64,000 nucleotides of DNA from Flavisolibacter longurius (GTDB lineage Bacteria; Bacteroidota; Bacteroidia; Chitinophagales; Chitinophagaceae), in contig JACJGO010000004.1 in the NCBI GenBank assembly GCA_014163555.1, forward strand, positions 186,001 to 250,000, in the 5' to 3' direction. Positions 1 to 64,000 of the stretch are shown piece after piece. The position numbers were made by a program, and so were the translations under genes. Position 1 is the stretch's first letter. Each line of letters starts with the position of its first letter. The notes below the pieces were generated by a model. It was not told the origin of the DNA. It searched no databases and was given only the letters and a program-made list of their open reading frames with translations.

Positions 1-99
1 ATAAAACAGATAGGGTGGAATTGTTTACACCAGTTCAGGGCTCAATTTTATATTTAATCTACAGAAGAAAAAACAGCATTAAATAATACAAACAACGAA

Positions 100-1065
100 A
101 TGGGATTTTTCAATAAACTGTTCGGGAAAAAAGAAAAAGAAAGTCTGGACGAAGGGCTGCAAAAAACCAAGGAAAACTTTTTTTCCAAAGTAACAAAGGC
201 CATTGCCGGTAAAAGCACAGTGGATGAAGAAGTCTTGGATAACTTGGAAGAGGCCCTGATTACAGCCGATGTAGGATTGGATACTACAGTGCAGATCATT
301 GATCGCATTGAGCAGCGGGTATCCCGTGATAAATATGTCAGCACGTCAGATCTGAACAAAATTTTGCAGGATGAAATTGAGGCAACCCTGGTGGATGCAC
401 CGTCTTCCAACAGCTATGCGTTTGACTCTGATCTTCCCACAAAACCCTACGTGGTGCTGGTAGTAGGCGTCAACGGCGTGGGTAAAACAACCACCATTGG
501 TAAGCTCTCTTACAATTTTAAAAAAGCAGGCAAGCAAGTGTTATTGGGCGCTGCCGATACCTTTCGGGCAGCGGCGGTTGACCAGCTCACCATCTGGAGC
601 GAACGCACCGGTGTTCCCATTGTAAAGCAGGCCATGGGCTCTGATCCTGCTGCCGTTGCTTTTGATACCGTGCAAAGTGCCATGTCGCGGGGAACGGATG
701 TGGTGTTAATTGATACCGCGGGTCGCTTGCACAACAAGGCTTACCTGATGGATGAGTTGAGTAAGATCCGGCGCAGTGTACAAAAAGTTATTCCCGGTGC
801 GCCGCACGAGGTGTTGCTGGTGCTGGATGGTTCAACCGGGCAGAATGCGCTGGAGCAGGCCAAACAGTTTACGGCCGCTACCGATGTATCGGCGCTTGCC
901 ATTACTAAACTGGATGGAACCGCTAAAGGCGGTGTAGTGCTGGCCATTGCCAACCAGTTTAAAATTCCGGTGAAGTTTATTGGTGTTGGCGAGAAGATGG
1001 AAGATCTTCTGGTGTTCGACAAACACGAATTTGTAGACAGTCTGTTTAGCTTAAAAAGCGAATAA
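100..1065 (+). CDS. ftsY: Signal recognition particle receptor FtsY
   Basis: SRP-receptor GTPase that docks ribosome-SRP complexes at the inner membrane for co-translational insertion. The 321-residue protein has a short charged N-terminal segment, a helical N domain (about residues 20-100) and the G domain. Visible GTPase motifs are the P-loop GVNGVGKTT (123-131), DTAGR (205-209) and TKLDGTAKGG (269-278), all intact. It is short for FtsY because it lacks the long acidic A domain of E. coli; compact forms are usual in Bacteroidota. The ATG at 100 precedes a natural MGFFNKLF amphipathic start. An intrinsic terminator follows the stop by a few bases. Confidence 0.97.
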   Translation: MGFFNKLFGKKEKESLDEGLQKTKENFFSKVTKAIAGKSTVDEEVLDNLEEALITADVGLDTTVQIIDRIEQRVSRDKYVSTSDLNKILQDEIEATLVDAPSSNSYAFDSDLPTKPYVVLVVGVNGVGKTTTIGKLSYNFKKAGKQVLLGAADTFRAAAVDQLTIWSERTGVPIVKQAMGSDPAAVAFDTVQSAMSRGTDVVLIDTAGRLHNKAYLMDELSKIRRSVQKVIPGAPHEVLLVLDGSTGQNALEQAKQFTAATDVSALAITKLDGTAKGGVVLAIANQFKIPVKFIGVGEKMEDLLVFDKHEFVDSLFSLKSE

Positions 1066-1067
1066 TA

Positions 1068-1109
1068 AAAAGAAAGAACCCTGAACATTTGCTCCGGGTT
1101 CTTTCTTTT
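1068..1109. terminator. Bidirectional intrinsic terminator between ftsY and the convergent GH1-RmlD gene
   Basis: A 14-bp perfect stem (1068-1081 pairs with 1096-1109) is A-rich on the left arm and T-rich on the right, so it can end transcription from either side. It abuts the stop codons of ftsY and the minus-strand gene. Confidence 0.85.
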
Positions 1110-3319
1110 CAGGCTCTTACTTCTTTTGGAAGCCCTTTTTCCTTTGGTTCCAGCGCTATCGATTCATGTGTATAGCGTCGGAGTGCATCTTCCAGGGAAG
1201 GTAGCAGGATGCCCCTGCTGCTGGACAATACACTGTATTGCGGTCGTTTAGCTGCGTACTCCAATTCTTCTGCCGGAACGGCCTGAATGTGTTTGCGGTT
1301 CAGGTTAAAGCGGTCGGCGATTTCATTGGCAAAATCAGCCCAGCTTAATTCGCCGTTGTTCGTTAAATGCCAGATTCCTTTTTCTCTGTCTACCAACAAA
1401 TCCAGTGTTGCATGCACCAGGTCCGGAACATAGGTTGGAGAGATCATGGTATCTTTTGCAACAACTAAGTTTTCTTCATTCAAAAGATTACGGCGTACGC
1501 TAAATGCAAAATTGAACTCATCCCAGGGCCCAAAAAAAGAGCTGGTTCGAATGATCAGAGCTTCCGGATTTTTTTGCCGAATAACTTCTTCCGCCTGCGC
1601 TTTGGAAAGTCCATAGGTGTTTAGCGGATTCGGTTTATCGTCTTCAAGATAAGGCGTCCTTTTCGCCCCATCGAATACCAGGTCACTGGAGAACGTAACC
1701 AGGGGAATGCCATAGTGAGCTGTTACCATGGCCAGATTTAAAGCCCCCATTGTATTTGTTGCAAAACAATCTTCTTTTTCTCTTTCCGCATCATCAACCC
1801 TTACAAATCCGGCAGCATTTACAATAGCCCAGGGTTTGTGTTTTTCAACAGCATCCTGAACGGACATGACATCCGTGATATTGCAGTCTTCCCTTCCAAG
1901 AATCTTATAATGAAGAAAACGATCTTCACAAATACGGGCAAATGCATTTCCCAGTCTTCCTTTTTTTCCAATGATAAGAAGCGGGGCACTGCATTCCGAT
2001 ACAGCAGATGTCAGGTTGTTAAGAAACGCCGGTTTGTGAATGAAGCGGGTAGGTCGCTGCCACCAACCCTTATCAGCTGACAAAGGATGATCAATGCCGG
2101 ACGTTAGATTCTTGACATAGGAAACCAATGCTGTTGGTCGCGGATGGCCATTGCGCACATCAAACACTCCCGGTTCATAGTCTCCTTCGGATTCGGTTAG
2201 TAATTTGTTCCAACCAAAAGAACCGAGCATGGCCCACATCGTGATGGCTTCAATCTTTACCCCGTCTGAAACCAATTTTTGGCAATGGTTCCAAACATAT
2301 TTGAACCACCGCAGTTGTTCTTCCCGGTGGCAATGCAGGTGTACTTCGGTAATAGCCAAAGGACGTTTGTATCTTTCCCATGCTTCCCTCAGGAGAACAC
2401 CCAGCCCGGTTTCTTCTTTTAGATTGACCCGCACAGCTTCTACATCAGCATATACATGCCGGCCATTGCCACCATGTGTGTGTGGTGGGTAGCGGTTCAG
2501 TCTTCCATCCAAATACCGTTCGGAGGTGAGATAATGATTAAAGCCGAATATATCCGGCACACACTTGTTTTCCTGGAAGAAATAGAGATCGTTTTCGGTT
2601 ATGCCGCTTTCACGCAGGTAAAACCACATTGGGTGTTCACCGGTTACGCGGCCGCAAAGTAAATCATAGGTTAGCCAACGGCGGTTGTTTTCAAAATCGG
2701 CCTGGTATTGTAAGCCTTTGGTGCTGTACGTTTTACCTAAGTCTTCGGTTTGTACCAATTTTGCTTGCGGGTTTATTTTACGAATAGCCTGCATCGAAAG
2801 TACCACACCTTTCATCTCATTGATGAGCGCTTTCAGAAAACTGGCATCATCTGTTTTGTGCGGATACCAAAAGCCATAGAGCCCACTGAACCTTGCTGTG
2901 GTTAGTGGTTCATTAACAGGGGTGTAATACTGTATATCCGGGAACTGTTCAGCTACTTTTTCGGCATATTCTGCCAGTAGGTACGGAAACTGATCATCCA
3001 GTAAATGTGTAAAAGCAGGCCCGCTTCCATGATGAACCAGGCCTGCAATGACATCAATATTATGTGCTTTTAATTCCCCGAGCTGGTTTTGTGTCCAGGT
3101 CCAGTCGATAGTGCTTTCCCGTTGCGGTTGATGTTTTTCCCAAAGAATGGGATAACGAATCTTTCGGATGCCGGTTTCAGCCAGTTGTGCAATGTCGCCT
3201 TCGCGGGTATAATGACCACTGTAGGCAAGCTGGTCAAAAAACCTGTCGTGCACCCGGTTGATCGTGCATTCAATTCCACCCCAAACTTCCGGATAGTTGG
3301 TTGTTTCTGTTGCCTGCAT
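1109..3319 (-). CDS. Fused family-1 glycoside hydrolase / RmlD-type sugar-nucleotide reductase
   Basis: Two enzyme domains in one chain. Numbering here counts from a TTG at 3340; the ATG at 3319 is residue 8 and is my chosen start. The N-terminal part (about 15-410) is a GH1 TIM barrel: TPVNEP carries the likely acid/base Glu144 and AITEVH the likely nucleophile Glu332 (canonical TENG, here TEVH). The C-terminal part (about 452-730) is an RmlD/NAD(P)-binding Rossmann domain with GKKGRLG (458-464) and the catalytic YxxxK in YGLSK (576-580). RmlD proteins reduce dTDP-4-keto-rhamnose. It lies 68 bp downstream of a same-strand glycosyltransferase, which suggests a role in surface or exopolysaccharide chemistry. 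The substrate of the GH1 half cannot be told from sequence. Confidence 0.88.
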   Translation of the reverse strand: MQATETTNYPEVWGGIECTINRVHDRFFDQLAYSGHYTREGDIAQLAETGIRKIRYPILWEKHQPQRESTIDWTWTQNQLGELKAHNIDVIAGLVHHGSGPAFTHLLDDQFPYLLAEYAEKVAEQFPDIQYYTPVNEPLTTARFSGLYGFWYPHKTDDASFLKALINEMKGVVLSMQAIRKINPQAKLVQTEDLGKTYSTKGLQYQADFENNRRWLTYDLLCGRVTGEHPMWFYLRESGITENDLYFFQENKCVPDIFGFNHYLTSERYLDGRLNRYPPHTHGGNGRHVYADVEAVRVNLKEETGLGVLLREAWERYKRPLAITEVHLHCHREEQLRWFKYVWNHCQKLVSDGVKIEAITMWAMLGSFGWNKLLTESEGDYEPGVFDVRNGHPRPTALVSYVKNLTSGIDHPLSADKGWWQRPTRFIHKPAFLNNLTSAVSECSAPLLIIGKKGRLGNAFARICEDRFLHYKILGREDCNITDVMSVQDAVEKHKPWAIVNAAGFVRVDDAEREKEDCFATNTMGALNLAMVTAHYGIPLVTFSSDLVFDGAKRTPYLEDDKPNPLNTYGLSKAQAEEVIRQKNPEALIIRTSSFFGPWDEFNFAFSVRRNLLNEENLVVAKDTMISPTYVPDLVHATLDLLVDREKGIWHLTNNGELSWADFANEIADRFNLNRKHIQAVPAEELEYAAKRPQYSVLSSSRGILLPSLEDALRRYTHESIALEPKEKGLPKEVRA

Positions 3320-3387
3320 ATGTTTTCGTCTGTGTTGCAATGCTGGTCGTGAAGTATATTTTACTGTTCCCCACGTATGCTATGCAA

Positions 3388-4644
3388 TCAAACGTACACA
3401 CCTCCTTCCGCTGCTTTTATCGTTGTGTTCTGTGGCAGGGCTGCTTCAATGTTTCGTACCATCTGGCTCCAGGTTCTGTCCCAGGATGTGCCTTCCAGGA
3501 AGGTATCCACTTTCCGCATCCAGGCAGACCTTCTTTTCTTGCTCAGCTCAGCTTCGGCTGCTGCAATAAATTCGGCGCTGTTGTTTACAATATGCACCAG
3601 TTTATTGTTGCCATAAGGTGAAACCACATCACGGATAGGCGTTGAAATAACCGGTTTGCCGGCTGCCAGGTATTCCGGCGTTTTTGTCGGGCTGATAAAC
3701 CGCGTGGATTCATTGATGGCAAACGGAATCAGGGCAACATCCCAGCCAGCAATATAATTCGGCAGCTCCTCGTATTTTTTTCCGCCCAGGTAGTGAACGT
3801 TAGCATGTGAAGGCAGGGTAGCCGGATCAATCTTTACTACAGGCCCGAGGAACACAAACTGCCAATCCGGTTTTTGTTTTGCCACTTCATCAATCAGCGC
3901 AATATCGAATCGTTCGTCAATGACGCCGAAAAAGCCAAAGCGTGGATGCGGAATGGCCTTCTGGTCTTCAGGATCTTTGCGAATTTTTCTTGCCCGGCCG
4001 AAATGCAATTTATCGATGCTGCTGGGAAATGCATAGATGTTATGATGTGCATTTTTCTTGCTTTCATAAATACTATGGCCACCCGTAAATACAACATCGG
4101 CTTTGGTAAAAAGATCTTTTTCGAGCTTTGTCAATTCAGGCGGGGCAAACTTAAAGGCCGCAAGTTCATCCATACAATCATAGATTACCAGTTCCGGTGA
4201 TAAATGATCGGTGAAAGGAAGGGCCATCGGTGTGTAGTACCAACTGAAATAACGTTTCACCTGCATCTGCCGCAGCAAACTGCTGATGAAAGCCTTTTGC
4301 TGGCTAATGACATCTGCACCATTTTTACGATGGCGAAGATGTGGTGTTACCACGTAAAGGTTTTCATTGTAGTTTTCAATGTGCAACTTGTCTTCGCCAT
4401 CATGAAAAATAGGCTCTTCTATAAAGAAGACACGTTGGTGTTTTGAAAAGCGGCTCAACAAATGATTTGGACGTTGAAAGACAAAACCCCACCGCAAGTG
4501 GGAGAAACAAAGTAAATCGACTTCATGCAGGAAAGCGCATGATACTTCTTCTATGTTCTTGATCATGCGTTTATAATTGCGATTTACATGCCAGCAATTT
4601 TCTATAGGTAATACAGAATCAACCTGTAAGATGAAAAATTTCAT
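3388..4644 (-). CDS. Family 1-like glycosyltransferase
   Basis: Predicted cytosolic glycosyltransferase with a GT-B fold. The N-terminal part contains DLLCFSHLRWGFVFQRPNHLL, typical of a glycosyltransferase group whose members begin near this motif. The C-terminal Rossmann half contains FFGVIDER, VHYLGGKKYEELP and the donor-binding stretch SPTKTPEYLAAGKPVIST with its Glu. The frame is open back to a GTG at 4752, but a strong terminator at 4700-4731 lies inside that extension, so translation must begin later. I chose ATG 4644, with GAGGA about 12 bases upstream; ATG 4566 is the alternative. It probably shares a transcript with the GH1-RmlD fusion. Acceptor and donor are unknown. Confidence 0.85.
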   Translation of the reverse strand: MKFFILQVDSVLPIENCWHVNRNYKRMIKNIEEVSCAFLHEVDLLCFSHLRWGFVFQRPNHLLSRFSKHQRVFFIEEPIFHDGEDKLHIENYNENLYVVTPHLRHRKNGADVISQQKAFISSLLRQMQVKRYFSWYYTPMALPFTDHLSPELVIYDCMDELAAFKFAPPELTKLEKDLFTKADVVFTGGHSIYESKKNAHHNIYAFPSSIDKLHFGRARKIRKDPEDQKAIPHPRFGFFGVIDERFDIALIDEVAKQKPDWQFVFLGPVVKIDPATLPSHANVHYLGGKKYEELPNYIAGWDVALIPFAINESTRFISPTKTPEYLAAGKPVISTPIRDVVSPYGNNKLVHIVNNSAEFIAAAEAELSKKRRSAWMRKVDTFLEGTSWDRTWSQMVRNIEAALPQNTTIKAAEGGVYV

Positions 4645-4699
4645 GTAGAAATTCGTCCTCAAATACAATAGAATGGCATTGCAGAGATTGGGCCAGAAT

Positions 4700-4731
4700 A
4701 AAGAAAGGCTGTTCAGTGAACAGCCTTTCTT
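4700..4731 (-). terminator. Intrinsic terminator of the outer-membrane protein gene
   Basis: Near-perfect 15-bp inverted repeat (AAGAAAGGCTGTTCA and its complement) followed on the minus strand by TTTATTC. It sits 20 bases past the stop of the 4752-6287 gene and limits how far upstream the glycosyltransferase can start. Confidence 0.8.
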
Positions 4732-4751
4732 TATGAAGAATTTCCGCTGCA

Positions 4752-6287
4752 CTAAATTTTAAAACCAAGCGTCAGCAAAACTTTTCCGGTAGTGTTGCGA
4801 AGATCGGCATTAAAGTAAGGTGCATTCTGCAAGCGGTATGCAACGTTTACATCTTTGGTCATCGAATGCACATAGGTCGCATCAATAAAGAAACCTTTGT
4901 GACGGTAACCCAAACCTCCGCTAAGGTTTAACCGGTTTCCATTTTCGTTATTGATGTTTTTGTATGGGCTTCCGTAATAAGCAACGCCGGCCCGCACCAT
5001 GAACGTGGTAAATTTCAATTCGCCACCAGCCCTGAAGTTGAAAGCTCCTTTGTACGCATTTCCTATAGCCGTGTTGAGGGATTTTAAGTAATCAACTGTT
5101 TCCTGATCAGCAAAGCCATTTTCGTTATCGGTAAAATACCGCGACATACCATACGGAACATATTCAATATCGGCTGTAAGAAAGCCGCGCTGGCGGGTTA
5201 CATCCTGCACTTCGCGAATCACATAGGACACACTTCCCATTACTTTTAGCGGTGTCATATGAATGTACTTGAATTCCGAACTCTGTCCGGTTACATCTTC
5301 AATCGACTGCACCATTGTACCGCCATAGCCTTCCGTATCGGTGGTTATCTCGGCTGTGTTCCTGTCCGTTAAGGTGTAAAAAGTAGGGGTGTGAAAGGCA
5401 AAGCCTAGACGCCAGTATTCCTGTGGTTTGTAAATAAGCCCACCTTTCAGATTGATACCGGCTCCACGTGTAGAAAGTCCCTGTTTAAAAAGGGCATAAT
5501 TAAAGTTATTGTTCTCGTTGTTTGTAGCATCAACTTCTAAGAATTCCATCTGCCGCTCATGGCGCAAAATGGGAATGCCGATAGTACCACCCAGCAATAC
5601 TTTGTCGCTAACGTTTGTGCCTATACCCAGCGCAAATTCTGTTATACCCCCGGAGGAGTAAACTGTATTCTGCTGCAGCAGGCCGGTAGCAATGGGTGCC
5701 CGTGTTTGAAACTGATAATTCGGCTGCGTGCCACCAATGGTATCAATCCAATATGTGTTAAAGGCCAGCGAAGTACCGAAAGGAAAATTGCCTGCTACGG
5801 CATTTGCATCGCGTATGTTTCCATTCCTGATTTCATCAAGAAACGATTGTGAGTAGGAGCTTTGATTGTTCTGCCCGCGGTAGTAAAAATTGTTTTTAAA
5901 ATCAGCCGTTTGGTTTACGGCAATACTTACAGCGGTGCTGCGCCGGCTGCGGCCATCGCTGCCACCAAAAATAATCCCTGAAGTTCCAATCGCAAATTTG
6001 TTTGCGGTTGAGTCTTCCCTGCGACCCAAATAAGAGGCTTTGGTTTTGCCAAAGCTGTATTGTGGTGTAAAGACGATATCACCCGTGCGGTAAAAGCCAA
6101 GGCCTGCAGGATTAACGAATGTAGCGGTGATGTCACCACCCAGTGAGCCCATCGCACCACCAATTGCCTGGATACGTGCCGTTCCGCCTTGCACATTCCA
6201 GGAATAGCGTAAGGCATCTTCCGGGCTTTGCGCTGAAGCGATGCCACCGGCAAGAACTGAAAAAATGAACAGTATATGTTTTTGCAT
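4752..6287 (-). CDS. Predicted outer-membrane beta-barrel protein (OMPP1/FadL-like)
   Basis: Secreted envelope protein of about 511 residues. After the signal peptide (MQKHILFIFSVLAGGIASAQ) comes a region rich in Gly and aromatic residues with SLGGDITATFVNPAGLGFYRTGD, resembling the N-terminal plug motif of FadL/OMPP1 transporters, where an NPAG box is characteristic. Alternating hydrophobic strands such as RAGVAYYGSPY and YRHKGFFIDATYVH continue to a C-terminal strand ending in LTLGFKI, as expected for a barrel. ATG 6287 is preferred over the in-frame TTG at 6293. A -7-like TAATATTTG sits only a few bases before the ATG. The substrate is unknown; hydrophobic-compound uptake is known for FadL relatives but is only inference here. 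Confidence 0.75.
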   Translation of the reverse strand: MQKHILFIFSVLAGGIASAQSPEDALRYSWNVQGGTARIQAIGGAMGSLGGDITATFVNPAGLGFYRTGDIVFTPQYSFGKTKASYLGRREDSTANKFAIGTSGIIFGGSDGRSRRSTAVSIAVNQTADFKNNFYYRGQNNQSSYSQSFLDEIRNGNIRDANAVAGNFPFGTSLAFNTYWIDTIGGTQPNYQFQTRAPIATGLLQQNTVYSSGGITEFALGIGTNVSDKVLLGGTIGIPILRHERQMEFLEVDATNNENNNFNYALFKQGLSTRGAGINLKGGLIYKPQEYWRLGFAFHTPTFYTLTDRNTAEITTDTEGYGGTMVQSIEDVTGQSSEFKYIHMTPLKVMGSVSYVIREVQDVTRQRGFLTADIEYVPYGMSRYFTDNENGFADQETVDYLKSLNTAIGNAYKGAFNFRAGGELKFTTFMVRAGVAYYGSPYKNINNENGNRLNLSGGLGYRHKGFFIDATYVHSMTKDVNVAYRLQNAPYFNADLRNTTGKVLLTLGFKI

Positions 6288-6318
6288 AAACAAATATTAG
6301 AGACGTACTGGCAAAACA

Positions 6319-6356
6319 GTAGCAGGAGATGGTTTGATCCATCAATTTCCTGCTAC
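6319..6356 (-). terminator. Possible terminator of the 6386-7147 lipoprotein gene
   Basis: Inverted repeat GTAGCAGGA ... TCCTGCTAC with an inner GATGG/CCATC pair, followed on the minus strand by TGTTTTG. The T-tract is weak. Confidence 0.45.
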
Positions 6357-6385
6357 GTTCCTGAAATGATTTGTAAAACGAAAGC

Positions 6386-7147
6386 TTAAAACTTCCGAAC
6401 CGGAGCCCGGCTGCTTCCACTGCTGGAAGAACCGCTGTTGCTACTGCCGCTGCTGCTGCTGCTATTGTTATTGTTGCTGCCGCTGACAGTTGTTTTTCCT
6501 GAGCTTGAAGAGTTGTTGCTGTTATTATTGCCGCCGAAAACATCTCTTAGGAAGCCGCCGGCGTTGGAGCCGCTGCCGCGATAATTATCATTGCTGCTGC
6601 CGGAGCTGCCGAATATTCTTCCGTTATTTCTGGGCACATTCGGATTATTGGAATTTCCGTTTCTGTCAAAAACATGAAGATTCGATGTGCGGGGCTTGTT
6701 GTACTTAGGATTAGTATTTCCGTAAACTACGCCTGAATAATAGGGGCTGTAGTAATAAGGGTTGTAATAGTACGGGCTGTGATTCCAGTAGGTATAGCCG
6801 CTGTTCCACATCCAGGCGTTGCGGTTGTAAAGATGATAATTGTAATTGTTGATGCGATAATAATCATTGTAACGATAATAGTTATTCCTGTTATACGCAT
6901 AATAATCATAATCGTCCAGCAAACCGTAACGGCGATTGGAGACCTTCATGCGCAAGTAACGGTCTTCCCGGTCCAGTTCATCATTTCCATAGCGGCGGTT
7001 GTCGTCACGCTTTTCCACACGAACATATTCTTCCTGTGGACGCTCGGGTGAGAAATAAACATCATCCGGAGTTTGCCCGGATTTATAAACAGAAGAACAA
7101 GAGGCAAGAAAAGCTGCAATCGTCAAAAAGGGTAGATATGATTTCAT
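6386..7147 (-). CDS. Asn/Tyr- and Ser/Gly-rich lipoprotein of unknown function
   Basis: About 253 residues from ATG 7147; the frame is open further upstream, but MKSYLPFLTIAAFLASC is a clear type II signal with the lipobox Cys. After an acidic/basic linker (ERPQEEYVRVEKRDDNRR) comes a long tract dominated by Tyr and Asn, then a Ser/Gly/Asn low-complexity tail ending in RAPVRKF. Chitinophagaceae often carry such lipoproteins; I know no assigned function. It is transcribed divergently from proS. The low-complexity tail makes homology searching unreliable. Confidence 0.75.
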   Translation of the reverse strand: MKSYLPFLTIAAFLASCSSVYKSGQTPDDVYFSPERPQEEYVRVEKRDDNRRYGNDELDREDRYLRMKVSNRRYGLLDDYDYYAYNRNNYYRYNDYYRINNYNYHLYNRNAWMWNSGYTYWNHSPYYYNPYYYSPYYSGVVYGNTNPKYNKPRTSNLHVFDRNGNSNNPNVPRNNGRIFGSSGSSNDNYRGSGSNAGGFLRDVFGGNNNSNNSSSSGKTTVSGSNNNNSSSSSGSSNSGSSSSGSSRAPVRKF

Positions 7148-7289
7148 GGCAGATGATTTAGAGGTTAATATTACTTTTGCCATCGCACAGTAAATTTCCA
7201 CATTTTGCTGTTAAACAAAAGATAATTAAAGTTACATGGTTTTGCGTGCAAAAAGCAGTTCACAACAACTGATTTTTAGGAGCAAAAAA

Positions 7290-7309
7290 ATAGTAAAACG
7301 CTTTACTAT
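7290..7309. promoter_or_regulatory. Perfect palindrome upstream of proS
   Basis: ATAGTAAA-ACGC-TTTACTAT, an 8-bp perfect inverted repeat with a 4-base centre, 26-41 bp before the proS start. It could be an operator or a small RNA hairpin in the proS leader. No regulator is identified. Confidence 0.4.
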
Positions 7310-7349
7310 AAAGCCTTCCGGACGCAGAGCCTAAATGCCAGAAACAATC

Positions 7350-8828
7350 ATGAGTAAAGAGCTGACATCACGATCCGAAGATTATTCGCAATGGTATAAT
7401 GACCTTGTCATCAAAGGCGGGCTGGCCGATTATTCGGCTGTTCGTGGCTGTATGGTCATCAAGCCCTATGGCTTTGCCCTTTGGGAAAACATGCGTGACG
7501 AATTAGACCGTATGTTTAAAGAAACCGGTCACCAGAATGCCTATTTCCCCTTGTTCGTTCCGAAAAGTTTATTTGAGGCGGAAGAAAAAAACGCCGAAGG
7601 TTTTGCCAAGGAATGTGCTGTGGTCACCCATTACCGCTTGAAAACAGATCCGGCCAACAAAGGGAAACTGATGGTGGACCCGGAAGCCAAACTGGAAGAA
7701 GAACTGGTGGTTCGCCCCACGTCGGAAGCCATTATCTGGAATACCTACAAGGACTGGATCCAGTCTTACCGCGACCTGCCTATCCTCATTAACCAATGGG
7801 CTAATGTAGTGCGATGGGAAATGCGTACCCGGCTGTTTTTACGAACTGCCGAATTCCTGTGGCAGGAAGGCCATACAGCACATGCTACCAAAGAAGAAGC
7901 CATTGCAGAAACAGAAAAAATGCTGGAAGTCTATGCAACGTTCGCAGAACAGTTTATGGCCTTGCCGGTGATTCGTGGTGTAAAAACACCCAGCGAACGA
8001 TTTGCCGGTGCAGAAGATACCTACTGCATTGAAGCGCTGATGCAGGATGGGAAAGCGCTGCAGGCCGGCACATCGCACTTCCTGGGGCAGAACTTTGCCA
8101 AAGCGTTTGAAGTAAAATTCTTAAGCAAAGAAAACAAGCAGGAATATGTGTGGGCTACCAGTTGGGGGGTGAGCACTCGCCTGATTGGTGCGCTCATCAT
8201 GGCGCACAGCGATGACAGTGGGTTAATGATGCCACCACGCATTGCACCTTTGCAAGTGGTGATTGTTCCCATTTATAAGGGCGAAGAGCAAAAAGCGCAG
8301 GTAGATGAAAAGGTGCAGGAACTGATGAAGGAATTAAAAACAGCCGGCATCCGCGTGAAATATGATGATAACGATAACACCCGTCCGGGATGGAAGTTTG
8401 CCGAATACGAACTGAAAGGTGTACCGGTACGCATAGCCCTGGGTGCAAGAGACCTACAGAATGGTGTAGCCGAAGTGGCCCGAAGGGATACAAAAGAAAA
8501 ATCATCCATAGCACTGCAAGGACTCGCTACGCACATTACAGGATTGCTGGAAGAAATTCAGCAGAACCTTTATAACCGTGCCCTAGCCTTTCGCGAAGAA
8601 AACACAACCAAAGTAGATACGTGGGAAGAGTTTGTAAAAGTGCTGGATGAAAAGCCCGGATTTGTTTCGGCGCACTGGGACGGCACAGAAGAAACCGAAG
8701 AAGCCATCAAGGAAAAAACGAAAGCGACCATTCGTTGCATTCCCCTGAACAATGTTCAGGAAGAAGGAACCTGCATCCTGACAGGGAAGCCTTCTTCGCA
8801 ACGGGTATTGTTTGCGAGAGCCTACTAA
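7350..8828 (+). CDS. proS: Prolyl-tRNA synthetase
   Basis: Class II aminoacyl-tRNA synthetase charging tRNA-Pro. It is the shorter form (about 492 residues) related to archaeal/eukaryotic ProRS, without the editing insertion of E. coli ProRS. Visible class II features: [15 protein letters not shown] near the N-terminus, the motif 2 region [26 protein letters not shown], and the ATP-site stretch [20 protein letters not shown]. The anticodon-binding domain spans about 290-400 and the C-terminal zinc-type domain closes the protein (CIPLNN, CILTGKP). ATG 7335 is also in frame; I prefer 7350 (MSKELTSR) because family members usually begin this way. A strong hairpin follows the stop. Confidence 0.97.
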
Positions 8829-8846
8829 TACAATTAACGCAATGCA

Positions 8847-8895
8847 ATGGGCAATTGGTAATGGCTACGAATCAACCATCACCGATTGCCCATCT
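8847..8895 (+). terminator. Hairpin terminator after proS built from heptamer units
   Basis: ATGGGCAATTGGTAATGG pairs with the segment ending GATTGCCCAT at 8893 (about 18 bp with a few wobble pairs), followed by CTTCTTTTG. Both arms are 7-base near-repeats (GCAATGG, GCAATTG, GTAATGG). Confidence 0.6.
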
Positions 8896-8932
8896 TCTTT
8901 TGAAAATCTATCTTTAGTATAAACCCAAACGC

Positions 8933-9397
8933 ATGGAACAAAATTCCTCGCTTTTTTCGCTCACCATCGATCCGCTTGCCAAATCGCACTTGCTGGAAAC
9001 GGCAAAATGGGCCCGCTTTTTAGCCATTGTAGGATTTGTATTTCTGGCATTTGCAGTTTTATTGGGTGTTTATTCAACGGTTACGGTCAACCGGTTTGAA
9101 GAAGATTATCGCGAAATGGGAGGATTGGGATCGGAGGGTGTTATGAGCTCCGCCGGTACAGGGGTGGCTGTGATGTACATCATCATGGCCGTAATCTGGT
9201 TTTTCCCCTTACTATTTACACTTCGCTTTGCCAACCAAATGCGTAATGCATTACAAGGAAATAACCAGGAACTGCTCAGTGCATCTTTTCATAACCTGAA
9301 AGTCTGTTACCGGTACCTGGGTATCATAACGGTAATTTTTCTTGTGATGATTGCCCTTTCGATGCTGTTCGGCATTATGGGAATGGCGCTTAGTTAG
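8933..9397 (+). CDS. DUF5362-type inner-membrane protein
   Basis: 154-residue protein with three hydrophobic segments (about 24-47, 78-102 and 126-150), matching the general layout of DUF5362 proteins of Bacteroidota, whose function is unknown. The second and third helices flank a short soluble loop containing MRNALQGNNQELLSASFHNLKVCYRYLG-like sequence. A -7-like TATCTTTA lies about 17 bases before the ATG. Its 3' end overlaps the convergent RDD gene by 8 bp, so the two transcripts are antisense at their ends. Confidence 0.75.
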   Translation: MEQNSSLFSLTIDPLAKSHLLETAKWARFLAIVGFVFLAFAVLLGVYSTVTVNRFEEDYREMGGLGSEGVMSSAGTGVAVMYIIMAVIWFFPLLFTLRFANQMRNALQGNNQELLSASFHNLKVCYRYLGIITVIFLVMIALSMLFGIMGMALS

Positions 9398-10193
9398 CAG
9401 ACAGATAGTTGTAATCTTTCAGCAGCACTTCCAAAAATGTTTCCGGTTCCATTGAGGTTTCAATTTTCAGGTGAGATTTGATCTTTTCGGCAGCCATCAT
9501 GGCCATAGTGGCGTCTTTGTGTTTGCGGGACGTATCAAGAATACTTTTCAGCGAGTTAATATCACGGTCGCTCAGTTGCATGATTTGCGGGAACTGCGGA
9601 ATATAACTGTCTTCCACTTCCCGGAACACCGTATCGGATATTTTTTCGTTTTGTTTGGTATCAATCAAAACCGTATGTGCCAGAATATCGCCGAGGCGCT
9701 GTTGCTTGCGGGTGTTGACCAGTATCAGGTCAGCCACCAATAAGCTCATGGAAATAGCCATGCCCCAATAAACCTGCGGGCCAAAGATTTGTGCGTAGGG
9801 AACCATCATAATCATCATGATCAGCGAAACATCCATGGTGCGCATCAGCCAGCGGATAATAAACTGGCCAATGGAAGGACGACCACCATTTTCGGAGACC
9901 ACCTTTATTCCCAACAATTTTTTCCCGATGCTTTGTCCCTGCATGGTGATTTCCAAAATAACATGGTACAACACAAACGGAAGGAAAAGCAACAAGCTGA
10001 TGGCCCAAACTTTCATGTTGCTGTCATCACCACGCATATAGATCGTTAGCCAGTTGAGCAGTCGTAAGGCTACAATCAGGTAAACGATCTGGATGATAAT
10101 ATCTATCACCCAGGCCGCCAGGCGCCTGTAAAACGGGGGTGCCGTAAACTCAATATCAATATTGAAATGTGTGGCAATGCGAACAACACTCAT
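9390..10193 (-). CDS. RDD family membrane protein
   Basis: 267 residues. The RDD domain (about 18-170) begins with FYRRLAAWVIDIIIQIVYL, whose Arg-Asp pair gives the family its name, and contains GQSIGKKLLGIKVVSENGG, the other conserved block. Four hydrophobic helices are seen, followed by a soluble helical C-terminal region (about 180-267) with YIPQFPQIMQLSDRDINSLKSIL. In Bacteroidota this longer form is common. RDD proteins are proposed to be transporters or membrane modulators; the role here is unknown. A good -7 box sits almost on the start codon. Confidence 0.85.
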   Translation of the reverse strand: MSVVRIATHFNIDIEFTAPPFYRRLAAWVIDIIIQIVYLIVALRLLNWLTIYMRGDDSNMKVWAISLLLFLPFVLYHVILEITMQGQSIGKKLLGIKVVSENGGRPSIGQFIIRWLMRTMDVSLIMMIMMVPYAQIFGPQVYWGMAISMSLLVADLILVNTRKQQRLGDILAHTVLIDTKQNEKISDTVFREVEDSYIPQFPQIMQLSDRDINSLKSILDTSRKHKDATMAMMAAEKIKSHLKIETSMEPETFLEVLLKDYNYLSAN

Positions 10194-10197
10194 GTTT

Positions 10198-10205
10198 CAA
10201 ATATA
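10198..10205 (-). promoter_or_regulatory. -7 promoter element (TATATTTG) of the RDD gene
   Basis: Exact TAnnTTTG match on the minus strand, ending five bases before the ATG at 10193. If used, transcription would start at or next to the start codon, giving a leaderless mRNA. No clear -33 TTG was found. Confidence 0.4.
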
Positions 10206-10261
10206 ATTTTTGTTCGGCTATTTTGTCGCCTTTTCCAATGCTTCGCACAACCTAAAAAAAT

Positions 10262-10288
10262 AAAAAGCCCGCACAAGGCAGGCTTTTT
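10262..10288 (-). terminator. Intrinsic terminator after the 10310-11047 gene
   Basis: AAAAAGCC ... GGCTTTTT stem with the T-tract on the minus-strand exit, 22 bases past the stop codon. Confidence 0.75.
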
Positions 10289-10309
10289 CCTATAACCAAA
10301 AACGAAATC

Positions 10310-11047
10310 TTATTGCAGCATTTTAGCAATGTTCTGTACCGGGAGCGAACCTGCAATCTGCGCCACTTGCTCCTGCGTTGCACCCGGTGCTTTTACCGTG
10401 ATGAGGGAGCTGCCAAGAGGCAGTTGCAATTCGTAGCTAACATTGTCGCCATCACCATTCTTAGTGACAAGCGCTTTGTAGCCGGAGATCTTGATCACTT
10501 TGTTGTCACCCGTATTGCCAATTAACGGAATGGACAATAAACTGTTGATGCTGGCAATCAGCGGCGAGTTGCTGATAATCTCAATGCTGATGTTTTTGTT
10601 TTCATCCATGCTGTTACTGTTGTATTCCTGCCCGTACTCCCTGTGTACCACAACACCCAAAAAGCCGGAGGCGCCTGATACATTATCCTGTTTGGTAACA
10701 GCCGGTTTGTCAAGAATCGTTTCCGGTAATGATTTCAGTACTTCTTTGCCGATGATGATATCCAGTTCGGCCAGCATTTGCTGAAGGGCAAAACGGGAAT
10801 CATCCAGTTTTTCTGCATCATAGTTGGTGCGGGCATCGCCGGCCAGCTTTTTAAATGATGCTGGGTCGCCTGTAGCCATAAATACCGCTTGCGTGGCAGC
10901 CGTACTGGTGGATTTGGCGGGTGCTGATTTTTGTGCTACTGGTGTAGCCGATGCTGGTTTCGAAGTGGTTTTCTTTTGTGCATTGCTGTTCGCCATCACA
11001 AAAAGCGAAAAGCTGAAAAGGAAAATATATTTCATGATAAGTTGCAT
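10310..11047 (-). CDS. Secreted protein of unknown function, paralogue of the adjacent gene
   Basis: 245 residues with a signal peptide (MKYIFLFSFSLFVMANSNAQ; ATG 11047 or 11035) and a Lys/Ser/Thr/Ala-rich linker. The folded part (about 60-240) contains SRFALQQMLAELDIIIGKEVLKSLPETI, VVVHREYG, KISGYKALV and LPLGSSLITV. The same order of blocks is in the gene immediately upstream (QQAMLGVEMQIGQQILKSLPQTL, TIKREYQ, RIKGYRAVV, VPLGQTSLLV), so the two are tandem paralogues, 11 bp apart and surely co-transcribed. I do not recognise a named family. Confidence 0.72.
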   Translation of the reverse strand: MQLIMKYIFLFSFSLFVMANSNAQKKTTSKPASATPVAQKSAPAKSTSTAATQAVFMATGDPASFKKLAGDARTNYDAEKLDDSRFALQQMLAELDIIIGKEVLKSLPETILDKPAVTKQDNVSGASGFLGVVVHREYGQEYNSNSMDENKNISIEIISNSPLIASINSLLSIPLIGNTGDNKVIKISGYKALVTKNGDGDNVSYELQLPLGSSLITVKAPGATQEQVAQIAGSLPVQNIAKMLQ

Positions 11048-11058
11048 TTTGGTGGTGA

Positions 11059-11835
11059 TTATTTTTCTCCGAGTTTGGTTTTGATGCCATCAATGTCAAT
11101 TTCTTCGCAGGCTTTCATAAACTCCTGCTCGGTGGCAAAGTTGACGCCTTCATACACCAGCAGGGAAGTTTGTCCAAGCGGTACACTCAGCTTATAGCCC
11201 GATCCGTCGCTGTATTCTACAACTGCACGGTATCCTTTGATGCGGGTTTGTTTCCAGTTTTGCTGACCACCGGTTTGCTGTGCATACCCCATGTTGTTGA
11301 AGTAAAGGTTGATGGCCTGCATCCAGGCTGCATTGTTGGTGATGGTAAACCGCAATTCTTTGTCGTTGTTCTGGTATTCGCGTTTGATGGTCAGACCAAC
11401 CCATCCCCAGCCAGTGCTGGTTACCTGGTCAACCTTGGGATCATACGGAAGAGTGGCAAGCGTTTGCGGAAGCGATTTTAAGATTTGCTGCCCGATCTGC
11501 ATTTCTACACCCAGCATGGCTTGCTGAATAGCATAACGGGCCTCGCTGTATTTACCCTGACCAAAAGTGGTTTCTGCAACGGTTACGTTTTCTTTTACAT
11601 CCGGAGGCGTCACCACCAAACCACCACCGCCTTTGTTGGATGGATTGCTGTTGCCCGGCGTATTGGTGTTGTTTGATGCGCCGGATGATTCATTGGTCTG
11701 CTGGTTATTGTTGTTACCATTGGTCGTATTAATAACCTGTTCTGCTTTTTGTTTTAATTTCTTAAGAAACTGGGCTTGCGAAGAGTTGAAGCATAAGCAA
11801 CCCGCCAGTAGCAAGCCAAGGGAGATGATTCGCAT
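11059..11835 (-). CDS. Secreted protein of unknown function, first of a tandem paralogous pair
   Basis: 258 residues. The signal sequence MRIISLGLLLAGCLCFNSSQAQ could be read by signal peptidase I (SQA-Q); the LLAGC stretch also resembles a lipobox. A basic helix (FLKKLKQKAEQVIN) and a long Asn/Gln/Gly-rich linker follow, then the conserved domain shared with the downstream gene (KSLPQTL, REYQ, IKGYRAVVEY, VPLGQTSLLVY). Compared with its paralogue it has a longer C-terminal tail (EEIDIDGIKTKLGEK). It is upstream of, and transcribed with, the 10310-11047 gene. Function unknown; a periplasmic or surface role is inferred only from the export signal. Confidence 0.72.
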   Translation of the reverse strand: MRIISLGLLLAGCLCFNSSQAQFLKKLKQKAEQVINTTNGNNNNQQTNESSGASNNTNTPGNSNPSNKGGGGLVVTPPDVKENVTVAETTFGQGKYSEARYAIQQAMLGVEMQIGQQILKSLPQTLATLPYDPKVDQVTSTGWGWVGLTIKREYQNNDKELRFTITNNAAWMQAINLYFNNMGYAQQTGGQQNWKQTRIKGYRAVVEYSDGSGYKLSVPLGQTSLLVYEGVNFATEQEFMKACEEIDIDGIKTKLGEK

Positions 11836-12291
11836 AGTGTGTATTTTTTAGGTTGATCAAAACAAGTGAAAAAGGTCTGCAATCAGAGGGCAGGAAGTTG
11901 GTTTTGAGCGATAGGAGTGGAAAGGGTAATTTAAATGTACTGAATTCTTTTTGAGTACATACCGTGCTCATACTTACCACATCACTTAAGCCTGAGCTTG
12001 GATACATGATGAGGAAGGAGCCAAAATGGAAACCGATTCGGTGCAGTTCCAGTTTCGAAGGTTGGTTACTCATTTTTCACATAAACAGAAGAATTGCTTC
12101 TATCCAGCGAATGTATTACTCGTGAACATACCTTCTATGCCAGGAAGGGAAGGTTTTTGTATGAAGTGTGAGAATTGATGCATGTACTGTATGCACAGTT
12201 TCAGGAGTTCTAAAAAGATCCGTTTCAGAGGGAGTTTAACACGGAAGTGCTGGTTCCCTGAACATGCTGCTTAAAGTCTTTTGGTGTTGGA
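11836..12291. other. 456-bp intergenic stretch without a recognised gene
   Basis: No convincing coding frame: the open frame on the minus strand runs over the signal peptide of the 11835 gene in another frame. I see a small palindromic patch around GCATGTACTGTATGCAC near 12179-12196. Promoters for the minus-strand pair must lie in the left part, but no clear -7 box was found. Confidence 0.5.
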
Positions 12292-12468
12292 TTATTTGCT
12301 TTTGCGGAGTAGACGGGCAACTACAACCATCTGTCGTCCATCTTCAAAGCAAACGAGCATCGAACCGTTTCGACCACGGATGCATTTGCCATTCTTTCGA
12401 ACAGCGTTGCAGCCTTTCTTTTTTAGTGGGTCAGACGTGTTGCGGTCGCCCAGATACACATATTCCAT
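12292..12468 (-). CDS. Small basic protein of unknown function (58 residues)
   Basis: A complete frame from ATG 12468 to TAA 12292 that falls below a 60-residue cut-off. It encodes a cysteine-containing basic protein starting MEYVYLGDRNTSDPLKK, then GCNAVRKNGKCIRGRNGSML and VCFEDGRQMVVVARLLRKSK. The composition is protein-like: KCIRGRNGSMLVCFEDG reads as a small beta-rich fold with alternating charged turns and ends in a basic helix. I recall similar small conserved proteins in Bacteroidota but cannot name a family. It lies 31 bp downstream of the stop of the minus-strand 12499-13338 gene and may be co-transcribed with it. Confidence 0.68.
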   Translation of the reverse strand: MEYVYLGDRNTSDPLKKKGCNAVRKNGKCIRGRNGSMLVCFEDGRQMVVVARLLRKSK

Positions 12469-12498
12469 ATCGGGAAGAAATGACGCTTTGCAATTTTT

Positions 12499-13338
12499 TT
12501 ATTGATTGCTGAACGTGTAATTGTATTCCACTTTACCCGTCAGCTCTTTGTCCTTGTTAAAGATTTCTTCCCTTGTCTTCAGGCCACGGTCGTTGAAACG
12601 ATAACGCCAGATCAGGTAATCATTGCTGTTTTGAGAGATCGTGGTGCGCTGTATCAAATTATTTTTCACGGAGTACTCAAACATCTGCTCCGGCAGCAGG
12701 CGGGCTGCTTTTTTATTGTACCGCACAATATCTGTCAGCCGGTTTTTGGCATCGTAGTAATAATAGTAAGGTTCTTCTTTGATAAAGCGGCGGGTTTCCT
12801 GCTCTTCAATCACATTGCCATTCTCATCAAGCACAAAGCTTACAACAGAAGTATCCTTCCCGTTTTTAATGCGCAGCATTTTGCTGATGCGGCCCTGGCC
12901 ATCGTACTGCCAGATGTGATCATCCGTTTTCAAGGTTGCCAGCGAATCGCCAAACTGTGTATGAATCGCCTGGAGCTGCCCTTGGGAGTTATAGCGATAC
13001 GTTGTTGTACTTACATGGCCAGCTGCAGAATCTGTAGTCTTTACCATTCTTCCTTCCTCGTCAAAAAAACTTGTCAGGTAAGAGGCGGGTAGGTAAGGTG
13101 TTTTGGTGATGGTAAACAGGCTCTTTGTTTCCGGCATAAAGGCCTGTTGTACAGAAAGATCATCCAACGGCGTATTGTTTACGGTATAGCTTTTCATTGT
13201 AACCTGCTGCACGCTGTTGTTGCGGTAATTGGAAACAAGAGCATTGCTTTCTTTAGTGCTTATGATGTCCTTGTAATAATATTGCGATGCAGCCGGAAAC
13301 GTCAGAAAAAGAATGGCGGCGGACAGGAGTGTTTTCAT
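12499..13338 (-). CDS. Secreted YD/RHS-repeat-like protein of unknown function
   Basis: About 279 residues from ATG 13338 (the frame opens earlier, but MKTLLSAAILFLTFPAASQ is a clean signal peptide). The mature part has repeated YD-like turns: TTYRYNSQGQLQAIHT, IWQYDGQGRISKMLRI, SFVLDENGNVIEEQE, YYYYDAKNRLTDIVRYN and WRYRFNDRGLKTREEI. These resemble single RHS/YD repeat units, which form beta hairpins. It is far too short to be an RHS toxin shell. Similar short YD-repeat exported proteins are common in Bacteroidota with no assigned role. Confidence 0.7.
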   Translation of the reverse strand: MKTLLSAAILFLTFPAASQYYYKDIISTKESNALVSNYRNNSVQQVTMKSYTVNNTPLDDLSVQQAFMPETKSLFTITKTPYLPASYLTSFFDEEGRMVKTTDSAAGHVSTTTYRYNSQGQLQAIHTQFGDSLATLKTDDHIWQYDGQGRISKMLRIKNGKDTSVVSFVLDENGNVIEEQETRRFIKEEPYYYYYDAKNRLTDIVRYNKKAARLLPEQMFEYSVKNNLIQRTTISQNSNDYLIWRYRFNDRGLKTREEIFNKDKELTGKVEYNYTFSNQ

Positions 13339-13440
13339 TCCAGATATTGTTTGCTTCAAAAATAAATCTTACAGCATGTACAGCGTGTGGCTATTCGGTG
13401 AAGTGCGACTTTTGTCCCTATTTTTAAGAAATTTTTTTAC

Positions 13441-14502
13441 GTGAGCCACCAACCAGAACGAAAAGAAAAAGACTGTTTAAACTGTGGGGCCCAGGTAGCA
13501 GGGCGGTATTGTCATCGCTGCGGCCAGGAAAATGTGGTTACACACCAGAGCTTTTGGTCATTAACAAAACATTTTGTATACGACATCCTGCATTTCGATG
13601 GGAAATTCTTTCATACCATCGGCTATATTTTCTCCCGCCCGGGTTTCGTGCCACGGCAGTATGCCGAAGGCAAGCGAATGCGGTATCTTGATCCAGTTCG
13701 GATGTATCTTTTTACGTCGGCAGTTTTCTTTCTGGTATTTTTTTCATTCGATTCTATAAAACTCAACAATAATGGTCTTTCGGGAAAACTTGACAACGAC
13801 GACCGGATAGAACTGATAGAAGATTATGAGAAGAGAATACAAAAAAATCCGGCTGACTCTTTCTTGCAGGCACGAATTACACTTTTAAAAGACACAACGC
13901 AACCCATTGACCTTGATGCCCTGGGTTGGTGGGAAAATGAATCCTTTATTGGGAACAAAAGTTATGCTTCTGTACAAGAGTACGATTCCATACAGAAAGC
14001 TTTGCCACCAGTACAAAAGGATGGTACGGTTGAGCGGTTTTTTAATCGTAAGGGTATTGAGTTGAATAAGCAATACGGAAGTGGTGGTAAAGTGGTACAT
14101 GCTTTTTGGGATACCTTCTTGCATCAGTTGCCCTACCTACTTTTTGTATCCCTGCCCTTTTTTGCCCTGTTGTTAAAGCTGCTTTACATACGACGGAAAA
14201 ACTTTTATTACAGCGACCACGCCGTTTTCACGCTTTACCATTACATTTTTAGTTTTATTCTTTTGCTGATGATTTTTGCATTAACTGCAATAGGCGATTG
14301 GTCGGGCTGGGGCATTTTTTGGTTTTTGCGGGCCATCGTCATTATGGCCTTTCCGGTGTACCTGTACATTGAAATGAAAAATTTCTACCGCCAAGGAAAG
14401 CTCAAAACTTTGGGTAAGTTTTTATTGCTGAACTTTATGGGGATGTTTGTGCTGTTCCTTTTGTTTATTCTATTTTTAGTATTCTCCCTGTTTAAATTGT
14501 AA
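13441..14502 (+). CDS. DUF3667 family zinc-ribbon membrane protein
   Basis: 353 residues from a GTG start; no ATG occurs in frame until far into the conserved domain. The N-terminal zinc ribbon CLNCG...CHRCGQ has Cys12, Cys15, Cys24 and Cys27. It is followed by the DUF3667 signature (LTKHFVYDILHFDGKFFHTIG, SRPGFVPRQYAEGKRMRYLDP). A first membrane helix (about 91-108) is followed by a soluble loop of about 120 residues and four C-terminal helices. The family is widespread in Bacteroidota with unknown function. mazG follows after 3 bp, so they likely share a transcript. Confidence 0.88.
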   Translation: MSHQPERKEKDCLNCGAQVAGRYCHRCGQENVVTHQSFWSLTKHFVYDILHFDGKFFHTIGYIFSRPGFVPRQYAEGKRMRYLDPVRMYLFTSAVFFLVFFSFDSIKLNNNGLSGKLDNDDRIELIEDYEKRIQKNPADSFLQARITLLKDTTQPIDLDALGWWENESFIGNKSYASVQEYDSIQKALPPVQKDGTVERFFNRKGIELNKQYGSGGKVVHAFWDTFLHQLPYLLFVSLPFFALLLKLLYIRRKNFYYSDHAVFTLYHYIFSFILLLMIFALTAIGDWSGWGIFWFLRAIVIMAFPVYLYIEMKNFYRQGKLKTLGKFLLLNFMGMFVLFLLFILFLVFSLFKL

Positions 14503-14505
14503 TAT

Positions 14506-15276
14506 ATGACAACGAGTGGTGCAGCCTTTGAACGGTTAGTGAGAATTATGAATGACCTGCGGGAAAAATGTCCATGGGATAAAAAACAAACCATCCAAAG
14601 CCTGCGGCAGATGACGCTGGAAGAAACTTACGAATTGGCCGATTCCATCACAGACGAAAACTGGAAAGGCATCAAAGAGGAGTTGGGCGATCTCTTGTTG
14701 CACATTGTGTTTTATGCGAAAATTGGAACGGAGCAAGAGCAATTTTCTATCGAAGATGTGATCAATGGTGTTTGCGAAAAATTGATTGTCCGCCATCCGC
14801 ACATTTATGGCGATGTGCAGGTAGAAAACGATGAAGACGTGAAGCGAAATTGGGAAAAGCTTAAAATAAAGGAAGGCAAAAAATCGGTGCTTTCCGGTGT
14901 GCCCAAAACGCTGCCTGCCCTTGTAAAGGCCATGCGCCTGCAAGAAAAAGCCAAACAGGTAGGCTTTGAATGGGAAAACAAGGAGCAGGTTTGGGAAAAG
15001 GTCAAAGAAGAGGAGGCTGAACTGCAGGAAGCCATGCGAAGCAGCGAACAGCAAAAGGTGGAAGAGGAGTTTGGCGACCTGCTATTTTCGCTGGTAAACT
15101 TTGCACGGTTTTTGAACATTGACGCCGAAAATGCCCTGGAAGTCACCAATAAAAAATTCATCAGGCGTTTTACACAGATGGAAGCCGCCGCCCAGGACAC
15201 TGGTAAACCACTAGCCGAGATGACACTGGAGGAAATGGATGCCATCTGGAATCGAATCAAACGACAGCAGGATTGA
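14506..15276 (+). CDS. mazG: Nucleoside triphosphate pyrophosphohydrolase MazG
   Basis: Hydrolyses NTPs/dNTPs to the monophosphate plus pyrophosphate, a housecleaning and stringent-response-linked activity. The 256-residue length is normal for the two-domain enzyme. The N-terminal domain has CPWDKKQTIQSLRQMTLEE and the metal-binding ExxE...ExxD pattern EELGDLLLHIVFYA. The C-terminal repeat has EEEAELQEAM and EEEFGDLLFSLVNFAR. It is flanked by DUF3667 (3 bp upstream) and a sensor kinase whose TTG start overlaps the mazG stop codon, so the three are probably one operon. Confidence 0.95.
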   Translation: MTTSGAAFERLVRIMNDLREKCPWDKKQTIQSLRQMTLEETYELADSITDENWKGIKEELGDLLLHIVFYAKIGTEQEQFSIEDVINGVCEKLIVRHPHIYGDVQVENDEDVKRNWEKLKIKEGKKSVLSGVPKTLPALVKAMRLQEKAKQVGFEWENKEQVWEKVKEEEAELQEAMRSSEQQKVEEEFGDLLFSLVNFARFLNIDAENALEVTNKKFIRRFTQMEAAAQDTGKPLAEMTLEEMDAIWNRIKRQQD

Positions 15277-18200
15277 AAACCTTCCGCATTCATAACCGTC
15301 ATTTTCGTTTACGCTATTTTTTCTTATCAGCAGTTGCCCTGCTGCTTTTATCGTTTTTAACCGCCTGGTTCTTTAATTCCTCCATTTCTGTAGCCCACCA
15401 GAAACAAAGCCTGCAGCAGTTTATTGCAAAACAGCAGCAGGACGCCAATGCGCTGATGTCCGATCTGGTGTTGATGCGCAAACTGGTACGAAAAGAAGCA
15501 ACCAAAGAGGAATTTGAAACCCTGACGGCAAAGCGATATGGCTTTTTTATTTTCCAGGAAACGCTTTCAGAAACCGACGCTCCTGTTTTCTGGAATACAC
15601 AAAGGGTGACGCCACCACCACCTCAATACGACAGTAGCAGCTTGGTTACTTTTCAGAAATATTTTAACGGTTATTATGTGGTGCACAGGCAACGACTGGA
15701 TCTTCCCGGCATGAGCAATACCATGGTAGCGTATGCAATGATCCCTGTGCTGACCCGCTATCCGTTTGAGTCTAATGATTCCAGGACAAATTTTGCCCAC
15801 GACAGAAATGCAATTGAAAAAATTGCCATTGCCGAAGGCAGAACAGAATTCCCTATTGTATCATTTGATAAAAAGGTATTGTTTTACCTGAAGGAAGCGC
15901 ATGAACAGGATGAGGCCAAGCCGGATATGGTCACGATCGTTCTTCGGCTTACGGTATTTCTTTTTCTACTGATTGCGTTTCATTTTCTGGCGGTTTATGT
16001 TTTAAAGAAAAAGGGAAATCTTACCGGTATTGTTTTTCTGGCCCTGGGGCTGTTAGTCCTTCGTTTTACGCTGTACTATTTTCCCGGTTTGCTTTCGTTG
16101 CGGTCCTTTTCACTTTTTGACCCTTCTGTTTACGGTTCCAATTTTTTAAACCGTTCGTTGGGTGATCTGCTGATCAATGCCGTTATGATTTGTTGGCTGA
16201 TGCTTTTTGCCTGGAACTATCTGGGCCCCCTAAAAAAGCTGCCATACTTCCTGAATGGTAAGAAAGTGGTTATTGCCGGTGTTGTTGGCGTTTTCGTATT
16301 GCTGTTTATAACCTTCCAGCTTGCCACCATTGTGCACAACCTGGTAATGAACTCAAAGATTTCTTTTGACGTTACCGACTTCTCCAGTATCACGGTTTAT
16401 ACCGGTTTCAGTTTTTTGATTCTTGCCCTGTTGTCACTTAGCTATTATTATTTTACCCGCCTGCTTTTCCGGGCTGTATTGATGGCTATTCCCAACCTTG
16501 TGCATTTATATTTTGTGGTGGCATTGATGGGACTTGTGTTTTTGACGTTTCAGTCCAATCAGGATGACTACTCATCAGTTCTTTTCCGGCTTCCTATTTT
16601 GGCCTGGCTGGTGGGCTATACACTCATATTAACACAGGAGCAAGCCATCATTAATCGCTTTCGGGTTACTATCGCCGGAATTTTATTTTGGGCGTTTATG
16701 TTTTCCGTTTCTCTGGCGGCGCTCATTATGAGCAGTAACCGGGAACGAGAGCAACGCCTCTTAAAAGGGATGGCTGAGAAATATGAAGAGCTCTGGGAAC
16801 CAACAAAAGAAAAAACGCTCAGAATTATCCTGCAATACCTGGATAACCGTTATTTAAATACAAATTTTCACCGCTTCTATAATTACCAGGATAGCTATGA
16901 CATTCGTGATAGCATCGCTACTTCGCAGATTACATCTTCGTTCAGTAAATACAGCATGAATATTTACCTGTTCGACTCTGCCGGTACCGGTATCAACAAT
17001 CCGGATAGTCGGTCCTATGCCGAACTGGAAAATATTTATACGGTACAAAGTAAACCCGCCGGCGCTGGTGACCTCATGTATTACGAAACCTCACTTTCTG
17101 ATTTTGTGTATATCGTAAAGCGGGAAATTTTCGACAGTACAAAGCTCAAAGGCATACTGTTTTTACTGGCACGGCCGCGTAATTTCTCCGGTAGAACTGA
17201 ACTGTTGCCCGAGCAGTTTCGCCGGGGTAAATTCGAAGAACGGTACACTCCATCCATCCTGGCCATTTACAAGAATAATAAACTGATACAGCAATGGGGA
17301 ACATATCCTTTCCTCGTATCCCTTGCGCCACAAAACATTCCCGCAGCACAGGAGGCGTTGATTGAAAAAGATGAGTACAATGAACTTTGGTACAAAGGCT
17401 CCAATAAAAAGATCATTGTTGTTGTAAGTAAAAAAGAATCACTGATCGAAAGCATTACCTTGTTTTCTTACCTGTTTTGTTCTTTTTTGTTTATGATTGG
17501 CATTATACGCTTGTTTGAACTTTCAGCCCAGATCATCCGGTCCTGGCCGGAAATAAATATCTTTTCATCGCTGAGCATCCGGTCGCAGATTCATGCAACA
17601 ATCATCTTTATTTCCATCCTCTCGTTTCTGATCATTGGTGTGGCTACCATCTCTTATTTCGTGCAGCGCAATGATCGAAACGCCAATGCAAACCTGAACA
17701 AAACGGCCACTTCTACGCATAGTGAATATCAGAAACTGATTAAAGACCTGGACCTAAATTTTACCAGTGTAAACTTTCCTACCCTAGCAGGGAATGAATC
17801 CTTGCATCTGGGTGTCGATGAAATTTCTACCGTACATGGTCAGACTGTAAATGTTTATGACATTGATGGCAACCTACAGATCACATCTGCCAAGGACATT
17901 TACACGCCGGGAGTGCTCAGCACAAAAATGAATCCGCAAGCTTATTTCCATCTTCGGAATTTGAACCAGGCGCAGTTGGTACAGATCGAACGTCTGCCTG
18001 ACCTTGAATACCGCAGTCTGTATATGGCCATACGCAATGCTAACAATGATACCTATGCGTATTTGAATGTGCCTTCTTTTACATCGGCCGATGAATTGAA
18101 CCAGGAGATTTCCAACTTTTTGGTGACCATCATTAACCTGAATGCATTTATTCTTTTGATTGCCGGTGTTGTGGCCCTGTTTATTACCAACCGCATTACC

Positions 18201-19037
18201 CGTTCTTTCTCTATCATTGGAAACAAGATGAAAGAAGTTACATTGGGCAAAACCAACCAGGAAATTGAATGGAGTAAAGACGACGAGATTGGTGAATTGG
18301 TAACGCAGTACAACAAAATGGTGCATCAGTTGGAAGAGAGTGCATCCGCCCTTGCGAAAAGCGAACGTGAAGGTGCCTGGCGGGAGATGGCCCGGCAGGT
18401 GGCACATGAAATTAAGAACCCGTTGACGCCAATGAAGCTGAGTATTCAGTACCTGCAAAAGGCTATTCAAAATAACCAGCCCAATGTACAGGAACTGACC
18501 ACTAACGTTGCCAGTACCCTCATTGAACAAATTGACCATCTTTCAAAAATTGCTGCCGACTTTTCGCAGTTTGCCAATATTGGAAACAAGCGTTTGGAGC
18601 GAATAGACCTGCACAACGTGATTGGTTCGTTGCTTGACCTGTTTTCAACCAACCCCAAAGTGGATGTTTCCTGGAAGCCTGTAAGTCATGAGGTATTGAT
18701 GCAGGTAGATAAAACGCATATGAATCGTTTGTTTACCAACCTGCTCACCAATGCGGTGGATGCCTGTTCGGAACGCCAGCAATGTATTGTGACAATTACG
18801 GAAAAAATTGTTGGTAACGATTTTCAGGTAGCGGTTGCCGACAATGGCGATGGCATTCCGATGGAAATGCAGTCGAAGATTTTTACGCCGAATTTTACTA
18901 CCAAAACTTCAGGTACAGGCCTCGGCCTTGCTATGTGCAAAGGCATTGTAGAACAAGCTGGCGGTCGTATTTGGTTTACAACCGAAGAGGGTGTTGGAAC
19001 GACATTCTTTGTGCAACTGCCTTTAGCAGCCTCCTAG
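15273..19037 (+). CDS. Giant membrane sensor histidine kinase
   Basis: 1254 residues. The TTG start overlaps the mazG TGA (TTGA), implying translational coupling; the first ATG in frame is much later. The N-terminus has one helix (about 15-35), a periplasmic loop, then about eight helices (roughly 210-490), a large extracytoplasmic sensor region, a helix near 725-745 and another near 770-790, a second sensor segment and a helix near 955-980. These lead to a HAMP domain (NRITRSFSIIGNKMKEV). The kinase core has the H-box VAHEIKNPLTPMK with His1045, an N-box NLLTNAVDAC, and the G-boxes DNGDGIP and GTGLGLAMCKGIVEQ. The order resembles NtrY-like kinases. No response regulator is adjacent, so its partner is unknown. 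Confidence 0.88.
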   Translation: MKTFRIHNRHFRLRYFFLSAVALLLLSFLTAWFFNSSISVAHQKQSLQQFIAKQQQDANALMSDLVLMRKLVRKEATKEEFETLTAKRYGFFIFQETLSETDAPVFWNTQRVTPPPPQYDSSSLVTFQKYFNGYYVVHRQRLDLPGMSNTMVAYAMIPVLTRYPFESNDSRTNFAHDRNAIEKIAIAEGRTEFPIVSFDKKVLFYLKEAHEQDEAKPDMVTIVLRLTVFLFLLIAFHFLAVYVLKKKGNLTGIVFLALGLLVLRFTLYYFPGLLSLRSFSLFDPSVYGSNFLNRSLGDLLINAVMICWLMLFAWNYLGPLKKLPYFLNGKKVVIAGVVGVFVLLFITFQLATIVHNLVMNSKISFDVTDFSSITVYTGFSFLILALLSLSYYYFTRLLFRAVLMAIPNLVHLYFVVALMGLVFLTFQSNQDDYSSVLFRLPILAWLVGYTLILTQEQAIINRFRVTIAGILFWAFMFSVSLAALIMSSNREREQRLLKGMAEKYEELWEPTKEKTLRIILQYLDNRYLNTNFHRFYNYQDSYDIRDSIATSQITSSFSKYSMNIYLFDSAGTGINNPDSRSYAELENIYTVQSKPAGAGDLMYYETSLSDFVYIVKREIFDSTKLKGILFLLARPRNFSGRTELLPEQFRRGKFEERYTPSILAIYKNNKLIQQWGTYPFLVSLAPQNIPAAQEALIEKDEYNELWYKGSNKKIIVVVSKKESLIESITLFSYLFCSFLFMIGIIRLFELSAQIIRSWPEINIFSSLSIRSQIHATIIFISILSFLIIGVATISYFVQRNDRNANANLNKTATSTHSEYQKLIKDLDLNFTSVNFPTLAGNESLHLGVDEISTVHGQTVNVYDIDGNLQITSAKDIYTPGVLSTKMNPQAYFHLRNLNQAQLVQIERLPDLEYRSLYMAIRNANNDTYAYLNVPSFTSADELNQEISNFLVTIINLNAFILLIAGVVALFITNRITRSFSIIGNKMKEVTLGKTNQEIEWSKDDEIGELVTQYNKMVHQLEESASALAKSEREGAWREMARQVAHEIKNPLTPMKLSIQYLQKAIQNNQPNVQELTTNVASTLIEQIDHLSKIAADFSQFANIGNKRLERIDLHNVIGSLLDLFSTNPKVDVSWKPVSHEVLMQVDKTHMNRLFTNLLTNAVDACSERQQCIVTITEKIVGNDFQVAVADNGDGIPMEMQSKIFTPNFTTKTSGTGLGLAMCKGIVEQAGGRIWFTTEEGVGTTFFVQLPLAAS

Positions 19038-19092
19038 ACCAAAGCTTTTTAGGGAAATGGAATCATCATGGAAAAAATTGCAAGTTTCATAA

Positions 19093-20772
19093 CTAACTAC
19101 GTTGTAATTTCTTTCTTTTTGTCTCAGCAAGAAATGTTTCAAATTCCTGTAGACTAAAAGAGCTGAGGTTTTTGGCTGTTGGTAAACCACCTTTTTGTGC
19201 CACTAGGGTTCCGTATTTTATATAATTAAATTCTTCCAATGCATGGGCATCGGGATTAATGGAAAGCAACACACCTTTTTCCATGGCGTAATCAATCCAG
19301 CGCCAGTCCATATCCAGCCGGCTGGGAGAGGCATTGATCTCGATAACAACATTATTCGCTGCACAGGCATCAATGATGGCTCTGTGATCAACCGGATAGC
19401 CCTTACGCCGCAACAGCAAGCGGCCCGTCATGTGACCAAGAATTGTTGTGTACGGATTAGTAATGGCGCCCATCAATCGCTGCATGGCCTTCTCTTCATC
19501 CATATCCAGGTTGCTGTGGACTGAAGTGATCACAAGATCAAACGTGGATAGTGTGTCGTTATCATAGTCCAGTGAGCCATCACCCAGAATATCACATTCG
19601 ATGCTTTTGAAAATTTTGAACGGAGCGAACTTTTCGTTGAGGCTGTCAATGTAGCGGTGTTGTTCGCGAATACGTTCTTCGCTCAAACCATTGGCATAAT
19701 AGGCTGCTTTGGAATGATCGGAAATCACCAGGTACTCAAAGCCAAGCCGGATTAGTTCTTCTGCCATTTGCTCGATGGTATAGCCGCCGTCGCTCCAGTT
19801 GCTGTGCGAATGAACCAACCCTTTGATTGAATTGGTTTCTACAATGGCAGAAAGCTTTTCATTCGTGATGGTTTGAAGAACCTCAGGTTTTTCCCGCAGG
19901 TAGGGGGGGAGATAGGGAAAGCCTGCCGACTGAAAAATAGCTTCTTCTGATTGGGTTTCTGACCAGGCATTATCGATAGAAAAAGCAGCGAGGAATTCTT
20001 CACTGCTACTTGTTCTAAACAGTGTTGCATAAAACGTATCAGGGCTTGCAAAATGAAACAGGATCTTCAGTCTTTCTTCTACACGGAGTAGTAAATTGTC
20101 AGGGCCTTCGGTTAAAATTTCCACTTGGTCGTTCAACAGGTAATCAATCAACTCCCGTTGGCCGGCAGTGGTCACCCATTCCAATTGGCTGATCACTTCC
20201 AACTGCCGACGGAACTCGCCGGTAATGGCTGTTTGCGCATCCGGAAACTTTGCTTCCAGTTTGCTTTGCAGGGCCAGTGCAAAATCTTCGACGTGTTTAT
20301 ACAGATAGCTTCCCTTGTTTTCACTGGCAAAGGCAATGGCTTCAAGTATTTTTTGCTCGGTCTTTTCACCAAATCCTTTTTTACTGGCGATTCGGTTTTC
20401 ACGACAGGCCTTTTCCAGTTCTTCAATGGTATCGATCTTCATTTCTTTCCAGATCACATTGATCTTTTTCGGACCAAGGCCTTTGATGTTCATCATTTCC
20501 AACACACCGGTTGGTGTTTTCTGCAACAGTTCCTGCAAGGCCTTTAGTTCACCCGTTTGTAAAACTTCAACAATTTTTTTTGCTGTGCTGTCGCCTATCC
20601 CGCGAATGGCTGCAATTTGTTCCGGGCTCAGGGCAGAAAGTTCCTGCGGTGCCTTTTCAATCGCAAAGGCTGCGCTGGCGTAACTTTTTGCTTTAAAAGC
20701 GTTTTCACCATGAATGTCCATCAATTTGGAGAGGAGGGAGAACTGATCGGCTATTGCGTAATTATCAACCAC
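19093..20772 (-). CDS. PolX-family protein with decayed polymerase site and intact PHP domain
   Basis: 559 residues from a GTG start. The N-terminal 8-kDa-like and helix-hairpin-helix region (about 1-150, with IRGIGDSTAKKI and IKGLGPKKINVIW) binds DNA in PolX enzymes. The palm region should have a GS-x-RR motif and a DxD metal pair; here it reads ITGEFRRQLEVISQLEWV (183-200), which lacks the Ser and both Asp, so nucleotidyl transfer seems unlikely. The C-terminal PHP domain (about 317-555) keeps its metal ligands: HSHSNWSDG (His321, His323), SDHSK, IECDILGDG, TSVHSNL, GHMTG and NPDAH. It is therefore best read as a PHP-type nuclease or phosphoesterase with a DNA-binding module. Confidence 0.88.
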   Translation of the reverse strand: MVDNYAIADQFSLLSKLMDIHGENAFKAKSYASAAFAIEKAPQELSALSPEQIAAIRGIGDSTAKKIVEVLQTGELKALQELLQKTPTGVLEMMNIKGLGPKKINVIWKEMKIDTIEELEKACRENRIASKKGFGEKTEQKILEAIAFASENKGSYLYKHVEDFALALQSKLEAKFPDAQTAITGEFRRQLEVISQLEWVTTAGQRELIDYLLNDQVEILTEGPDNLLLRVEERLKILFHFASPDTFYATLFRTSSSEEFLAAFSIDNAWSETQSEEAIFQSAGFPYLPPYLREKPEVLQTITNEKLSAIVETNSIKGLVHSHSNWSDGGYTIEQMAEELIRLGFEYLVISDHSKAAYYANGLSEERIREQHRYIDSLNEKFAPFKIFKSIECDILGDGSLDYDNDTLSTFDLVITSVHSNLDMDEEKAMQRLMGAITNPYTTILGHMTGRLLLRRKGYPVDHRAIIDACAANNVVIEINASPSRLDMDWRWIDYAMEKGVLLSINPDAHALEEFNYIKYGTLVAQKGGLPTAKNLSSFSLQEFETFLAETKRKKLQRS

Positions 20773-20902
20773 GGGATAAGCGGGATTTAAAGTAATGAGT
20801 AAGAATGTTGATTGTAAAAATCGGTAAAATAAACGTTCGATTCCGTAGGAGAAGTGAGTTTGGATAAGAAGCTAGCAAGGCAAATAAAATAATCCTGTGC
20901 AC

Positions 20903-20930
20903 AAAAAAAGTCCCGGCAAAACCGGGACTT
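20903..20930 (-). terminator. Intrinsic terminator of the H1-like gene
   Basis: Perfect 9-bp stem AAGTCCCGG/CCGGGACTT with a CAAAA loop; on the minus strand it is followed by seven T. It lies 24 bases past the stop at 20954. Confidence 0.9.
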
Positions 20931-20953
20931 CTATACATTTCAAAACTGTGTTC

Positions 20954-21325
20954 TTATTTGCTGCTCTTCTTAGCGGCTCCTTTAGAAGAAGCTTTGCTGG
21001 CTCCGCCTTTCTTGGCAGCGCCTTTAGAAGCACTTGCTTTTTTAGCGGTGCTCTTAGAAGCTGTTTTAGAAGAGGCTTTTGAAGTGCTTCCTTTTTTAGC
21101 GGCTCCTTTTGAAGAAGCACCTTTAGAAGATGTGCTCTTAGAAGAAGCTTTGCTGGCTCCGCCTTTCTTGGCTGCACTCTTAGTTGCACCACCTTTAGAA
21201 GAAGCTTTGCTAGCGCCACCTTTTTTAGCAGCACTCTTAGTTGTGCTTTTCGATGCACTCTTCGAAGAACTCTTTGCAGCTCCTTTCGAAGCGCTTTTGC
21301 CTGCAGCTTTTTTTGCTGTTGCCAT
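20954..21325 (-). CDS. Histone H1-like Lys/Ala/Ser-rich repeat protein
   Basis: 123 residues made almost wholly of Lys, Ala, Ser, Gly and Thr. Recurrent units are KKGGASKASSKG, AAKKG and SKSAS-type blocks; there are no acidic residues and no aromatic residues. Such low-complexity basic proteins resemble the C-terminal tail of histone H1 and bacterial H1-like proteins (Hc1, AlgP), which bind and compact DNA; that role here is inference. Repeats at DNA level make the length prone to slippage. A strong terminator follows. The complementary strand is also open through the repeat, a by-product of composition rather than a gene. Confidence 0.75.
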   Translation of the reverse strand: MATAKKAAGKSASKGAAKSSSKSASKSTTKSAAKKGGASKASSKGGATKSAAKKGGASKASSKSTSSKGASSKGAAKKGSTSKASSKTASKSTAKKASASKGAAKKGGASKASSKGAAKKSSK

Positions 21326-21424
21326 GTTGTTTTGAATTTAATGGTTAGTAAAAAATTACAGTAGTAAAATTATACAAAAAATTTAACTACCAAACTTTTT
21401 ACACAACCATCATACCAAAACAGC

Positions 21425-21691
21425 TTAGGCAGTAGCTTCAGAAGGAAGAACAGAAACAAAAGTTCTGTCGTTCTTTCCTTTTCTGAATTCTACAACACCG
21501 TCTGTGGTAGCAAATAACGTGTAGTCTTTACCGACACTTACGTTTTTACCAGGATGATACTGCGTACCGCGTTGACGTACGATGATGTTGCCGGAAATAG
21601 CAGGCTGGCCACCAAAGATCTTTACACCCAAACGTTTGCTGTTTGAGTCGCGGCCGTTCTTTACACTACCTTCCCCTTTCTTATGTGCCAT
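21425..21691 (-). CDS. rpmA: 50S ribosomal protein L27
   Basis: 88 residues, normal length for L27. It begins [24 protein letters not shown], the conserved N-terminal arm that reaches the peptidyl-transferase centre, and continues with [21 protein letters not shown]. No N-terminal cleavage extension of the Firmicutes type is present. It lies 67 bp downstream of rplU on the same strand, the usual order. Confidence 0.98.
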
Positions 21692-21758
21692 GGTTCAAGA
21701 AGTTTTTTTGTTTACTGATGAATACTTTTTGTTTTCTCAACAAATGTTGATAAAAACA

Positions 21759-22058
21759 TTAAGCAATGTCGTTGATTTTAATTTTGGTGTACTGGGTGCG
21801 GTGACCTTTTTTCTTACGGAAACCTTTGCGGCGTTTTTGCTTGTAAGCAATTACTTTATCGCCCTGCACCTGATCAAGGATCTCTGCCTGGATCTTAACG
21901 CCGCTGTTGGCGAAGGTCAGATTGCCATTGGCATCGGCCATAATCACATCAGAGAATTCCACTTTAGCACCGGCATCGCCGCTGATTTTGGGGACGTACA
22001 AAGTCTGGTCTTTTTCAACCTTAAACTGCTTACCGGCTATTTTTACGATTGCGAACAT
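21759..22058 (-). CDS. rplU: 50S ribosomal protein L21
   Basis: 99 residues, typical of L21. It starts MFAIVKIAGKQFKVEKDQTLYVPK and has the conserved basic block VIAYKQKRRKGFRKKKGHRTQYTKIKI-like C-terminus that contacts 23S rRNA. It is first in the rplU-rpmA pair. The divergent GH3-like gene starts 174 bp away, so the spacer must hold promoters in both directions. Confidence 0.98.
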   Translation of the reverse strand: MFAIVKIAGKQFKVEKDQTLYVPKISGDAGAKVEFSDVIMADANGNLTFANSGVKIQAEILDQVQGDKVIAYKQKRRKGFRKKKGHRTQYTKIKINDIA

Positions 22059-22207
22059 AACGGTTCAAAAATTAGGTGTGCGAAGGTAAGGGAAAGATGT
22101 GAAATCGTAAAAGATAGGCGGAAAAAAAGCAGAACCGGCAAAAACTTTTAACGTTTAACACGATCTTCTTGCCGGTGAGATTACAGCTTGTTTCGCCCAA
22201 ATTGGTG

Positions 22208-22215
22208 TAGGTTTG
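22208..22215 (+). promoter_or_regulatory. -7 promoter element (TAGGTTTG) of the GH3-like gene
   Basis: Exact match to TAnnTTTG, 17 bases before the ATG at 22233, with a TTG at a roughly suitable -33 distance (22189-22191). Confidence 0.5.
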
Positions 22216-22232
22216 TGCGCCTTTTCATTATC

Positions 22233-23741
22233 ATGAAGATAAAATCATTCCTCGCCAAGCCGTTTGCTTCGTATGTCTCCACCCGAATCCGTCGGGGCAG
22301 CCAGTCTGCACTGGCCGACCAGGATGCGGTGCTGAAAGACCTTCTGAACAGGGGGAAATCTACCGAATTTGGAAAGGAACACAAACTGGATGCAGTTTCG
22401 GATTACGCCGGTTTTAAACAGGCGGTTCCTATCCGCGATTATGAGGGCATCCGGCCTTATATCGATAAGATCAAAGAGGGCAAACACAACATACTTTGGA
22501 AGGGAAAGCCAATTTACCTGGCCAAAACCTCCGGCACCACTAGTGGTGTAAAATACATACCCATCACCAAAGATTCCATTTCCAACCATATTAATACGGC
22601 CCGCAATGCCTTGCTTTGTTATATGTCCGAATCGGGCAACACGGCCTTTGCCGATGGAAAAATGATCTTTCTTTCCGGTTCGCCGGAACTGGAACGAGTG
22701 GCCGATATACCCACCGGTCGGTTGAGTGGCATTGTCAACCATCATATCCCTTCGTACCTGCGCCGCAACCAGTTGCCTTCTTATGAAACCAACTGCATTG
22801 AAGATTGGGAGACGAAGCTGGATGCCATTATCAAGGAAACCATCAGCAAGGACATGACACTGATCAGTGGCATTCCGCCATGGGTGCAGATGTATTTTGA
22901 CCGGTTGGAAGAACGCAGCGCCAAAACGGTAGGCGAGTTGTTCCCAAACTTTTCGGTGTTGGTGCATGGTGGTGTAGCCTTCGAGCCGTACAAGGCAAAA
23001 CTGATGCAGAGCATTGGCCGCACCGTCGATACTATCGAAACATTTCCCGCTTCGGAAGGTTTTTTTGCTTTTCAGGATTCGTTGAAAGAAGAAGGACTTT
23101 TGCTGAACACAGCCAGCGGCATTTTCTTTGAGTTCGTCCCGGCCGCTGAAATCTTTAACGAAAACCCAACAAGGCTTTCGCTGCACGAAGTAAAAGTGGG
23201 AGAGAACTATGCCCTCATCGTGAACAGCAATGCCGGATTATGGGGTTATAATATTGGCGATACGGTCAAATTTGTAAGCACCAATCCATATCGAATAGTG
23301 GTGACAGGCCGCATCAAACATTTTATATCTGCCTTTGGCGAACACGTGATAGCGGAAGAAGTGGAACAGAGTTTGCTAAAAGCAGCCGCGGAAGAAGGGG
23401 TACGCATCACCGAATTTACCGTGGCTCCGATGGTGCAACAGGGCGAAGGAAAAAGTTACCATGAATGGTTTGTTGAATTTGAAAGTGCGCCGGCTGATCT
23501 GGAAACCTTTGCTGTAAAAGTGGACCAGAACCTGCGGAAGAAAAATATTTATTACGATGATTTGATCCGGGGAGCCATTCTGCAGCCCTTGCGCATTACA
23601 GAAGTACAGCGAAGCGGTTTTGTAGAATACATGAAGTCGATTGGAAAACTGGGCGGACAAAACAAAGTGCCCCGGTTAAGTAACGACAGAAAAATTGCAG
23701 CCGATCTTTCCAAATGGACAAAACAATTAACAACCCCGTAA
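22233..23741 (+). CDS. GH3-like acyl-adenylate-forming protein
   Basis: About 502 residues from ATG 22233, which follows a good -7 box (the frame opens at 22188). It belongs to the bacterial branch of the GH3 auxin-responsive superfamily, ANL-type adenylating enzymes that in plants conjugate amino acids to acyl acids. Visible motifs: the ATP-binding LAKTSGTTSGVKYIPIT, the acyl-binding FPASEGFFAFQ and the C-terminal hinge IVVTGRIKHFISAFGEHV with an extended C-terminal domain to 500. Bacterial members have no proven substrate. It is followed by dxr with a 45-bp gap. Confidence 0.88.
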   Translation: MKIKSFLAKPFASYVSTRIRRGSQSALADQDAVLKDLLNRGKSTEFGKEHKLDAVSDYAGFKQAVPIRDYEGIRPYIDKIKEGKHNILWKGKPIYLAKTSGTTSGVKYIPITKDSISNHINTARNALLCYMSESGNTAFADGKMIFLSGSPELERVADIPTGRLSGIVNHHIPSYLRRNQLPSYETNCIEDWETKLDAIIKETISKDMTLISGIPPWVQMYFDRLEERSAKTVGELFPNFSVLVHGGVAFEPYKAKLMQSIGRTVDTIETFPASEGFFAFQDSLKEEGLLLNTASGIFFEFVPAAEIFNENPTRLSLHEVKVGENYALIVNSNAGLWGYNIGDTVKFVSTNPYRIVVTGRIKHFISAFGEHVIAEEVEQSLLKAAAEEGVRITEFTVAPMVQQGEGKSYHEWFVEFESAPADLETFAVKVDQNLRKKNIYYDDLIRGAILQPLRITEVQRSGFVEYMKSIGKLGGQNKVPRLSNDRKIAADLSKWTKQLTTP

Positions 23742-23786
23742 GATGTTTTTATTTTGTAACGCAATATTGACTTGCTACCATCCGCT

Positions 23787-24959
23787 ATGAATAATCACAA
23801 CGTTTCCGTCAAACGCATTGCCATCTTTGGTTCCACCGGTTCCATCGGTACGCAGGCGTTGGATGTGATTGAAAAAAACAGGGATAAATTTTCGGTAGAT
23901 GTGCTCACCGCCAACGGAAACGACACACTTCTGATTCAACAGGCCCTGGCCTTTCGACCCAATATTGTTGTTATCTCCAACGAACAGAAATATTCTCGCG
24001 TCAAAGAGGCGCTGGCGCAAACCGATATCAAGGTTTTTGCCGGGGAAAAAGCCCTGGAGGAAGTCGCCTCCATGGATGTTTATGATGTGATGCTGGCAGC
24101 CATTGTAGGATATGCCGGTTTGAAGCCTACGATGAATGCCATCAATGCCGGCAAAACCATTGCATTGGCCAACAAGGAAACGCTGGTGGTAGCGGGTGAT
24201 ATCGTGATGCAAACGGCGTATGAAAAACGGGTGCCCATTATCCCGGTTGATTCGGAGCATTCAGCCATTTTTCAATGCCTGGTAGGAGAAGTAAGAAATC
24301 CGATTGAGAAAGTGATCTTAACTGCTTCCGGTGGTCCATTTCTGGGCCGGAAGCCTAATTACCTGGTAAATGTAAAACGGGATCATGCTCTCCAACATCC
24401 TAACTGGACCATGGGTGCTAAAATCAGTGTTGATTCGGCAACCCTGATGAACAAAGGGCTGGAAATGATCGAAGCCAAATGGCTCTTCAACCTGCGCTCC
24501 GACCAGATTGATGTGCTGGTGCACCCGCAAAGCATTATTCATTCCATGGTGCAGTTTGAAGATGGAAGCATCAAAGCGCAGATGGGCCTACCCGACATGA
24601 AGCTGCCAATACAATATGCATTGGCCTTTCCGCAACGCATTCCCAACGATTTTCCGCGGACCGATTTCAAACGCATCCGCAATCTTTCGTTTGAGGAACC
24701 TGATATTAAAACCTTCCGCAACCTGGCGCTGGCCATTGAGGCGTTGGAGAAAGGTGGTAATCTTCCCTGTGTGTTGAATGCAGCCAATGAAATTGCAGTA
24801 TATGCTTTCCTGCGCAACCGCATCGGCTTCCTGGATATGACGGATGTAATTGAGCAAACAATGCAGAAGATAACCTTCCTGAAAGAGCCTTCGCTGGATG
24901 ATTATCTTGAGAGTGATGCGGAGGCCCGGCACTACGCTGCAGACCTTATCAAGCTGTAG
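23787..24959 (+). CDS. dxr: 1-deoxy-D-xylulose 5-phosphate reductoisomerase
   Basis: Second step of the MEP isoprenoid pathway: converts DXP to 2-C-methyl-D-erythritol 4-phosphate with NADPH. About 390 residues, normal length. Motifs: the Rossmann IFGSTGSIGTQALDVI at the N-terminus, ANKETLV, the metal and substrate site PVDSEHSAIFQCL, and SVDSATLMNKGLEMIEAKWLF. The C-terminal helical domain (LPCVLNAANEIAVYAFL) is complete. ATG 23787 is preferred over the TTG at 23772. It precedes rseP, a common order in bacteria. Confidence 0.97.
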   Translation: MNNHNVSVKRIAIFGSTGSIGTQALDVIEKNRDKFSVDVLTANGNDTLLIQQALAFRPNIVVISNEQKYSRVKEALAQTDIKVFAGEKALEEVASMDVYDVMLAAIVGYAGLKPTMNAINAGKTIALANKETLVVAGDIVMQTAYEKRVPIIPVDSEHSAIFQCLVGEVRNPIEKVILTASGGPFLGRKPNYLVNVKRDHALQHPNWTMGAKISVDSATLMNKGLEMIEAKWLFNLRSDQIDVLVHPQSIIHSMVQFEDGSIKAQMGLPDMKLPIQYALAFPQRIPNDFPRTDFKRIRNLSFEEPDIKTFRNLALAIEALEKGGNLPCVLNAANEIAVYAFLRNRIGFLDMTDVIEQTMQKITFLKEPSLDDYLESDAEARHYAADLIKL

Positions 24960-25154
24960 TTTCCGCTCTTCCTTTATAACGAACAATTATACTTTCCCTG
25001 CTTATATTGCAGGCTATTAAAATTTGAACGGGGCGTTTTTTGCGGCATTTTTCTGTACCAGAAATTTGTAGAAGAAGGATTAGAAAAGCTTGCGACCGTC
25101 AACGTTCATATCAATTTTCAACAAGCACTTCCGTCCTCACCCAAAAGCGGAAGA

Positions 25155-26525
25155 ATGTATGACAGATTAAACATGATGACGCTTTTAGCTGTAGACTGGT
25201 CCGCATTATTTGCCAACATCGGGCAATTTATTTTAGCTTTTTCCATCCTCGTCGTTCTTCACGAATTGGGACATTTCCTGCCAGCCAAATGGTTTGGCTG
25301 CCGTGTTGAAAAATTCTATCTTTTTTTCAATCCCTGGTTTTCACTCTGGAAAACGCAGAAAGGTGAAACGGAATATGGCTTGGGCTGGGTTCCATTGGGA
25401 GGTTATGTAAAGATCTCGGGGATGATTGACGAAAGCATGGACAAAGAGCAAATGAACCAGCCCCCACAACCCTACGAGTTCCGGGCAAAGCCAGCCTGGC
25501 AACGACTGATCATTATGCTGGGAGGTGTAACGGTGAATTTTATCCTGGCGCTTGTTCTTTTTGCCATGATCCTTTTTGTCTGGGGTGAAGAGCGACTGCC
25601 GAATGCTAATGTGAAATACGGAATCATCGCCGATTCGCTGGCCAAAGCAGCCGGGATTCAGGACGGTGACAGAATCACCTCCATTAATGGACAGCAGCTT
25701 TCCTATTTCGACGATTTGCCAAAAGGCGTTGTGCTGAACGAACGTGTAACACTTGGTGTAAATCGAAATGGAGCAGATACAGCCATTACCTTACCGCAAG
25801 GATTTCTTTCTAACCTGACCAAGCGCCAACTGGCTGTTTTTGTGTACCCCCGGGTACCCATTGTGATCCAGGATGATCCGGAAGCAAAATATGTTGCCGG
25901 CGAATTGCAGGAAGGCGACCAGATTGTAGCGGTAGATGGAAAACCTGTTTTCTTTTTTGATGAATTTGTGCGATTGAAGCGTGACATGAAAAATCAGGAT
26001 ATTGCGCTTACTGTTTTGCGCAATGGAAAGGACACCGCAAAAGTTATTGTCAGGTCAAATGAAAATGCACAGGTAGGCATACAAACAAAAGATCCTTATG
26101 AACTCCTGGGTTCTGAGAAAAAAGAATATTCCTTTTTCGAATCCATTCCGGCCGGTATCAATTTCGGTGTGGATCGTTTGAACGATTATGTTACCGGTAT
26201 CCGGCTCCTGTTTACTTCCAAGGAGCACAAGGTTTCCGACAACCTGGGAAGTGTGATCTCCATTGGAAAAACCTTCGGTGGCACCTGGGATTGGAAGCGG
26301 TTTTGGATGATGACCGCATTTTTCTCTATTATCCTTGCCTTCATGAACATCCTTCCCATCCCGGCGCTGGATGGTGGTCATGCATTGTTTACGTTGTATG
26401 AAATCATCACAGGCCGCAAACCCAGCGATAAGTTTATGGAGTACGCACAAATGGCGGGTATGGCGCTGTTGCTGGGACTGATGTTGTATGCCTTTGGCCT
26501 CGATATCTGGCGGATATTCCGGTAG
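25155..26525 (+). CDS. rseP: RIP metalloprotease RseP (site-2 protease)
   Basis: Inner-membrane zinc protease that cleaves substrates inside the membrane, notably anti-sigma factors and signal-peptide remnants. 456 residues. The zinc motif HELGH is at 36-40 in the first helix, two PDZ domains occupy the periplasmic middle (AKAAGIQDGDRITSINGQQ, VAGELQEGDQIVAVDGKPV), and the third zinc ligand lies in NILPIPALDGGHALF near the C-terminus. ATG 25155 has an AGCGGAAG stretch upstream; ATG 25173 is possible. A short palindrome overlaps the stop codon. Confidence 0.96.
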   Translation: MYDRLNMMTLLAVDWSALFANIGQFILAFSILVVLHELGHFLPAKWFGCRVEKFYLFFNPWFSLWKTQKGETEYGLGWVPLGGYVKISGMIDESMDKEQMNQPPQPYEFRAKPAWQRLIIMLGGVTVNFILALVLFAMILFVWGEERLPNANVKYGIIADSLAKAAGIQDGDRITSINGQQLSYFDDLPKGVVLNERVTLGVNRNGADTAITLPQGFLSNLTKRQLAVFVYPRVPIVIQDDPEAKYVAGELQEGDQIVAVDGKPVFFFDEFVRLKRDMKNQDIALTVLRNGKDTAKVIVRSNENAQVGIQTKDPYELLGSEKKEYSFFESIPAGINFGVDRLNDYVTGIRLLFTSKEHKVSDNLGSVISIGKTFGGTWDWKRFWMMTAFFSIILAFMNILPIPALDGGHALFTLYEIITGRKPSDKFMEYAQMAGMALLLGLMLYAFGLDIWRIFR

Positions 26526-26552
26526 GAGCCTCCTACCCTCCATAGAGGGGAG
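26521..26552 (+). other. Palindromic pair at the 3' end of rseP
   Basis: GGTAGGAG/CTCCTACC overlaps the rseP stop and is followed at once by CCCTC-CATAGA-GGGG. There is no T-tract, so it is not a standard terminator; it could protect the 3' end or be a degenerate repeat. Confidence 0.3.
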
Positions 26553-26670
26553 TGCCTGCCGCACAAAGCCTTGAGAATGCAATCTGCTTTTTAAGTTTTT
26601 CCAAACCTGAAATGCGATGCCATTTCGTTATCTTTGTGTGCTTTAAACTGTGACAGTTTCAAGCTTAGGA

Positions 26671-26705
26671 AACTGTGAACTATGAACTTTAGACTTTGAA
26701 CTACC
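26671..26705 (+). repeat. Heptamer tandem array just upstream of tmRNA
   Basis: Five 7-base units with consensus RACTNTN (AACTGTG, AACTATG, AACTTTA, and so on) ending 4 bases before the tmRNA. Overlapping on the left is an inverted repeat ACAGTTTC...GAAACTGT (26653-26676). Confidence 0.6.
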
Positions 26706-26709
26706 AAAC

Positions 26710-27080
26710 GGGGGTGTTTGGTTTTGACAGCATCGATCTTTGAAAGTGTAAGCATGCCGAGCGTTGGATAATTAGCTCGTAAATCTGAATATTCAAACTA
26801 CAAATGGCAATACTCAGTATGCCATGGCTGCCTAATCAGTGATTAGTTAGTCATTAGGGCCGCCGCGCAGGTTTGTCTCTTACCAAGCGCCGCCGCCGAC
26901 TTAAAAACAAACAGGGATTGCGGCAATCGAAGGCTGTGACGATTGCTTAAGTACCATCCAGCTACGGAGATGATTGGTTTGTTCTGCCCCGGCCATTTCC
27001 CGACAAGCAATGCAGAAATAAGCATGTAGAAAGCTTTTGGATATCATGTTTGGACACCGGTTCGAGCCCGGTCACCTCCA
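26710..27080 (+). ncRNA. ssrA: Transfer-messenger RNA (tmRNA)
   Basis: Rescues stalled ribosomes and tags their products for proteolysis. The 5' end GGGGGTG pairs with CACCTCC at 27073-27079 to form the acceptor stem. TTTGGTTTTGACAGC is the D-like region, and ACCGG-TTCGAGC-CCGGT (27057-27073) is the T arm. The tag frame ends ...NGNTQYAMAA-stop, with TAA at 26833-26835, and matches the usual hydrophobic AMAA/ALAA end. After the discriminator A the genome reads CAC, so the terminal CCA appears to be added after transcription. Exact ends are taken from the acceptor stem. Confidence 0.95.
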
Positions 27081-27223
27081 CACAGGACCCTTTTTAAACA
27101 CTTGTAAAACCGACTCTTTCAATTCTATTGATTGCAGTCGGTTTTCTTTTTTTGCACTATACGATTTCCCGCCGGTTAGGTTTTTGTTAACCTTCGTTAA
27201 GGTTCTATTAACATGGGCTGCCA

Positions 27224-27231
27224 TAAATTTG
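27224..27231 (+). promoter_or_regulatory. -7 promoter element (TAAATTTG) of the propeller-like gene
   Basis: Exact TAnnTTTG match 21 bases before ATG 27253. Just upstream is an inverted repeat AACCTT-CGTT-AAGGTT (about 27189-27204), a possible operator or tmRNA 3' element. Confidence 0.45.
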
Positions 27232-27252
27232 GTTGCACCAAAACTAGGATTC

Positions 27253-28494
27253 ATGCGAAACCGCCTATTGCACTGCTGTTTGCTTTTCCTCTGCAGCATG
27301 CGTATTTTATCTCCGGCACATGGGCAATTGCAAAAGATTTATCTCCATCCCAAAGCGGCAGGCACCGAAAAACAATCACAGTTTGTAGATTCTATACGTT
27401 TTATTCCGTTAGAAGTGAAAGAAGGTGTTGAACTGGGAGCATACAATGGTGTTACGGTAACCGAAAACCATTTCCTGGTTATCAATTACCAGGAGAAGAT
27501 GCTGGTACTCTATGCAAAAGACGGCTCATTTGTACGACAGATCAACTTTAAAAAACTTGGCGATAATGTTTACCCCAACTATAATGAGGCGACGAATAAA
27601 ATTGTGTTTTTCGGTCACAACAAAAATTATTCGCTCACACCAAAAGACGAAATCAAGATTAGGTTAGACTGGAGCAATCCTCGCAATAAAAAATATTTTC
27701 GGAAGTATATCATCGACCTGTCAGACAGCACATTTGCCATTAAGAGGGAAACGCCGGAAGAAAGCGATGTCATAGGCGCAAATTATTATTACGATGACTA
27801 TTTCTGGCAGGGAAGAATTACAACCAGTCCACTGTTCAAAGACAGTCTCGATCATGAATTTTCGCTTTACAAAGACAAACAGTTAGTGAAAGCTTTTTTC
27901 CCATACAACCGGGTAAATGAACCCCGTTTTTTATATGTAGAAGAAGGTGTTCAGCTAACCAAAACCGATAAGGCTTACACATCATTTGTTACCCGCCCTT
28001 TTTGCGATACCATTTACAAAATGGTAAAAGACAGCCTGTTTCCGGCCTTCCACATGGTGGTACCTTTGGAAAACAGCCTGCCGGCTACCTTTTTCACCCA
28101 GCCATTCCGGAACAAGACCGAACGTGAAAATTTTGAAAGGAATAATGCATGGACACTTCACCAGGTGCATAATTTTTTTGAAACCCCACAGGTCGCCTAT
28201 TTCGCGGTGCGGTACATGCGAAATTTTGATTTTTATATTTACCACAAGCGGACCAATACTACGTACAAATCCAAAAACATAAAGGCCGACAGCAACCACT
28301 ATAACTTGCAGTTGTTGAGTGATTTTAGTGTGCAGCGAAAAGGAGCTACATTTTATAAAACACAGAAAGCGGGTGACCTGACTGCTTTTTTTGCGAGCAA
28401 TAAAACCATCTCGGTACCCGAATCGCTGCAGGCATTTTTAAAAAGCAACCCACACAGTACAGCCCCTGTCATTGTTGAATTCAAACTCAAATAG
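27253..28494 (+). CDS. Exported 6-bladed beta-propeller-like protein
   Basis: 413 residues from ATG 27253. The open frame extends back to 27037 but that part lies over the tmRNA 3' end, so the later start is chosen; it gives a signal sequence (RLLHCCLLFLCSMRILSPAHGQ). The pattern resembles the Bacteroidota 6-bladed propeller proteins: SIRFIPLEVKEGVELGAYNGVTVTENHFLVINYQEKMLVLYAKDGSFVRQIN near the N-terminus reads as the first blades. Other blades are weak. It lies 6 bp upstream of the outer-membrane receptor gene, so the two are one operon; a role in binding or sensing the receptor's substrate is inference. Confidence 0.7.
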   Translation: MRNRLLHCCLLFLCSMRILSPAHGQLQKIYLHPKAAGTEKQSQFVDSIRFIPLEVKEGVELGAYNGVTVTENHFLVINYQEKMLVLYAKDGSFVRQINFKKLGDNVYPNYNEATNKIVFFGHNKNYSLTPKDEIKIRLDWSNPRNKKYFRKYIIDLSDSTFAIKRETPEESDVIGANYYYDDYFWQGRITTSPLFKDSLDHEFSLYKDKQLVKAFFPYNRVNEPRFLYVEEGVQLTKTDKAYTSFVTRPFCDTIYKMVKDSLFPAFHMVVPLENSLPATFFTQPFRNKTERENFERNNAWTLHQVHNFFETPQVAYFAVRYMRNFDFYIYHKRTNTTYKSKNIKADSNHYNLQLLSDFSVQRKGATFYKTQKAGDLTAFFASNKTISVPESLQAFLKSNPHSTAPVIVEFKLK

Positions 28495-28500
28495 CAATTT

Positions 28501-31323
28501 GTGAAGCAGACCTTTTTTCTTTTTTTGTTGTTTGGCCTGTTCACGACCGCGTTTAGCCAAACCGGCAAGTTAACCGGCTCGGTAATGGATGCCGAAACCA
28601 AAACACCTTTGGAACTGGCAACCGTAAGCATTGCAGGCCCGGACTCCAGCATGCTTACTTACCAACTATCAGATGCCAGTGGAAAGTTTACATTTGAAAA
28701 GTTGCCCCTGCAAAAAAAGCTATTGGTAAGCATTACCTACACAGGTTACCTGGGACACTTTGGAACCATTCAACTCGAACCAGGCAAAGTGGATACGCTG
28801 GCAGTTTACCTGGCGTTGAATATGAAAGATACCAACGCCATTGTGATCACCACTTCCGTACCTGTGCGGATGAATGGCGATACGCTGGAAATAAACCCTG
28901 CTGCCTTCAAGCTAAAACCCGATGCCGTAGTTGAAGAACTTCTGAACCAGGTTTCGGGCATCACCATCTGGTCCGACGGCTCCATCACCGTTAACGGAAA
29001 AAAAGTGCAAAACCTGCTGGTTGACGGCAAGCCTTTTCTTGGCTCAACCGACACCCGGGTGGCCACCCAAAACCTGCCAAAATCCGCCATCGATAAAGTT
29101 CAGTTGTACCAGGAATACGACCGGAACAACATCGGGCAGCAACGACAGCCGCAGGATTCATTGCTGACGATGAACATCAAGCTGAAAGAAAGCAGCAAAA
29201 CCGGTTATTTCGGCAAAGCCGGTGCCGGCTATGGCACAACCCGTCGTTTTGAATCGGATCTTTCGTTTCAGCTATATAACAAAAGAAGCAGTGCCGGTGT
29301 TGGCGGTGGTTTCAACAACATCAATAAAAACATCGGTAACCTGCAGGAGTTATTTCAGAACAATACGTACCGCAACTTCAATCCTAACCTATACAGCGTT
29401 GGCCGTTTTGGTACCAATGGAATCAATGAAAACTATTCTTTCGGGGGCGTGGTTACACACAACTTTATTGAATCCGCCAACAGCCGGCAGAATAACCGTC
29501 TTACTATTAATTACAATTTATCGGGAACGAATACATTGCTCCGCGACCTGAACCTGCAAAACAGAACAACGCTTGAAAACCCGCAGGTTATCCGGGAAGA
29601 AGGTGAGCAAAACAGTCGCAGCAACAGGCGTGGCCTGGGTGTGCAGTATGTAAAAACAAACAGCTATAACGATAACCTGAATGTTAATGGCAATTTGAAC
29701 AATACAAATGACAGGGGAGAATCAACACCGCTTACGGAAGTAAGAGATACGGCCGGTTTGCTGCAAAGCACCAACCGCATGCTTACCCAACACAACCGCC
29801 GGTCGGAGGATGCTTCGATGTCGCTGCGGTTTGCCAAGTCTGACCATGATGACCCGCTGAAAGGTTTTTCCGTGCAGTTCAATGCCCGGAATGGTAGCTC
29901 TGTTTCAGAAAGAGATACTCGAAGTGTATTTCAGTCGTTCACCAATGTCAATCAAAACGCTTCGTACAACCGCCGCTATGATACCCGCAACGAAAATTTG
30001 AACCTTGACGGCAACTTTGAGTACCTGGGTTTTAAACGGCTGTTGCTGGGTCGCTATAATTTGTTTGGCATTGATCTTAACTTTTCGCAGACGCTTCATT
30101 ACAACCGCTCTACCACGATGAGCAGCGTTAGCGATTACGACAGCACAAACAAGCAATATATCGCCAACAACAATCTTTCCAACAGCAATAAACGTGAACT
30201 GCTGGAATATTCTCCTTCCTTATCGTTTTCCAAAGGCTTTTATAAATGGGGCGAGTCATACCACAGGAATCTGAACCTGCGGGTGATGCTTTTTGGTGAA
30301 TTGAAATCTGAAAAAAACCAGTCTTCGTTTATCAAGCGCAATTTGGACCGCTCGTTCCGTTTTTTCCGCTACAATGGCAATGTCAATTATCAATACAACA
30401 AGCGGGATAAGTTCAATACCTACGCTTCTGTCGGTTATTTTACCAATTATGAATATCCTTCTGTAGATCAATTGTACACCATTGTTGATGATATCAATGC
30501 TTATGACATCCGCATTGGTAATCCGCAATTGCGAAACAGGCAACATCACAACTTCAACCTGAATGCAAATTTTAATACGCAAAATCCAAAGTCGGATTAT
30601 TCTATCAATACCAATGTCAGTGGTAATTACAACCGGTCGGTGAATCCGGTTTCGGACAGCATCATCAATGACCCCTCCGGCAAGCGGATCTCTTATTTTA
30701 TCAATGCCGATAAAAGTTCAAACCTGGGGCTGAACTATAGCCTCAACATTTCAAGACGCTTTAAGAAAAACAGCTTGCAACTAATGTACAATGGCCAGTT
30801 TAGCGCTGGTAGAACTCCCAACTATGTGGATGGTATTTACAATACAAGTCATACCGGCAACCTGTCCAACCAGATAACCTTGCAACTTTCACTTGGCCCT
30901 GTATTCATTGTAAATCTGGGCCAATCTTTCCAGCGTTACCGAACAAGGCAAACAGCCGCAGGTCTAACGTCGTTTACTAACAAAAGCAGTACAACTAAAA
31001 TAGGCGTGGTGCTGAATTATCCGGCCAATTTTACCTTCAGCAGTACCCTCGATCTTGTGGCCAACTCCAACCTAGATAAACCCACGGTCCTTTGGAATTC
31101 TTTTCTTACCTATCGGTTTATGAAACAGCAGGGCGAGTTGAAACTTTCGGCCATGGATATCCTAAAACAATACCAGAACATCACCAACAGTGTGAGTGCC
31201 TATGGTACCACCACCCGCATCACAAACGGACTGCAGCAATTTTTCCTGCTCACGTTTTCATACTACCCGCGCAAATTTGGAAAAACCGGAAACCAAAGAC
31301 CAGCGCAGGAAATAATGTATTAA
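28501..31323 (+). CDS. TonB-receptor-like outer-membrane beta-barrel protein
   Basis: 940 residues from a GTG start, with signal peptide MKQTFFLFLLFGLFTTAFSQ. An N-terminal carboxypeptidase-regulatory-like domain (about 22-105, GKLTGSVMDAETKTPLELATVSI) is followed by a plug-like region (EELLNQVSGITIWSDGSITVNGKKVQNLLVDGKPF). A very long barrel follows with many NYN/NLN-rich strands, ending FFLLTFSYYPRKFGK. This layout matches the outer-membrane beta-barrel family related to TonB-dependent receptors (OMP_b-brl_3) that lacks a SusD partner; no susD is adjacent. A bidirectional terminator follows. Substrate unknown. Confidence 0.88.
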   Translation: MKQTFFLFLLFGLFTTAFSQTGKLTGSVMDAETKTPLELATVSIAGPDSSMLTYQLSDASGKFTFEKLPLQKKLLVSITYTGYLGHFGTIQLEPGKVDTLAVYLALNMKDTNAIVITTSVPVRMNGDTLEINPAAFKLKPDAVVEELLNQVSGITIWSDGSITVNGKKVQNLLVDGKPFLGSTDTRVATQNLPKSAIDKVQLYQEYDRNNIGQQRQPQDSLLTMNIKLKESSKTGYFGKAGAGYGTTRRFESDLSFQLYNKRSSAGVGGGFNNINKNIGNLQELFQNNTYRNFNPNLYSVGRFGTNGINENYSFGGVVTHNFIESANSRQNNRLTINYNLSGTNTLLRDLNLQNRTTLENPQVIREEGEQNSRSNRRGLGVQYVKTNSYNDNLNVNGNLNNTNDRGESTPLTEVRDTAGLLQSTNRMLTQHNRRSEDASMSLRFAKSDHDDPLKGFSVQFNARNGSSVSERDTRSVFQSFTNVNQNASYNRRYDTRNENLNLDGNFEYLGFKRLLLGRYNLFGIDLNFSQTLHYNRSTTMSSVSDYDSTNKQYIANNNLSNSNKRELLEYSPSLSFSKGFYKWGESYHRNLNLRVMLFGELKSEKNQSSFIKRNLDRSFRFFRYNGNVNYQYNKRDKFNTYASVGYFTNYEYPSVDQLYTIVDDINAYDIRIGNPQLRNRQHHNFNLNANFNTQNPKSDYSINTNVSGNYNRSVNPVSDSIINDPSGKRISYFINADKSSNLGLNYSLNISRRFKKNSLQLMYNGQFSAGRTPNYVDGIYNTSHTGNLSNQITLQLSLGPVFIVNLGQSFQRYRTRQTAAGLTSFTNKSSTTKIGVVLNYPANFTFSSTLDLVANSNLDKPTVLWNSFLTYRFMKQQGELKLSAMDILKQYQNITNSVSAYGTTTRITNGLQQFFLLTFSYYPRKFGKTGNQRPAQEIMY

Positions 31324-31414
31324 TATGATGGTGAAGACAAGAAGAAAAGATTTCTAAACTATCGCCAATGGTTTGCATTAATCACATCGTATAAATAACG
31401 ATTCATACCTTGTC

Positions 31415-31449
31415 AAAAAAAAGCCCGGCATCACCGCCGGGCTTTTTTT
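31415..31449. terminator. Bidirectional intrinsic terminator
   Basis: AAAAAGCCCGGC-ATCACC-GCCGGGCTTTTT, a perfect 12-bp stem with A and T tracts outside. It separates the convergent receptor and porin-like genes. Confidence 0.92.
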
Positions 31450-31470
31450 ATGTTGTAATGGTCATCCCTT

Positions 31471-32097
31471 TTACTTCCGCATAGGCAGGGTTACACCGGC
31501 ATGGATACCAATGTGATTCAGGTTCGACAATTCGTCTGTCTTGAATGGCATTATGCTGTACGAGCCACTGAGGGTAAAACCCGATTCGCCATGTTTGCGA
31601 AATGGAATGTACACACCCGCATGTGCTCTCGCGGCAAAGCCAAATGAATTTTTTTGTTCCGATCCGAATTCACCTAGATAATCATTGTAATTCACCAGGT
31701 TTCCGCCAATACCCAATCCTACGTAAGGTTGCACCGTTTTACCGGGTGAAAAGTTCCATTTGCTCTCAAAAAGGATAGGAATCGTCTGAATGGAGTAAGA
31801 ACGTACGGCTGAAATATCGCTTCCGTCGGATAGCTGGTAAAGTGTCCGATCTTTTTTCTGGTAAAAATCCTGGTAACCAACTCCGCCGCCGAGGGCCAAG
31901 TTATCATTGATACCAAAGTAAATGGCCGCCCGTACACCACGGGGTGACACATCGGGAACAGCAGTCTTTAATGAACCTGACGGAATGCCCACACTATACT
32001 GCACCACAGCCTGGGCAGTGCCCCGGTATTGTGACTGTGCAACCATCCCCGTAAATAAGGTTGCTGCGATTATAATTCCTATTTTAATATTCTTCAT
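31471..32097 (-). CDS. Small outer-membrane beta-barrel (porin-like) protein
   Basis: 208 residues with a signal peptide (MKNIKIGIIIAATLFTGMVAQSQ). The mature part has alternating strands typical of an 8-stranded barrel: GVRAAIYFGINDNLALGGGVGYQDFY, TIPILFESKWNF, VQPYVGLGIGGNLV, FGFAARAHAGVYIPF, and the end HIGIHAGVTLPMRK. It resembles the outer-membrane protein beta-barrel (OmpA/X-like) group. It lies 11 bp downstream of the DUF4136 lipoprotein gene and is probably co-transcribed with it. Confidence 0.8.
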   Translation of the reverse strand: MKNIKIGIIIAATLFTGMVAQSQYRGTAQAVVQYSVGIPSGSLKTAVPDVSPRGVRAAIYFGINDNLALGGGVGYQDFYQKKDRTLYQLSDGSDISAVRSYSIQTIPILFESKWNFSPGKTVQPYVGLGIGGNLVNYNDYLGEFGSEQKNSFGFAARAHAGVYIPFRKHGESGFTLSGSYSIMPFKTDELSNLNHIGIHAGVTLPMRK

Positions 32098-32108
32098 TTT
32101 CTACTGAT

Positions 32109-32747
32109 TTATTGATTCGTTCGTAAATAGGGCGACTGTTCAAATAGTGCCTGAACCCCGGTTGTCAGGGCCGTGCTGGTAAAAATGCCAGATCCCCTGA
32201 TCAGTCCATTCCACACGACGTTGATACGATTGTTGGTGGCAGCATTTTTAAGGTCAAGAAGGTCAACGCTTAACATTGCTTCTGTGCTTTCAACAAAAGC
32301 ATAGGCCGGCGGGTATCCGTAACCGTAACCTCCGTACCCCCAATAAAACGGATCGTAAAAGCCACCATAACCACCCCAATAGTTACCCAGGTCAACCAGG
32401 TTAGTGGAGGTGTTATACAACCGGCTAACATTGATACCTAAGTCGGGCGACTGATTCCTGTTTACCCGGACGTAGCCCCGGCTTTCCATAGCGCCCCGCA
32501 CGGCAGCCAATGCATCCAGGTCGGCAGCACTGGCCTGGCCGCCAACCATATTGTTGTTGTCAATGATGTACACCGAGTCAGGGATACTGTAAGTTTTGTA
32601 TCCATTAAAATTGGCGTTGTTATCCCTGTTGGTAATATAAATTCTGCTCTCTTCCGCGGTCAGGTTACGCATAGGGTCTTTGGTGCAACTGCTGAAGGCC
32701 AGCAGTGTCATTGCTGTCATCAAAGCCCATCCTGTTCGTTTCATCAT
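32109..32747 (-). CDS. DUF4136-type lipoprotein
   Basis: 212 residues; ATG 32747 or 32744. MKRTGWALMTAMTLLAFSSC is a lipoprotein signal with Cys21. The mature part fits DUF4136: a DNNANFNGYKTYSIPDSVY start, an ALAAVRGAMESRGYVRV helix, SPDLGINVSRLYNT and a variable Gly/Tyr-rich loop (YWGGYGGFYDPFYWGYGGYG). It ends with LSVDLLDLKNAATNNRINVVWNGLIRG, the usual closing strand in which these proteins describe a multimer surface. Function unknown. A putative small RNA gene (32887-32961) ends 139 bases before it on the same strand. Confidence 0.85.
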   Translation of the reverse strand: MMKRTGWALMTAMTLLAFSSCTKDPMRNLTAEESRIYITNRDNNANFNGYKTYSIPDSVYIIDNNNMVGGQASAADLDALAAVRGAMESRGYVRVNRNQSPDLGINVSRLYNTSTNLVDLGNYWGGYGGFYDPFYWGYGGYGYGYPPAYAFVESTEAMLSVDLLDLKNAATNNRINVVWNGLIRGSGIFTSTALTTGVQALFEQSPYLRTNQ

Positions 32748-33296
32748 GTTTGTTCGTTTTATATTTCGTTACAAAGCAAGTGCCTGAAAAAAGGCACCCA
32801 ATCCATATACAAACGATCTGTATAATCGCTGTATTGTCAGCATCTTGTTAATGTAAAGCCTGGTGAATGGCCGGTTTGCAATAACCAAAAAAAGACCCCT
32901 GTAGAAACAGGGGTCGCAACCAAAACTAACTGCTTATGAGAAAATTGTTACTGCTTTTGTGAGATGTAAAACTAATCCGAAGAAAGTAAAAATGATGTTA
33001 CAACCTTGTTACGGGTTTGAAAAAATACGCACCAACAGGGATTCTGCTGCTAGGGCGCTACATGTTTCTGCTTATTTTGGCGACACCCCAGGGTACAATT
33101 TCCTGCCGTTTAAACCATCAGCGATGATGTTTCAACTAGGTAAATGGAATGTATCAATTGATCACCTCGCTTTGTTACTACCAATTGTCCTTACTTATAT
33201 ATTAAACAAGAAGAACAAGTCATTGTTTAAAACTATCTCTAACAATTGGAATGACAGCGGAGAAACAATCTCACCTATAGAAACGGACGGATCAAA
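32748..33296. other. 549-bp stretch with one putative small RNA and no convincing gene
   Basis: The plus-strand frame 32959-33390 runs into the antisense of the 33297 gene and overlaps the small RNA, so I do not call it. Apart from the element at 32887-32961 nothing else is recognised. Confidence 0.5.
32887..32961 (-). ncRNA. Putative small RNA, family copy A
   Basis: On the minus strand ATAAGCAGTTAGTTTTGG, then TTGCG, precedes a perfect hairpin GACCCCTG-TTTCTA-CAGGGGTC and seven T. Copy B shares the upstream block exactly. A -7-like TAGTTTTA at 32974-32967 would give a transcript of about 75 nt. The function is unknown. Confidence 0.5.
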
Positions 33297-33692
33297 CTAC
33301 AGAAAAAGTGTGTACCTGTTAAATCGTACCGGTAATGAAGCTTCCTTTCCCTTTTCGTTTTGCTGGGTGAGACTGAGATGGTCTGTCTGAACCGTTTCTA
33401 GCCAAACCTTGCCCGACCTTCTGAATACCTGTACCGGAAGGCCGTGTTCTTGTTGCAAACGCTGTTCAAAAGCACCTACGGAAAGTTCAGGAGAAAAATG
33501 AAAATCACCTTCAGTTAGTGTTTGCAATTGCCCGGATAAAATAGCGTTGTCGGAAAGCTGGAGTGCCGGATCAGAATGTTCGCCTTCGTCGTGTTTTTGA
33601 AGGAAGAAAGCAAGCTTTAAAAAAGGAAATAACGTTGAGAACTGGTCTTTAACTTCCTTCACCGTAGTTTTTTTACTGATAGAAAGTTGCAT
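33297..33692 (-). CDS. Conserved small protein of unknown function
   Basis: 131 residues from ATG 33692; the frame extends to a TTG at 33737, but MQLSISKKTTVKEVKDQFSTLFPFLKLAFF is a natural start with a strand-helix beginning. There are no membrane segments and no signal peptide. The rest is mixed alpha/beta with SPELSVGAFEQRLQQEHGLPVQVFRRSGKVWLET. I recall a Bacteroidota family with a similar FPFLKL start but cannot name it. It stands alone; the nearest minus-strand feature downstream is the putative small RNA at 32887-32961. Confidence 0.6.
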   Translation of the reverse strand: MQLSISKKTTVKEVKDQFSTLFPFLKLAFFLQKHDEGEHSDPALQLSDNAILSGQLQTLTEGDFHFSPELSVGAFEQRLQQEHGLPVQVFRRSGKVWLETVQTDHLSLTQQNEKGKEASLPVRFNRYTLFL

Positions 33693-33879
33693 GGTTCCTG
33701 GTTTTACAGGATCAAAATTCAGTGGAAAAATCAGCAAAAAAAGAGAGAAAGGTCATAGCGCTTACTGATTTCTATCATCTGAACTTCTAGGACAGAAGCA
33801 TGCGCCATCAAACAGGTTGTAAAAGGCTCAGGTTTTCCCTCTGGTGTTTTATACCTTCAATACAATCTAATCATAATTT

Positions 33880-34797
33880 ATGCTGGACATTGTCATTCAA
33901 GCCCGGCCTGCCGCTATCGGGCATGACCTTGAAGTCCGCCGTATTTTGCCTTTCCGGCAACGCCGTATGGTGGGTCCTTTTATTTTTATGGATCATGCCG
34001 GCCCGGTGGATTTGGATCCGGACAGTTCCGCCTCGCTGGATGTGCTGCCGCATCCGCATATTGGTCTTTCCACGGTTAGTTATCTTTTTGGCGGGCAGGT
34101 TATGCACCGCGACAGCCTTGGTGTGGAGCAGGTCATCCGACCGGGAGAAGTTAATTGGATGACGGCCGGCAGCGGAATTGCCCATTCCGAACGGTTTGAA
34201 GATCCGGCAGCTCTTGCCGGTGGAACCCTGGAAATGATTCAAACCTGGGTAGCCCTTCCTGAAAAGGACGAGGAAGCTGCTCCATCGTTTTTTAATTACA
34301 AACCGGAAATGCTTCCTGTTTTTACCGATACCGGTGTGTGGATGCGCCTGATTGCCGGAAATGCTTATGGATTGCAAAGCAGCGTCCAGACCCATTCTCC
34401 GCTGTTTTACCTGCATGTGGTTCTGCAAAAAGGAGCCCGGTTTGGTTTGCCCAAACAATACCCGGAACGGGGATTTTATCTGGCGAAAGGCAGTATTGAG
34501 ATTGGCGGGGTTCAATATGGAGCTGGTCAGATGCTTGTTTTCAGTAAGGGTGTTGATCCTGTTATGGTGGCCCGGGAAGAAACGACCCTGATGCTGCTGG
34601 GAGGTGAACCCTTGGGACAGCGTTTTATCTGGTGGAATTTTGTTTCCTCGCGAAAAGATCGGATCGAACAGGCAAAAGCCGATTGGCAGGAAGGAAGGAT
34701 CCTGTTGCCACCCACCGACAATCAGGAATTTGTGCCCCTGCCGGACGACCGCTCAAAACCGGCAGCATCGGCGCCGTCACCGGAGCCGTTGTCCTGA
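33880..34797 (+). CDS. Pirin family protein
   Basis: 305-residue bicupin. The N-terminal cupin carries the pirin metal-site pattern: FIFMDHAGPVDL, PHPHIGLSTVSYLFGGQVMHRDSLG (His pair) and GEVNWMTAGSGIAHSERFE (Glu/His). The C-terminal cupin (about 190-275) includes FYLAKGSIEIGGVQYGAGQMLVFSKG and GGEPLGQRFIWWNFVSSRKDRI. The C-terminal Pro/Ser/Ala tail is disordered. Pirins are Fe-binding proteins; some show quercetinase activity and some act as redox regulators, and the role here is not determined. Confidence 0.93.
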   Translation: MLDIVIQARPAAIGHDLEVRRILPFRQRRMVGPFIFMDHAGPVDLDPDSSASLDVLPHPHIGLSTVSYLFGGQVMHRDSLGVEQVIRPGEVNWMTAGSGIAHSERFEDPAALAGGTLEMIQTWVALPEKDEEAAPSFFNYKPEMLPVFTDTGVWMRLIAGNAYGLQSSVQTHSPLFYLHVVLQKGARFGLPKQYPERGFYLAKGSIEIGGVQYGAGQMLVFSKGVDPVMVAREETTLMLLGGEPLGQRFIWWNFVSSRKDRIEQAKADWQEGRILLPPTDNQEFVPLPDDRSKPAASAPSPEPLS

Positions 34798-35038
34798 AGA
34801 CAATTTCAGCACATGCATTATGCCGGAACTAACGCTATGGCTGAACCGAAATCTGTTCTATAAGAAAGTGTAGTTAGGAAAGGTGACCAATCCAGTGAGA
34901 TACAATCAACTAACCGTTACGATCAGAGGTGAAGCAGTAAAATACAATGGGATAGGAATTAGAACTGACGATATAGATCCGAGAATATCCAAGTTTCGGG
35001 TAAGCCTAATCGGTAAGTGGCTACCTTACATTTTTTGT

Positions 35039-35227
35039 TTATATCGTGACGGTTTTTACCTCTTCTGCCTTGTAGTTGTCGAGGGCAAGTGAACGTTCAA
35101 ATGGGGTAAGACTAGCCGTTATGGTTAAGCGAACCGTATTAACCGTATAACTTTTTGGCTGGATCGTTTTGAGAAATTGGGCAAGTTCGTCCAGCGATCT
35201 GAACCTCAGCACACAGGTCTTCTTCAT
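35039..35227 (-). CDS. Small protein of unknown function (62 residues)
   Basis: Starts MKKTCVLRFRSLDELAQFLKT and is soluble, alpha/beta-like, ending in YKAEEVKTVTI. The beginning (MKK...L.F.SL..L..F) and the LTPFERSLALDNYKAEEV end resemble the gene at 35478-35663, so the two are probably diverged paralogues. No family is recognised. Copy B of the small RNA family lies between them on the opposite strand. Confidence 0.55.
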   Translation of the reverse strand: MKKTCVLRFRSLDELAQFLKTIQPKSYTVNTVRLTITASLTPFERSLALDNYKAEEVKTVTI

Positions 35228-35317
35228 AGAAGCATGAAGTTAGTGCTTGATAATGTTGGAGTTACATAATAAAATAAAAAGATGATTACAGTTAAGAGAT
35301 TTTATGCAGAAACTTAA

Positions 35318-35398
35318 ACAAATGCACTTACCTTTGGTGTTCTTATAAGCAGTTAGTTTTGGTTGCGCCTCTTCTTTCTAGAAGAGGCTTTTTTTATT
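35318..35398 (+). ncRNA. Putative small RNA, family copy B
   Basis: Shares ATAAGCAGTTAGTTTTGG then TTGCG with copy A, followed by its own perfect hairpin GCCTCTTC-TTTCTA-GAAGAGGC and seven T. ACAAATGCAC upstream aligns with ACAAAAGCAG of copy A. An exact -7 motif TACCTTTG at 35329-35336 would give a shorter RNA of about 57 nt; the true 5' end is open. Confidence 0.5.
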
Positions 35399-35420
35399 TC
35401 TAGCGTAATGGGGCAAAAAG

Positions 35421-35443
35421 AAAGCCCCGTTAAGCGGGGCTTT
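35421..35443 (-). terminator. Intrinsic terminator of the 35478-35663 gene
   Basis: AAAGCCCCG-TTAAG-CGGGGCTTT, with CTTTCTTTTTG following on the minus strand. Confidence 0.8.
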
Positions 35444-35477
35444 GGACAGAATAAATTTGGTTGCGACCGGCAATGAA

Positions 35478-35663
35478 TCAGGCAGTCATTGATTCAACAA
35501 TAGTGGCGCCATAAACACGTACAGCTGTGTTGATTTCTGCTTCTGGAAACAATCCCCGCAGAACTTTTTTCTCAAAATCCATCTGGCAGTTCTTCGCATT
35601 ACTGCTGCGTTTGAAAAGGCAGAGCTTGTTGAGGCTGTCAAAAAGGATTTCTACTTTTTTCAT
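35478..35663 (-). CDS. Small protein of unknown function (61 residues)
   Basis: The start at ATG 35663 (MKKVEILFDSLNKLCLF) is fixed by a promoter box at 35703-35710 which overlaps the upstream extension of the frame. It is a soluble small protein with three basic patches and an LFPEAEINTAVRVYGATIV end. It looks like a diverged paralogue of the 35039-35227 gene. It has its own promoter and terminator, so it is a monocistronic unit. Function unknown. Confidence 0.6.
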   Translation of the reverse strand: MKKVEILFDSLNKLCLFKRSSNAKNCQMDFEKKVLRGLFPEAEINTAVRVYGATIVESMTA

Positions 35664-35702
35664 TGATAGCTTGTACTGTTCTATGAATGGTGGCTTGTGA
35701 TA

Positions 35703-35710
35703 CAAAGCTA
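35703..35710 (-). promoter_or_regulatory. -7 promoter element (TAGCTTTG)
   Basis: Exact TAnnTTTG match on the minus strand, 39 bases before ATG 35663. Confidence 0.5.
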
Positions 35711-35906
35711 TAGTATTGGGGTAAGGGATATTACTTATTTTAGGTTAGCAGGCTTAAAGCTTCGGCCAAACACTGAATCTGTGTATTGAATGGGTTTTCA
35801 CTTAATTAACACCAGCCCTGTTGAATAATTGTAGCGCAAATTAGTTGTTTGTGTAACTATTGATTTCTTCCTTGTAATAAGCAAGGATAAACATCATTTC
35901 TTTGTT

Positions 35907-36296
35907 TTACCGCTTTTCAAAATACGGAATCTCATCCTGTGATACGGCTTCTTTTTGCTGCCAATAAGCCAGCGTCACCACCTGTCCGTCTCTTGTTTTA
36001 AGTAGTCGTCCAAAAACAGCATTGACCGGATTAAAGGTTACATCCGTTACCCCAACAGTAAATACCGTTGGCGGTGGAGGGGGTGGAGGTGTCGCCACTT
36101 CCTCGGTAGGAGCTGGAGTTGGGGCTGCCGCCGGCGCTGCTTTGGGTGGAGCACTTGGTACCACGACAACAGTATATTTGTTCCATTCCAGGAGGTCTTT
36201 TAGAAAATCCACCCGTTCCTGGGAGGCGTTTTTTTCGACAATGGCACATTTTACGCCATCCAGTTCTTCAAATTCATGGTTCTTATTAATGGCCAT
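35907..36296 (-). CDS. Small protein with a Pro/Ala linker, last gene of the nuo cluster
   Basis: 129 residues. The N-terminal segment (1-48, NHEFEELDGVKCAIVEKNASQERVDFLKDLLEWNKYTVVVVP) and a C-terminal segment (about 78-129, FTVGVTDVTFNPVNAVFGRLLKTRDGQVVTLAYWQQKE) are joined by a linker of Pro, Ala and Thr with a run of eight Pro. No membrane segment. It lies 44 bp downstream of nuoN and likely belongs to the same transcript, but I recognise no family and cannot say it acts with complex I. Confidence 0.65.
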   Translation of the reverse strand: MAINKNHEFEELDGVKCAIVEKNASQERVDFLKDLLEWNKYTVVVVPSAPPKAAPAAAPTPAPTEEVATPPPPPPPTVFTVGVTDVTFNPVNAVFGRLLKTRDGQVVTLAYWQQKEAVSQDEIPYFEKR

Positions 36297-36339
36297 AACA
36301 GGTTGTTTTGAGAGGGTTTGCTTTCAAGATTCAAAGCGC

Positions 36340-37764
36340 TTAATGCAAGCCGCGACTGAGTGAATGAATGTATTCGTAAATCCAGCCAATAAAACCAACG
36401 GCAAGCACGCCAATCACACAGGCATATAAAGCAAGCCGCGGGAATAAGGGAATGGTGATCTTTTCAATGGGTTGCTCATTGGGATCCATAAAGATGGCTT
36501 TTACCACCCGCAGGTAATAATAAAATGAGATCACCAGGTTCAGCGCAGCAAAGGTCAATAATACATAGTTGGCTTTGGCTGCTCCCGAAAACAAGAGAAA
36601 ATATTTCCCGAAAAAGCCTGCAGTTGGCGGTACACCGGCCAGCGAGAACAAGGCAATCGTCAGCACCCAGGCCAATATAGGATTTGATTTGTAAAACCCT
36701 TTGTAATCGGAGATGCTTTCTTTGCCGGTAGCTGCACTTACAACCGATACCACCCCAAAGGCGGCAAGGTTGGAAAACACATAGATCAAAACAAAATAAA
36801 CCACCGAGGCGGCACCATCCTGGTTGCTTCCACTGATACCAATAAGGATAAAACCTACCTGCGCAATGGAAGAATACGCCAGGAAGCGTTTGAAATTATT
36901 TTGCCGGATGGCAAACAGGTTTCCGGTAAAAATGGTAAGAAAGGAAAGCGTTGCGATGATCAGGTACCACACGCCGCCGATAGGCCTGAAAACAGAATAC
37001 AATACCGAGACAAATACAAACAGAACCGCACCTTTGGAAACGACGGAAAGAAAAGACGTAACCGAAACCGGTGCACCTTCATACACATCGGCCGTCCACA
37101 AATGAAAAGGAACTGCGGAGATCTTAAAGGCAAAGCCAGAAAGCACCAGGATGAAGGCAAAGATCTGCAGGTTGTCGCCAGTAATGCGTACCGGCAGTTC
37201 GGAAAATATAAGGGTGCCTGTTGTGCCATAGATCATGGAAATACCAAAAAGCAACAGGGCTGAGGCAAAGGCAGAAGAGAAGATCAGTTTCATTGCCGCT
37301 TCGGAAGAACGCCGTTTGGTTAGATCAAAATTTGCTGCCGCTGCCAGGGGGATGGTTGACAATTCCAATCCTAAGTAAAACATCAGGAGGTTACCGCCGG
37401 AGATCATAAAGAACATGCCTAGTAAGGTGGAGAGAAGCAACATATAAAATTCCGGTACATGCTTGTGATCCTTGAGCCAGGAATAGGCCTGCAGGGAAAT
37501 AATCAGCATTGCCAAGTTTAAAATGTTTTTTTCCAGCACCATCAGGCTGTCCGTTCGAAACATTTCGTTGAACAAAACACCTTCCCGGTTACCAAAAAAG
37601 CCGGCGATCAGGTTCAGGAGCAGCAACACGTTTACAATATTCAGATAACTTTCGTTGCTTCGGTCTTTTCCGAGTTTGAGGAAAAGCAGGAGAAAAAGAA
37701 TCACAATGATTGTCATTTCCTGCTTCATCAATATAAAGTAGTCTAACCACATGGTTGAAATCAT
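36340..37764 (-). CDS. nuoN: NADH-quinone oxidoreductase subunit N
   Basis: Antiporter-like proton-pumping subunit of the complex I membrane arm. 474 residues with about 13-14 helices. The core holds the family motif FKISAVPFHLWTADVYEGAPVSVTSFLSVVSKGAVLF, with the conserved Lys and Glu of the proton path. ATGA overlaps the nuoM stop codon, so translation is coupled. Confidence 0.97.
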   Translation of the reverse strand: MISTMWLDYFILMKQEMTIIVILFLLLFLKLGKDRSNESYLNIVNVLLLLNLIAGFFGNREGVLFNEMFRTDSLMVLEKNILNLAMLIISLQAYSWLKDHKHVPEFYMLLLSTLLGMFFMISGGNLLMFYLGLELSTIPLAAAANFDLTKRRSSEAAMKLIFSSAFASALLLFGISMIYGTTGTLIFSELPVRITGDNLQIFAFILVLSGFAFKISAVPFHLWTADVYEGAPVSVTSFLSVVSKGAVLFVFVSVLYSVFRPIGGVWYLIIATLSFLTIFTGNLFAIRQNNFKRFLAYSSIAQVGFILIGISGSNQDGAASVVYFVLIYVFSNLAAFGVVSVVSAATGKESISDYKGFYKSNPILAWVLTIALFSLAGVPPTAGFFGKYFLLFSGAAKANYVLLTFAALNLVISFYYYLRVVKAIFMDPNEQPIEKITIPLFPRLALYACVIGVLAVGFIGWIYEYIHSLSRGLH

Positions 37765-39242
37765 TTAAGCGTCGTTGTTTTGACTAGTTGTTGCATGATT
37801 GTTTCTGTGCCGGGAGTGATCAGCTCATTGATCAGGAACGGAGCAATGCCAATGACCAGGATGCCCAATATCAATACACCGGCAGCCAACTTTTCATTCC
37901 AGGTAGCATCCGGAATGGTTTCATACGCATTGCTCATGGGGCCCATGATAGTTTTTCCAGTTGCCCTAAGAATATACACTGCCGTAACTACAATAGAGGC
38001 GCAAGCTAAAATCGTTGCGGTGCGGTACCAGCCATCCGGGTTTTGCCAAGATCCCATAAACACCGTCATTTCGGCCACAAAACCACTAAAGCCAGGTAGA
38101 CCTAGTGAACATAAACCGGCAATGACAAAGACGGTTGATATAAATGGCATCACCTTCAGCAATCCTCCCAATTGTGCCACTGTCCTTGTGTGAGTACGGC
38201 TGTAGATCATGCCGATGGCGGCAAAGAATAGGGCTGTCATCAGGCCATGCGATACCATCTGCAAAACAGCACCGTTGATGGATGTTTTGGTGAGCATGCC
38301 AATACCAAGCAGCACAAAGCCACAATGGCTGACCGATGAATACGCGTTGATGTATTTCAGGTCGGTCTGCATCATGGTGGCGAAGGCGCCATAAATAATT
38401 GCTATCGTGGCTAACAAAATAATAATCCAGGAATAGGACTGCGCTGCATCGGGCATCAGGAAGGTCGCCACACGAAGGCAACCATATCCGCCCAGTTTCA
38501 TTGATATACCGGCCAAGAACATGGATGCGGCCGTAGGCGCCGAAGAGTGGCCATCCGGCACCCATGTATGAAACGGAAATAAAGCCGTAAACACACCAAA
38601 GCCCACAAAGGCAAACGGAAAGAAAAATTCCTGTATGCCGAGTGGCAGGTTCATTTGCGAGATCTGCATGATGTCAAACGTGCGGGTGGCATAATAGATG
38701 CCGGCTAGCCCAACAAACACGAGGGCCGATCCGCCCATCAGCATCAGGGCCAGCTTCATGGCGCTGTATTCTTTTTTGCCGCTGCCCCAGATTCCGATCA
38801 GGAGAAACTTGGGGATGACCGCCACTTCCAGGAAAAAGAAAAGCGTAAACAGGTCCAGCGAAATAAAAAAGCCATAAGCACCGATGCTTAGCAATTGCAG
38901 CAGGAAGAAGAATTCTTTGCTGAGCGTTTCCTGCGTCCAGGAAACTAGGATCCCGGCCAGTACCACAAATGCGGTTAGCAGGATCATGGCAATGGAGATT
39001 CCATCCACACCGACACGGTAATAAATTCCTAAGGGCTTAAACCAGGTGTAGCTGTTTTCAAACAACATAGGCGCAGTGGTAGTGGCCCGCAGTTGCCAGA
39101 ATTCTGTCAACAAATAAAACGAAAGCGCCAGTTGTACAACAGCACCTGCCAACGAAACCGTACGCACTTGTTTTGAATTCCTGCAAAAAAGGGTAGCCAA
39201 CGCCGCGAGCAGGGGAACAATGATCAGAAGGGATAAGTTCAT
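37761..39242 (-). CDS. nuoM: NADH-quinone oxidoreductase subunit M
   Basis: Second antiporter-like subunit, 493 residues and about 14 helices. Conserved core: the VGVDGISIAMILLTAFVVLAGIL beginning, FFFLEVAVIPKFLLIGIWGSGKKEYSAMK with the functional Glu, and LFPFHTWVPDGHSSAPTAASMFLAGISMKLGGYG. It overlaps nuoN by 4 bp and follows nuoL by 6 bp. Confidence 0.97.
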   Translation of the reverse strand: MNLSLLIIVPLLAALATLFCRNSKQVRTVSLAGAVVQLALSFYLLTEFWQLRATTTAPMLFENSYTWFKPLGIYYRVGVDGISIAMILLTAFVVLAGILVSWTQETLSKEFFFLLQLLSIGAYGFFISLDLFTLFFFLEVAVIPKFLLIGIWGSGKKEYSAMKLALMLMGGSALVFVGLAGIYYATRTFDIMQISQMNLPLGIQEFFFPFAFVGFGVFTALFPFHTWVPDGHSSAPTAASMFLAGISMKLGGYGCLRVATFLMPDAAQSYSWIIILLATIAIIYGAFATMMQTDLKYINAYSSVSHCGFVLLGIGMLTKTSINGAVLQMVSHGLMTALFFAAIGMIYSRTHTRTVAQLGGLLKVMPFISTVFVIAGLCSLGLPGFSGFVAEMTVFMGSWQNPDGWYRTATILACASIVVTAVYILRATGKTIMGPMSNAYETIPDATWNEKLAAGVLILGILVIGIAPFLINELITPGTETIMQQLVKTTTLK

Positions 39243-39248
39243 AATGCG

Positions 39249-41177
39249 TTAGTTCAAAATATAAACGTATAAAATGACCAGTGCTGCCACACCCGCAAAG
39301 AAGTACAGGGCATAGTGCTGTACTCTGCCGGACTGCACTCCTTTAATCAGGTGAGAAGTTGATGCGGTTACATATGCCAACCCGTTCATCATGCCATCCA
39401 CCACATTCCGGTCGAACCAGGCCGCCGGACGGCCTACCAGGTTGAAGATGATTTTTTTGGTAATGAACAGGTATACTTCATCCACATAAAACTTTCGTTT
39501 GGCAGCGGTGTAAAAGCCTCCCAATCCGGATGCCACTTTAGCTGGTTTGTTGCTCTGTGTTTTATAAAGACTGGCTGCAAGAAGGATGGACAGCACTGCC
39601 AGGGCAACAGGCGTGATGGAAAACACCAGGTCGAGGTGGGTGGCCTGGGGAGCGCCATCAGATGTAACAAAACTGGAGAACGGTACAAACCCTGCGCCCA
39701 CTGCACAAACCGATAAAACGATCAGCGGAAACTTCATTGAGGTGGTGCCTTCACCATGATGGGCATGCCCTTCAAACGGCTTGTTCCAGAAGATAGAGAA
39801 ATACAAGCGGAACATATAAAAGGCAGTCAGCGCCGCTGTAAAAAGTGCTACGAAATAAACGGTCTTGTTGCTGTTATACGCAGCCAGCAGAATTTCTTCT
39901 TTGCTAAAAAATCCTGAGAAAGGAGGAATACCGGCAATGGCCAGGCAGGCAATTAAAAAAGCAACATGGGTCACCGGCATCAGTTTACGCAATCCGCCCA
40001 TGTCCTTCATGTCGTTGCTGTGCACCAGATGAATGACAGCACCGGCTCCCAGGAAAAGCAGCGATTTAAAAAAAGCATGTGTGAAAAGATGGAACATGGA
40101 TCCCGTGTAGCCTAATCCGTTTTCACCACCGTAGCCTGAAATGCCCAGGGCAAACATCATGTAACCGATCTGTGACATGGTAGAGTAGGCGAGTACCCTT
40201 TTGATATCGGTTTGCGTGCAGGCAATAACGGCAGCAATAAGGGCAGAGCTTATACCAACCCATGTTACCAGTTGCAGTGCTGTTTCGTCGAGCGAAAAGA
40301 CTGGGAACAGGCGGGCTACCAGGTACACGCCGGCCACTACCATCGTGGCCGCATGAATGAGGGCCGAAACCGGTGTGGGGCCTTCCATGGCATCGGGTAA
40401 CCAAATGTGCAAGGGGAACATAGCCGACTTTCCGGCGCCTCCCATAAACACAAGGGCCAAGCCCCAGGTAAGCGCCGAAATGCCCATAAACGAAGCGGTG
40501 GTAATGCTAATGAATTGCGATGATTGCGTGGACGTCAGCCGTTCAATGAGCGTTCCGAAATCCAACGTCCCGCCGTAGAATCCTAGGATCAATATGCCAA
40601 TCAGGAAGCCAAGATCTGCAAAGCGGGTAACGATAAAGGCTTTTTTGGCAGCAGCTACGGCCGAAGGCCTGTCATAGTAAAAACCAATCAGGAGGAATGA
40701 GGATACGCCTACCAGTTCCCAGAAAATATAGATCTGGAAAATGTTGGAGGATAACACCAATCCGAGCATGGAGAAAGTAAAGAGAGAAAGAAAGGCAAAA
40801 TAGGTTGAAAAGCGTTTTTCACCTTTCATGTACCCCAGGCTGAAAATGTGTACCATCAGCGAAACAAAACTTACCACCACCAGCATCATCACCGAAATGG
40901 GATCGAGCAGGATGCCCATGTCAATGGAAAGGGAAGGTGAGAATTGCAGCCAGGTAAATTTCATGGCCTCTATCTTCTGGTAAACACCAGCCACCTTACC
41001 ATCCACAAAAAAATAATGGTATGCCGTGTAAAAAGAAAGCAGGGTAGAGGCCAGCAGCGAAGCGGTTTCAATCAAACCGGCCGATGTCGAAAAACGGTTT
41101 TTCCCGGCCAGTCCCAGCACCAAAAACGTAACCAGCGGTATCAATGGAATCAGAAAAACATATTGTTGGTAGCTCAT
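39249..41177 (-). CDS. nuoL: NADH-quinone oxidoreductase subunit L
   Basis: Distal antiporter-like subunit, about 642 residues from ATG 41177. It has the NuoL core FWELVGVSSFLLIGFYYDRPSAVAAAKKAF and GGAGKSAMFPLHIWLPDAMEGPTPVSALIHAATMVVAGVYL, and the long lateral C-terminal helix region past residue 500. A heptamer array lies between its start and nuoK. Confidence 0.97.
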   Translation of the reverse strand: MSYQQYVFLIPLIPLVTFLVLGLAGKNRFSTSAGLIETASLLASTLLSFYTAYHYFFVDGKVAGVYQKIEAMKFTWLQFSPSLSIDMGILLDPISVMMLVVVSFVSLMVHIFSLGYMKGEKRFSTYFAFLSLFTFSMLGLVLSSNIFQIYIFWELVGVSSFLLIGFYYDRPSAVAAAKKAFIVTRFADLGFLIGILILGFYGGTLDFGTLIERLTSTQSSQFISITTASFMGISALTWGLALVFMGGAGKSAMFPLHIWLPDAMEGPTPVSALIHAATMVVAGVYLVARLFPVFSLDETALQLVTWVGISSALIAAVIACTQTDIKRVLAYSTMSQIGYMMFALGISGYGGENGLGYTGSMFHLFTHAFFKSLLFLGAGAVIHLVHSNDMKDMGGLRKLMPVTHVAFLIACLAIAGIPPFSGFFSKEEILLAAYNSNKTVYFVALFTAALTAFYMFRLYFSIFWNKPFEGHAHHGEGTTSMKFPLIVLSVCAVGAGFVPFSSFVTSDGAPQATHLDLVFSITPVALAVLSILLAASLYKTQSNKPAKVASGLGGFYTAAKRKFYVDEVYLFITKKIIFNLVGRPAAWFDRNVVDGMMNGLAYVTASTSHLIKGVQSGRVQHYALYFFAGVAALVILYVYILN

Positions 41178-41179
41178 AG

Positions 41180-41224
41180 CAAAACAGTTAATAATCAAGA
41201 GTCAAAAGTTGAAAGTCAATATCA
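41180..41224 (-). repeat. Heptamer tandem array before nuoL
   Basis: On the minus strand six 7-base units of the form RAYTNTT (GACTTTC, AACTTTT, GACTCTT, GATTATT, and so on) run to within a few bases of the nuoL ATG. Confidence 0.6.
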
Positions 41225-41244
41225 CAATATCTACTATCGAATAC

Positions 41245-41559
41245 CTAATATTTCAACTCAGCCGCATCTTCCACGTCGATGGATTTATGGCTGCGGTAAA
41301 GATTGATGATGATAGCGATGGCAACGGCAGCTTCGGCAGCCGCAATGGTGATGATGAAAACCGTAAAGAACACACCATCCAGCTTATCGGGATAGAGGTA
41401 TTTGTTGAACGCCACAAAGTTGATGTTGACACTGTTCAGGATCAGTTCTATGGACATCAGCATGGAGATCAGGTTGCGTCGTGTAAATAGCCCGTACATG
41501 CCAATAAAAAAAAGCGCTGTGCTCACAAACAGGATGTGTGTTAAAGGAATTTCACTCAT
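41245..41559 (-). CDS. nuoK: NADH-quinone oxidoreductase subunit K
   Basis: 104 residues, three helices, normal for NuoK. Conserved: GLFTRRNLISMLMSIELILNSVNINFVAF with the membrane Glu, and FTVFIITIAAAEAAVAIAIIINLYR with the second Glu. ATGA overlap with the nuoJ stop codon. Confidence 0.97.
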   Translation of the reverse strand: MSEIPLTHILFVSTALFFIGMYGLFTRRNLISMLMSIELILNSVNINFVAFNKYLYPDKLDGVFFTVFIITIAAAEAAVAIAIIINLYRSHKSIDVEDAAELKY

Positions 41560-42176
41560 GATGTAACCTCCTCTTCAATTGTTGTTTTGGAAACTACCAC
41601 TACCGATTCTTCCGGTGCTGGGGTTAGGTTGTTCTTTTCAACGGGTGCCTCTTTGGGTTCGGCAGGTTTTGTTTCCGTTGGCTTCATGGCAATCACGATG
41701 CAACCGATCATGGCTGCCAGCAGCAGGATGCTGACCACTTCAAACGGTAACAGGTAACCGTGTTCGGTGGGACTTAGCATCTGTGTTCCCATGTCGCTAA
41801 CGCTTACTATAAACGGCTTTGTAGAAGGCTGGAAACCGTATTGGCTTATCAGGTTGTAGCTCGCCGCAAAACCAAAAAGCACAGCCAGCACAGAAAACAA
41901 GGTTTGTTTCAATGGCGGCTTTGGCAGCTCTTTCCCGGATTCATGTGTAAGGAAAATGGAAAAGATGATCAGGACAACAATGCCGCCTACATAAACAGCA
42001 ATCTGCACCGCGGCGATAAACTCCACCTGCATCCAGAAATACAGGGCGGCAATGCCCACTAATGAAGACAAAAGGTAAATGGCGGAACGGAAAATCTTTC
42101 GCGATGTAACGGCCAGCAATCCTGAACCCAGGATGAGGGCCGAGATAGCATAGAATATAATAGCAGACGTACTCAT
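41556..42176 (-). CDS. nuoJ: NADH-quinone oxidoreductase subunit J
   Basis: 206 residues with five helices (to about residue 163) followed by a soluble Pro/Glu/Thr-rich tail (TETKPAEPKEAPVEKN...), longer than in most NuoJ. Core: RSAIYLLSSLVGIAALYFWMQVEFIAAVQIAVYVGGIVVLIIFSIFL, including the conserved pi-bulge helix. The start shares one base with the nuoI stop codon (TAATG). The tail is unlikely to be catalytic. Confidence 0.95.
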   Translation of the reverse strand: MSTSAIIFYAISALILGSGLLAVTSRKIFRSAIYLLSSLVGIAALYFWMQVEFIAAVQIAVYVGGIVVLIIFSIFLTHESGKELPKPPLKQTLFSVLAVLFGFAASYNLISQYGFQPSTKPFIVSVSDMGTQMLSPTEHGYLLPFEVVSILLLAAMIGCIVIAMKPTETKPAEPKEAPVEKNNLTPAPEESVVVVSKTTIEEEVTS

Positions 42177-42652
42177 TATTCAACTCCCTCCCTGAGCTTA
42201 GAACCGGGTTGATTTAACTTTTTCAGCAGCATGCTGCGATCAAAAACGCTGTGTTCAAAATTCTGTCCCATCTTAATGGCACTGGTTGGACAGGCTTCCA
42301 CACAAAGGCCGCACATAGTGCAGAGCTCCAGGTGGTACACAAATGTGTCCAAGGCTTTTTTCTTTTTGCCCTCAGGTGAAACATCAAACTTGGTGATGAT
42401 CTTGATGGTAGCGTTCGGACAAGCAAGTTCACAGGCGGTACAACCGGTGCAGGCGTGCTCGTTGTTCTCGTCATGCGGCATCACCACTTCGCCCCGGAAA
42501 CGTTCTGCCATCTGCAGGGTATCGCGGTTATCGGGATATTGCTCGGTAATGATCTCCTTTGGGTGTACAAAATAGTACCCCGTCCGCTTCATCCCTGTCA
42601 GCAGGGATTTGGTAGCGTTGAAGATGTCCGAGAGATAATTTTTCATAAACAT
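42176..42652 (-). CDS. nuoI: NADH-quinone oxidoreductase subunit I (2x[4Fe-4S])
   Basis: 158 residues; start ATG 42652 or 42646. Two ferredoxin-type motifs: CTGCTACELACP (Cys68, 71, 74, 78) and CTMCGLCVEACP (Cys111, 114, 117, 121), carrying clusters N6a and N6b that hand electrons to NuoB. Between them is a Lys-rich loop (SPEGKKKKALDT), longer than usual. In an enzyme without NuoEFG this subunit would be the first inside the complex to meet ferredoxin electrons. Confidence 0.97.
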   Translation of the reverse strand: MFMKNYLSDIFNATKSLLTGMKRTGYYFVHPKEIITEQYPDNRDTLQMAERFRGEVVMPHDENNEHACTGCTACELACPNATIKIITKFDVSPEGKKKKALDTFVYHLELCTMCGLCVEACPTSAIKMGQNFEHSVFDRSMLLKKLNQPGSKLREGVE

Positions 42653-42654
42653 AG

Positions 42655-42816
42655 AAGCCCCCTGTCCCCCTTCAAGGAGGAACTTAGATTTAATCAGGTT
42701 TATAATGTTGTTTCACTAATTTATTTCAATCTTTCAATTCATTTTGCTAGAAGAAAAGAAAGTTTTTTCATAATGCTTAATCCGCCTAAGTCTCCCCTTT
42801 AGGGACACAGGGATTA
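42655..42816. repeat. Imperfect inverted-repeat element between nuoI and nuoH
   Basis: Left arm (42655-42695, with CCCCCTGTCCCCC and AACTTAG) and right arm (42776-42816, with AAGTCTCCCC and GGGACACAGGG) are about 70 percent complementary and flank an AT-rich centre of about 80 bp. It has no coding frame, so it looks like a MITE-like or hairpin element in an otherwise tightly packed operon. Confidence 0.45.
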
Positions 42817-43890
42817 GAAATGCCATCCCAGTATGGCCACCAGTGTTACAAGCAACAGGTTGAAAAGGCTGATCGGCAATAAATATTTCCATTCCAGATT
42901 CAGCAATTGATCGATGCGCAAACGCGGAAAGGTCCACCGGAACCACATGATCAGGAAAATCAGGAAAAACGTTTTTCCAAAAAACCACACGGAAGAAGGG
43001 ATGTAGTCCATGATATTGTTGAACCCTTCCCAACCGCCAATGTGCAGTGGCATCCAACCGCCTAAAAAGATAGTGGCGCCAATGGCACAAATGATAAAGA
43101 TGTTGATGTATTCTGCCAGGAAAAAAAGGGCAAACTTCATCCCTGAGTATTCCGTATGAAATCCCGCTGTCAGTTCGGACTCGGCTTCAGCCAGGTCAAA
43201 CGGTGCCCGGTTGGTTTCGGCTGTAGCTGCAATGATGAAAATAACAAAGGCAATCAGCACAGGAATGTGTCCTTTGAAGATCCACCAGCCGTTTTGTTGA
43301 GCATTGATGATGTCTGTGATCTGCAAACTTTCGCTCAGTACAACAATACAAAGAATCGAAAGGCCGGCAGAAAGCTCATAGCTGACGATCTGTGCTCCAC
43401 TGCGCATGGCGCCTAATAGAGAATATTTGTTATTGCTGGCCCATCCTGCCATCAAAATCCCAATGACAGAAAGAGAAGAAACGGCCGTTATGTATAACAC
43501 GCCAATGTTGATGTCCCAGATTTGAAAATTATTAGCGAAGGCGATGGGCGCCAGCAGCAACATGGCGACGATCATCACCACAAACGGGGCAATGTTGAAC
43601 AGAAGCTTGTCAGCACCATCCGGTGTGAGGCCTTCTTTCAGGATCAGTTTCAACGTGTCGGCGGATGTTTGAAAAATTCCCATCGGCCCAACGCGGTTAG
43701 GGCCAACCCGGATCTGCATCAGGGCAGCTACTTTTCGCTCCATCCATACGAGCAAAAGTCCCAGCACGGCAAACAAGCCAATGGCCAAAAGAATAATCAT
43801 CAGGCTTTGAAGAATAATCACCCAGGTGGGACTGAAATTGGCACTGAGCCAGGCCTGAATACTGTTTGTTATGCCGCTTAAACTAAACAT
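42814..43890 (-). CDS. nuoH: NADH-quinone oxidoreductase subunit H
   Basis: 358 residues with eight helices, forming the quinone chamber with NuoB and NuoD. Conserved signatures: LLVWMERKVAALMQIRVGPNRVGPMGIFQTSADTLKLILKE, AGWASNNKYSLLGAMRSGAQIVSYEL and NRAPFDLAEAESELTAGFHTEYSGMKFALFFLAEY. It directly follows nuoD (75-bp gap); in most gene orders nuoE, F and G come between these two. Confidence 0.97.
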   Translation of the reverse strand: MFSLSGITNSIQAWLSANFSPTWVIILQSLMIILLAIGLFAVLGLLLVWMERKVAALMQIRVGPNRVGPMGIFQTSADTLKLILKEGLTPDGADKLLFNIAPFVVMIVAMLLLAPIAFANNFQIWDINIGVLYITAVSSLSVIGILMAGWASNNKYSLLGAMRSGAQIVSYELSAGLSILCIVVLSESLQITDIINAQQNGWWIFKGHIPVLIAFVIFIIAATAETNRAPFDLAEAESELTAGFHTEYSGMKFALFFLAEYINIFIICAIGATIFLGGWMPLHIGGWEGFNNIMDYIPSSVWFFGKTFFLIFLIMWFRWTFPRLRIDQLLNLEWKYLLPISLFNLLLVTLVAILGWHF

Positions 43891-43893
43891 AGA

Positions 43894-43956
43894 AGTTTGG
43901 GGTTTGGTGTCTGGGGTTTGGAGTTTGCCATGACGCTGAACAGCAAACCCAAAACG
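43894..43956 (-). repeat. Heptamer array between nuoD and nuoH
   Basis: Five 7-base units of consensus ARACNCC on the minus strand (43894-43928) end next to the nuoH ATG. An inverted TTTGGGTTTGC segment at 43944-43956 can pair with them, giving a hairpin between the two genes. Confidence 0.6.
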
Positions 43957-43965
43957 TTAAACTTT

Positions 43966-45111
43966 TTATCTGTCAATATCCGGAATCACAAGGTCAAGGG
44001 TTCCCATGGTCGCCATCAGGTCGCCGATCTTACTGCCCTTTACCATATGATTCAGGGCCGACAAATTGGAAAAGCCCGGTGAGCGGAATTTGATCCGGTA
44101 GGGTGTGGTACCGCCTTCGCTGACGATATACACGCCGAGCTCACCTCTTGCCGTTTCGACCCTTGTATAATACTCACCTTTCGGGAGCTTCAGCACGGCT
44201 TTTGTTTTGGCCTGGAACTCACCTTCCGGTATATTATCGATCAGTTGTTCAATGATGCGGATGGATTGTTTCATTTCACGGATGCGCACCAGGTAACGGG
44301 CAAACGAGTCACCAGCTGTTTCCAACACTTCGTCAAATTCAACCTGGCTGTACACTTCGTAAGGATAGAGTTTGCGGATATCACAGTTTACACCGCTGCC
44401 ACGACCTACCGGTCCTGTACAACCGAAAGAGATGGCATCTTCTCTGGAAAGTATGCCAACACCTTTCATCCGGGCCTGAAAGATCACATTGCCGGTTACC
44501 AGTTCATCATATTCGTCAATGTATTTTTTAAACTGCACAATAAATGCTTTCACCTTGCGCACAAAATCGGGATGAATGTCGGCCATGACACCGCCGGGCA
44601 CCATGTAGTTCATGGTAAGTCTTGCCCCACAGGTTTCTTCCATGATAACCGTGATGGTTTCCCGTTCGCGGAAGGCATAAAAGAAAGGTGTAAAAGCACC
44701 GAGGTCCATGGCCATGGCACCCCACCACAATTCATGCGATGCAATGCGGGTCAGTTCGTCCATGATAACACGGATGTATTGGGCACGCTGCGGTACTTCT
44801 ACCTGCAGTCCTTTTTCAACCGTCAGGGCGCATGCATGGTTGTTGATATGCGCCGATAGGTAATCCATGCGGCTGGTAACATAAATAAACTGCCGGTAGG
44901 TAAGGCTTTCGCACATTTTTTCAATGGAGCGGTGGATGTAGCCCAGGTGCGGTTCTACATTTTTGATGGTTTCACCGTTCAGGGTGATCACCAAGTGCAA
45001 AACACCATGCGTAGCCGGGTGCTGCGGGCCCACGTTGATCACCAGTTCACCTTCCGAACCGTTGACGGCTGTTTGCCTGTTGTCTTTCAGTATCTGCGTT
45101 TCCGTGTACAT
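43966..45111 (-). CDS. nuoD: NADH-quinone oxidoreductase subunit D (49-kDa type)
   Basis: 381 residues, separate from nuoC. The conserved N-terminal NVGPQHPATHGVLHLVITLNGE holds the quinone-site His region; DYLSAHINNHACAL and RGSGVNCDIRKLYPYEVYSQVEFDE follow. It ends TLDLVIPDIDR, matching the family's C-terminal DxVxGEVDR shape with drift. Located between nuoC and nuoH. Confidence 0.97.
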   Translation of the reverse strand: MYTETQILKDNRQTAVNGSEGELVINVGPQHPATHGVLHLVITLNGETIKNVEPHLGYIHRSIEKMCESLTYRQFIYVTSRMDYLSAHINNHACALTVEKGLQVEVPQRAQYIRVIMDELTRIASHELWWGAMAMDLGAFTPFFYAFRERETITVIMEETCGARLTMNYMVPGGVMADIHPDFVRKVKAFIVQFKKYIDEYDELVTGNVIFQARMKGVGILSREDAISFGCTGPVGRGSGVNCDIRKLYPYEVYSQVEFDEVLETAGDSFARYLVRIREMKQSIRIIEQLIDNIPEGEFQAKTKAVLKLPKGEYYTRVETARGELGVYIVSEGGTTPYRIKFRSPGFSNLSALNHMVKGSKIGDLMATMGTLDLVIPDIDR

Positions 45112-45120
45112 GATTTTTTT

Positions 45121-45148
45121 GTTCGAGGTTCGATGTTCCGTGTTCGCT
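45121..45148 (-). repeat. Heptamer tandem array before nuoD
   Basis: Four 7-base units with a GAACNNN core on the minus strand, ending next to the A-run before the nuoD ATG. The rest of the nuoC-nuoD gap (45149-45234) also has short direct repeats ATTCGTG. Confidence 0.6.
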
Positions 45149-45234
45149 AAAACTTTTACTTAAGTATTCTCTATTCCTGATACATTGAGTGATAGGTAAG
45201 AAACTATTCGTGTAATTCGTGCTATAATCCGTGT

Positions 45235-45687
45235 TTACAGTTTGATCATATTCACAGGGTCTTCAAAATCTTTTCGCAGCGGGAATCCTTCAAAATCATC
45301 TGTCAGAATCAGCTTACGCAGGTCGGGGTGATTGATAAACTGCACGCCAAACAATTCGGCTACTTCCCGTTCGTGAAATTCAGCCGTGCGCCAGATGTCG
45401 GCAACCGTTTCAATCTGCGGATTCACACGGTCTGTTTTTGCTTTTACTACCAGCGTATGCCGGTGTGTTGTGGATGTCAGGTGATACACCATTGTCAGGT
45501 GTGTTTTCCAGTCGATGCACGTAAGGCAAAAAAGATAATCAAGATCGAAAGGTGCATTGCGCAGCCATTGAGCCAACCGCCGCCATTCAGTAGTTTCAAT
45601 GTTGATGGTAAGCCATTCGCCGGATTCATCATAGGTGGCGGCAGGGAGGATGCTGGTGATAAACTCTTTGCATTCTTCGTTTGTCAT
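45235..45687 (-). CDS. nuoC: NADH-quinone oxidoreductase subunit C (30-kDa type)
   Basis: About 150 residues from ATG 45687; the frame extends into nuoB but MTNEECKEFITSILP is a fitting start 4 bp past the nuoB stop. Conserved: PFDLDYLFCLTCIDWKTHLTMVYHL, TDRVNPQIETVADIWRTAEFHEREVAELFGVQFINHPDLRKLILTDDFEGFPLRKDF. It is a separate gene, not fused to nuoD. It belongs to the hydrophilic connecting arm. Confidence 0.96.
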   Translation of the reverse strand: MTNEECKEFITSILPAATYDESGEWLTINIETTEWRRLAQWLRNAPFDLDYLFCLTCIDWKTHLTMVYHLTSTTHRHTLVVKAKTDRVNPQIETVADIWRTAEFHEREVAELFGVQFINHPDLRKLILTDDFEGFPLRKDFEDPVNMIKL

Positions 45688-45691
45688 GGCG

Positions 45692-46237
45692 CTAGTTTTT
45701 TTGATCACGGATCTGTTCTCTCGTCCAGCCGTTTTTGATTTTTTCCTGCAAGGCAATGAGGGCATGCAGCAAGGCTTCAGGCCTGGGAGGACAGCCGGGT
45801 ATATACACATCCACCGGAATCACATGATCTGCACCTTTCACTACGGAATACGTGTTGTAGAAAAAGGGGCCGCCACTGATGGCGCAGGCACCCATGGCAA
45901 TCACGTATTTGGGGTCAGCCATTTGATCGTACAGGCGTTTGAGAACAGGAGCCATTTTGTTCACAATCGTGCCGGCAATGATGATAACATCAGCCTGCCG
46001 CGGCGTGGCTCTTGCCACTTCAAAACCAAAGCGGGAAAAATCATATTTGGCAGAGGCAACGCTCATCATTTCAATACCACAACAACTGGTGGCAAACGTG
46101 AGCGGCCAAAGCGAATTGGAGCGGGCCCAGTTAATCACATCCTGCAGGGTAGAAGCAATAAAACCACCGCCGGGACCCTGTACCACCTGGCCGGGAAAAT
46201 CTTTGTTGTGCTCCCGGATTTGTTCTCTTACATCCAT
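45692..46237 (-). CDS. nuoB: NADH-quinone oxidoreductase subunit B (N2 cluster)
   Basis: 181 residues. Carries the terminal [4Fe-4S] cluster N2 that reduces quinone. Ligands: Cys52 and Cys53 in [10 protein letters not shown], Cys118 in [11 protein letters not shown] and Cys149 in [16 protein letters not shown]. All four are present. The start overlaps the nuoA 3' end by 10 bp. Confidence 0.97.
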
Positions 46238-46578
46238 TTCAACGCTCCTTTTTTGTGGGCATACAAAAAGCCCATGAATAAGATAAAAATGAAGATGCCG
46301 ATTTCAATGAGTGCAATGATGCCCATCTTCTTTACCACAACCGCCCAGGGATAGAGAAAAATAAGCTCCACATCGAAAATGAGGAAGAGCAGGGCAAATA
46401 GATAGTAGCCGACATTGAACTGGTTCCAGGGCGATGTGTTGGTAGGAATTCCACATTCGTATGGCTGGCCTTTTTGAGGGTTCATGCTCCCCTTGTTGAA
46501 CAGTTTACCGGCCAGGATGCCCCCTGCGGAAAAGAGAATCGCTGCAATCGTTAGAATGATCAAGGAAAATGCTCCCAT
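46228..46578 (-). CDS. nuoA: NADH-quinone oxidoreductase subunit A
   Basis: 116 residues with three helices. Conserved KPYECGIP-type loop here [45 protein letters not shown] with the acidic FDVE residues. First gene of the nuo cluster, 79 bp downstream of the 2-oxoacid oxidoreductase beta gene on the same strand. Confidence 0.97.
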
Positions 46579-46657
46579 GTTAGTTTTTTTAGGTGAATGG
46601 GAAATGGGTTACATTTCGCAGTAAATTACGACATGCATGTCTTTTTTCAATTTATTC

Positions 46658-47692
46658 TTAAAAAATAGTCCACGTTTTATCCCCTGAAAGAATTTTATTC
46701 AGCGGCACTTTTCCCCCGCGGTATTGCATGCGCTTTGTGGTTTCGATCAATACTTCATCGTAGGTAGCTCGTTCTTCTGCATACAGCACACCAAATGGTC
46801 GTGGGAAAGGTGAACCGTCAGGAGTCGTCATATCCATAAACCGCGAAAGGATTGTGGCTTTTGTTTTGTCCGTTTCATCATGCACCCAAAGGTCATTTAC
46901 GCCTTCATCGGAAATGGTAGCAATCACCGGTGTCAGGCCATCAAAGCGAATGCCTTTGTCCTGGTTTTTACCAAAGACCAGCAGTTTCCCGTGCTCTAAA
47001 AAGATGGCGTCTTCACCTTTTGTTTCTTTATCGGAATAGGCGAAAAATGCACCGTCGTTGAATACCGGGCAGTTCTGGTAGATTTCTACGAACGAAGTGC
47101 CGCGGTGATGATGCGCTCTTTTCAGTACAGCCTGCATGTGTTTCGGATCGCGGTCCTGTGTACGGGCCACAAATGATGCTTTTGCACCCAAGGCCAGCTC
47201 TGCAGGGTTAAACGGTTCCTCTATAGAACCGTACGGCGATGTTTTGGTCACCTTTCCTTTTTCGGAAGTTGGTGAATACTGGCCTTTGGTGAGGCTGTAA
47301 ATCTGGTTGTTGAAAAGAAGGTAGTTAACATCAAAGTTTTTCCGCATCAGGTGGATAAAATGATTGCCACCGATGGACAGCGCATCGCCATCTCCTGAAA
47401 CGATCCACACACTTAAATCCGGGTTAGCGGCCTTTACGCCGGACGCAATGGCGGCAGCCCTGCCGTGAATGGAGTGCATACCATAGGTATCCATGTAATA
47501 GGTAAACCGGGAAGAGCAACCGATGCCGGAAATAAACACAAAATTCTCTTTCGGAATGCCCAGGTCCGGGAACACGGTTTGTACTTGTTTTAGAATGGAA
47601 TAGTCGCCGCAACCGGGACACCATTTCACATCCATGCCCGAAGCAAAATCTTTCGCGGCAAGTTTCGGTATATCTGGAATCGGTGCTTGCAT
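46658..47692 (-). CDS. korB: 2-oxoacid:ferredoxin oxidoreductase, beta subunit
   Basis: 344-residue TPP-binding subunit. WCPGCGDYSIL (Cys25, Cys28) gives two of the cluster ligands and VSGDGDALSIGGNHFIHLMRKN (GDGD 100-103) is the TPP/Mg site; LLFNNQIYSLTKGQYSPTS follows. The partner gene is 9 bp upstream. The oxoglutarate (Kor) assignment rests on the two-subunit layout common in Bacteroidota and is not proven; other 2-oxoacids are possible. The product electrons go to ferredoxin. Confidence 0.92.
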   Translation of the reverse strand: MQAPIPDIPKLAAKDFASGMDVKWCPGCGDYSILKQVQTVFPDLGIPKENFVFISGIGCSSRFTYYMDTYGMHSIHGRAAAIASGVKAANPDLSVWIVSGDGDALSIGGNHFIHLMRKNFDVNYLLFNNQIYSLTKGQYSPTSEKGKVTKTSPYGSIEEPFNPAELALGAKASFVARTQDRDPKHMQAVLKRAHHHRGTSFVEIYQNCPVFNDGAFFAYSDKETKGEDAIFLEHGKLLVFGKNQDKGIRFDGLTPVIATISDEGVNDLWVHDETDKTKATILSRFMDMTTPDGSPFPRPFGVLYAEERATYDEVLIETTKRMQYRGGKVPLNKILSGDKTWTIF

Positions 47693-47701
47693 ATGGATGG
47701 C

Positions 47702-49558
47702 TTAAAAAAGTTCAACAATTTTTTCTTTCAATTCGGTTGTCGTAAACGGCATTCCCTGCACTTTTGAGAAGCCGATCGCCGGCAAGAGGTATTTGGCGCG
47801 AATCAGTTGCAACAACTGGCCGCTGTTCATTTCCGGTATCAGGATCGTTTCATAGCCGTGCAGCAATTCGCCGAGGTTCTTCGGGAACGGGTTGATATAA
47901 CGGAGATGAATGTGTGCTACATCAAAACCTTCTGCCCTCAATTCCTTTACGGCCGATTTAATGGCGCCGTACGTAGAGCCCCAGCCCAGTACCGCCACTT
48001 TCGCAGTAAGCGTACCGCTATCCGGTTGAATACGTGGAATGCTGTCTTCTATCTTTTTTACCTTGGCAGCCCGCAGCCTTACCATGGTTTCATGGTTCAG
48101 TGGCTCGTACGAAACATTACCCGTTTTATCTTGTTTTTCAAGGCCACCAATGCGGTGTTCCAGGCCGGGTGTGCCCGGTATGATCCAGGGCCGTACAAAA
48201 TTTTCATCCCGCTGGTAAGGCAAGAGTTCTCCGCCTTCCGGCAATTCTTTCATGTATGCGCTCTTAATGTCCTGCAGCATTTCTTCCGAAGGGAACCGCC
48301 AGGGCTCGGAGCCATTGGCAATATAACCGTCACTCAAAAACACAACAGGCGTCATGTGCTCAACGGCCAACTTGCAGGCTTCAAATACCGTTTCAAAACA
48401 ATCGGAAGGAGAGGAGGCGGCTACAATGGGCAGCGGCGCTTCGCCGTGACGGCCATGCATGGCCATCAGCAGGTCTGCCTGTTCTGTTTTCGTGGGTAGT
48501 CCGGTCGATGGACCGCCGCGTTGTACGTTTACCACTACTAATGGAATCTCCAACATGGTGGCAAGTCCCAGCGCTTCGGTTTTTAGTGCCATGCCAGGAC
48601 CGGATGTTGTGGTAACAGCCATTTGCCCTGCATAAGAAGCGCCGATGGCGGAACAGATGCCTGCAATCTCGTCTTCGGCCTGAAAGGTTTTAACCCCGTT
48701 GGCTTTATATTTTGATAATTCCTGTAATATATCCGTTGCCGGTGTAATGGGGTACGATCCCAGGAAAAGCGGGAGCGCAGCTTTTTCAGCGGCGGCAATG
48801 AGGCCAATCGCGGTTGCCTGGTTACCTGTTATGTTGCGATAAATGCCCGGCGGCAGTTTGGCCGGTTCTACAACATACTGTGTTGAAAAAATCTCGGTCG
48901 TGTCGCCGTAATTCCAGCCGGCTTCCAGTGTTTTAATGTTGGCAGCGGCAATCTCCGGCTTCTTTGCAAATTTTTCCTGTATGAATTTTTTGGTATGATC
49001 CAGTGGTTTGTCAAAAACCCAGAACAGGAGGCCCAGGACAAACATGTTCTTGGAGCGTTCCATATCCTTGGCGCCAAGGCCCGATCCGGCCAGGCAGTCC
49101 CGTGTGAGTTTGGTAACATCCACTTTATGAACGGTATAGTTTGCCAGGCTGCCGTCCTGCAACGGGTTTGCGCCTTCCGGGTATTTCGCCAGCAAGAGGT
49201 TTTTGGTATCGAAGCCCTGTGTATTGGCAATAATGATTCCGCCATTTTTCAGGCGGGGCAGGTCCACTTTCAGAGCGGCGGCATTCATCGCCACCAGTAC
49301 ATCATACTGGTCACCAGGTGTATAAATCTCGGTACTGCCAAAATGAACCTGGAAGCCTGAAACGCCAGCGATGGTGCCTATCGGGGCACGAATCTCGGAA
49401 GGATAATCGGGAAACGTGCTGAGGTCATTGCCCAGGAGGGCTGCCGTATCGGTAAACTGCATGCCGGTTAATTGCATGCCGTCACCCGAATCTCCGGAGA
49501 ACCGGATAACGATCTTGTCTACCTGTTTTTTTGAGAGCCGTTTTTCGATTGCTTCCAT
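47702..49558 (-). CDS. korA: 2-oxoacid:ferredoxin oxidoreductase, alpha subunit (gamma-alpha fusion)
   Basis: 618 residues. The N-terminal gamma-type domain (about 15-190) has VIRFSGDSGDGMQLTGMQFTD. The alpha-type domain (about 225-618) has FLGSYPITPATDILQELSKYKANGVKTFQAEDEIAGICSAIGASYAGQMAVTTTSGPGMALKTEALG and a late VAVLGWGSTYGAIKSAVKELRAEG domain. It pairs with the beta subunit 9 bp downstream, and the ferredoxin gene is 16 bp upstream, so the three form one unit. Confidence 0.92.
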   Translation of the reverse strand: MEAIEKRLSKKQVDKIVIRFSGDSGDGMQLTGMQFTDTAALLGNDLSTFPDYPSEIRAPIGTIAGVSGFQVHFGSTEIYTPGDQYDVLVAMNAAALKVDLPRLKNGGIIIANTQGFDTKNLLLAKYPEGANPLQDGSLANYTVHKVDVTKLTRDCLAGSGLGAKDMERSKNMFVLGLLFWVFDKPLDHTKKFIQEKFAKKPEIAAANIKTLEAGWNYGDTTEIFSTQYVVEPAKLPPGIYRNITGNQATAIGLIAAAEKAALPLFLGSYPITPATDILQELSKYKANGVKTFQAEDEIAGICSAIGASYAGQMAVTTTSGPGMALKTEALGLATMLEIPLVVVNVQRGGPSTGLPTKTEQADLLMAMHGRHGEAPLPIVAASSPSDCFETVFEACKLAVEHMTPVVFLSDGYIANGSEPWRFPSEEMLQDIKSAYMKELPEGGELLPYQRDENFVRPWIIPGTPGLEHRIGGLEKQDKTGNVSYEPLNHETMVRLRAAKVKKIEDSIPRIQPDSGTLTAKVAVLGWGSTYGAIKSAVKELRAEGFDVAHIHLRYINPFPKNLGELLHGYETILIPEMNSGQLLQLIRAKYLLPAIGFSKVQGMPFTTTELKEKIVELF

Positions 49559-49574
49559 TTTGTAAGTTTATACG

Positions 49575-49922
49575 TTAAGCGTGGAGCGATTCTTTTTTCG
49601 CCAGCAGTTGATCTACGGTTTCCTGATAGGTTTCATCGGGTACACAGCAGTCAACCGGGCAAACCGAGGCACATTGGGGCTCTTCGTGAAAGCCCTGGCA
49701 TTCGGTGCATTTTGAAGGAACAATGTAATACGTGTCAACAGCTAGGGGTGCATTGCGCTGGGCGGCTTCCACAACGGTCCCGTCAATCAGAACATAGGAA
49801 CCGCTGGCCGTAGTGCCATCAGCAACCGACCATTCGATACCTCCTTCATAAATAGCATTGTTGGGACATTCCGGTTCACAGGCACCACAGTTGATGCATT
49901 CTTCGGTGATTTTAATTGCCAT
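49575..49922 (-). CDS. 2[4Fe-4S] ferredoxin
   Basis: 115 residues. First cluster: [12 protein letters not shown] (Cys9, 12, 15, 19). Second cluster: CTEC...[10 protein letters not shown] (Cys72, 75, 84, 88, 92/93), with an eight-residue spacing between the second and third Cys as in Alvin-type ferredoxins. A stretch of about 40 residues between the clusters is longer than usual. Its position as first gene before korA makes it the probable electron acceptor. Confidence 0.95.
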
Positions 49923-50067
49923 GGTAGATTTGTTTTGGTGTACGTTTCGTTGTTAAAAGAAGGTCGTGAGGTGAGAAAATAACATGAGTAATGTCAACCA
50001 ATAATGTGATTTATGCCCAATCTTTTTTCCGTGTAAAAGCAAATCTTGGTTGTCTAAAAAGGATACG

Positions 50068-50499
50068 ATGGAGAAGCGAATCAGTCGTTTTATCAAAAGC
50101 CAAAAAGTGGCCACCATCTGCTGTGTAGATGCTGACAATAAACCATATTGCTTTAGCTGCTTTTATGCATTTGATGAAAACAAAATGCAGCTATACTTCA
50201 AAAGTTCAGCAGGCACGCATCATATGCAACTGCTCAAGGAAAAGCCTTTCATTAGCGGTACCATTCTCCCTGACAAACTAAACCCGGCTGCATTGCAGGG
50301 CATCCAGTTTAGCGGGTCCCTGATCGACCGGATTGAATGTGCTTCCGCCAAATCAGCTTACCACCTGCGGTACCCGTTTGCGCTGGCAATGAGCGGAACA
50401 GTTTACACAATTGAATTGCAGTGGATAAAGATGACAGATAATACACTGAGTTTTGGAACCAAGCTGATTTGGGAAAAGCCGGTTGTTGTTGCTTGCTGA
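50068..50499 (+). CDS. Pyridoxamine 5'-phosphate oxidase-fold protein
   Basis: 143 residues from ATG 50068, which has AAAAAGGA just upstream (an in-frame TTG lies at 50050). The split-barrel flavin-binding pattern is seen: KVATICCVDADNKPYCFSCFYAFDENKMQLYFKSSAGTHHMQLLKEKPFISGTI, then GIQFSGSLIDRIE. Members bind FMN, F420 or haem; the ligand is not determinable here. It resembles the short YhbP-like branch. It is divergent from the ferredoxin gene. Confidence 0.82.
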   Translation: MEKRISRFIKSQKVATICCVDADNKPYCFSCFYAFDENKMQLYFKSSAGTHHMQLLKEKPFISGTILPDKLNPAALQGIQFSGSLIDRIECASAKSAYHLRYPFALAMSGTVYTIELQWIKMTDNTLSFGTKLIWEKPVVVAC

Positions 50500-50744
50500 C
50501 TTCTACGCATTTCAACAGGAAATTTAATTGCCTGCAAGACCAAAGTGTTTTGCAGCGTATCATTTCTTTTTTTATAACGTTTCAGCTTACACGTATATCA
50601 TTCCCTTAGTTTTTTTTGAATCTACTGTTGCTAATCAATACCATTCGTGTAAACCTGTCCATACTCTTGTTGTCTTGTGACAGAAATCATTTTTTTCGTT
50701 TTTAGGTCGATTTAGCTTTCGCTCCTTATCTAAATCTTCTCACC

Positions 50745-53700
50745 ATGCAACCTGCTATACAGAAAAGTCCCACAAATGATTTGTTGCCGCAAAAAACATC
50801 CTTCTCCGTAATGGATGGTAACGAGGCAGCAGCTTACATCGCCTACAAAACCAGCGAAGTTTGTGCTATTTACCCCATCACACCGTCATCATCCATGGGA
50901 GAGTGGTCGGATGAATGGAGCAGTGATGGAAAAACAAACATCTTCGGCGAAGTTCCCAGGGTGATCGAAATGCAAAGTGAAGCCGGAGCCGCCGGTGCCA
51001 TCCACGGAGCGTTGCAGGGTGGAACACTGGCTGCAACCTTTACCTGTTCGCAGGGATTGCTGCTCATGATCCCCAACATGTATAAGATTGCCGGTGAGTT
51101 AACACCAACGGTATTTCATATTGCAGCCCGAGCGCTGGCCACACATGCGTTGTCCATTTTTGGTGATCACAGTGATGTGATGGCGGTTCGCTCTACAGGG
51201 TATGCCATGTTGTTTGGCAGAAGTCCGCAACAGGCGCATGATATGGCCATGATTGCCACTTCTGCAACACTACAGGCCAGCCTTCCTTTCCTTAACATAT
51301 TCGATGGTTTTCGCACCTCGCATGAACTGAACGAAGTGGAGATCATTCCGGATGAAATTATCCGGCAGCTGATCAGCGATGAAGATGTAGCCCGCCATCG
51401 TAGTCGGGCATTAAATCCTTCCAACCCGTTTATCCGCGGCACGGCACAAAATCCGGATGTGTTTTTCCAAAGCCGTGAGGCAGCCAATGCTTACCATTGG
51501 AAAGTTCCGGACATTGTAGAAGAAACCATGAACCGTTTTGCGGCACTGACAAGTCGGCAATACCGTTTATTTGAATACCATGGTCACCCAGAAGCAGAAA
51601 AGGTAATCATCATTATGGGATCGGGTGCCGGCGCTGTGGAAGAAACCGTTGATTACCTCAATAACCTGGGCGAAAGAGTAGGCTTTCTGCATGTGCACCT
51701 TTTCCGTCCTTTCTCAGTAAAACATTTTATCAGTGCGCTGCCGCAAACCGTAAAATCCATCGCTGTTTTGGATCGCTGTAAAGAAACCGGTGCCATTGGT
51801 GAACCTTTGTATATGGATGTGGTGAACGCCTTTCATGCGGGTTGGGAAAATGAAATGCCAAAAATTATTGGCGGACGCTACGGGCTTGCTTCCAAAGAAT
51901 TTAACCCGGCCATGGTGAAGGCCGTGTTTGACGAACTGGATAAACCAAAGCCAAAGAAAAGCTTTACGATCGGCATCGATGATGATGTTACCCATACCAG
52001 TCTTCGCTACGAGAGATCCTTTTCACTGGAAGAGCAGCACCTTTTCCGGGGCTTGTTTTTTGGATTGGGAGCTGATGGTACGGTGAGTGCCAATAAGAAC
52101 ACCATCAAAATCATTGGCGAAGTAACCGAAAACCATGTGCAGGGTTATTTCGTTTATGATTCCAAGAAATCGGGTTCACTTACCACATCGCACCTGCGTT
52201 TCAGTGAACGGCCGATTCAATCAACTTACCTGATCCAATCAGCCAATTTTATTGCCTGTCACCACTTCAATTATTTGCAGAAATACGATGTGCTGAAAGA
52301 TGCTGAACACGGCGCCACCTTCCTGCTGAATTCACCTTTCGAAAAAGAAAAAGTGTGGGATCAATTACCGAAAAAAATCCAGGAAGAAATCATAGAGAAA
52401 GACCTGCGTCTTTTTGTGATCAATGCTTCCCGGGTGGCAAAAGAAACCGGTATGGGATCCCGGATCAACGGAATTCTGCAAACCTGCTTTTTTGCCATCA
52501 GTAACGTGATGCCCAAAGAAGATGCCATCGATTATATTAAAAAGGGAATCCGCAAGAGTTATGGACGCAAGGGAGAAGCCGTGGTGCAGAAAAACTTTGA
52601 TGCGGTAGATAAAACATTGGATAATTTATTTGAAGTGGATTACTCAGCCTATGCCATCGGCAATAAGGGTGTTGAAACCCTGAATGTGGAAGGAGCAGAA
52701 CCCTTTGTGCAAAACGTGCTGACCCGCATTATTGCCGGTGAAGGCGACGAACTTCCGGTAAGTGCTTTCCCTGTTGATGGAACCTATCCGTCGGGAACCA
52801 CCAAATACGAAAAACGCAATATTGCCGACCAGGTACCCGTGTGGGATCCATCGCTTTGTTCGCAGTGCGGCAAATGCTTTTTCGTATGTCCGCATGCTGC
52901 CATCCGGCCAAAGGTTTACGACAACGAACTGCTAAGCGATGCGCCGGCTTTCTTTAAGCATACGGCACCAATCGGCAAAGAGTTCATGAAGGACAAGGAG
53001 GCTTATACCCTGCAGGTTTCGGTAGAAGATTGTACGGGTTGTAATCTTTGTTATGAGGTCTGCCCGATCGAAAGCAAAACAGAGCCGGGTTACAAAGCCA
53101 TCAACATGCAGGATGTGTTGCCCTTGCGGGAAGCTGAGCGGCAGAACTGGGATTTCTTCCTATCACTCCCCGATATTGACCGCACAAGGGTTAATCGCAG
53201 TACGGTAAAAGGCTCGCAGCTACTGGAACCGCTCTTTGAATTTTCCGGTGCCTGCAGCGGATGTGGCGAAACGCCTTATATCAAACTGCTGACCCAATTG
53301 TTTGGCGACAGGATGATGGTGGCCAATGCCACGGGTTGTTCCTCCATCTTTGGCGGCAACCTGCCAACAACACCCTGGACAAAGAACAATGAAGGTTGCG
53401 GACCGGCATGGGCCAACTCTCTTTTTGAAGACAACGCGGAATTTGGATTGGGTATCAAACTGGCCAGCGATCAGAAAAGAGTGTATGCGCAGGCCTTGCT
53501 GAAGAATATGACAGCGTCCCTTGGTGAAGAACTAGTGACAGCCATTCTTGTCAATCCGGAAACTACCGAAGCGGAAGTGATGCAACAGCGCAGGGATGTG
53601 GTAGAACTAAAACGACGTCTGCGAACACTGGAAGCACCGATGGCAAAACAACTGCTAAGTGTTGCTGACTTTTTGGAGCGCAAATCGATGTGGATTATTG

Positions 53701-54317
53701 GCGGTGACGGTTGGGCCTACGACATTGGTTTTAGTGGACTAGATCATGTATTATCTACCGGCGAAAATATCAATATCTTGGTGCTGGATACCGAAGTGTA
53801 CTCCAATACCGGCGGACAAAAATCAAAATCAACCCCGATAGGTGCCAGTGCCAAGTTTTCCATCAAGGGAAAAACCAGCGGCAAAAAAGATCTGGCCATG
53901 CAAGCGGTGGCGCATGGTACCGCCTATGTTGCACAAATTGCTATGGGTGCCAATGATGTACATGCGCTAAAGACCATCTTGGAAGCAGAAGCCTATCCTG
54001 GTCCTTCGCTGGTGATTGCCTACAGCCATTGTATTTCGCATGGTTACGATATGTGTCATGGTGTGGATCAGCAGGCGCTGGCTGTGAAGACGGGTTACTG
54101 GCCCCTGTTCCGTTACAATCCGACAAAAGAAAAGGGACAACGATTTGTGATCGACAGTAAAAATCCATCTGTTGCCCTTGATGAATTTATGTACCATGAA
54201 AACCGGTTTGCTACCATTAAAAACAACTATCCTGAAAAAGCAACCGAATTCCTGGGTATGGCCAACGAAGCGGTTCAACGCCGTTGGGAACGATTGGAAG
54301 CGCTGAAAAATCTCTGA
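50745..54317 (+). CDS. nifJ: Pyruvate:ferredoxin (flavodoxin) oxidoreductase, single-chain
   Basis: 1190 residues, normal length. Oxidises pyruvate plus CoA to acetyl-CoA and CO2, reducing ferredoxin. Domain I begins EAAAYIAYKTSEVCAIYPITPSSSMGEWSDEW. The 2[4Fe-4S] domain has CSQCGKCFFVCP (about 704-715) and CTGCNLCYEVCP (about 763-774). The TPP domain has the proximal cluster Cys pair CSGCGETPYIK (about 837), GCSSIFGGNLPTTPW, GDGWAYDIGFSGLDHVL and LDTEVYSNTGGQKSKSTP. An intrinsic terminator follows. The upstream spacer has a -7-like TAGCTTTC. Oxygen tolerance is unknown. Confidence 0.97.
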   Translation: MQPAIQKSPTNDLLPQKTSFSVMDGNEAAAYIAYKTSEVCAIYPITPSSSMGEWSDEWSSDGKTNIFGEVPRVIEMQSEAGAAGAIHGALQGGTLAATFTCSQGLLLMIPNMYKIAGELTPTVFHIAARALATHALSIFGDHSDVMAVRSTGYAMLFGRSPQQAHDMAMIATSATLQASLPFLNIFDGFRTSHELNEVEIIPDEIIRQLISDEDVARHRSRALNPSNPFIRGTAQNPDVFFQSREAANAYHWKVPDIVEETMNRFAALTSRQYRLFEYHGHPEAEKVIIIMGSGAGAVEETVDYLNNLGERVGFLHVHLFRPFSVKHFISALPQTVKSIAVLDRCKETGAIGEPLYMDVVNAFHAGWENEMPKIIGGRYGLASKEFNPAMVKAVFDELDKPKPKKSFTIGIDDDVTHTSLRYERSFSLEEQHLFRGLFFGLGADGTVSANKNTIKIIGEVTENHVQGYFVYDSKKSGSLTTSHLRFSERPIQSTYLIQSANFIACHHFNYLQKYDVLKDAEHGATFLLNSPFEKEKVWDQLPKKIQEEIIEKDLRLFVINASRVAKETGMGSRINGILQTCFFAISNVMPKEDAIDYIKKGIRKSYGRKGEAVVQKNFDAVDKTLDNLFEVDYSAYAIGNKGVETLNVEGAEPFVQNVLTRIIAGEGDELPVSAFPVDGTYPSGTTKYEKRNIADQVPVWDPSLCSQCGKCFFVCPHAAIRPKVYDNELLSDAPAFFKHTAPIGKEFMKDKEAYTLQVSVEDCTGCNLCYEVCPIESKTEPGYKAINMQDVLPLREAERQNWDFFLSLPDIDRTRVNRSTVKGSQLLEPLFEFSGACSGCGETPYIKLLTQLFGDRMMVANATGCSSIFGGNLPTTPWTKNNEGCGPAWANSLFEDNAEFGLGIKLASDQKRVYAQALLKNMTASLGEELVTAILVNPETTEAEVMQQRRDVVELKRRLRTLEAPMAKQLLSVADFLERKSMWIIGGDGWAYDIGFSGLDHVLSTGENINILVLDTEVYSNTGGQKSKSTPIGASAKFSIKGKTSGKKDLAMQAVAHGTAYVAQIAMGANDVHALKTILEAEAYPGPSLVIAYSHCISHGYDMCHGVDQQALAVKTGYWPLFRYNPTKEKGQRFVIDSKNPSVALDEFMYHENRFATIKNNYPEKATEFLGMANEAVQRRWERLEALKNL

Positions 54318-54347
54318 TTTTAAAAGAGAAGCCATTCCGGTCGCTGT

Positions 54348-54392
54348 GAAAAAAATCCGTTTGGGAAAGAAATTTCTGAAACGGATTTTTTC
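54348..54392 (+). terminator. Intrinsic terminator of nifJ
   Basis: GAAAAAAATCCGTTT pairs with AAACGGATTTTTTC, and a T-tract follows. It is 31 bases past the stop. Confidence 0.85.
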
Positions 54393-55274
54393 ATTTCAGG
54401 TATTGGGTATAGGGAAAGAAAATTACTAAAATGCAGGACAGGAGAGGGTTTTAACCGTTTTAAAAATGTTTTGGCATTCGTAAAAGCAAATAAAAAATGG
54501 TGGCAATCCGAGAGGAGAGAAATTTATTTTCGTTGTGTCAGTGATTCATAAAGCAAAGCAATCGTTAGACAAGCAAAGCATTCATCGTAGCGTCAAAAAA
54601 AGAATCAAGAACTTTTCATATAGCAAGCAATCGTTAGCGTCCGCTGTTTCTACAGTGGACTTTCTTTTACAAGTATAGAGCTTTTTTTGAGAAATTAACG
54701 TTTCGTAAATTTTTCTTTTCCATTTGTTTTCGCAAGAAGATTAATTCGCTCAGTGTAAACACTCTAAACTATAGGAAAAAATCTAATCTTCAAGCCAATA
54801 TTTTCACTGCTGGATAGTTTTCAGAATTTCTTACAAAACTGAAGACCATATTCATGAAGTGCTGTTTTCTCTCCGTGCAAAAGTTTCCTTTATACATGGC
54901 TGCATTAATACAGTTCAGCCTATTAATTAATATTCTTTATTGACCGTATTTAGCCTTTATGGCAAGTCCTAAATTCTATTCTTTTTGCATAAAAACTCTT
55001 TCTTTTTTAATAGGTTAAAACATAATTGGCATTGGCAAATGTTCCTTCGGATGAATGAAGATATGCTGCTTTCCATGCGATCATTCTTCCTTCAATTTAT
55101 TCAGAAAAAAATCTTGTGTGGGTAAGATTAGATGGGATAAAGTCCTACTGTACAAGAAAGGTTTGCATGAAGCGGCTAGGCGCTATTTTGATGTGTAAAA
55201 CACGAAGTTTCCTGTCCATTTTATGTGGAAAATTGGGACTGGCTTTTTTCAGGGGCAAACTGTAATTTAGAACT
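54393..55274. other. 880-bp AT-rich stretch without protein genes
   Basis: No frame longer than a few dozen codons looks coding on either strand. It holds putative small RNA copy C (54540-54668). A weak inverted GAAGATTA repeat lies at about 54737-54790. The rest is AT-rich sequence in which I see nothing. Confidence 0.5.
54540..54668 (+). ncRNA. Putative small RNA, family copy C
   Basis: Ends in hairpin GTCCGCTG-TTTCTA-CAGTGGAC and TTTCTTTT. 51 bases ending at 54663 are identical to copy D. The 5' half has two more copies of an AGCAAAGCA-TCG-TAG block (54551-54570 and 54571-54594), matching the block at 54621-54641. A -7-like TATTTTCG lies just before the assumed start. Confidence 0.5.
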
Positions 55275-55481
55275 ATGAAAATGCATATTGCTGCCATATG
55301 TTACACGGAGCGGGAACTGGATCTGTATGTGTCACAGTTAAAATCGCAGGGATTTGAAAGCCTGAGCGAAATAAAAAAGGCAGAAGACGGCAGTTTCTAC
55401 CTGGTGATGGCAAAGGCCTCAAAATTTGACCTTCCTGTTGCAGAAAAAACAACCATCGTTGCCGACGCTGTTCCTGCCTGA
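55275..55481 (+). CDS. Small protein of unknown function (68 residues)
   Basis: Starts MKMHIAAICYTERELDLYVSQLKSQGF and ends AEKTTIVADAVPA; soluble, alpha/beta-like, with no recognised motif. A -7-like TAATTTAG ends only a few bases before the ATG. The gene lies between small RNA copies C and D, whose transcripts point toward it from both sides. Similar MKK/MKM starts are seen in the two small genes at 35 kb, but the sequence is not alike enough to call them related. Confidence 0.55.
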   Translation: MKMHIAAICYTERELDLYVSQLKSQGFESLSEIKKAEDGSFYLVMAKASKFDLPVAEKTTIVADAVPA

Positions 55482-55501
55482 TATTTCTCATCAGTTACTA
55501 A

Positions 55502-55606
55502 CAAAAAAAAAGTCCACTGTAGAAACAGCGGACGCTAACGATTGCTTGCTATATGAAAAAATGTTAGTTCTTTTTTTGGATAGGTGCCGTATTATTTGCT
55601 CCTCTG
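55502..55606 (-). ncRNA. Putative small RNA, family copy D
   Basis: On the minus strand an exact -7 motif TACATTTG (55617-55610) would start an RNA of about 105 nt. It ends in hairpin GTCCGCTG-TTTCTA-CAGTGGAC followed by nine T. It shares 51 identical bases with copy C in inverted orientation, and CAAAAAAAGAA upstream as well. Confidence 0.55.
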
Positions 55607-55653
55607 ATACAAATGTAGTATAGCCAGTGCCGGAACGGGGGCAAAGTTCACGT

Positions 55654-55740
55654 CTTTACTACAATCGTAAAACTGTTAAAGAATTTGCTAAAAGCCTTGC
55701 CTGGTAAGGATTTTGGCAAATTATAATTACGATTGTAAAG
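55654..55740. repeat. 87-base nested inverted repeat upstream of mgsA
   Basis: Outer arms CTTTAC...CAATCGTAA and TTACGATTGTAAAG, inner arms AATTTGC/GCAAATT, then AAAAxCCTT/AAGGxTTTT around a GCCTGGT loop. It can fold into one long hairpin. It lies between copy D's promoter and mgsA. Confidence 0.55.
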
Positions 55741-55773
55741 CCGTTTCATACCAGTGAAAAATTTGGCTGGCCT

Positions 55774-55781
55774 TATATTTG
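55774..55781 (+). promoter_or_regulatory. -7 promoter element (TATATTTG) of mgsA
   Basis: Exact TAnnTTTG match 70 bases before ATG 55852, giving a leader of about 65 nt. No clear -33 TTG. Confidence 0.45.
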
Positions 55782-55851
55782 TCTAGGGGTTTTCCATCAA
55801 TATTTTCAGGCGGTTGTGGTGCCGCAACTGGTTTTTTAAAACTATACAGAC

Positions 55852-56304
55852 ATGCATACAAGCTTCCGAGATCCCAAAAAAATTGCCCTGGTTGCCCACG
55901 ACAGTAAAAAGTCAGAACTGATTGATTGGGCTTATTATAACCGATCCATTCTTTCGCAACATAACCTGGTGGCGACGGGAACTACCGGCACTATGCTGGA
56001 AGAAAAGCTGAATGTGCCTGTGAAAAAATTGCTGAGTGGTCCTTTGGGTGGCGATCAACAGTTAGGTGCCATGATTGCCGAACGAAATCTGGATGTCATC
56101 ATTTTCTTCTGGGACCCCATGAGCATTCAACCGCACGACAGTGATGTAAAAGCACTGATCCGGATGGCCGTAACCTGGAATATCGTTCTGGCCTGTAACC
56201 GCACAACCGCCGATTTCATTCTCACCTCTCCGTTACTGAATGAAGATTACAAAATTGCCGAGCCGGATTTTTCTGAGTATCTGAACCGAAAGTTAAAAGC
56301 ATAA
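55852..56304 (+). CDS. mgsA: Methylglyoxal synthase
   Basis: Converts dihydroxyacetone phosphate to methylglyoxal and phosphate, a phosphate-releasing bypass of lower glycolysis. 150 residues, normal length. Conserved: IALVAHDSKKSELIDWA, ATGTTGTMLEE (phosphate loop), LSGPLGGDQQLGAMI with the catalytic Asp68, and FFWDPMSIQPHDSDVKAL. The ABC ATPase gene follows 33 bp downstream and may share its transcript. Confidence 0.96.
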   Translation: MHTSFRDPKKIALVAHDSKKSELIDWAYYNRSILSQHNLVATGTTGTMLEEKLNVPVKKLLSGPLGGDQQLGAMIAERNLDVIIFFWDPMSIQPHDSDVKALIRMAVTWNIVLACNRTTADFILTSPLLNEDYKIAEPDFSEYLNRKLKA

Positions 56305-56337
56305 GCAGCCGAAGGAAAGCTGATACTTTTGAGCGCT

Positions 56338-57306
56338 ATGGATTTGTTGCAGGTTTCTCATTTGTTCAAATACAATGGTACCACCGCGGTGTTGCATGAT
56401 ATTGATGTTTTGTTTCCCAACTTTCGCCGCCTGGCTATTGCCGGTGAAACGGGATCGGGGAAAACAACGCTGCTAAAAGTTGTGGCCGGCCTTCTGCAAC
56501 CCGACAAGGGGGAGGTACTGTTTGAAGGGGTGCGGGTACTGGGACCAAATGATAAACTTTTGCCCGGCCATCCACGCATCGCCTATCTCTCGCAACATTT
56601 TGAGTTGCGCAACAATTACCGCCTGGCTGATTTCCTGGAGATGGCCAGCACCATTGGCGATGAAAGAGCCAAACGCATCTACGAATTGTGCCAGATCGAT
56701 CACTTGTTGCAACGAAAAACTGACCAGCTTTCCGGGGGCGAACGGCAACGGGCCGCACTGGCCCGGTTACTTACTACTTCACCCCGTTTGCTGCTGCTGG
56801 ATGAACCCTACTCCAATCTCGATGGCATTCACAAGCAAACATTGAAAGAGGTGATTCATGCGATTGTTTCCGAAGAAAACACTGCCTGCATTATGGTGTC
56901 GCATGAGCCGCAGGATGTGTTGCCCTGGGCCGAAGAAATTCTGGTGATGCAGGAAGGTAAGATCGTACAGCAAGGCACACCCGAAAAACTCTATACACAA
57001 CCGGTAACGGAATATGTTGGCGGGTTACTGGGTGATTATAACCTGCTGGCTGCTGAAGATTTTCTGGCAGATGCTGCAGAATTGAACGGTCAGCAATTGT
57101 TCATCCGCCCTGAACGTATATCGCTGCAAAAAGATGCTACCGGCAAGGGACGGGTGCAAAACATTACGTTTTACGGAAGTTATGTATTGATTGATGTTGC
57201 CTACGGCGAAAAGCTGATCAAAGTAAAAGCGCTCTATTCTACACTGGAAAAAGGAGACCCTGTCAGTGCATCGGCCTCTCCCGATGACCTTTGGTATTTA
57301 TCATGA
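56338..57306 (+). CDS. ABC transporter ATP-binding protein with TOBE-like domain
   Basis: 322 residues from ATG 56338. The ATPase has Walker A GETGSGKT (36-43), signature LSGGERQ (131-137) and Walker B LLLLDEP (151-157) with the switch His in VSHEP. The C-terminal part (about 240-320, LFIRPERISLQKDATGKGRVQNITFYGSYVLIDVAYGEKLIKVKA) is TOBE/MOP-like, as in importer ATPases such as PotA, FbpC or ModC. No permease or binding protein is adjacent. The stop overlaps the convergent MBL gene by 6 bp. Confidence 0.9.
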   Translation: MDLLQVSHLFKYNGTTAVLHDIDVLFPNFRRLAIAGETGSGKTTLLKVVAGLLQPDKGEVLFEGVRVLGPNDKLLPGHPRIAYLSQHFELRNNYRLADFLEMASTIGDERAKRIYELCQIDHLLQRKTDQLSGGERQRAALARLLTTSPRLLLLDEPYSNLDGIHKQTLKEVIHAIVSEENTACIMVSHEPQDVLPWAEEILVMQEGKIVQQGTPEKLYTQPVTEYVGGLLGDYNLLAAEDFLADAAELNGQQLFIRPERISLQKDATGKGRVQNITFYGSYVLIDVAYGEKLIKVKALYSTLEKGDPVSASASPDDLWYLS

Positions 57307-58143
57307 AGCATCAAACGAAAAAGACATCTGCGATTGCGTAACAAACGTATCGAAGTTGTTTGGCGCCAGCTTACTTAAATTGCTAATCTGATAGACTGCA
57401 GATTCCTGAAAACGGCTGGTGACAATCATGTTCACGCCACTGGCATGGGTTGTAAAAAGCTCTTCCACCAGCTTCGGGCAATTGTTGTTACGGGAAAGAT
57501 GCGAAAGAAAAAGATGCGTCAGTTGCGGGGAACGGTATTGCTGAAACAGTTCCAGTGCCTGCCGGTTAGAAAGATGTCCCTGCCCACCGCGAATCCGGTT
57601 TTTCAAATACCAGGAATAGCTGCCGTTCAGCAACATTTCTTCATCGTAATTGGCTTCCAAAAAAGCAGCATGACACTGGCTGAAATGCGTCACCACATTT
57701 TCGCAGGCACGGCCGATATCCGTGATCACGCCGATGTTGACGCCATTGCCTGTGATGGTAAAACTATAAGGGTCAGCTGCATCGTGGTGTTTGGAATAAG
57801 CTGTGATGACCAAATCGCCAATCACAACCGGAACGTCTGCCGTGAAATGGTGCAGCAGCGATTTTTCAAACCGCAGTTTGCTGTTGCGCAAAGTAGGGGC
57901 CGAAATAAAAATGGGCAGGTTGTGTTTTTTAGCCAGGATAGGCAGCCCGGAAATATGATCGGTGTGTTCATGCGAAACAAATACAGCCTTCACATTTTGC
58001 AGCGAAAGACCGGAACGTTTCATGCGGGTTTCAATCTCTTTGCAGGAAACACCAGCGTCAACGAGCACGGCCTCCGTTTCATTTCCCACATAATAGCAAT
58101 TGCCATTACTTCCCGATGCTATGGAACAAACTGACAAACCCAT
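57301..58143 (-). CDS. MBL-fold metallo-hydrolase (YycJ/WalJ-like)
   Basis: 280 residues from ATG 58143 (frame open to 58191, but MGLSVCSIASGSNGNCYYVG is the typical family start). The metal site is VSHEHTDHISGLP, with later His and Asp ligands (TAYSKHHDAADP, THLFLSHLSRNNN). Members of this branch are single-strand exonuclease-like or act near WalKR in Firmicutes. In Bacteroidota the role is unassigned. It ends overlapping the ABC gene. Confidence 0.88.
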   Translation of the reverse strand: MGLSVCSIASGSNGNCYYVGNETEAVLVDAGVSCKEIETRMKRSGLSLQNVKAVFVSHEHTDHISGLPILAKKHNLPIFISAPTLRNSKLRFEKSLLHHFTADVPVVIGDLVITAYSKHHDAADPYSFTITGNGVNIGVITDIGRACENVVTHFSQCHAAFLEANYDEEMLLNGSYSWYLKNRIRGGQGHLSNRQALELFQQYRSPQLTHLFLSHLSRNNNCPKLVEELFTTHASGVNMIVTSRFQESAVYQISNLSKLAPNNFDTFVTQSQMSFSFDAS

Positions 58144-58306
58144 ACGCCGGCAAAGATAAGTGCCCTCTTTTGGTACGACAAGATTGCTCATGGCGGCAAA
58201 GCCTTAAACTTTGCCTAAACCAATGATTTCCCGTTTAAAAAATTTTGCCCGGAGCTTGGCCTTTTGAGCAATTCGGAAAGTTTTAAATAAACAGGATTGA
58301 TTTTTC

Positions 58307-58459
58307 CTATTTGATGTAAGGCTTGTGGGGAAGACCGACAAAGAGAAAAAGTAAAACCACAACCAGTATGATGGCCATTGCAAAAATCCATTTGCCGGCA
58401 AGCCGGTACTTTTTTATTTTTTCATTGACATAGTTCCTTCTTCTGGCGTCGAAAGACAT
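58307..58459 (-). CDS. Small single-helix membrane protein (50 residues)
   Basis: Complete frame from ATG 58459 to TAG 58307, too short for the usual length cut-off. A basic start (MSFDARRRNYVNEKIKKYRLAGK) is followed by a hydrophobic helix (WIFAMAIILVVVLLFLFVGL) and a short PHKPYIK tail. The positive-inside bias suggests a cytoplasmic N-terminus. It is upstream of and co-directional with the MBL hydrolase gene (163 bp). No family known to me. Codon use is normal for the window. Confidence 0.68.
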   Translation of the reverse strand: MSFDARRRNYVNEKIKKYRLAGKWIFAMAIILVVVLLFLFVGLPHKPYIK

Positions 58460-58549
58460 AGTAAATGTTTTTTTAAAAATAGGCAATAATGTTTTTCATT
58501 TTACTGATTTAGAAGGGTTAGGGTGGGAATCATGTTAAATTATGGTTTA

Positions 58550-58588
58550 CCAATAAAAAGGCCCGGCATTGCCGGGCCTTTTTATTGG
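58550..58588. terminator. Strong palindromic terminator after the alpha/beta hydrolase gene
   Basis: CCAATAAAAAGGCCCGGCA and its full complement, about 18 bp each, with A and T tracts inside the stem. It is 9 bases past the minus-strand stop. Confidence 0.9.
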
Positions 58589-58596
58589 CGTGTCTG

Positions 58597-59481
58597 TTAT
58601 AAAGATGTCCTTTGCTTTGCTGCAACCCGGCTTTCCGCTTCTGCACCTTGTTTACAGAATTCGATCAGGTCCTGGTTCAGTTGCTGCCGGTGCGTATAAA
58701 AAAGTCCATGCGGTGCTCCTTCATATACTTTGTAGGTAGCCCCGTTGATCATTTGTACCGTTCGGTCGCTGCTGGCTTCTTTTGGCACAATGGCATCGGC
58801 ATCGCCATGAATAACCAATGTAGGCAGGTTAATCGCTTTCATATCCTGCCGAAAATCAGTATGCCCAAACGAGAGAACACATTGTACCGTGGCACGTGGC
58901 AATGCTACCGAAGCCAGGCTGCGGTAATAGTCCAGCATCGGTGTACTTACCGGTTTTTTCAAAAGGCCAACGCCAAAAAACTTCTTCCCAAAATCATCCA
59001 AAAAGGCAATCCGGTCATCTTTGACCTGTTCTATCATATCGGCAAAAATGGCGGGGTCTACGCCATCCGGGTTATCATTTGTTTTGCCCAGGTAAGGACC
59101 AATGGCGCTCACCAACGCTATTTTGGCAACGCGGTCGGAGCCATAGCGGCTTAAGTACCGTACCACTTCGCCACCGCCCATAGAAAAGCCCACTAGTACC
59201 GCATCCCGCAGGTCAAGTTGTTCCAGCAGGGCGTGCAGGTCATCGGTCAGTGCATCGTAATCATAGCTGTCCCAGGGCTTGCTGCTTTTGCCAAAACCGC
59301 GGCGGTCGTATTTAATCACCCGAAGGCCGGCTGCTACCAGGTCGTCGATCTGGTATTCCCACATGTCCTTGCTGAGTGGCCAGCCATGAATCAGAACTAC
59401 CGGCCGTCCCTTTCCATAATCTTTATACGAAATCTGAATTTCTTCACCCGTTGAGGCGTCTTTTGAAGTAATGTATTTCAT
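58597..59481 (-). CDS. Alpha/beta hydrolase, cofactor-free haloperoxidase-like
   Basis: 294 residues. Oxyanion region VVLIHGWPLSKDMWEYQ, the RRGFGKSSKPWDSYDY strand, nucleophile Ser100 in VGFSMGGGE, acid Asp229 in HGDADAIVP and His258 in GAPHGL: a full catalytic triad. The pattern fits the non-haem chloroperoxidase/arylesterase group. The natural substrate is unknown; perhydrolase or esterase activity is usual in the group. A signal peptide is absent, so it is cytoplasmic. Confidence 0.88.
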   Translation of the reverse strand: MKYITSKDASTGEEIQISYKDYGKGRPVVLIHGWPLSKDMWEYQIDDLVAAGLRVIKYDRRGFGKSSKPWDSYDYDALTDDLHALLEQLDLRDAVLVGFSMGGGEVVRYLSRYGSDRVAKIALVSAIGPYLGKTNDNPDGVDPAIFADMIEQVKDDRIAFLDDFGKKFFGVGLLKKPVSTPMLDYYRSLASVALPRATVQCVLSFGHTDFRQDMKAINLPTLVIHGDADAIVPKEASSDRTVQMINGATYKVYEGAPHGLFYTHRQQLNQDLIEFCKQGAEAESRVAAKQRTSL

Positions 59482-59635
59482 CGCTTTTCATTTATGAGGA
59501 GATTACTTCATACGAAAATTGTTCCGGTAGAAAAGCGTGTGGTTTTGTTCAACAGAAGGAGAAGCCTTGCTGTATATTTTGAACAGGCGAATGGATGAGT
59601 TCTATAGTTTGAGTAAAATGCAGGACAAGCGGCTA

Positions 59636-60004
59636 TCAGGCCCGAAGCGTACTGATTTTAAAATTCATGATTTGTGCAATGGAAGCAGCCCTTTTTTTGG
59701 CTTCTTCCGCTTTTTCACCGGCAAATCGTTCATCGATGGTTTCGCCGAACAAAAAAAGCCAGCGGGAAAAATGGGATTCATCAATAGGCAATGAAAGGTG
59801 CTTACGCATGGGATTGCCGTCAAAACCTCTTTCGGCAAACAGGATGGCATTCCAGAAAGCATACATGCGCTGCAGATGGGCCGGCCAGGCCTCCGCAGGT
59901 ATCTTGCTATCGAAAACCGGTGCCAACAAGGCGTCTTCTTTTACCTTTCCGTAAAATGCATCTACAAAGGCCCGGATGTCTTCTATGGTTTCAATGTCTT
60001 TCAT
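59636..60004 (-). CDS. Group III truncated haemoglobin
   Basis: 122 residues from ATG 60004 (the frame opens at 60052). The 2-on-2 globin pattern is seen: IRAFVDAFYGKVKEDALLAPVFD at the N-terminus, then WPAHLQRMYAFWNAILF, and the proximal-His region in MRKHLSLPIDESHFSRWLFLF. Group III members bind O2 or NO with unknown roles. It stands alone, and its neighbours do not point to a partner. Confidence 0.92.
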   Translation of the reverse strand: MKDIETIEDIRAFVDAFYGKVKEDALLAPVFDSKIPAEAWPAHLQRMYAFWNAILFAERGFDGNPMRKHLSLPIDESHFSRWLFLFGETIDERFAGEKAEEAKKRAASIAQIMNFKISTLRA

Positions 60005-60227
60005 GCTGCACAATTTCAATGGCCGCAAAGCTGTAGCAATTCTACCGTTCAAAGACTGATTGCTGTCAGTATTCTGTAAATGTTTCCCTAAAACACCGAG
60101 CTTGACCGGCTAAAAATGTTCCAGCGATGCCGGTAAACTATTGAAAATAAAAACTATATTTAATACATCCATTCCTTGTGAGAAGTGTCCTTTCCCGTGA
60201 AGCATTCTTCAACCCAAAAAGAATTCT

Positions 60228-62726
60228 ATGGCTTCCAAAAAACACTACCTGCTAACCCCGCAAGAGTTAAACCTGAAATCCTATCTCCGTATTTTGTTTT
60301 TTATTTACCTGGGAGGCGTCTTTGTGTACCTCTTGCCGGCGTTGGGCCTATTGCCTTCCTTCCTGGCGCCGTACCCGTTTCTGGTTGATCCGGCATTTGC
60401 CAACAATTCCGTTATTAAAATGGGGCTTTTTGCAGCGCTTTGTTTTGTTGCTGCCGGTGATGTGCGGCGCTACCTGATTGCGGTGGAAGCCGTGATGGTG
60501 GTGATGGCTCTGGCTGTGCTTTCAGGATTGATACTGATCCTGTTTGCGTCGAATAATTACCTGATTCAGGTGGGGAAGGGCACGGTTTCCATTAGCACCT
60601 TGCTCATTTATTCTTCCATTTTTGATGCTGTTCTAAATGGGCTTCTCATTGTGATGTACAACAAGGCGCAAAAAGCCAGATATGGATTGCATTATTTTAC
60701 GCCGATGCAATTCAGAACCCTGGAGGCGCTGGCCGATGTGCTGATCCAGGGCGAAAACGAAATGATTTCTTCCCGCCAGGTGGCGCTGAATGTTGATCGC
60801 TACATGAGTTCTTTTCTTGCCAAAACAAAATGGGTCAGTAAGCTTGCCATGACAGGGATTGAACTATACCCGCTCGTTTTTCTCAAGCCGCCCACATCGT
60901 ATATGCGGCCTGCCGACAGAAAAGCGTTTCTGGAACGGCACTTTTACCAGAGTGTGGCCTTGCGGTTGGCGCCACCTTTTATCCGTATGTTGGTGCAAGC
61001 CATGATCCGGATGGGAAAACAGCTTTGTTACATGGGCTATTACAATGATGTCAAAGTGCATTCCTCCATCGGTTATGTGCCGTTTTCAAAAAGGTCGGAC
61101 TCAGACGCAAGACTGGCCGATCTGCCTTATGAAAATATCCAGCCTTTGCAAGTGGAAGGTGAAAAAGATAGCAAAGGCGATGTTATCGATTGGGACGGTG
61201 TTGTCATTGTGGGAACTGGTCCCGGCGCATCCATAATGGCGCATGGTCTGGCTGAAAAAGGCATCCCGGTATTGATGCTGGAACGTGGCGAACACACCGA
61301 CACCAAAGAATTTACCGAAGACGAAATTGATATGGTTTCGCGGTTGTATGCCGATGGAGCACTGCAACTAGCGTCTGATTTTCGTTTCCAGGTCATTCAG
61401 GGCAGTGCCGTGGGTGGATCCAGTGTTGTAAACAATGCCGTTTGTTTTGATACCCCGGATGCGGTATTGGATCGTTGGAATGACAGGAATGGGATTGACG
61501 CAGGGCTGGACCTGAATCGATACAAACAGTGCAACCAGCATGTAAATGCACTCATCGAGGTGAACCAGATTGATAATACGCCTAACACAATGTCGCGGGA
61601 AGAATACCTGAACCCCGGTGGTGAAAAATTCAAACTTGGCATCAAAGAATTAGGCCTGGATGCAGCACCCAATCAAATGGATTCTGTTGCAGCCAACATT
61701 CGGCAGTGTGTGGGCTGCGGTTATTGCAATATTGGTTGCCGGTGGGGTAAGAAGTTGTCGATGCTGAACAATGTTCTTCCTAAGGTGCAAAAGAAGCTTG
61801 GTCCCGATAAGTTCAAAATCATTGCCGGCTGTGAAGTGGTAAAACTAAAGTCAAAAGGCGCAAAGATTACTTCCCTGATCGGGCAGTTCAGCAATGGCCG
61901 GAAAATAGAAGTGAGGGGTAAAACATTTGTCGTGGCCGCCGGTGCGGTTTCGTCCAGTGTTTTGTTGCTGCGTTCCGGCATAGCCCAGGGCCGTGCCGGC
62001 AAACGGCTTTCGTTTAACATTGGTTCGCCCATGTCGGCCGTATTTCCGGAGATCATTAATTCCTATCGTGGATTGCAAATCTCTCATTACTTCAAAATGG
62101 CACCGGATCGCGGTTACATTTTCGAGACCTGGTTCAACCCGCCGATGTTTCAAAGCACCATCATGCCAGGCTGGTGGGATGAACACTGGAAAAATATGCA
62201 TCGCTATAACCGCATGGCCTGCACCGGTGTGTTGGTGGGCAGTGATTCGAATGCCGAAGTGCGGCTGGGTGGACTTACCCGGAGAGAGTTCCGGTACACA
62301 CCCACAAAAAATGATTTCGATACCTTGCTGGAAGGACTGCAGATTGCCGGTGATATTTACCTCGCTGCCGGTGCCGAATGTGTTATTCCTAATACGTTCA
62401 ATTATTACGAATATGCCTCACCGCAAGCCCTGAAAATGCTGAAATACGATGTGAAAGACCACAGTGACATTACTTTGGGTACAGGGCATCCGCAAGGCGG
62501 CAACATCCTGAGTCGTAACCCTAAGATTGGCGTGGTGGATGAACAATTGAAGGTGTATGGCTACGACAATCTTTTTGTTACCGATGCTTCCGTATTCCCG
62601 ACGGCTGTTGGTGTGAACCCGCAGATTTCAGTGATGACGATCGCCGATTACGCCGTTCCGTTTGTAGCGGAAACCATCAGTGCCGGTGGTGTGAAAATTA
62701 TTTCCTCAGAGCTGACAAAAGTTTAA
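60228..62726 (+). CDS. Membrane-linked GMC-family oxidoreductase
   Basis: 832 residues. The N-terminal part (about 18-150) has four hydrophobic helices. A helical region follows (about 160-290, QFRTLEALADVLIQGENEMISSRQVALNVD). The GMC flavoenzyme starts with VVIVGTGPGASIMAHGLAEKGIPVLMLERGE (GxGxxG about 326-331), QGSAVGGSSVVNNAVCF and the C-terminal HPQGGNILSRNP...VTDASVFPTAVGVNPQ with its active-site His and Asn. A CX2CX2CX3C cluster (Cys494, 497, 500, 504) followed by RWGKKLS is a mark of the long-chain alcohol oxidase-like branch. Substrate: probably a sterol, fatty alcohol or similar lipid alcohol, by inference. Confidence 0.85.
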   Translation: MASKKHYLLTPQELNLKSYLRILFFIYLGGVFVYLLPALGLLPSFLAPYPFLVDPAFANNSVIKMGLFAALCFVAAGDVRRYLIAVEAVMVVMALAVLSGLILILFASNNYLIQVGKGTVSISTLLIYSSIFDAVLNGLLIVMYNKAQKARYGLHYFTPMQFRTLEALADVLIQGENEMISSRQVALNVDRYMSSFLAKTKWVSKLAMTGIELYPLVFLKPPTSYMRPADRKAFLERHFYQSVALRLAPPFIRMLVQAMIRMGKQLCYMGYYNDVKVHSSIGYVPFSKRSDSDARLADLPYENIQPLQVEGEKDSKGDVIDWDGVVIVGTGPGASIMAHGLAEKGIPVLMLERGEHTDTKEFTEDEIDMVSRLYADGALQLASDFRFQVIQGSAVGGSSVVNNAVCFDTPDAVLDRWNDRNGIDAGLDLNRYKQCNQHVNALIEVNQIDNTPNTMSREEYLNPGGEKFKLGIKELGLDAAPNQMDSVAANIRQCVGCGYCNIGCRWGKKLSMLNNVLPKVQKKLGPDKFKIIAGCEVVKLKSKGAKITSLIGQFSNGRKIEVRGKTFVVAAGAVSSSVLLLRSGIAQGRAGKRLSFNIGSPMSAVFPEIINSYRGLQISHYFKMAPDRGYIFETWFNPPMFQSTIMPGWWDEHWKNMHRYNRMACTGVLVGSDSNAEVRLGGLTRREFRYTPTKNDFDTLLEGLQIAGDIYLAAGAECVIPNTFNYYEYASPQALKMLKYDVKDHSDITLGTGHPQGGNILSRNPKIGVVDEQLKVYGYDNLFVTDASVFPTAVGVNPQISVMTIADYAVPFVAETISAGGVKIISSELTKV

Positions 62727-62754
62727 ATCATTTACGCATCCTTCAATCATTTTT

Positions 62755-63279
62755 ATGAATGCAATTTTTGGTGAGAACAACTCTATTTGGGATTACCTGC
62801 TCGTACTGCTTATTTATGGATTGATGTTTCTACTCATCCGGGCTGCTAAACCCAAACTTGAATTGAATTACAGGGCCAATTATTTTTTCCTTTTTGGCCT
62901 TTGGGCTTTCCTCATGTTTACCGGCAACTATCTTTTTTACCGGTTGGGTGTAATGGCCTTTCTGCCCTGGATGAATAACCTTATGCATTCGGTGATCTGG
63001 GTAGGGGCTTGTTTGGGGTGGCTGTATTACTGCACATTTGAACGGCCGCTTTGGGAGCAATTCCTGCTTTTCGCCTTTACTTCATTTATTGTAAAAATGG
63101 CCGAATTCATGCTGCTCGGCACCTGGAGTATGGAACGTTATCTTGGCATTGAAAGTCCGTATGCGTACATTATCGTAATGAGTCTTGTCGATGGTTTTTA
63201 CCCCATCATTTCGCGTTGGGTGCTGAATGCCCTGGCAAAACGATCACGGTTTGGAGTTTATGTGCCAGCCCGTCTTTGA
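62755..63279 (+). CDS. Multi-pass membrane protein of unknown function
   Basis: 174 residues with four or five helices (about 13-30, 44-61, 70-90, 100-120 and 135-160) and conserved-looking loops NNLMHSVIWVGACLGW and ERYLGIESPYAYIIVM. No family recognised. It starts 28 bp after the GMC oxidoreductase and is on the same strand, so it may be a membrane partner. Its TGA stop is the first part of an 11-bp inverted repeat shared with the far side of the GxxExxY gene. Confidence 0.7.
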   Translation: MNAIFGENNSIWDYLLVLLIYGLMFLLIRAAKPKLELNYRANYFFLFGLWAFLMFTGNYLFYRLGVMAFLPWMNNLMHSVIWVGACLGWLYYCTFERPLWEQFLLFAFTSFIVKMAEFMLLGTWSMERYLGIESPYAYIIVMSLVDGFYPIISRWVLNALAKRSRFGVYVPARL

Positions 63280-63287
63280 ACTGGGAT
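63277..63287. repeat. Left end of inverted repeat around the GxxExxY gene
   Basis: TGAACTGGGAT, an exact inverted match to 63750-63760. The following G-rich run (GGGATTA, GTGGGAA, GGGGAGA) is a degenerate repeat. Confidence 0.5.
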
Positions 63288-63712
63288 TAGTGGGAAAGGG
63301 GAGATGGATTGGGATGATGCAAGGTGGTCGGGTTGTACTTTTTATTGGTGAAGCGGTGAAATTCTAGACGCTTACTGCCAAAGTTTATCAGAAGACCGAT
63401 TTCTAGGTTATATGCTTCCAGGTAATTGATGGCCTGTGCCAAGTGAACATCCTCCAATTTGGTGATCGCTTTTAATTCCACGCTGATTTTGTTCTCAACC
63501 AAAAAGTCAACCCGTCTTGTTCCTATGTGCTGATCGAGGTAAAAGACTGGCATTTCGTATTCCCGCTGGTAAACCAGTGGAATCGCTTTCAATTCTATTT
63601 CCAAAGCCCGTTGGTAAATAACCTCCTGAAAGCCACAGCCCAGGCCATTGTGAACCCGGAAAGAAGCGCCAATAATCTTTTCAGTAATCTGAGCGTATTT
63701 CAAATCAGCCAT
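63287..63712 (-). CDS. GxxExxY protein
   Basis: 141 residues. The defining motif is GCGFQEVIY near residue 24, in FRVHNGLGCGFQEVIYQRALEIEL. The rest fits the small PD-(D/E)XK-like nuclease fold: VPLVYQREY-type strand, VDFLVENKISVELKAI with the catalytic-like Asp and E-x-K, and LAQAINYLEAYNLEIGLLINFG. Biological role unknown; these genes are often present in several near-identical copies per genome. The C-terminal tail (TLHHPNPSPLSH) is encoded by the repeat DNA. Confidence 0.9.
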   Translation of the reverse strand: MADLKYAQITEKIIGASFRVHNGLGCGFQEVIYQRALEIELKAIPLVYQREYEMPVFYLDQHIGTRRVDFLVENKISVELKAITKLEDVHLAQAINYLEAYNLEIGLLINFGSKRLEFHRFTNKKYNPTTLHHPNPSPLSH

Positions 63713-63749
63713 TCCCTAATTTATCCAAACACTCCCATAAATCCAATCC

Positions 63750-63760
63750 ATCCCAGTTCA
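63750..63760. repeat. Right end of inverted repeat around the GxxExxY gene
   Basis: ATCCCAGTTCA, the exact complement of 63277-63287. The stretch 63713-63749 has related CC-rich degenerate units (CTCCCAT, ATCCAAT). Confidence 0.5.
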
Positions 63761-63762
63761 GA

Positions 63763-64000
63763 CTAATTCTTACTTTGCAACACCGCGGTCTTTTTCGCCT
63801 GCCAGCTTTCGCGGCTTTCTTTGCCCAACAAACCATTTTCCGAAAGCATCTTTCGCAGCGAAGGTTCCAGCCCGGCAATGGTGGCTTTTTCTTTGATGCG
63901 GTAGGTTAGTTCGTCATAGGCATTCTGGTCAGGGATGGCGTAGATCTGCGAGGTAAGAACGGTGTTCATTTTCGCATGCTTTTGCTTCAACCGCCAGATC
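63763..64000 (-). CDS. Probable 3' part of a gene running off the window
   Basis: The frame is open from the window edge to the stop at 63763. ATG 63969 could start a 68-residue protein (MNTVLTSQIYAIPDQNAYDELTYRIKEK...), but there is no ribosome-binding-like sequence, and the frame stays open upstream (WRLKQKHAK), so I read it as the end of a longer gene. Soluble, helical; no motif recognised. Sequence beyond 64000 would settle it. Confidence 0.45.
   Translation of the reverse strand, partial: IWRLKQKHAKMNTVLTSQIYAIPDQNAYDELTYRIKEKATIAGLEPSLRKMLSENGLLGKESRESWQAKKTAVLQSKN

Follow-up and report, generated by a model that had tools for sequence, protein, structure and literature searches.

Noncanonical PolX proteins, in which the polymerase site has been altered, have already been defined by Prostova et al. 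2022 (PMC9226535), who assign the majority to a single cluster made up mainly of Bacteroidetes and Deinococcus-Thermus. Taibaiella soli and a Flavisolibacter sp. are listed in the legend of Figure 3A of that paper. According to the same source, the PolX enzymes of Deinococcus radiodurans and D. gobiensis, which carry AEE and ARE at the triad positions, have no polymerase activity; they are strong 3'-5' exonucleases that depend on Mn2+ and on the ligands of the PHP domain. An older report of polymerase activity for the D. radiodurans enzyme is ascribed there to contamination, and the discussion names the purpose of the nuclease and the retention of a dead palm as open questions. In B. subtilis PolX, R469, R474, N498, R503, K545 and F440 are required for the nuclease activities (Rodriguez et al. 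2019, PMC6616362). Further, a 2026 survey (PMC12926913) reports the PHP site as conserved in 95% of PolX1 and the polymerase site in 75%.

The gene described here lies in a 64,000-nucleotide stretch of Flavisolibacter longurius DNA, which was analysed as a whole and is called the window below. The original prediction had placed a PolX protein at exactly this open frame, which encodes 559 aa, but gave no strand; the gene is on the minus strand (Table 1), and the plus-strand reading of the same interval contains 16 stops. HHH_8 (64.1 bits) and HHH_5 (58.9 bits) each score above the Pfam cut-off, in agreement with the prediction that the helix-hairpin-helix (HhH) region is kept. PHP also exceeds its Pfam cut-off, the thumb match is weak, and no Pfam match is listed for the palm at E values up to 1. 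The NCBIfam PolX model NF006375 gives 416.4 bits, slightly below its curated cut-off of 426. In a sequence search of solved structures, D. radiodurans PolX 2w9m came top (1.3e-89) and T. thermophilus PolX next (about 2.6e-65). Among the best 80 of 593 related loci, the nearest named relatives in the tree belong to the Chitinophagaceae/Chitinophagales. The Taibaiella soli and Flavisolibacter sp. mentioned above are presumably Chitinophagaceae as well (Taibaiella also by the labels of our tree). The 5.66-Mb assembly holds a single PolX match, and no second, canonical PolX was found in it. We give a probability of about 0.9 to the reading of this gene as a noncanonical PolX with a dead polymerase site and a kept PHP nuclease site.

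Table 1. Coordinates of the PolX gene and its parts in the window, and of the end-joining genes elsewhere in the same genome
Feature	Coordinates	Strand	Remarks
PolX gene, assigned as noncanonical	19093..20772, stop codon included	minus	Single ORF, 559 aa, GTG start
8-kDa / helix-hairpin-helix region, residues 1-152 (bounds are our anchor choice)	20317..20772	minus	Pfam HHH_8 (3-76) and HHH_5 (91-146)
Palm (nucleotidyltransferase fold), residues 153-248	20029..20316	minus	Triad replaced by Q196 E198 L238
GEFRRQLEVISQLEW, residues 185-199 (canonical GSxRR ... GDxD)	20176..20220	minus	Translation and alignment
Shortened fingers and start of linker, residues 249-292	19897..20028	minus	40 residues between anchors; helices only in model
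PHP nuclease domain, residues 315-553	19114..19830	minus	Nine ligands HHHEHHEDH; R451 R456 N480 R485 K527
LigD and Ku of the window's genome	L054:5914-8613 and 8936-9718	minus	LigD (phosphoesterase-ligase-polymerase) adjoins Ku

The polymerase site was read in an alignment of 131 rows, comprising the window protein, the PolX of T. thermophilus and of D. radiodurans, and 128 relatives. Of these relatives, 48 came from a genome search and 80 were the best of the 593 related loci, a choice biased towards near relatives. The columns of the D-D-D triad hold Q196, E198 and L238 in the window protein, and three MAFFT alignments of an enlarged row set give the same assignment. The same columns yield AEE for D. 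radiodurans PolX, and we regard the alignment as checked because this agrees with Prostova et al. (PMC9226535). At the position of GEFRRQLEVISQLEW, the motif quoted in the original prediction, the 10 acidic-triad Bacteroidota PolX that were read have G[D/V]xD-type motifs, such as GSLRRxxExxGDIDIL. Three acids are present in 11 of the 131 rows (ten Bacteroidota and T. thermophilus), and 120 rows are altered. A search across the phylum matched PolX in 133 of 296 genomes; triads were read in a subset of 49 of the matching rows, of which 10 are acidic and 39 altered. The subset was picked by score and spread, and its figures describe this non-random choice rather than a phylum-wide proportion. An alignment with other Bacteroidota PolX, suggested in the original prediction as a check, thus confirms that the three catalytic Asp are lost. 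The claim that the metal site has no Asp holds for all three positions, but it overlooked Glu198, the one acid retained, at triad position 2.

The surroundings of the triad have changed too. Columns of the dNTP site read R/S/S/E/L in the window protein against Y/G/S/K/N in canonical rows: R, S, E and L stand in place of the steric-gate Tyr, the glycine of GS, the lysine and the asparagine, and the Ser equivalent to S275 is retained. Measured between anchors of our own rather than the domain bounds of Prostova et al., the fingers span 40 residues in the window protein, 56 in T. thermophilus, a mean of 62 in the 11 acidic-triad rows and a mean of 43 in the 120 altered rows. The palm, measured in the same way, spans 96 and 99 residues in the two proteins, with means of 101 in acidic-triad and 97 in altered rows. 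An AlphaFold2 model built with 42 aligned family proteins (mean pLDDT 92.3, pTM 0.83) has a whole palm with helix and strands (158-241) and, in the fingers, helices only. Its best VIA-align match is T. thermophilus PolX 3au6 (Z 42.2, 4.6 Å over 539 residues); D. radiodurans 2w9m_B aligns with Z 39.1 at 15.2 Å, which corresponds to another placement of the domains. The first seven Foldseek matches are all PolX structures. Judging by the model, the dead palm probably still folds. Sequence, alignment and model, together with published biochemistry on two relatives, support the loss of the polymerase centre.

At the PHP domain, the prediction of a fully kept metal site was borne out. All nine ligands are present (H321, H323, H353, E392, H419, H447, E478, D508 and H510), and the pattern HHHEHHEDH recurs in all altered rows but one (167/168), that one being without its last two columns. 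By numbering, with a fixed offset of 18, R451, R456, N480, R485 and K527 would correspond to B. subtilis R469, R474, N498, R503 and K545. The first four are invariant across all 168 altered rows, and the position of K527 is Lys in 164. By the same offset, Leu422 occupies the position of B. subtilis Phe440. This position is Leu in 156 of the 168 altered rows; among 15 acidic-triad rows it is Phe in nine and Leu in five. The PolX of D. radiodurans and that of T. thermophilus both have Phe here. The replacement of Phe by Leu422 could mean a weaker AP-site or nuclease action, or a changed handling of AP sites.

The altered state is widely shared. In a tree built by a quick method on HhH and PHP columns, the window protein lies inside an altered Bacteroidota clade of 110 rows (support 99) that contains no acidic-triad row and runs through Chitinophagaceae, Saprospiraceae/Lewinellaceae, Sphingobacteriaceae, Cyclobacteriaceae and Hymenobacteraceae. 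A further 10 altered rows fall outside it, L030, L049 and L052 among them standing beside canonical rows. The Deinococcus row groups with T. thermophilus on long branches, with a support of only 16 in this quick tree. As far as these sequences tell, the loss of the polymerase is old, since the whole clade shares the altered triad. Within the window's own family, 57 genomes had a match, and 56 primary copies were read, the match in G306 being an unread fragment of 146 codons. None of the 56 has three acids (0/56). All nine PHP ligands are present in 55, and the other copy (L187) runs off the end of its contig; it is included in the triad count of 56 and left out of the 168-row pair analysis below and of the tree used there. 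These counts and the 110-row clade rule out a chance error or one confined to a single genome. A sequencing or frame error was also rejected, because the frame is open and a same-genus relative (71% identical) has GEFRR...QLEW, with the triad Q-E-E.

Conservation differs between the parts of the protein. Identity between the window protein and 118 altered relatives is 0.48 in the HhH region, 0.26 in the palm, 0.31 in the fingers and 0.61 in PHP, whereas the corresponding values among ten canonical rows are 0.46, 0.42, 0.51 and 0.56. Palm and fingers are thus the least conserved parts of altered PolX, and on account of these lower identities we regard them as relaxed relative to canonical PolX. 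The palm nevertheless appears to be under some constraint, because its omega lies between 0.06 and 0.57 in altered pairs with a computable dS, by a crude counting method and with dS saturated in many pairs.

Acids at the former triad positions 2 and 3 tend to exclude each other. Among 168 altered rows, both positions are acidic in six, only position 2 in 120, only position 3 in 24, and neither in 18. This pair is the most exclusive of the 1275 palm column pairs with enough acids, and it also ranks first in two other alignments of 1225 pairs each. With kinship ignored, the Fisher p is 1.3e-12 over the 168 rows; for a thinned set of 56 rows, all below 60% identity, the table is 4/37/7/8 and the p 0.005, again with kinship ignored. 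On a tree, 22 clades are without an acid at position 2, and acids at position 3 occur in 10 of them. The second-best palm pair, residues 186/195, reaches p 6.6e-10, and other pairs also score high. Where position 2 is acidic, position 3 is K, R or H in 61 of 127 rows. On these sequences, the exclusion is a trend with exceptions and no strict rule. Its plain reading would be that, without the metal, two adjacent carboxylates are disfavoured and one is often retained, as would be expected of a metal-free site. In the main text of PMC9226535, we found no mention of this exclusion apart from one general sentence on the electrostatic environment.

Some genomes of the family carry a second PolX; five second copies were read, four with D-D-D and one altered. 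In genome G300, the second copy (L186, G300:C41:40700-42800) has an intact D-D-D and a degraded PHP site, with RQRL-NECQ at the nine ligand columns. The first PolX of that genome (L168) has an altered triad and an intact PHP site, so that the two copies form a reciprocal split.

Close to polX, the window carries genes for L27, L21, a histidine kinase and MazG, as well as a lysine-rich ORF. We rejected this neighbourhood as a functional clue, since it is lineage-specific: the commonest family besides PolX occurs in 23 of 81 loci and has no evident relevance to repair in the loci inspected. The lysine-rich ORF (20954-21325, minus strand), between L27 and polX, encodes 123 aa that are repetitive, rich in Lys, Ala and Ser and similar in make-up to histone H1; it has no NCBIfam match. 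Of the 75 named loci tested, 15 have a Lys/Ala/Pro-rich ORF directly upstream of polX, and the same filter finds none in L002. The histidine kinase (15273-19037, plus strand) is a 1254-aa sensor kinase with a long N-terminal part, convergent with polX and beside MazG (14506-15276). Its orthologues are found close to polX in 14 of the 81 loci.

We infer the nuclease activity of the window protein, and its want of polymerase activity, from relatives, namely the two Deinococcus enzymes. The 8-kDa/HhH region and what remains of palm and fingers might serve to bind DNA at ends, nicks or short gaps and to keep the 3' end in place. By analogy with the relatives, the palm would no longer bind catalytic metal or dNTP, and no synthesis would follow. 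The C-terminal PHP domain, with its nine metal ligands, would then clear 3' ends of nucleotides or of blocking groups as a Mn2+-dependent 3'-5' exonuclease, and might also act as a 3'-phosphatase or AP endonuclease, as in other PolX. In the cell, such an enzyme could serve as a general cleaner of 3' ends in repair, not bound to end joining by Ku and LigD. We tentatively combine these points, at slightly less than even odds, into one picture: the dead palm would be a folded, constrained module that tolerates at most one carboxylate at positions 2 and 3, and the protein a near-core 3'-end nuclease independent of Ku and LigD, with G300 showing that the opposite split also occurs.

Other readings of the protein fit the evidence less well. 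It might still polymerise, with the metal bound by Glu198 and further acids in a rearranged site; the acid at position 2, found in 127 of 169 altered rows, and the old report that the AEE enzyme of D. radiodurans polymerises (told in PMC9226535) speak in its favour. Position 1 carries Gln and position 3 Leu, however, the residues of the dNTP site are gone, and both the AEE and the ARE enzymes tested were inactive (PMC9226535). Rescue by other acids was also rejected, given that just six of 168 altered rows have acids at both position 2 and position 3, and we consider continued polymerisation very improbable. Still less can be said for a decaying, pseudogene-like protein without function. Although the palm evolves fast, the frame is intact, the PHP ligands are invariant, and PHP is 0.85 identical to that of the same-genus copy, with an omega of 0.066; further, PolX is present in 57 of 60 sampled family genomes, including several of 1.9-2.3 Mb. 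This conservation refutes decay. The original prediction had proposed a conversion from polymerase-nuclease to DNA-guided nuclease. The conversion itself agrees with the lost triad, the intact PHP site and the biochemistry of two relatives, but it had already been described, is old, and is the rule in the family. A nuclease programmed by a guide is about as hard to credit as a pseudogene: neither the sequence nor the PolX literature consulted offered a point in its support, the domain content is that of an ordinary PolX by Pfam, NCBIfam and structure match, and the genes around polX are those listed above. If 'DNA-guided' means recruitment to DNA by the HhH/8-kDa region, this is the ordinary PolX arrangement.

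A more serious contender is that the window protein processes ends for non-homologous end joining (NHEJ) together with Ku and LigD. The window's genome encodes Ku side by side with a LigD that has phosphoesterase, ligase and primase-polymerase domains. Across Bacteroidetes, NHEJ is encoded by about 49% of genomes with PolX and about 19% of those without (PMC9226535). Among the 60 sampled genomes of the family, however, with PolX in 57, Ku in 31 and LigD_N in 32, PolX is kept in 27 of 29 Ku-less genomes and in 30 of 31 with Ku (Fisher p 0.61), a comparison with little power as PolX is nearly universal. It is also present in 26 of 28 genomes with neither Ku nor LigD_N. In some family genomes (e.g. 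G017, G253 and G297), LigD_N is encoded apart, in its own open frame of about 200 codons close to Ku. Independence within the family and the association across Bacteroidetes may both be true. We judge a dedicated NHEJ role unlikely, at perhaps one chance in a few; the retention of PolX regardless of Ku favours the wider role in cleaning 3' ends.

PolX is still annotated as a DNA polymerase, a label that is probably wrong for the main copy in this family. Because polymerase-dead PolX is near-universal here, even where Ku and LigD are absent, the family offers a good system for studying the purpose of the nuclease and the retention of the dead palm. Our analysis adds the near-core status of PolX in the family, the low conservation of palm and fingers, and the exclusion of acids at positions 2 and 3.

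The window protein fits the noncanonical PolX group already described, and the finding is mostly not new. It shares with that group (PMC9226535) an altered triad, an altered dNTP site, shortened fingers, the PHP pattern HHHEHHEDH, the 8-kDa region and a Bacteroidetes host. The fingers deletion reported for many members is present here too; the palm deletion is reported for some, and the palm of the window protein is close in length to that of T. thermophilus (96 against 99 residues). D. radiodurans PolX (2w9m, AEE) differs in its triad, which is QEL here, and in having Phe where the window protein has Leu422; the two are 33% identical in the structural alignment. With canonical PolX (T. thermophilus 3au2/3au6/3auo; B. 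subtilis), the window protein has in common the fold and the order 8-kDa/HhH, palm, fingers and PHP. Unlike them, it has neither the D-D-D triad nor the Y..GSK..N dNTP site, and its fingers are 16 residues shorter than in T. thermophilus. The PolX-like PHP proteins of Actinobacteria (PMC12926913) have likewise kept the PHP nuclease and lost synthesis, but they are without the polymerase region entirely, whereas the palm of the window protein is present and, in the model, folded.
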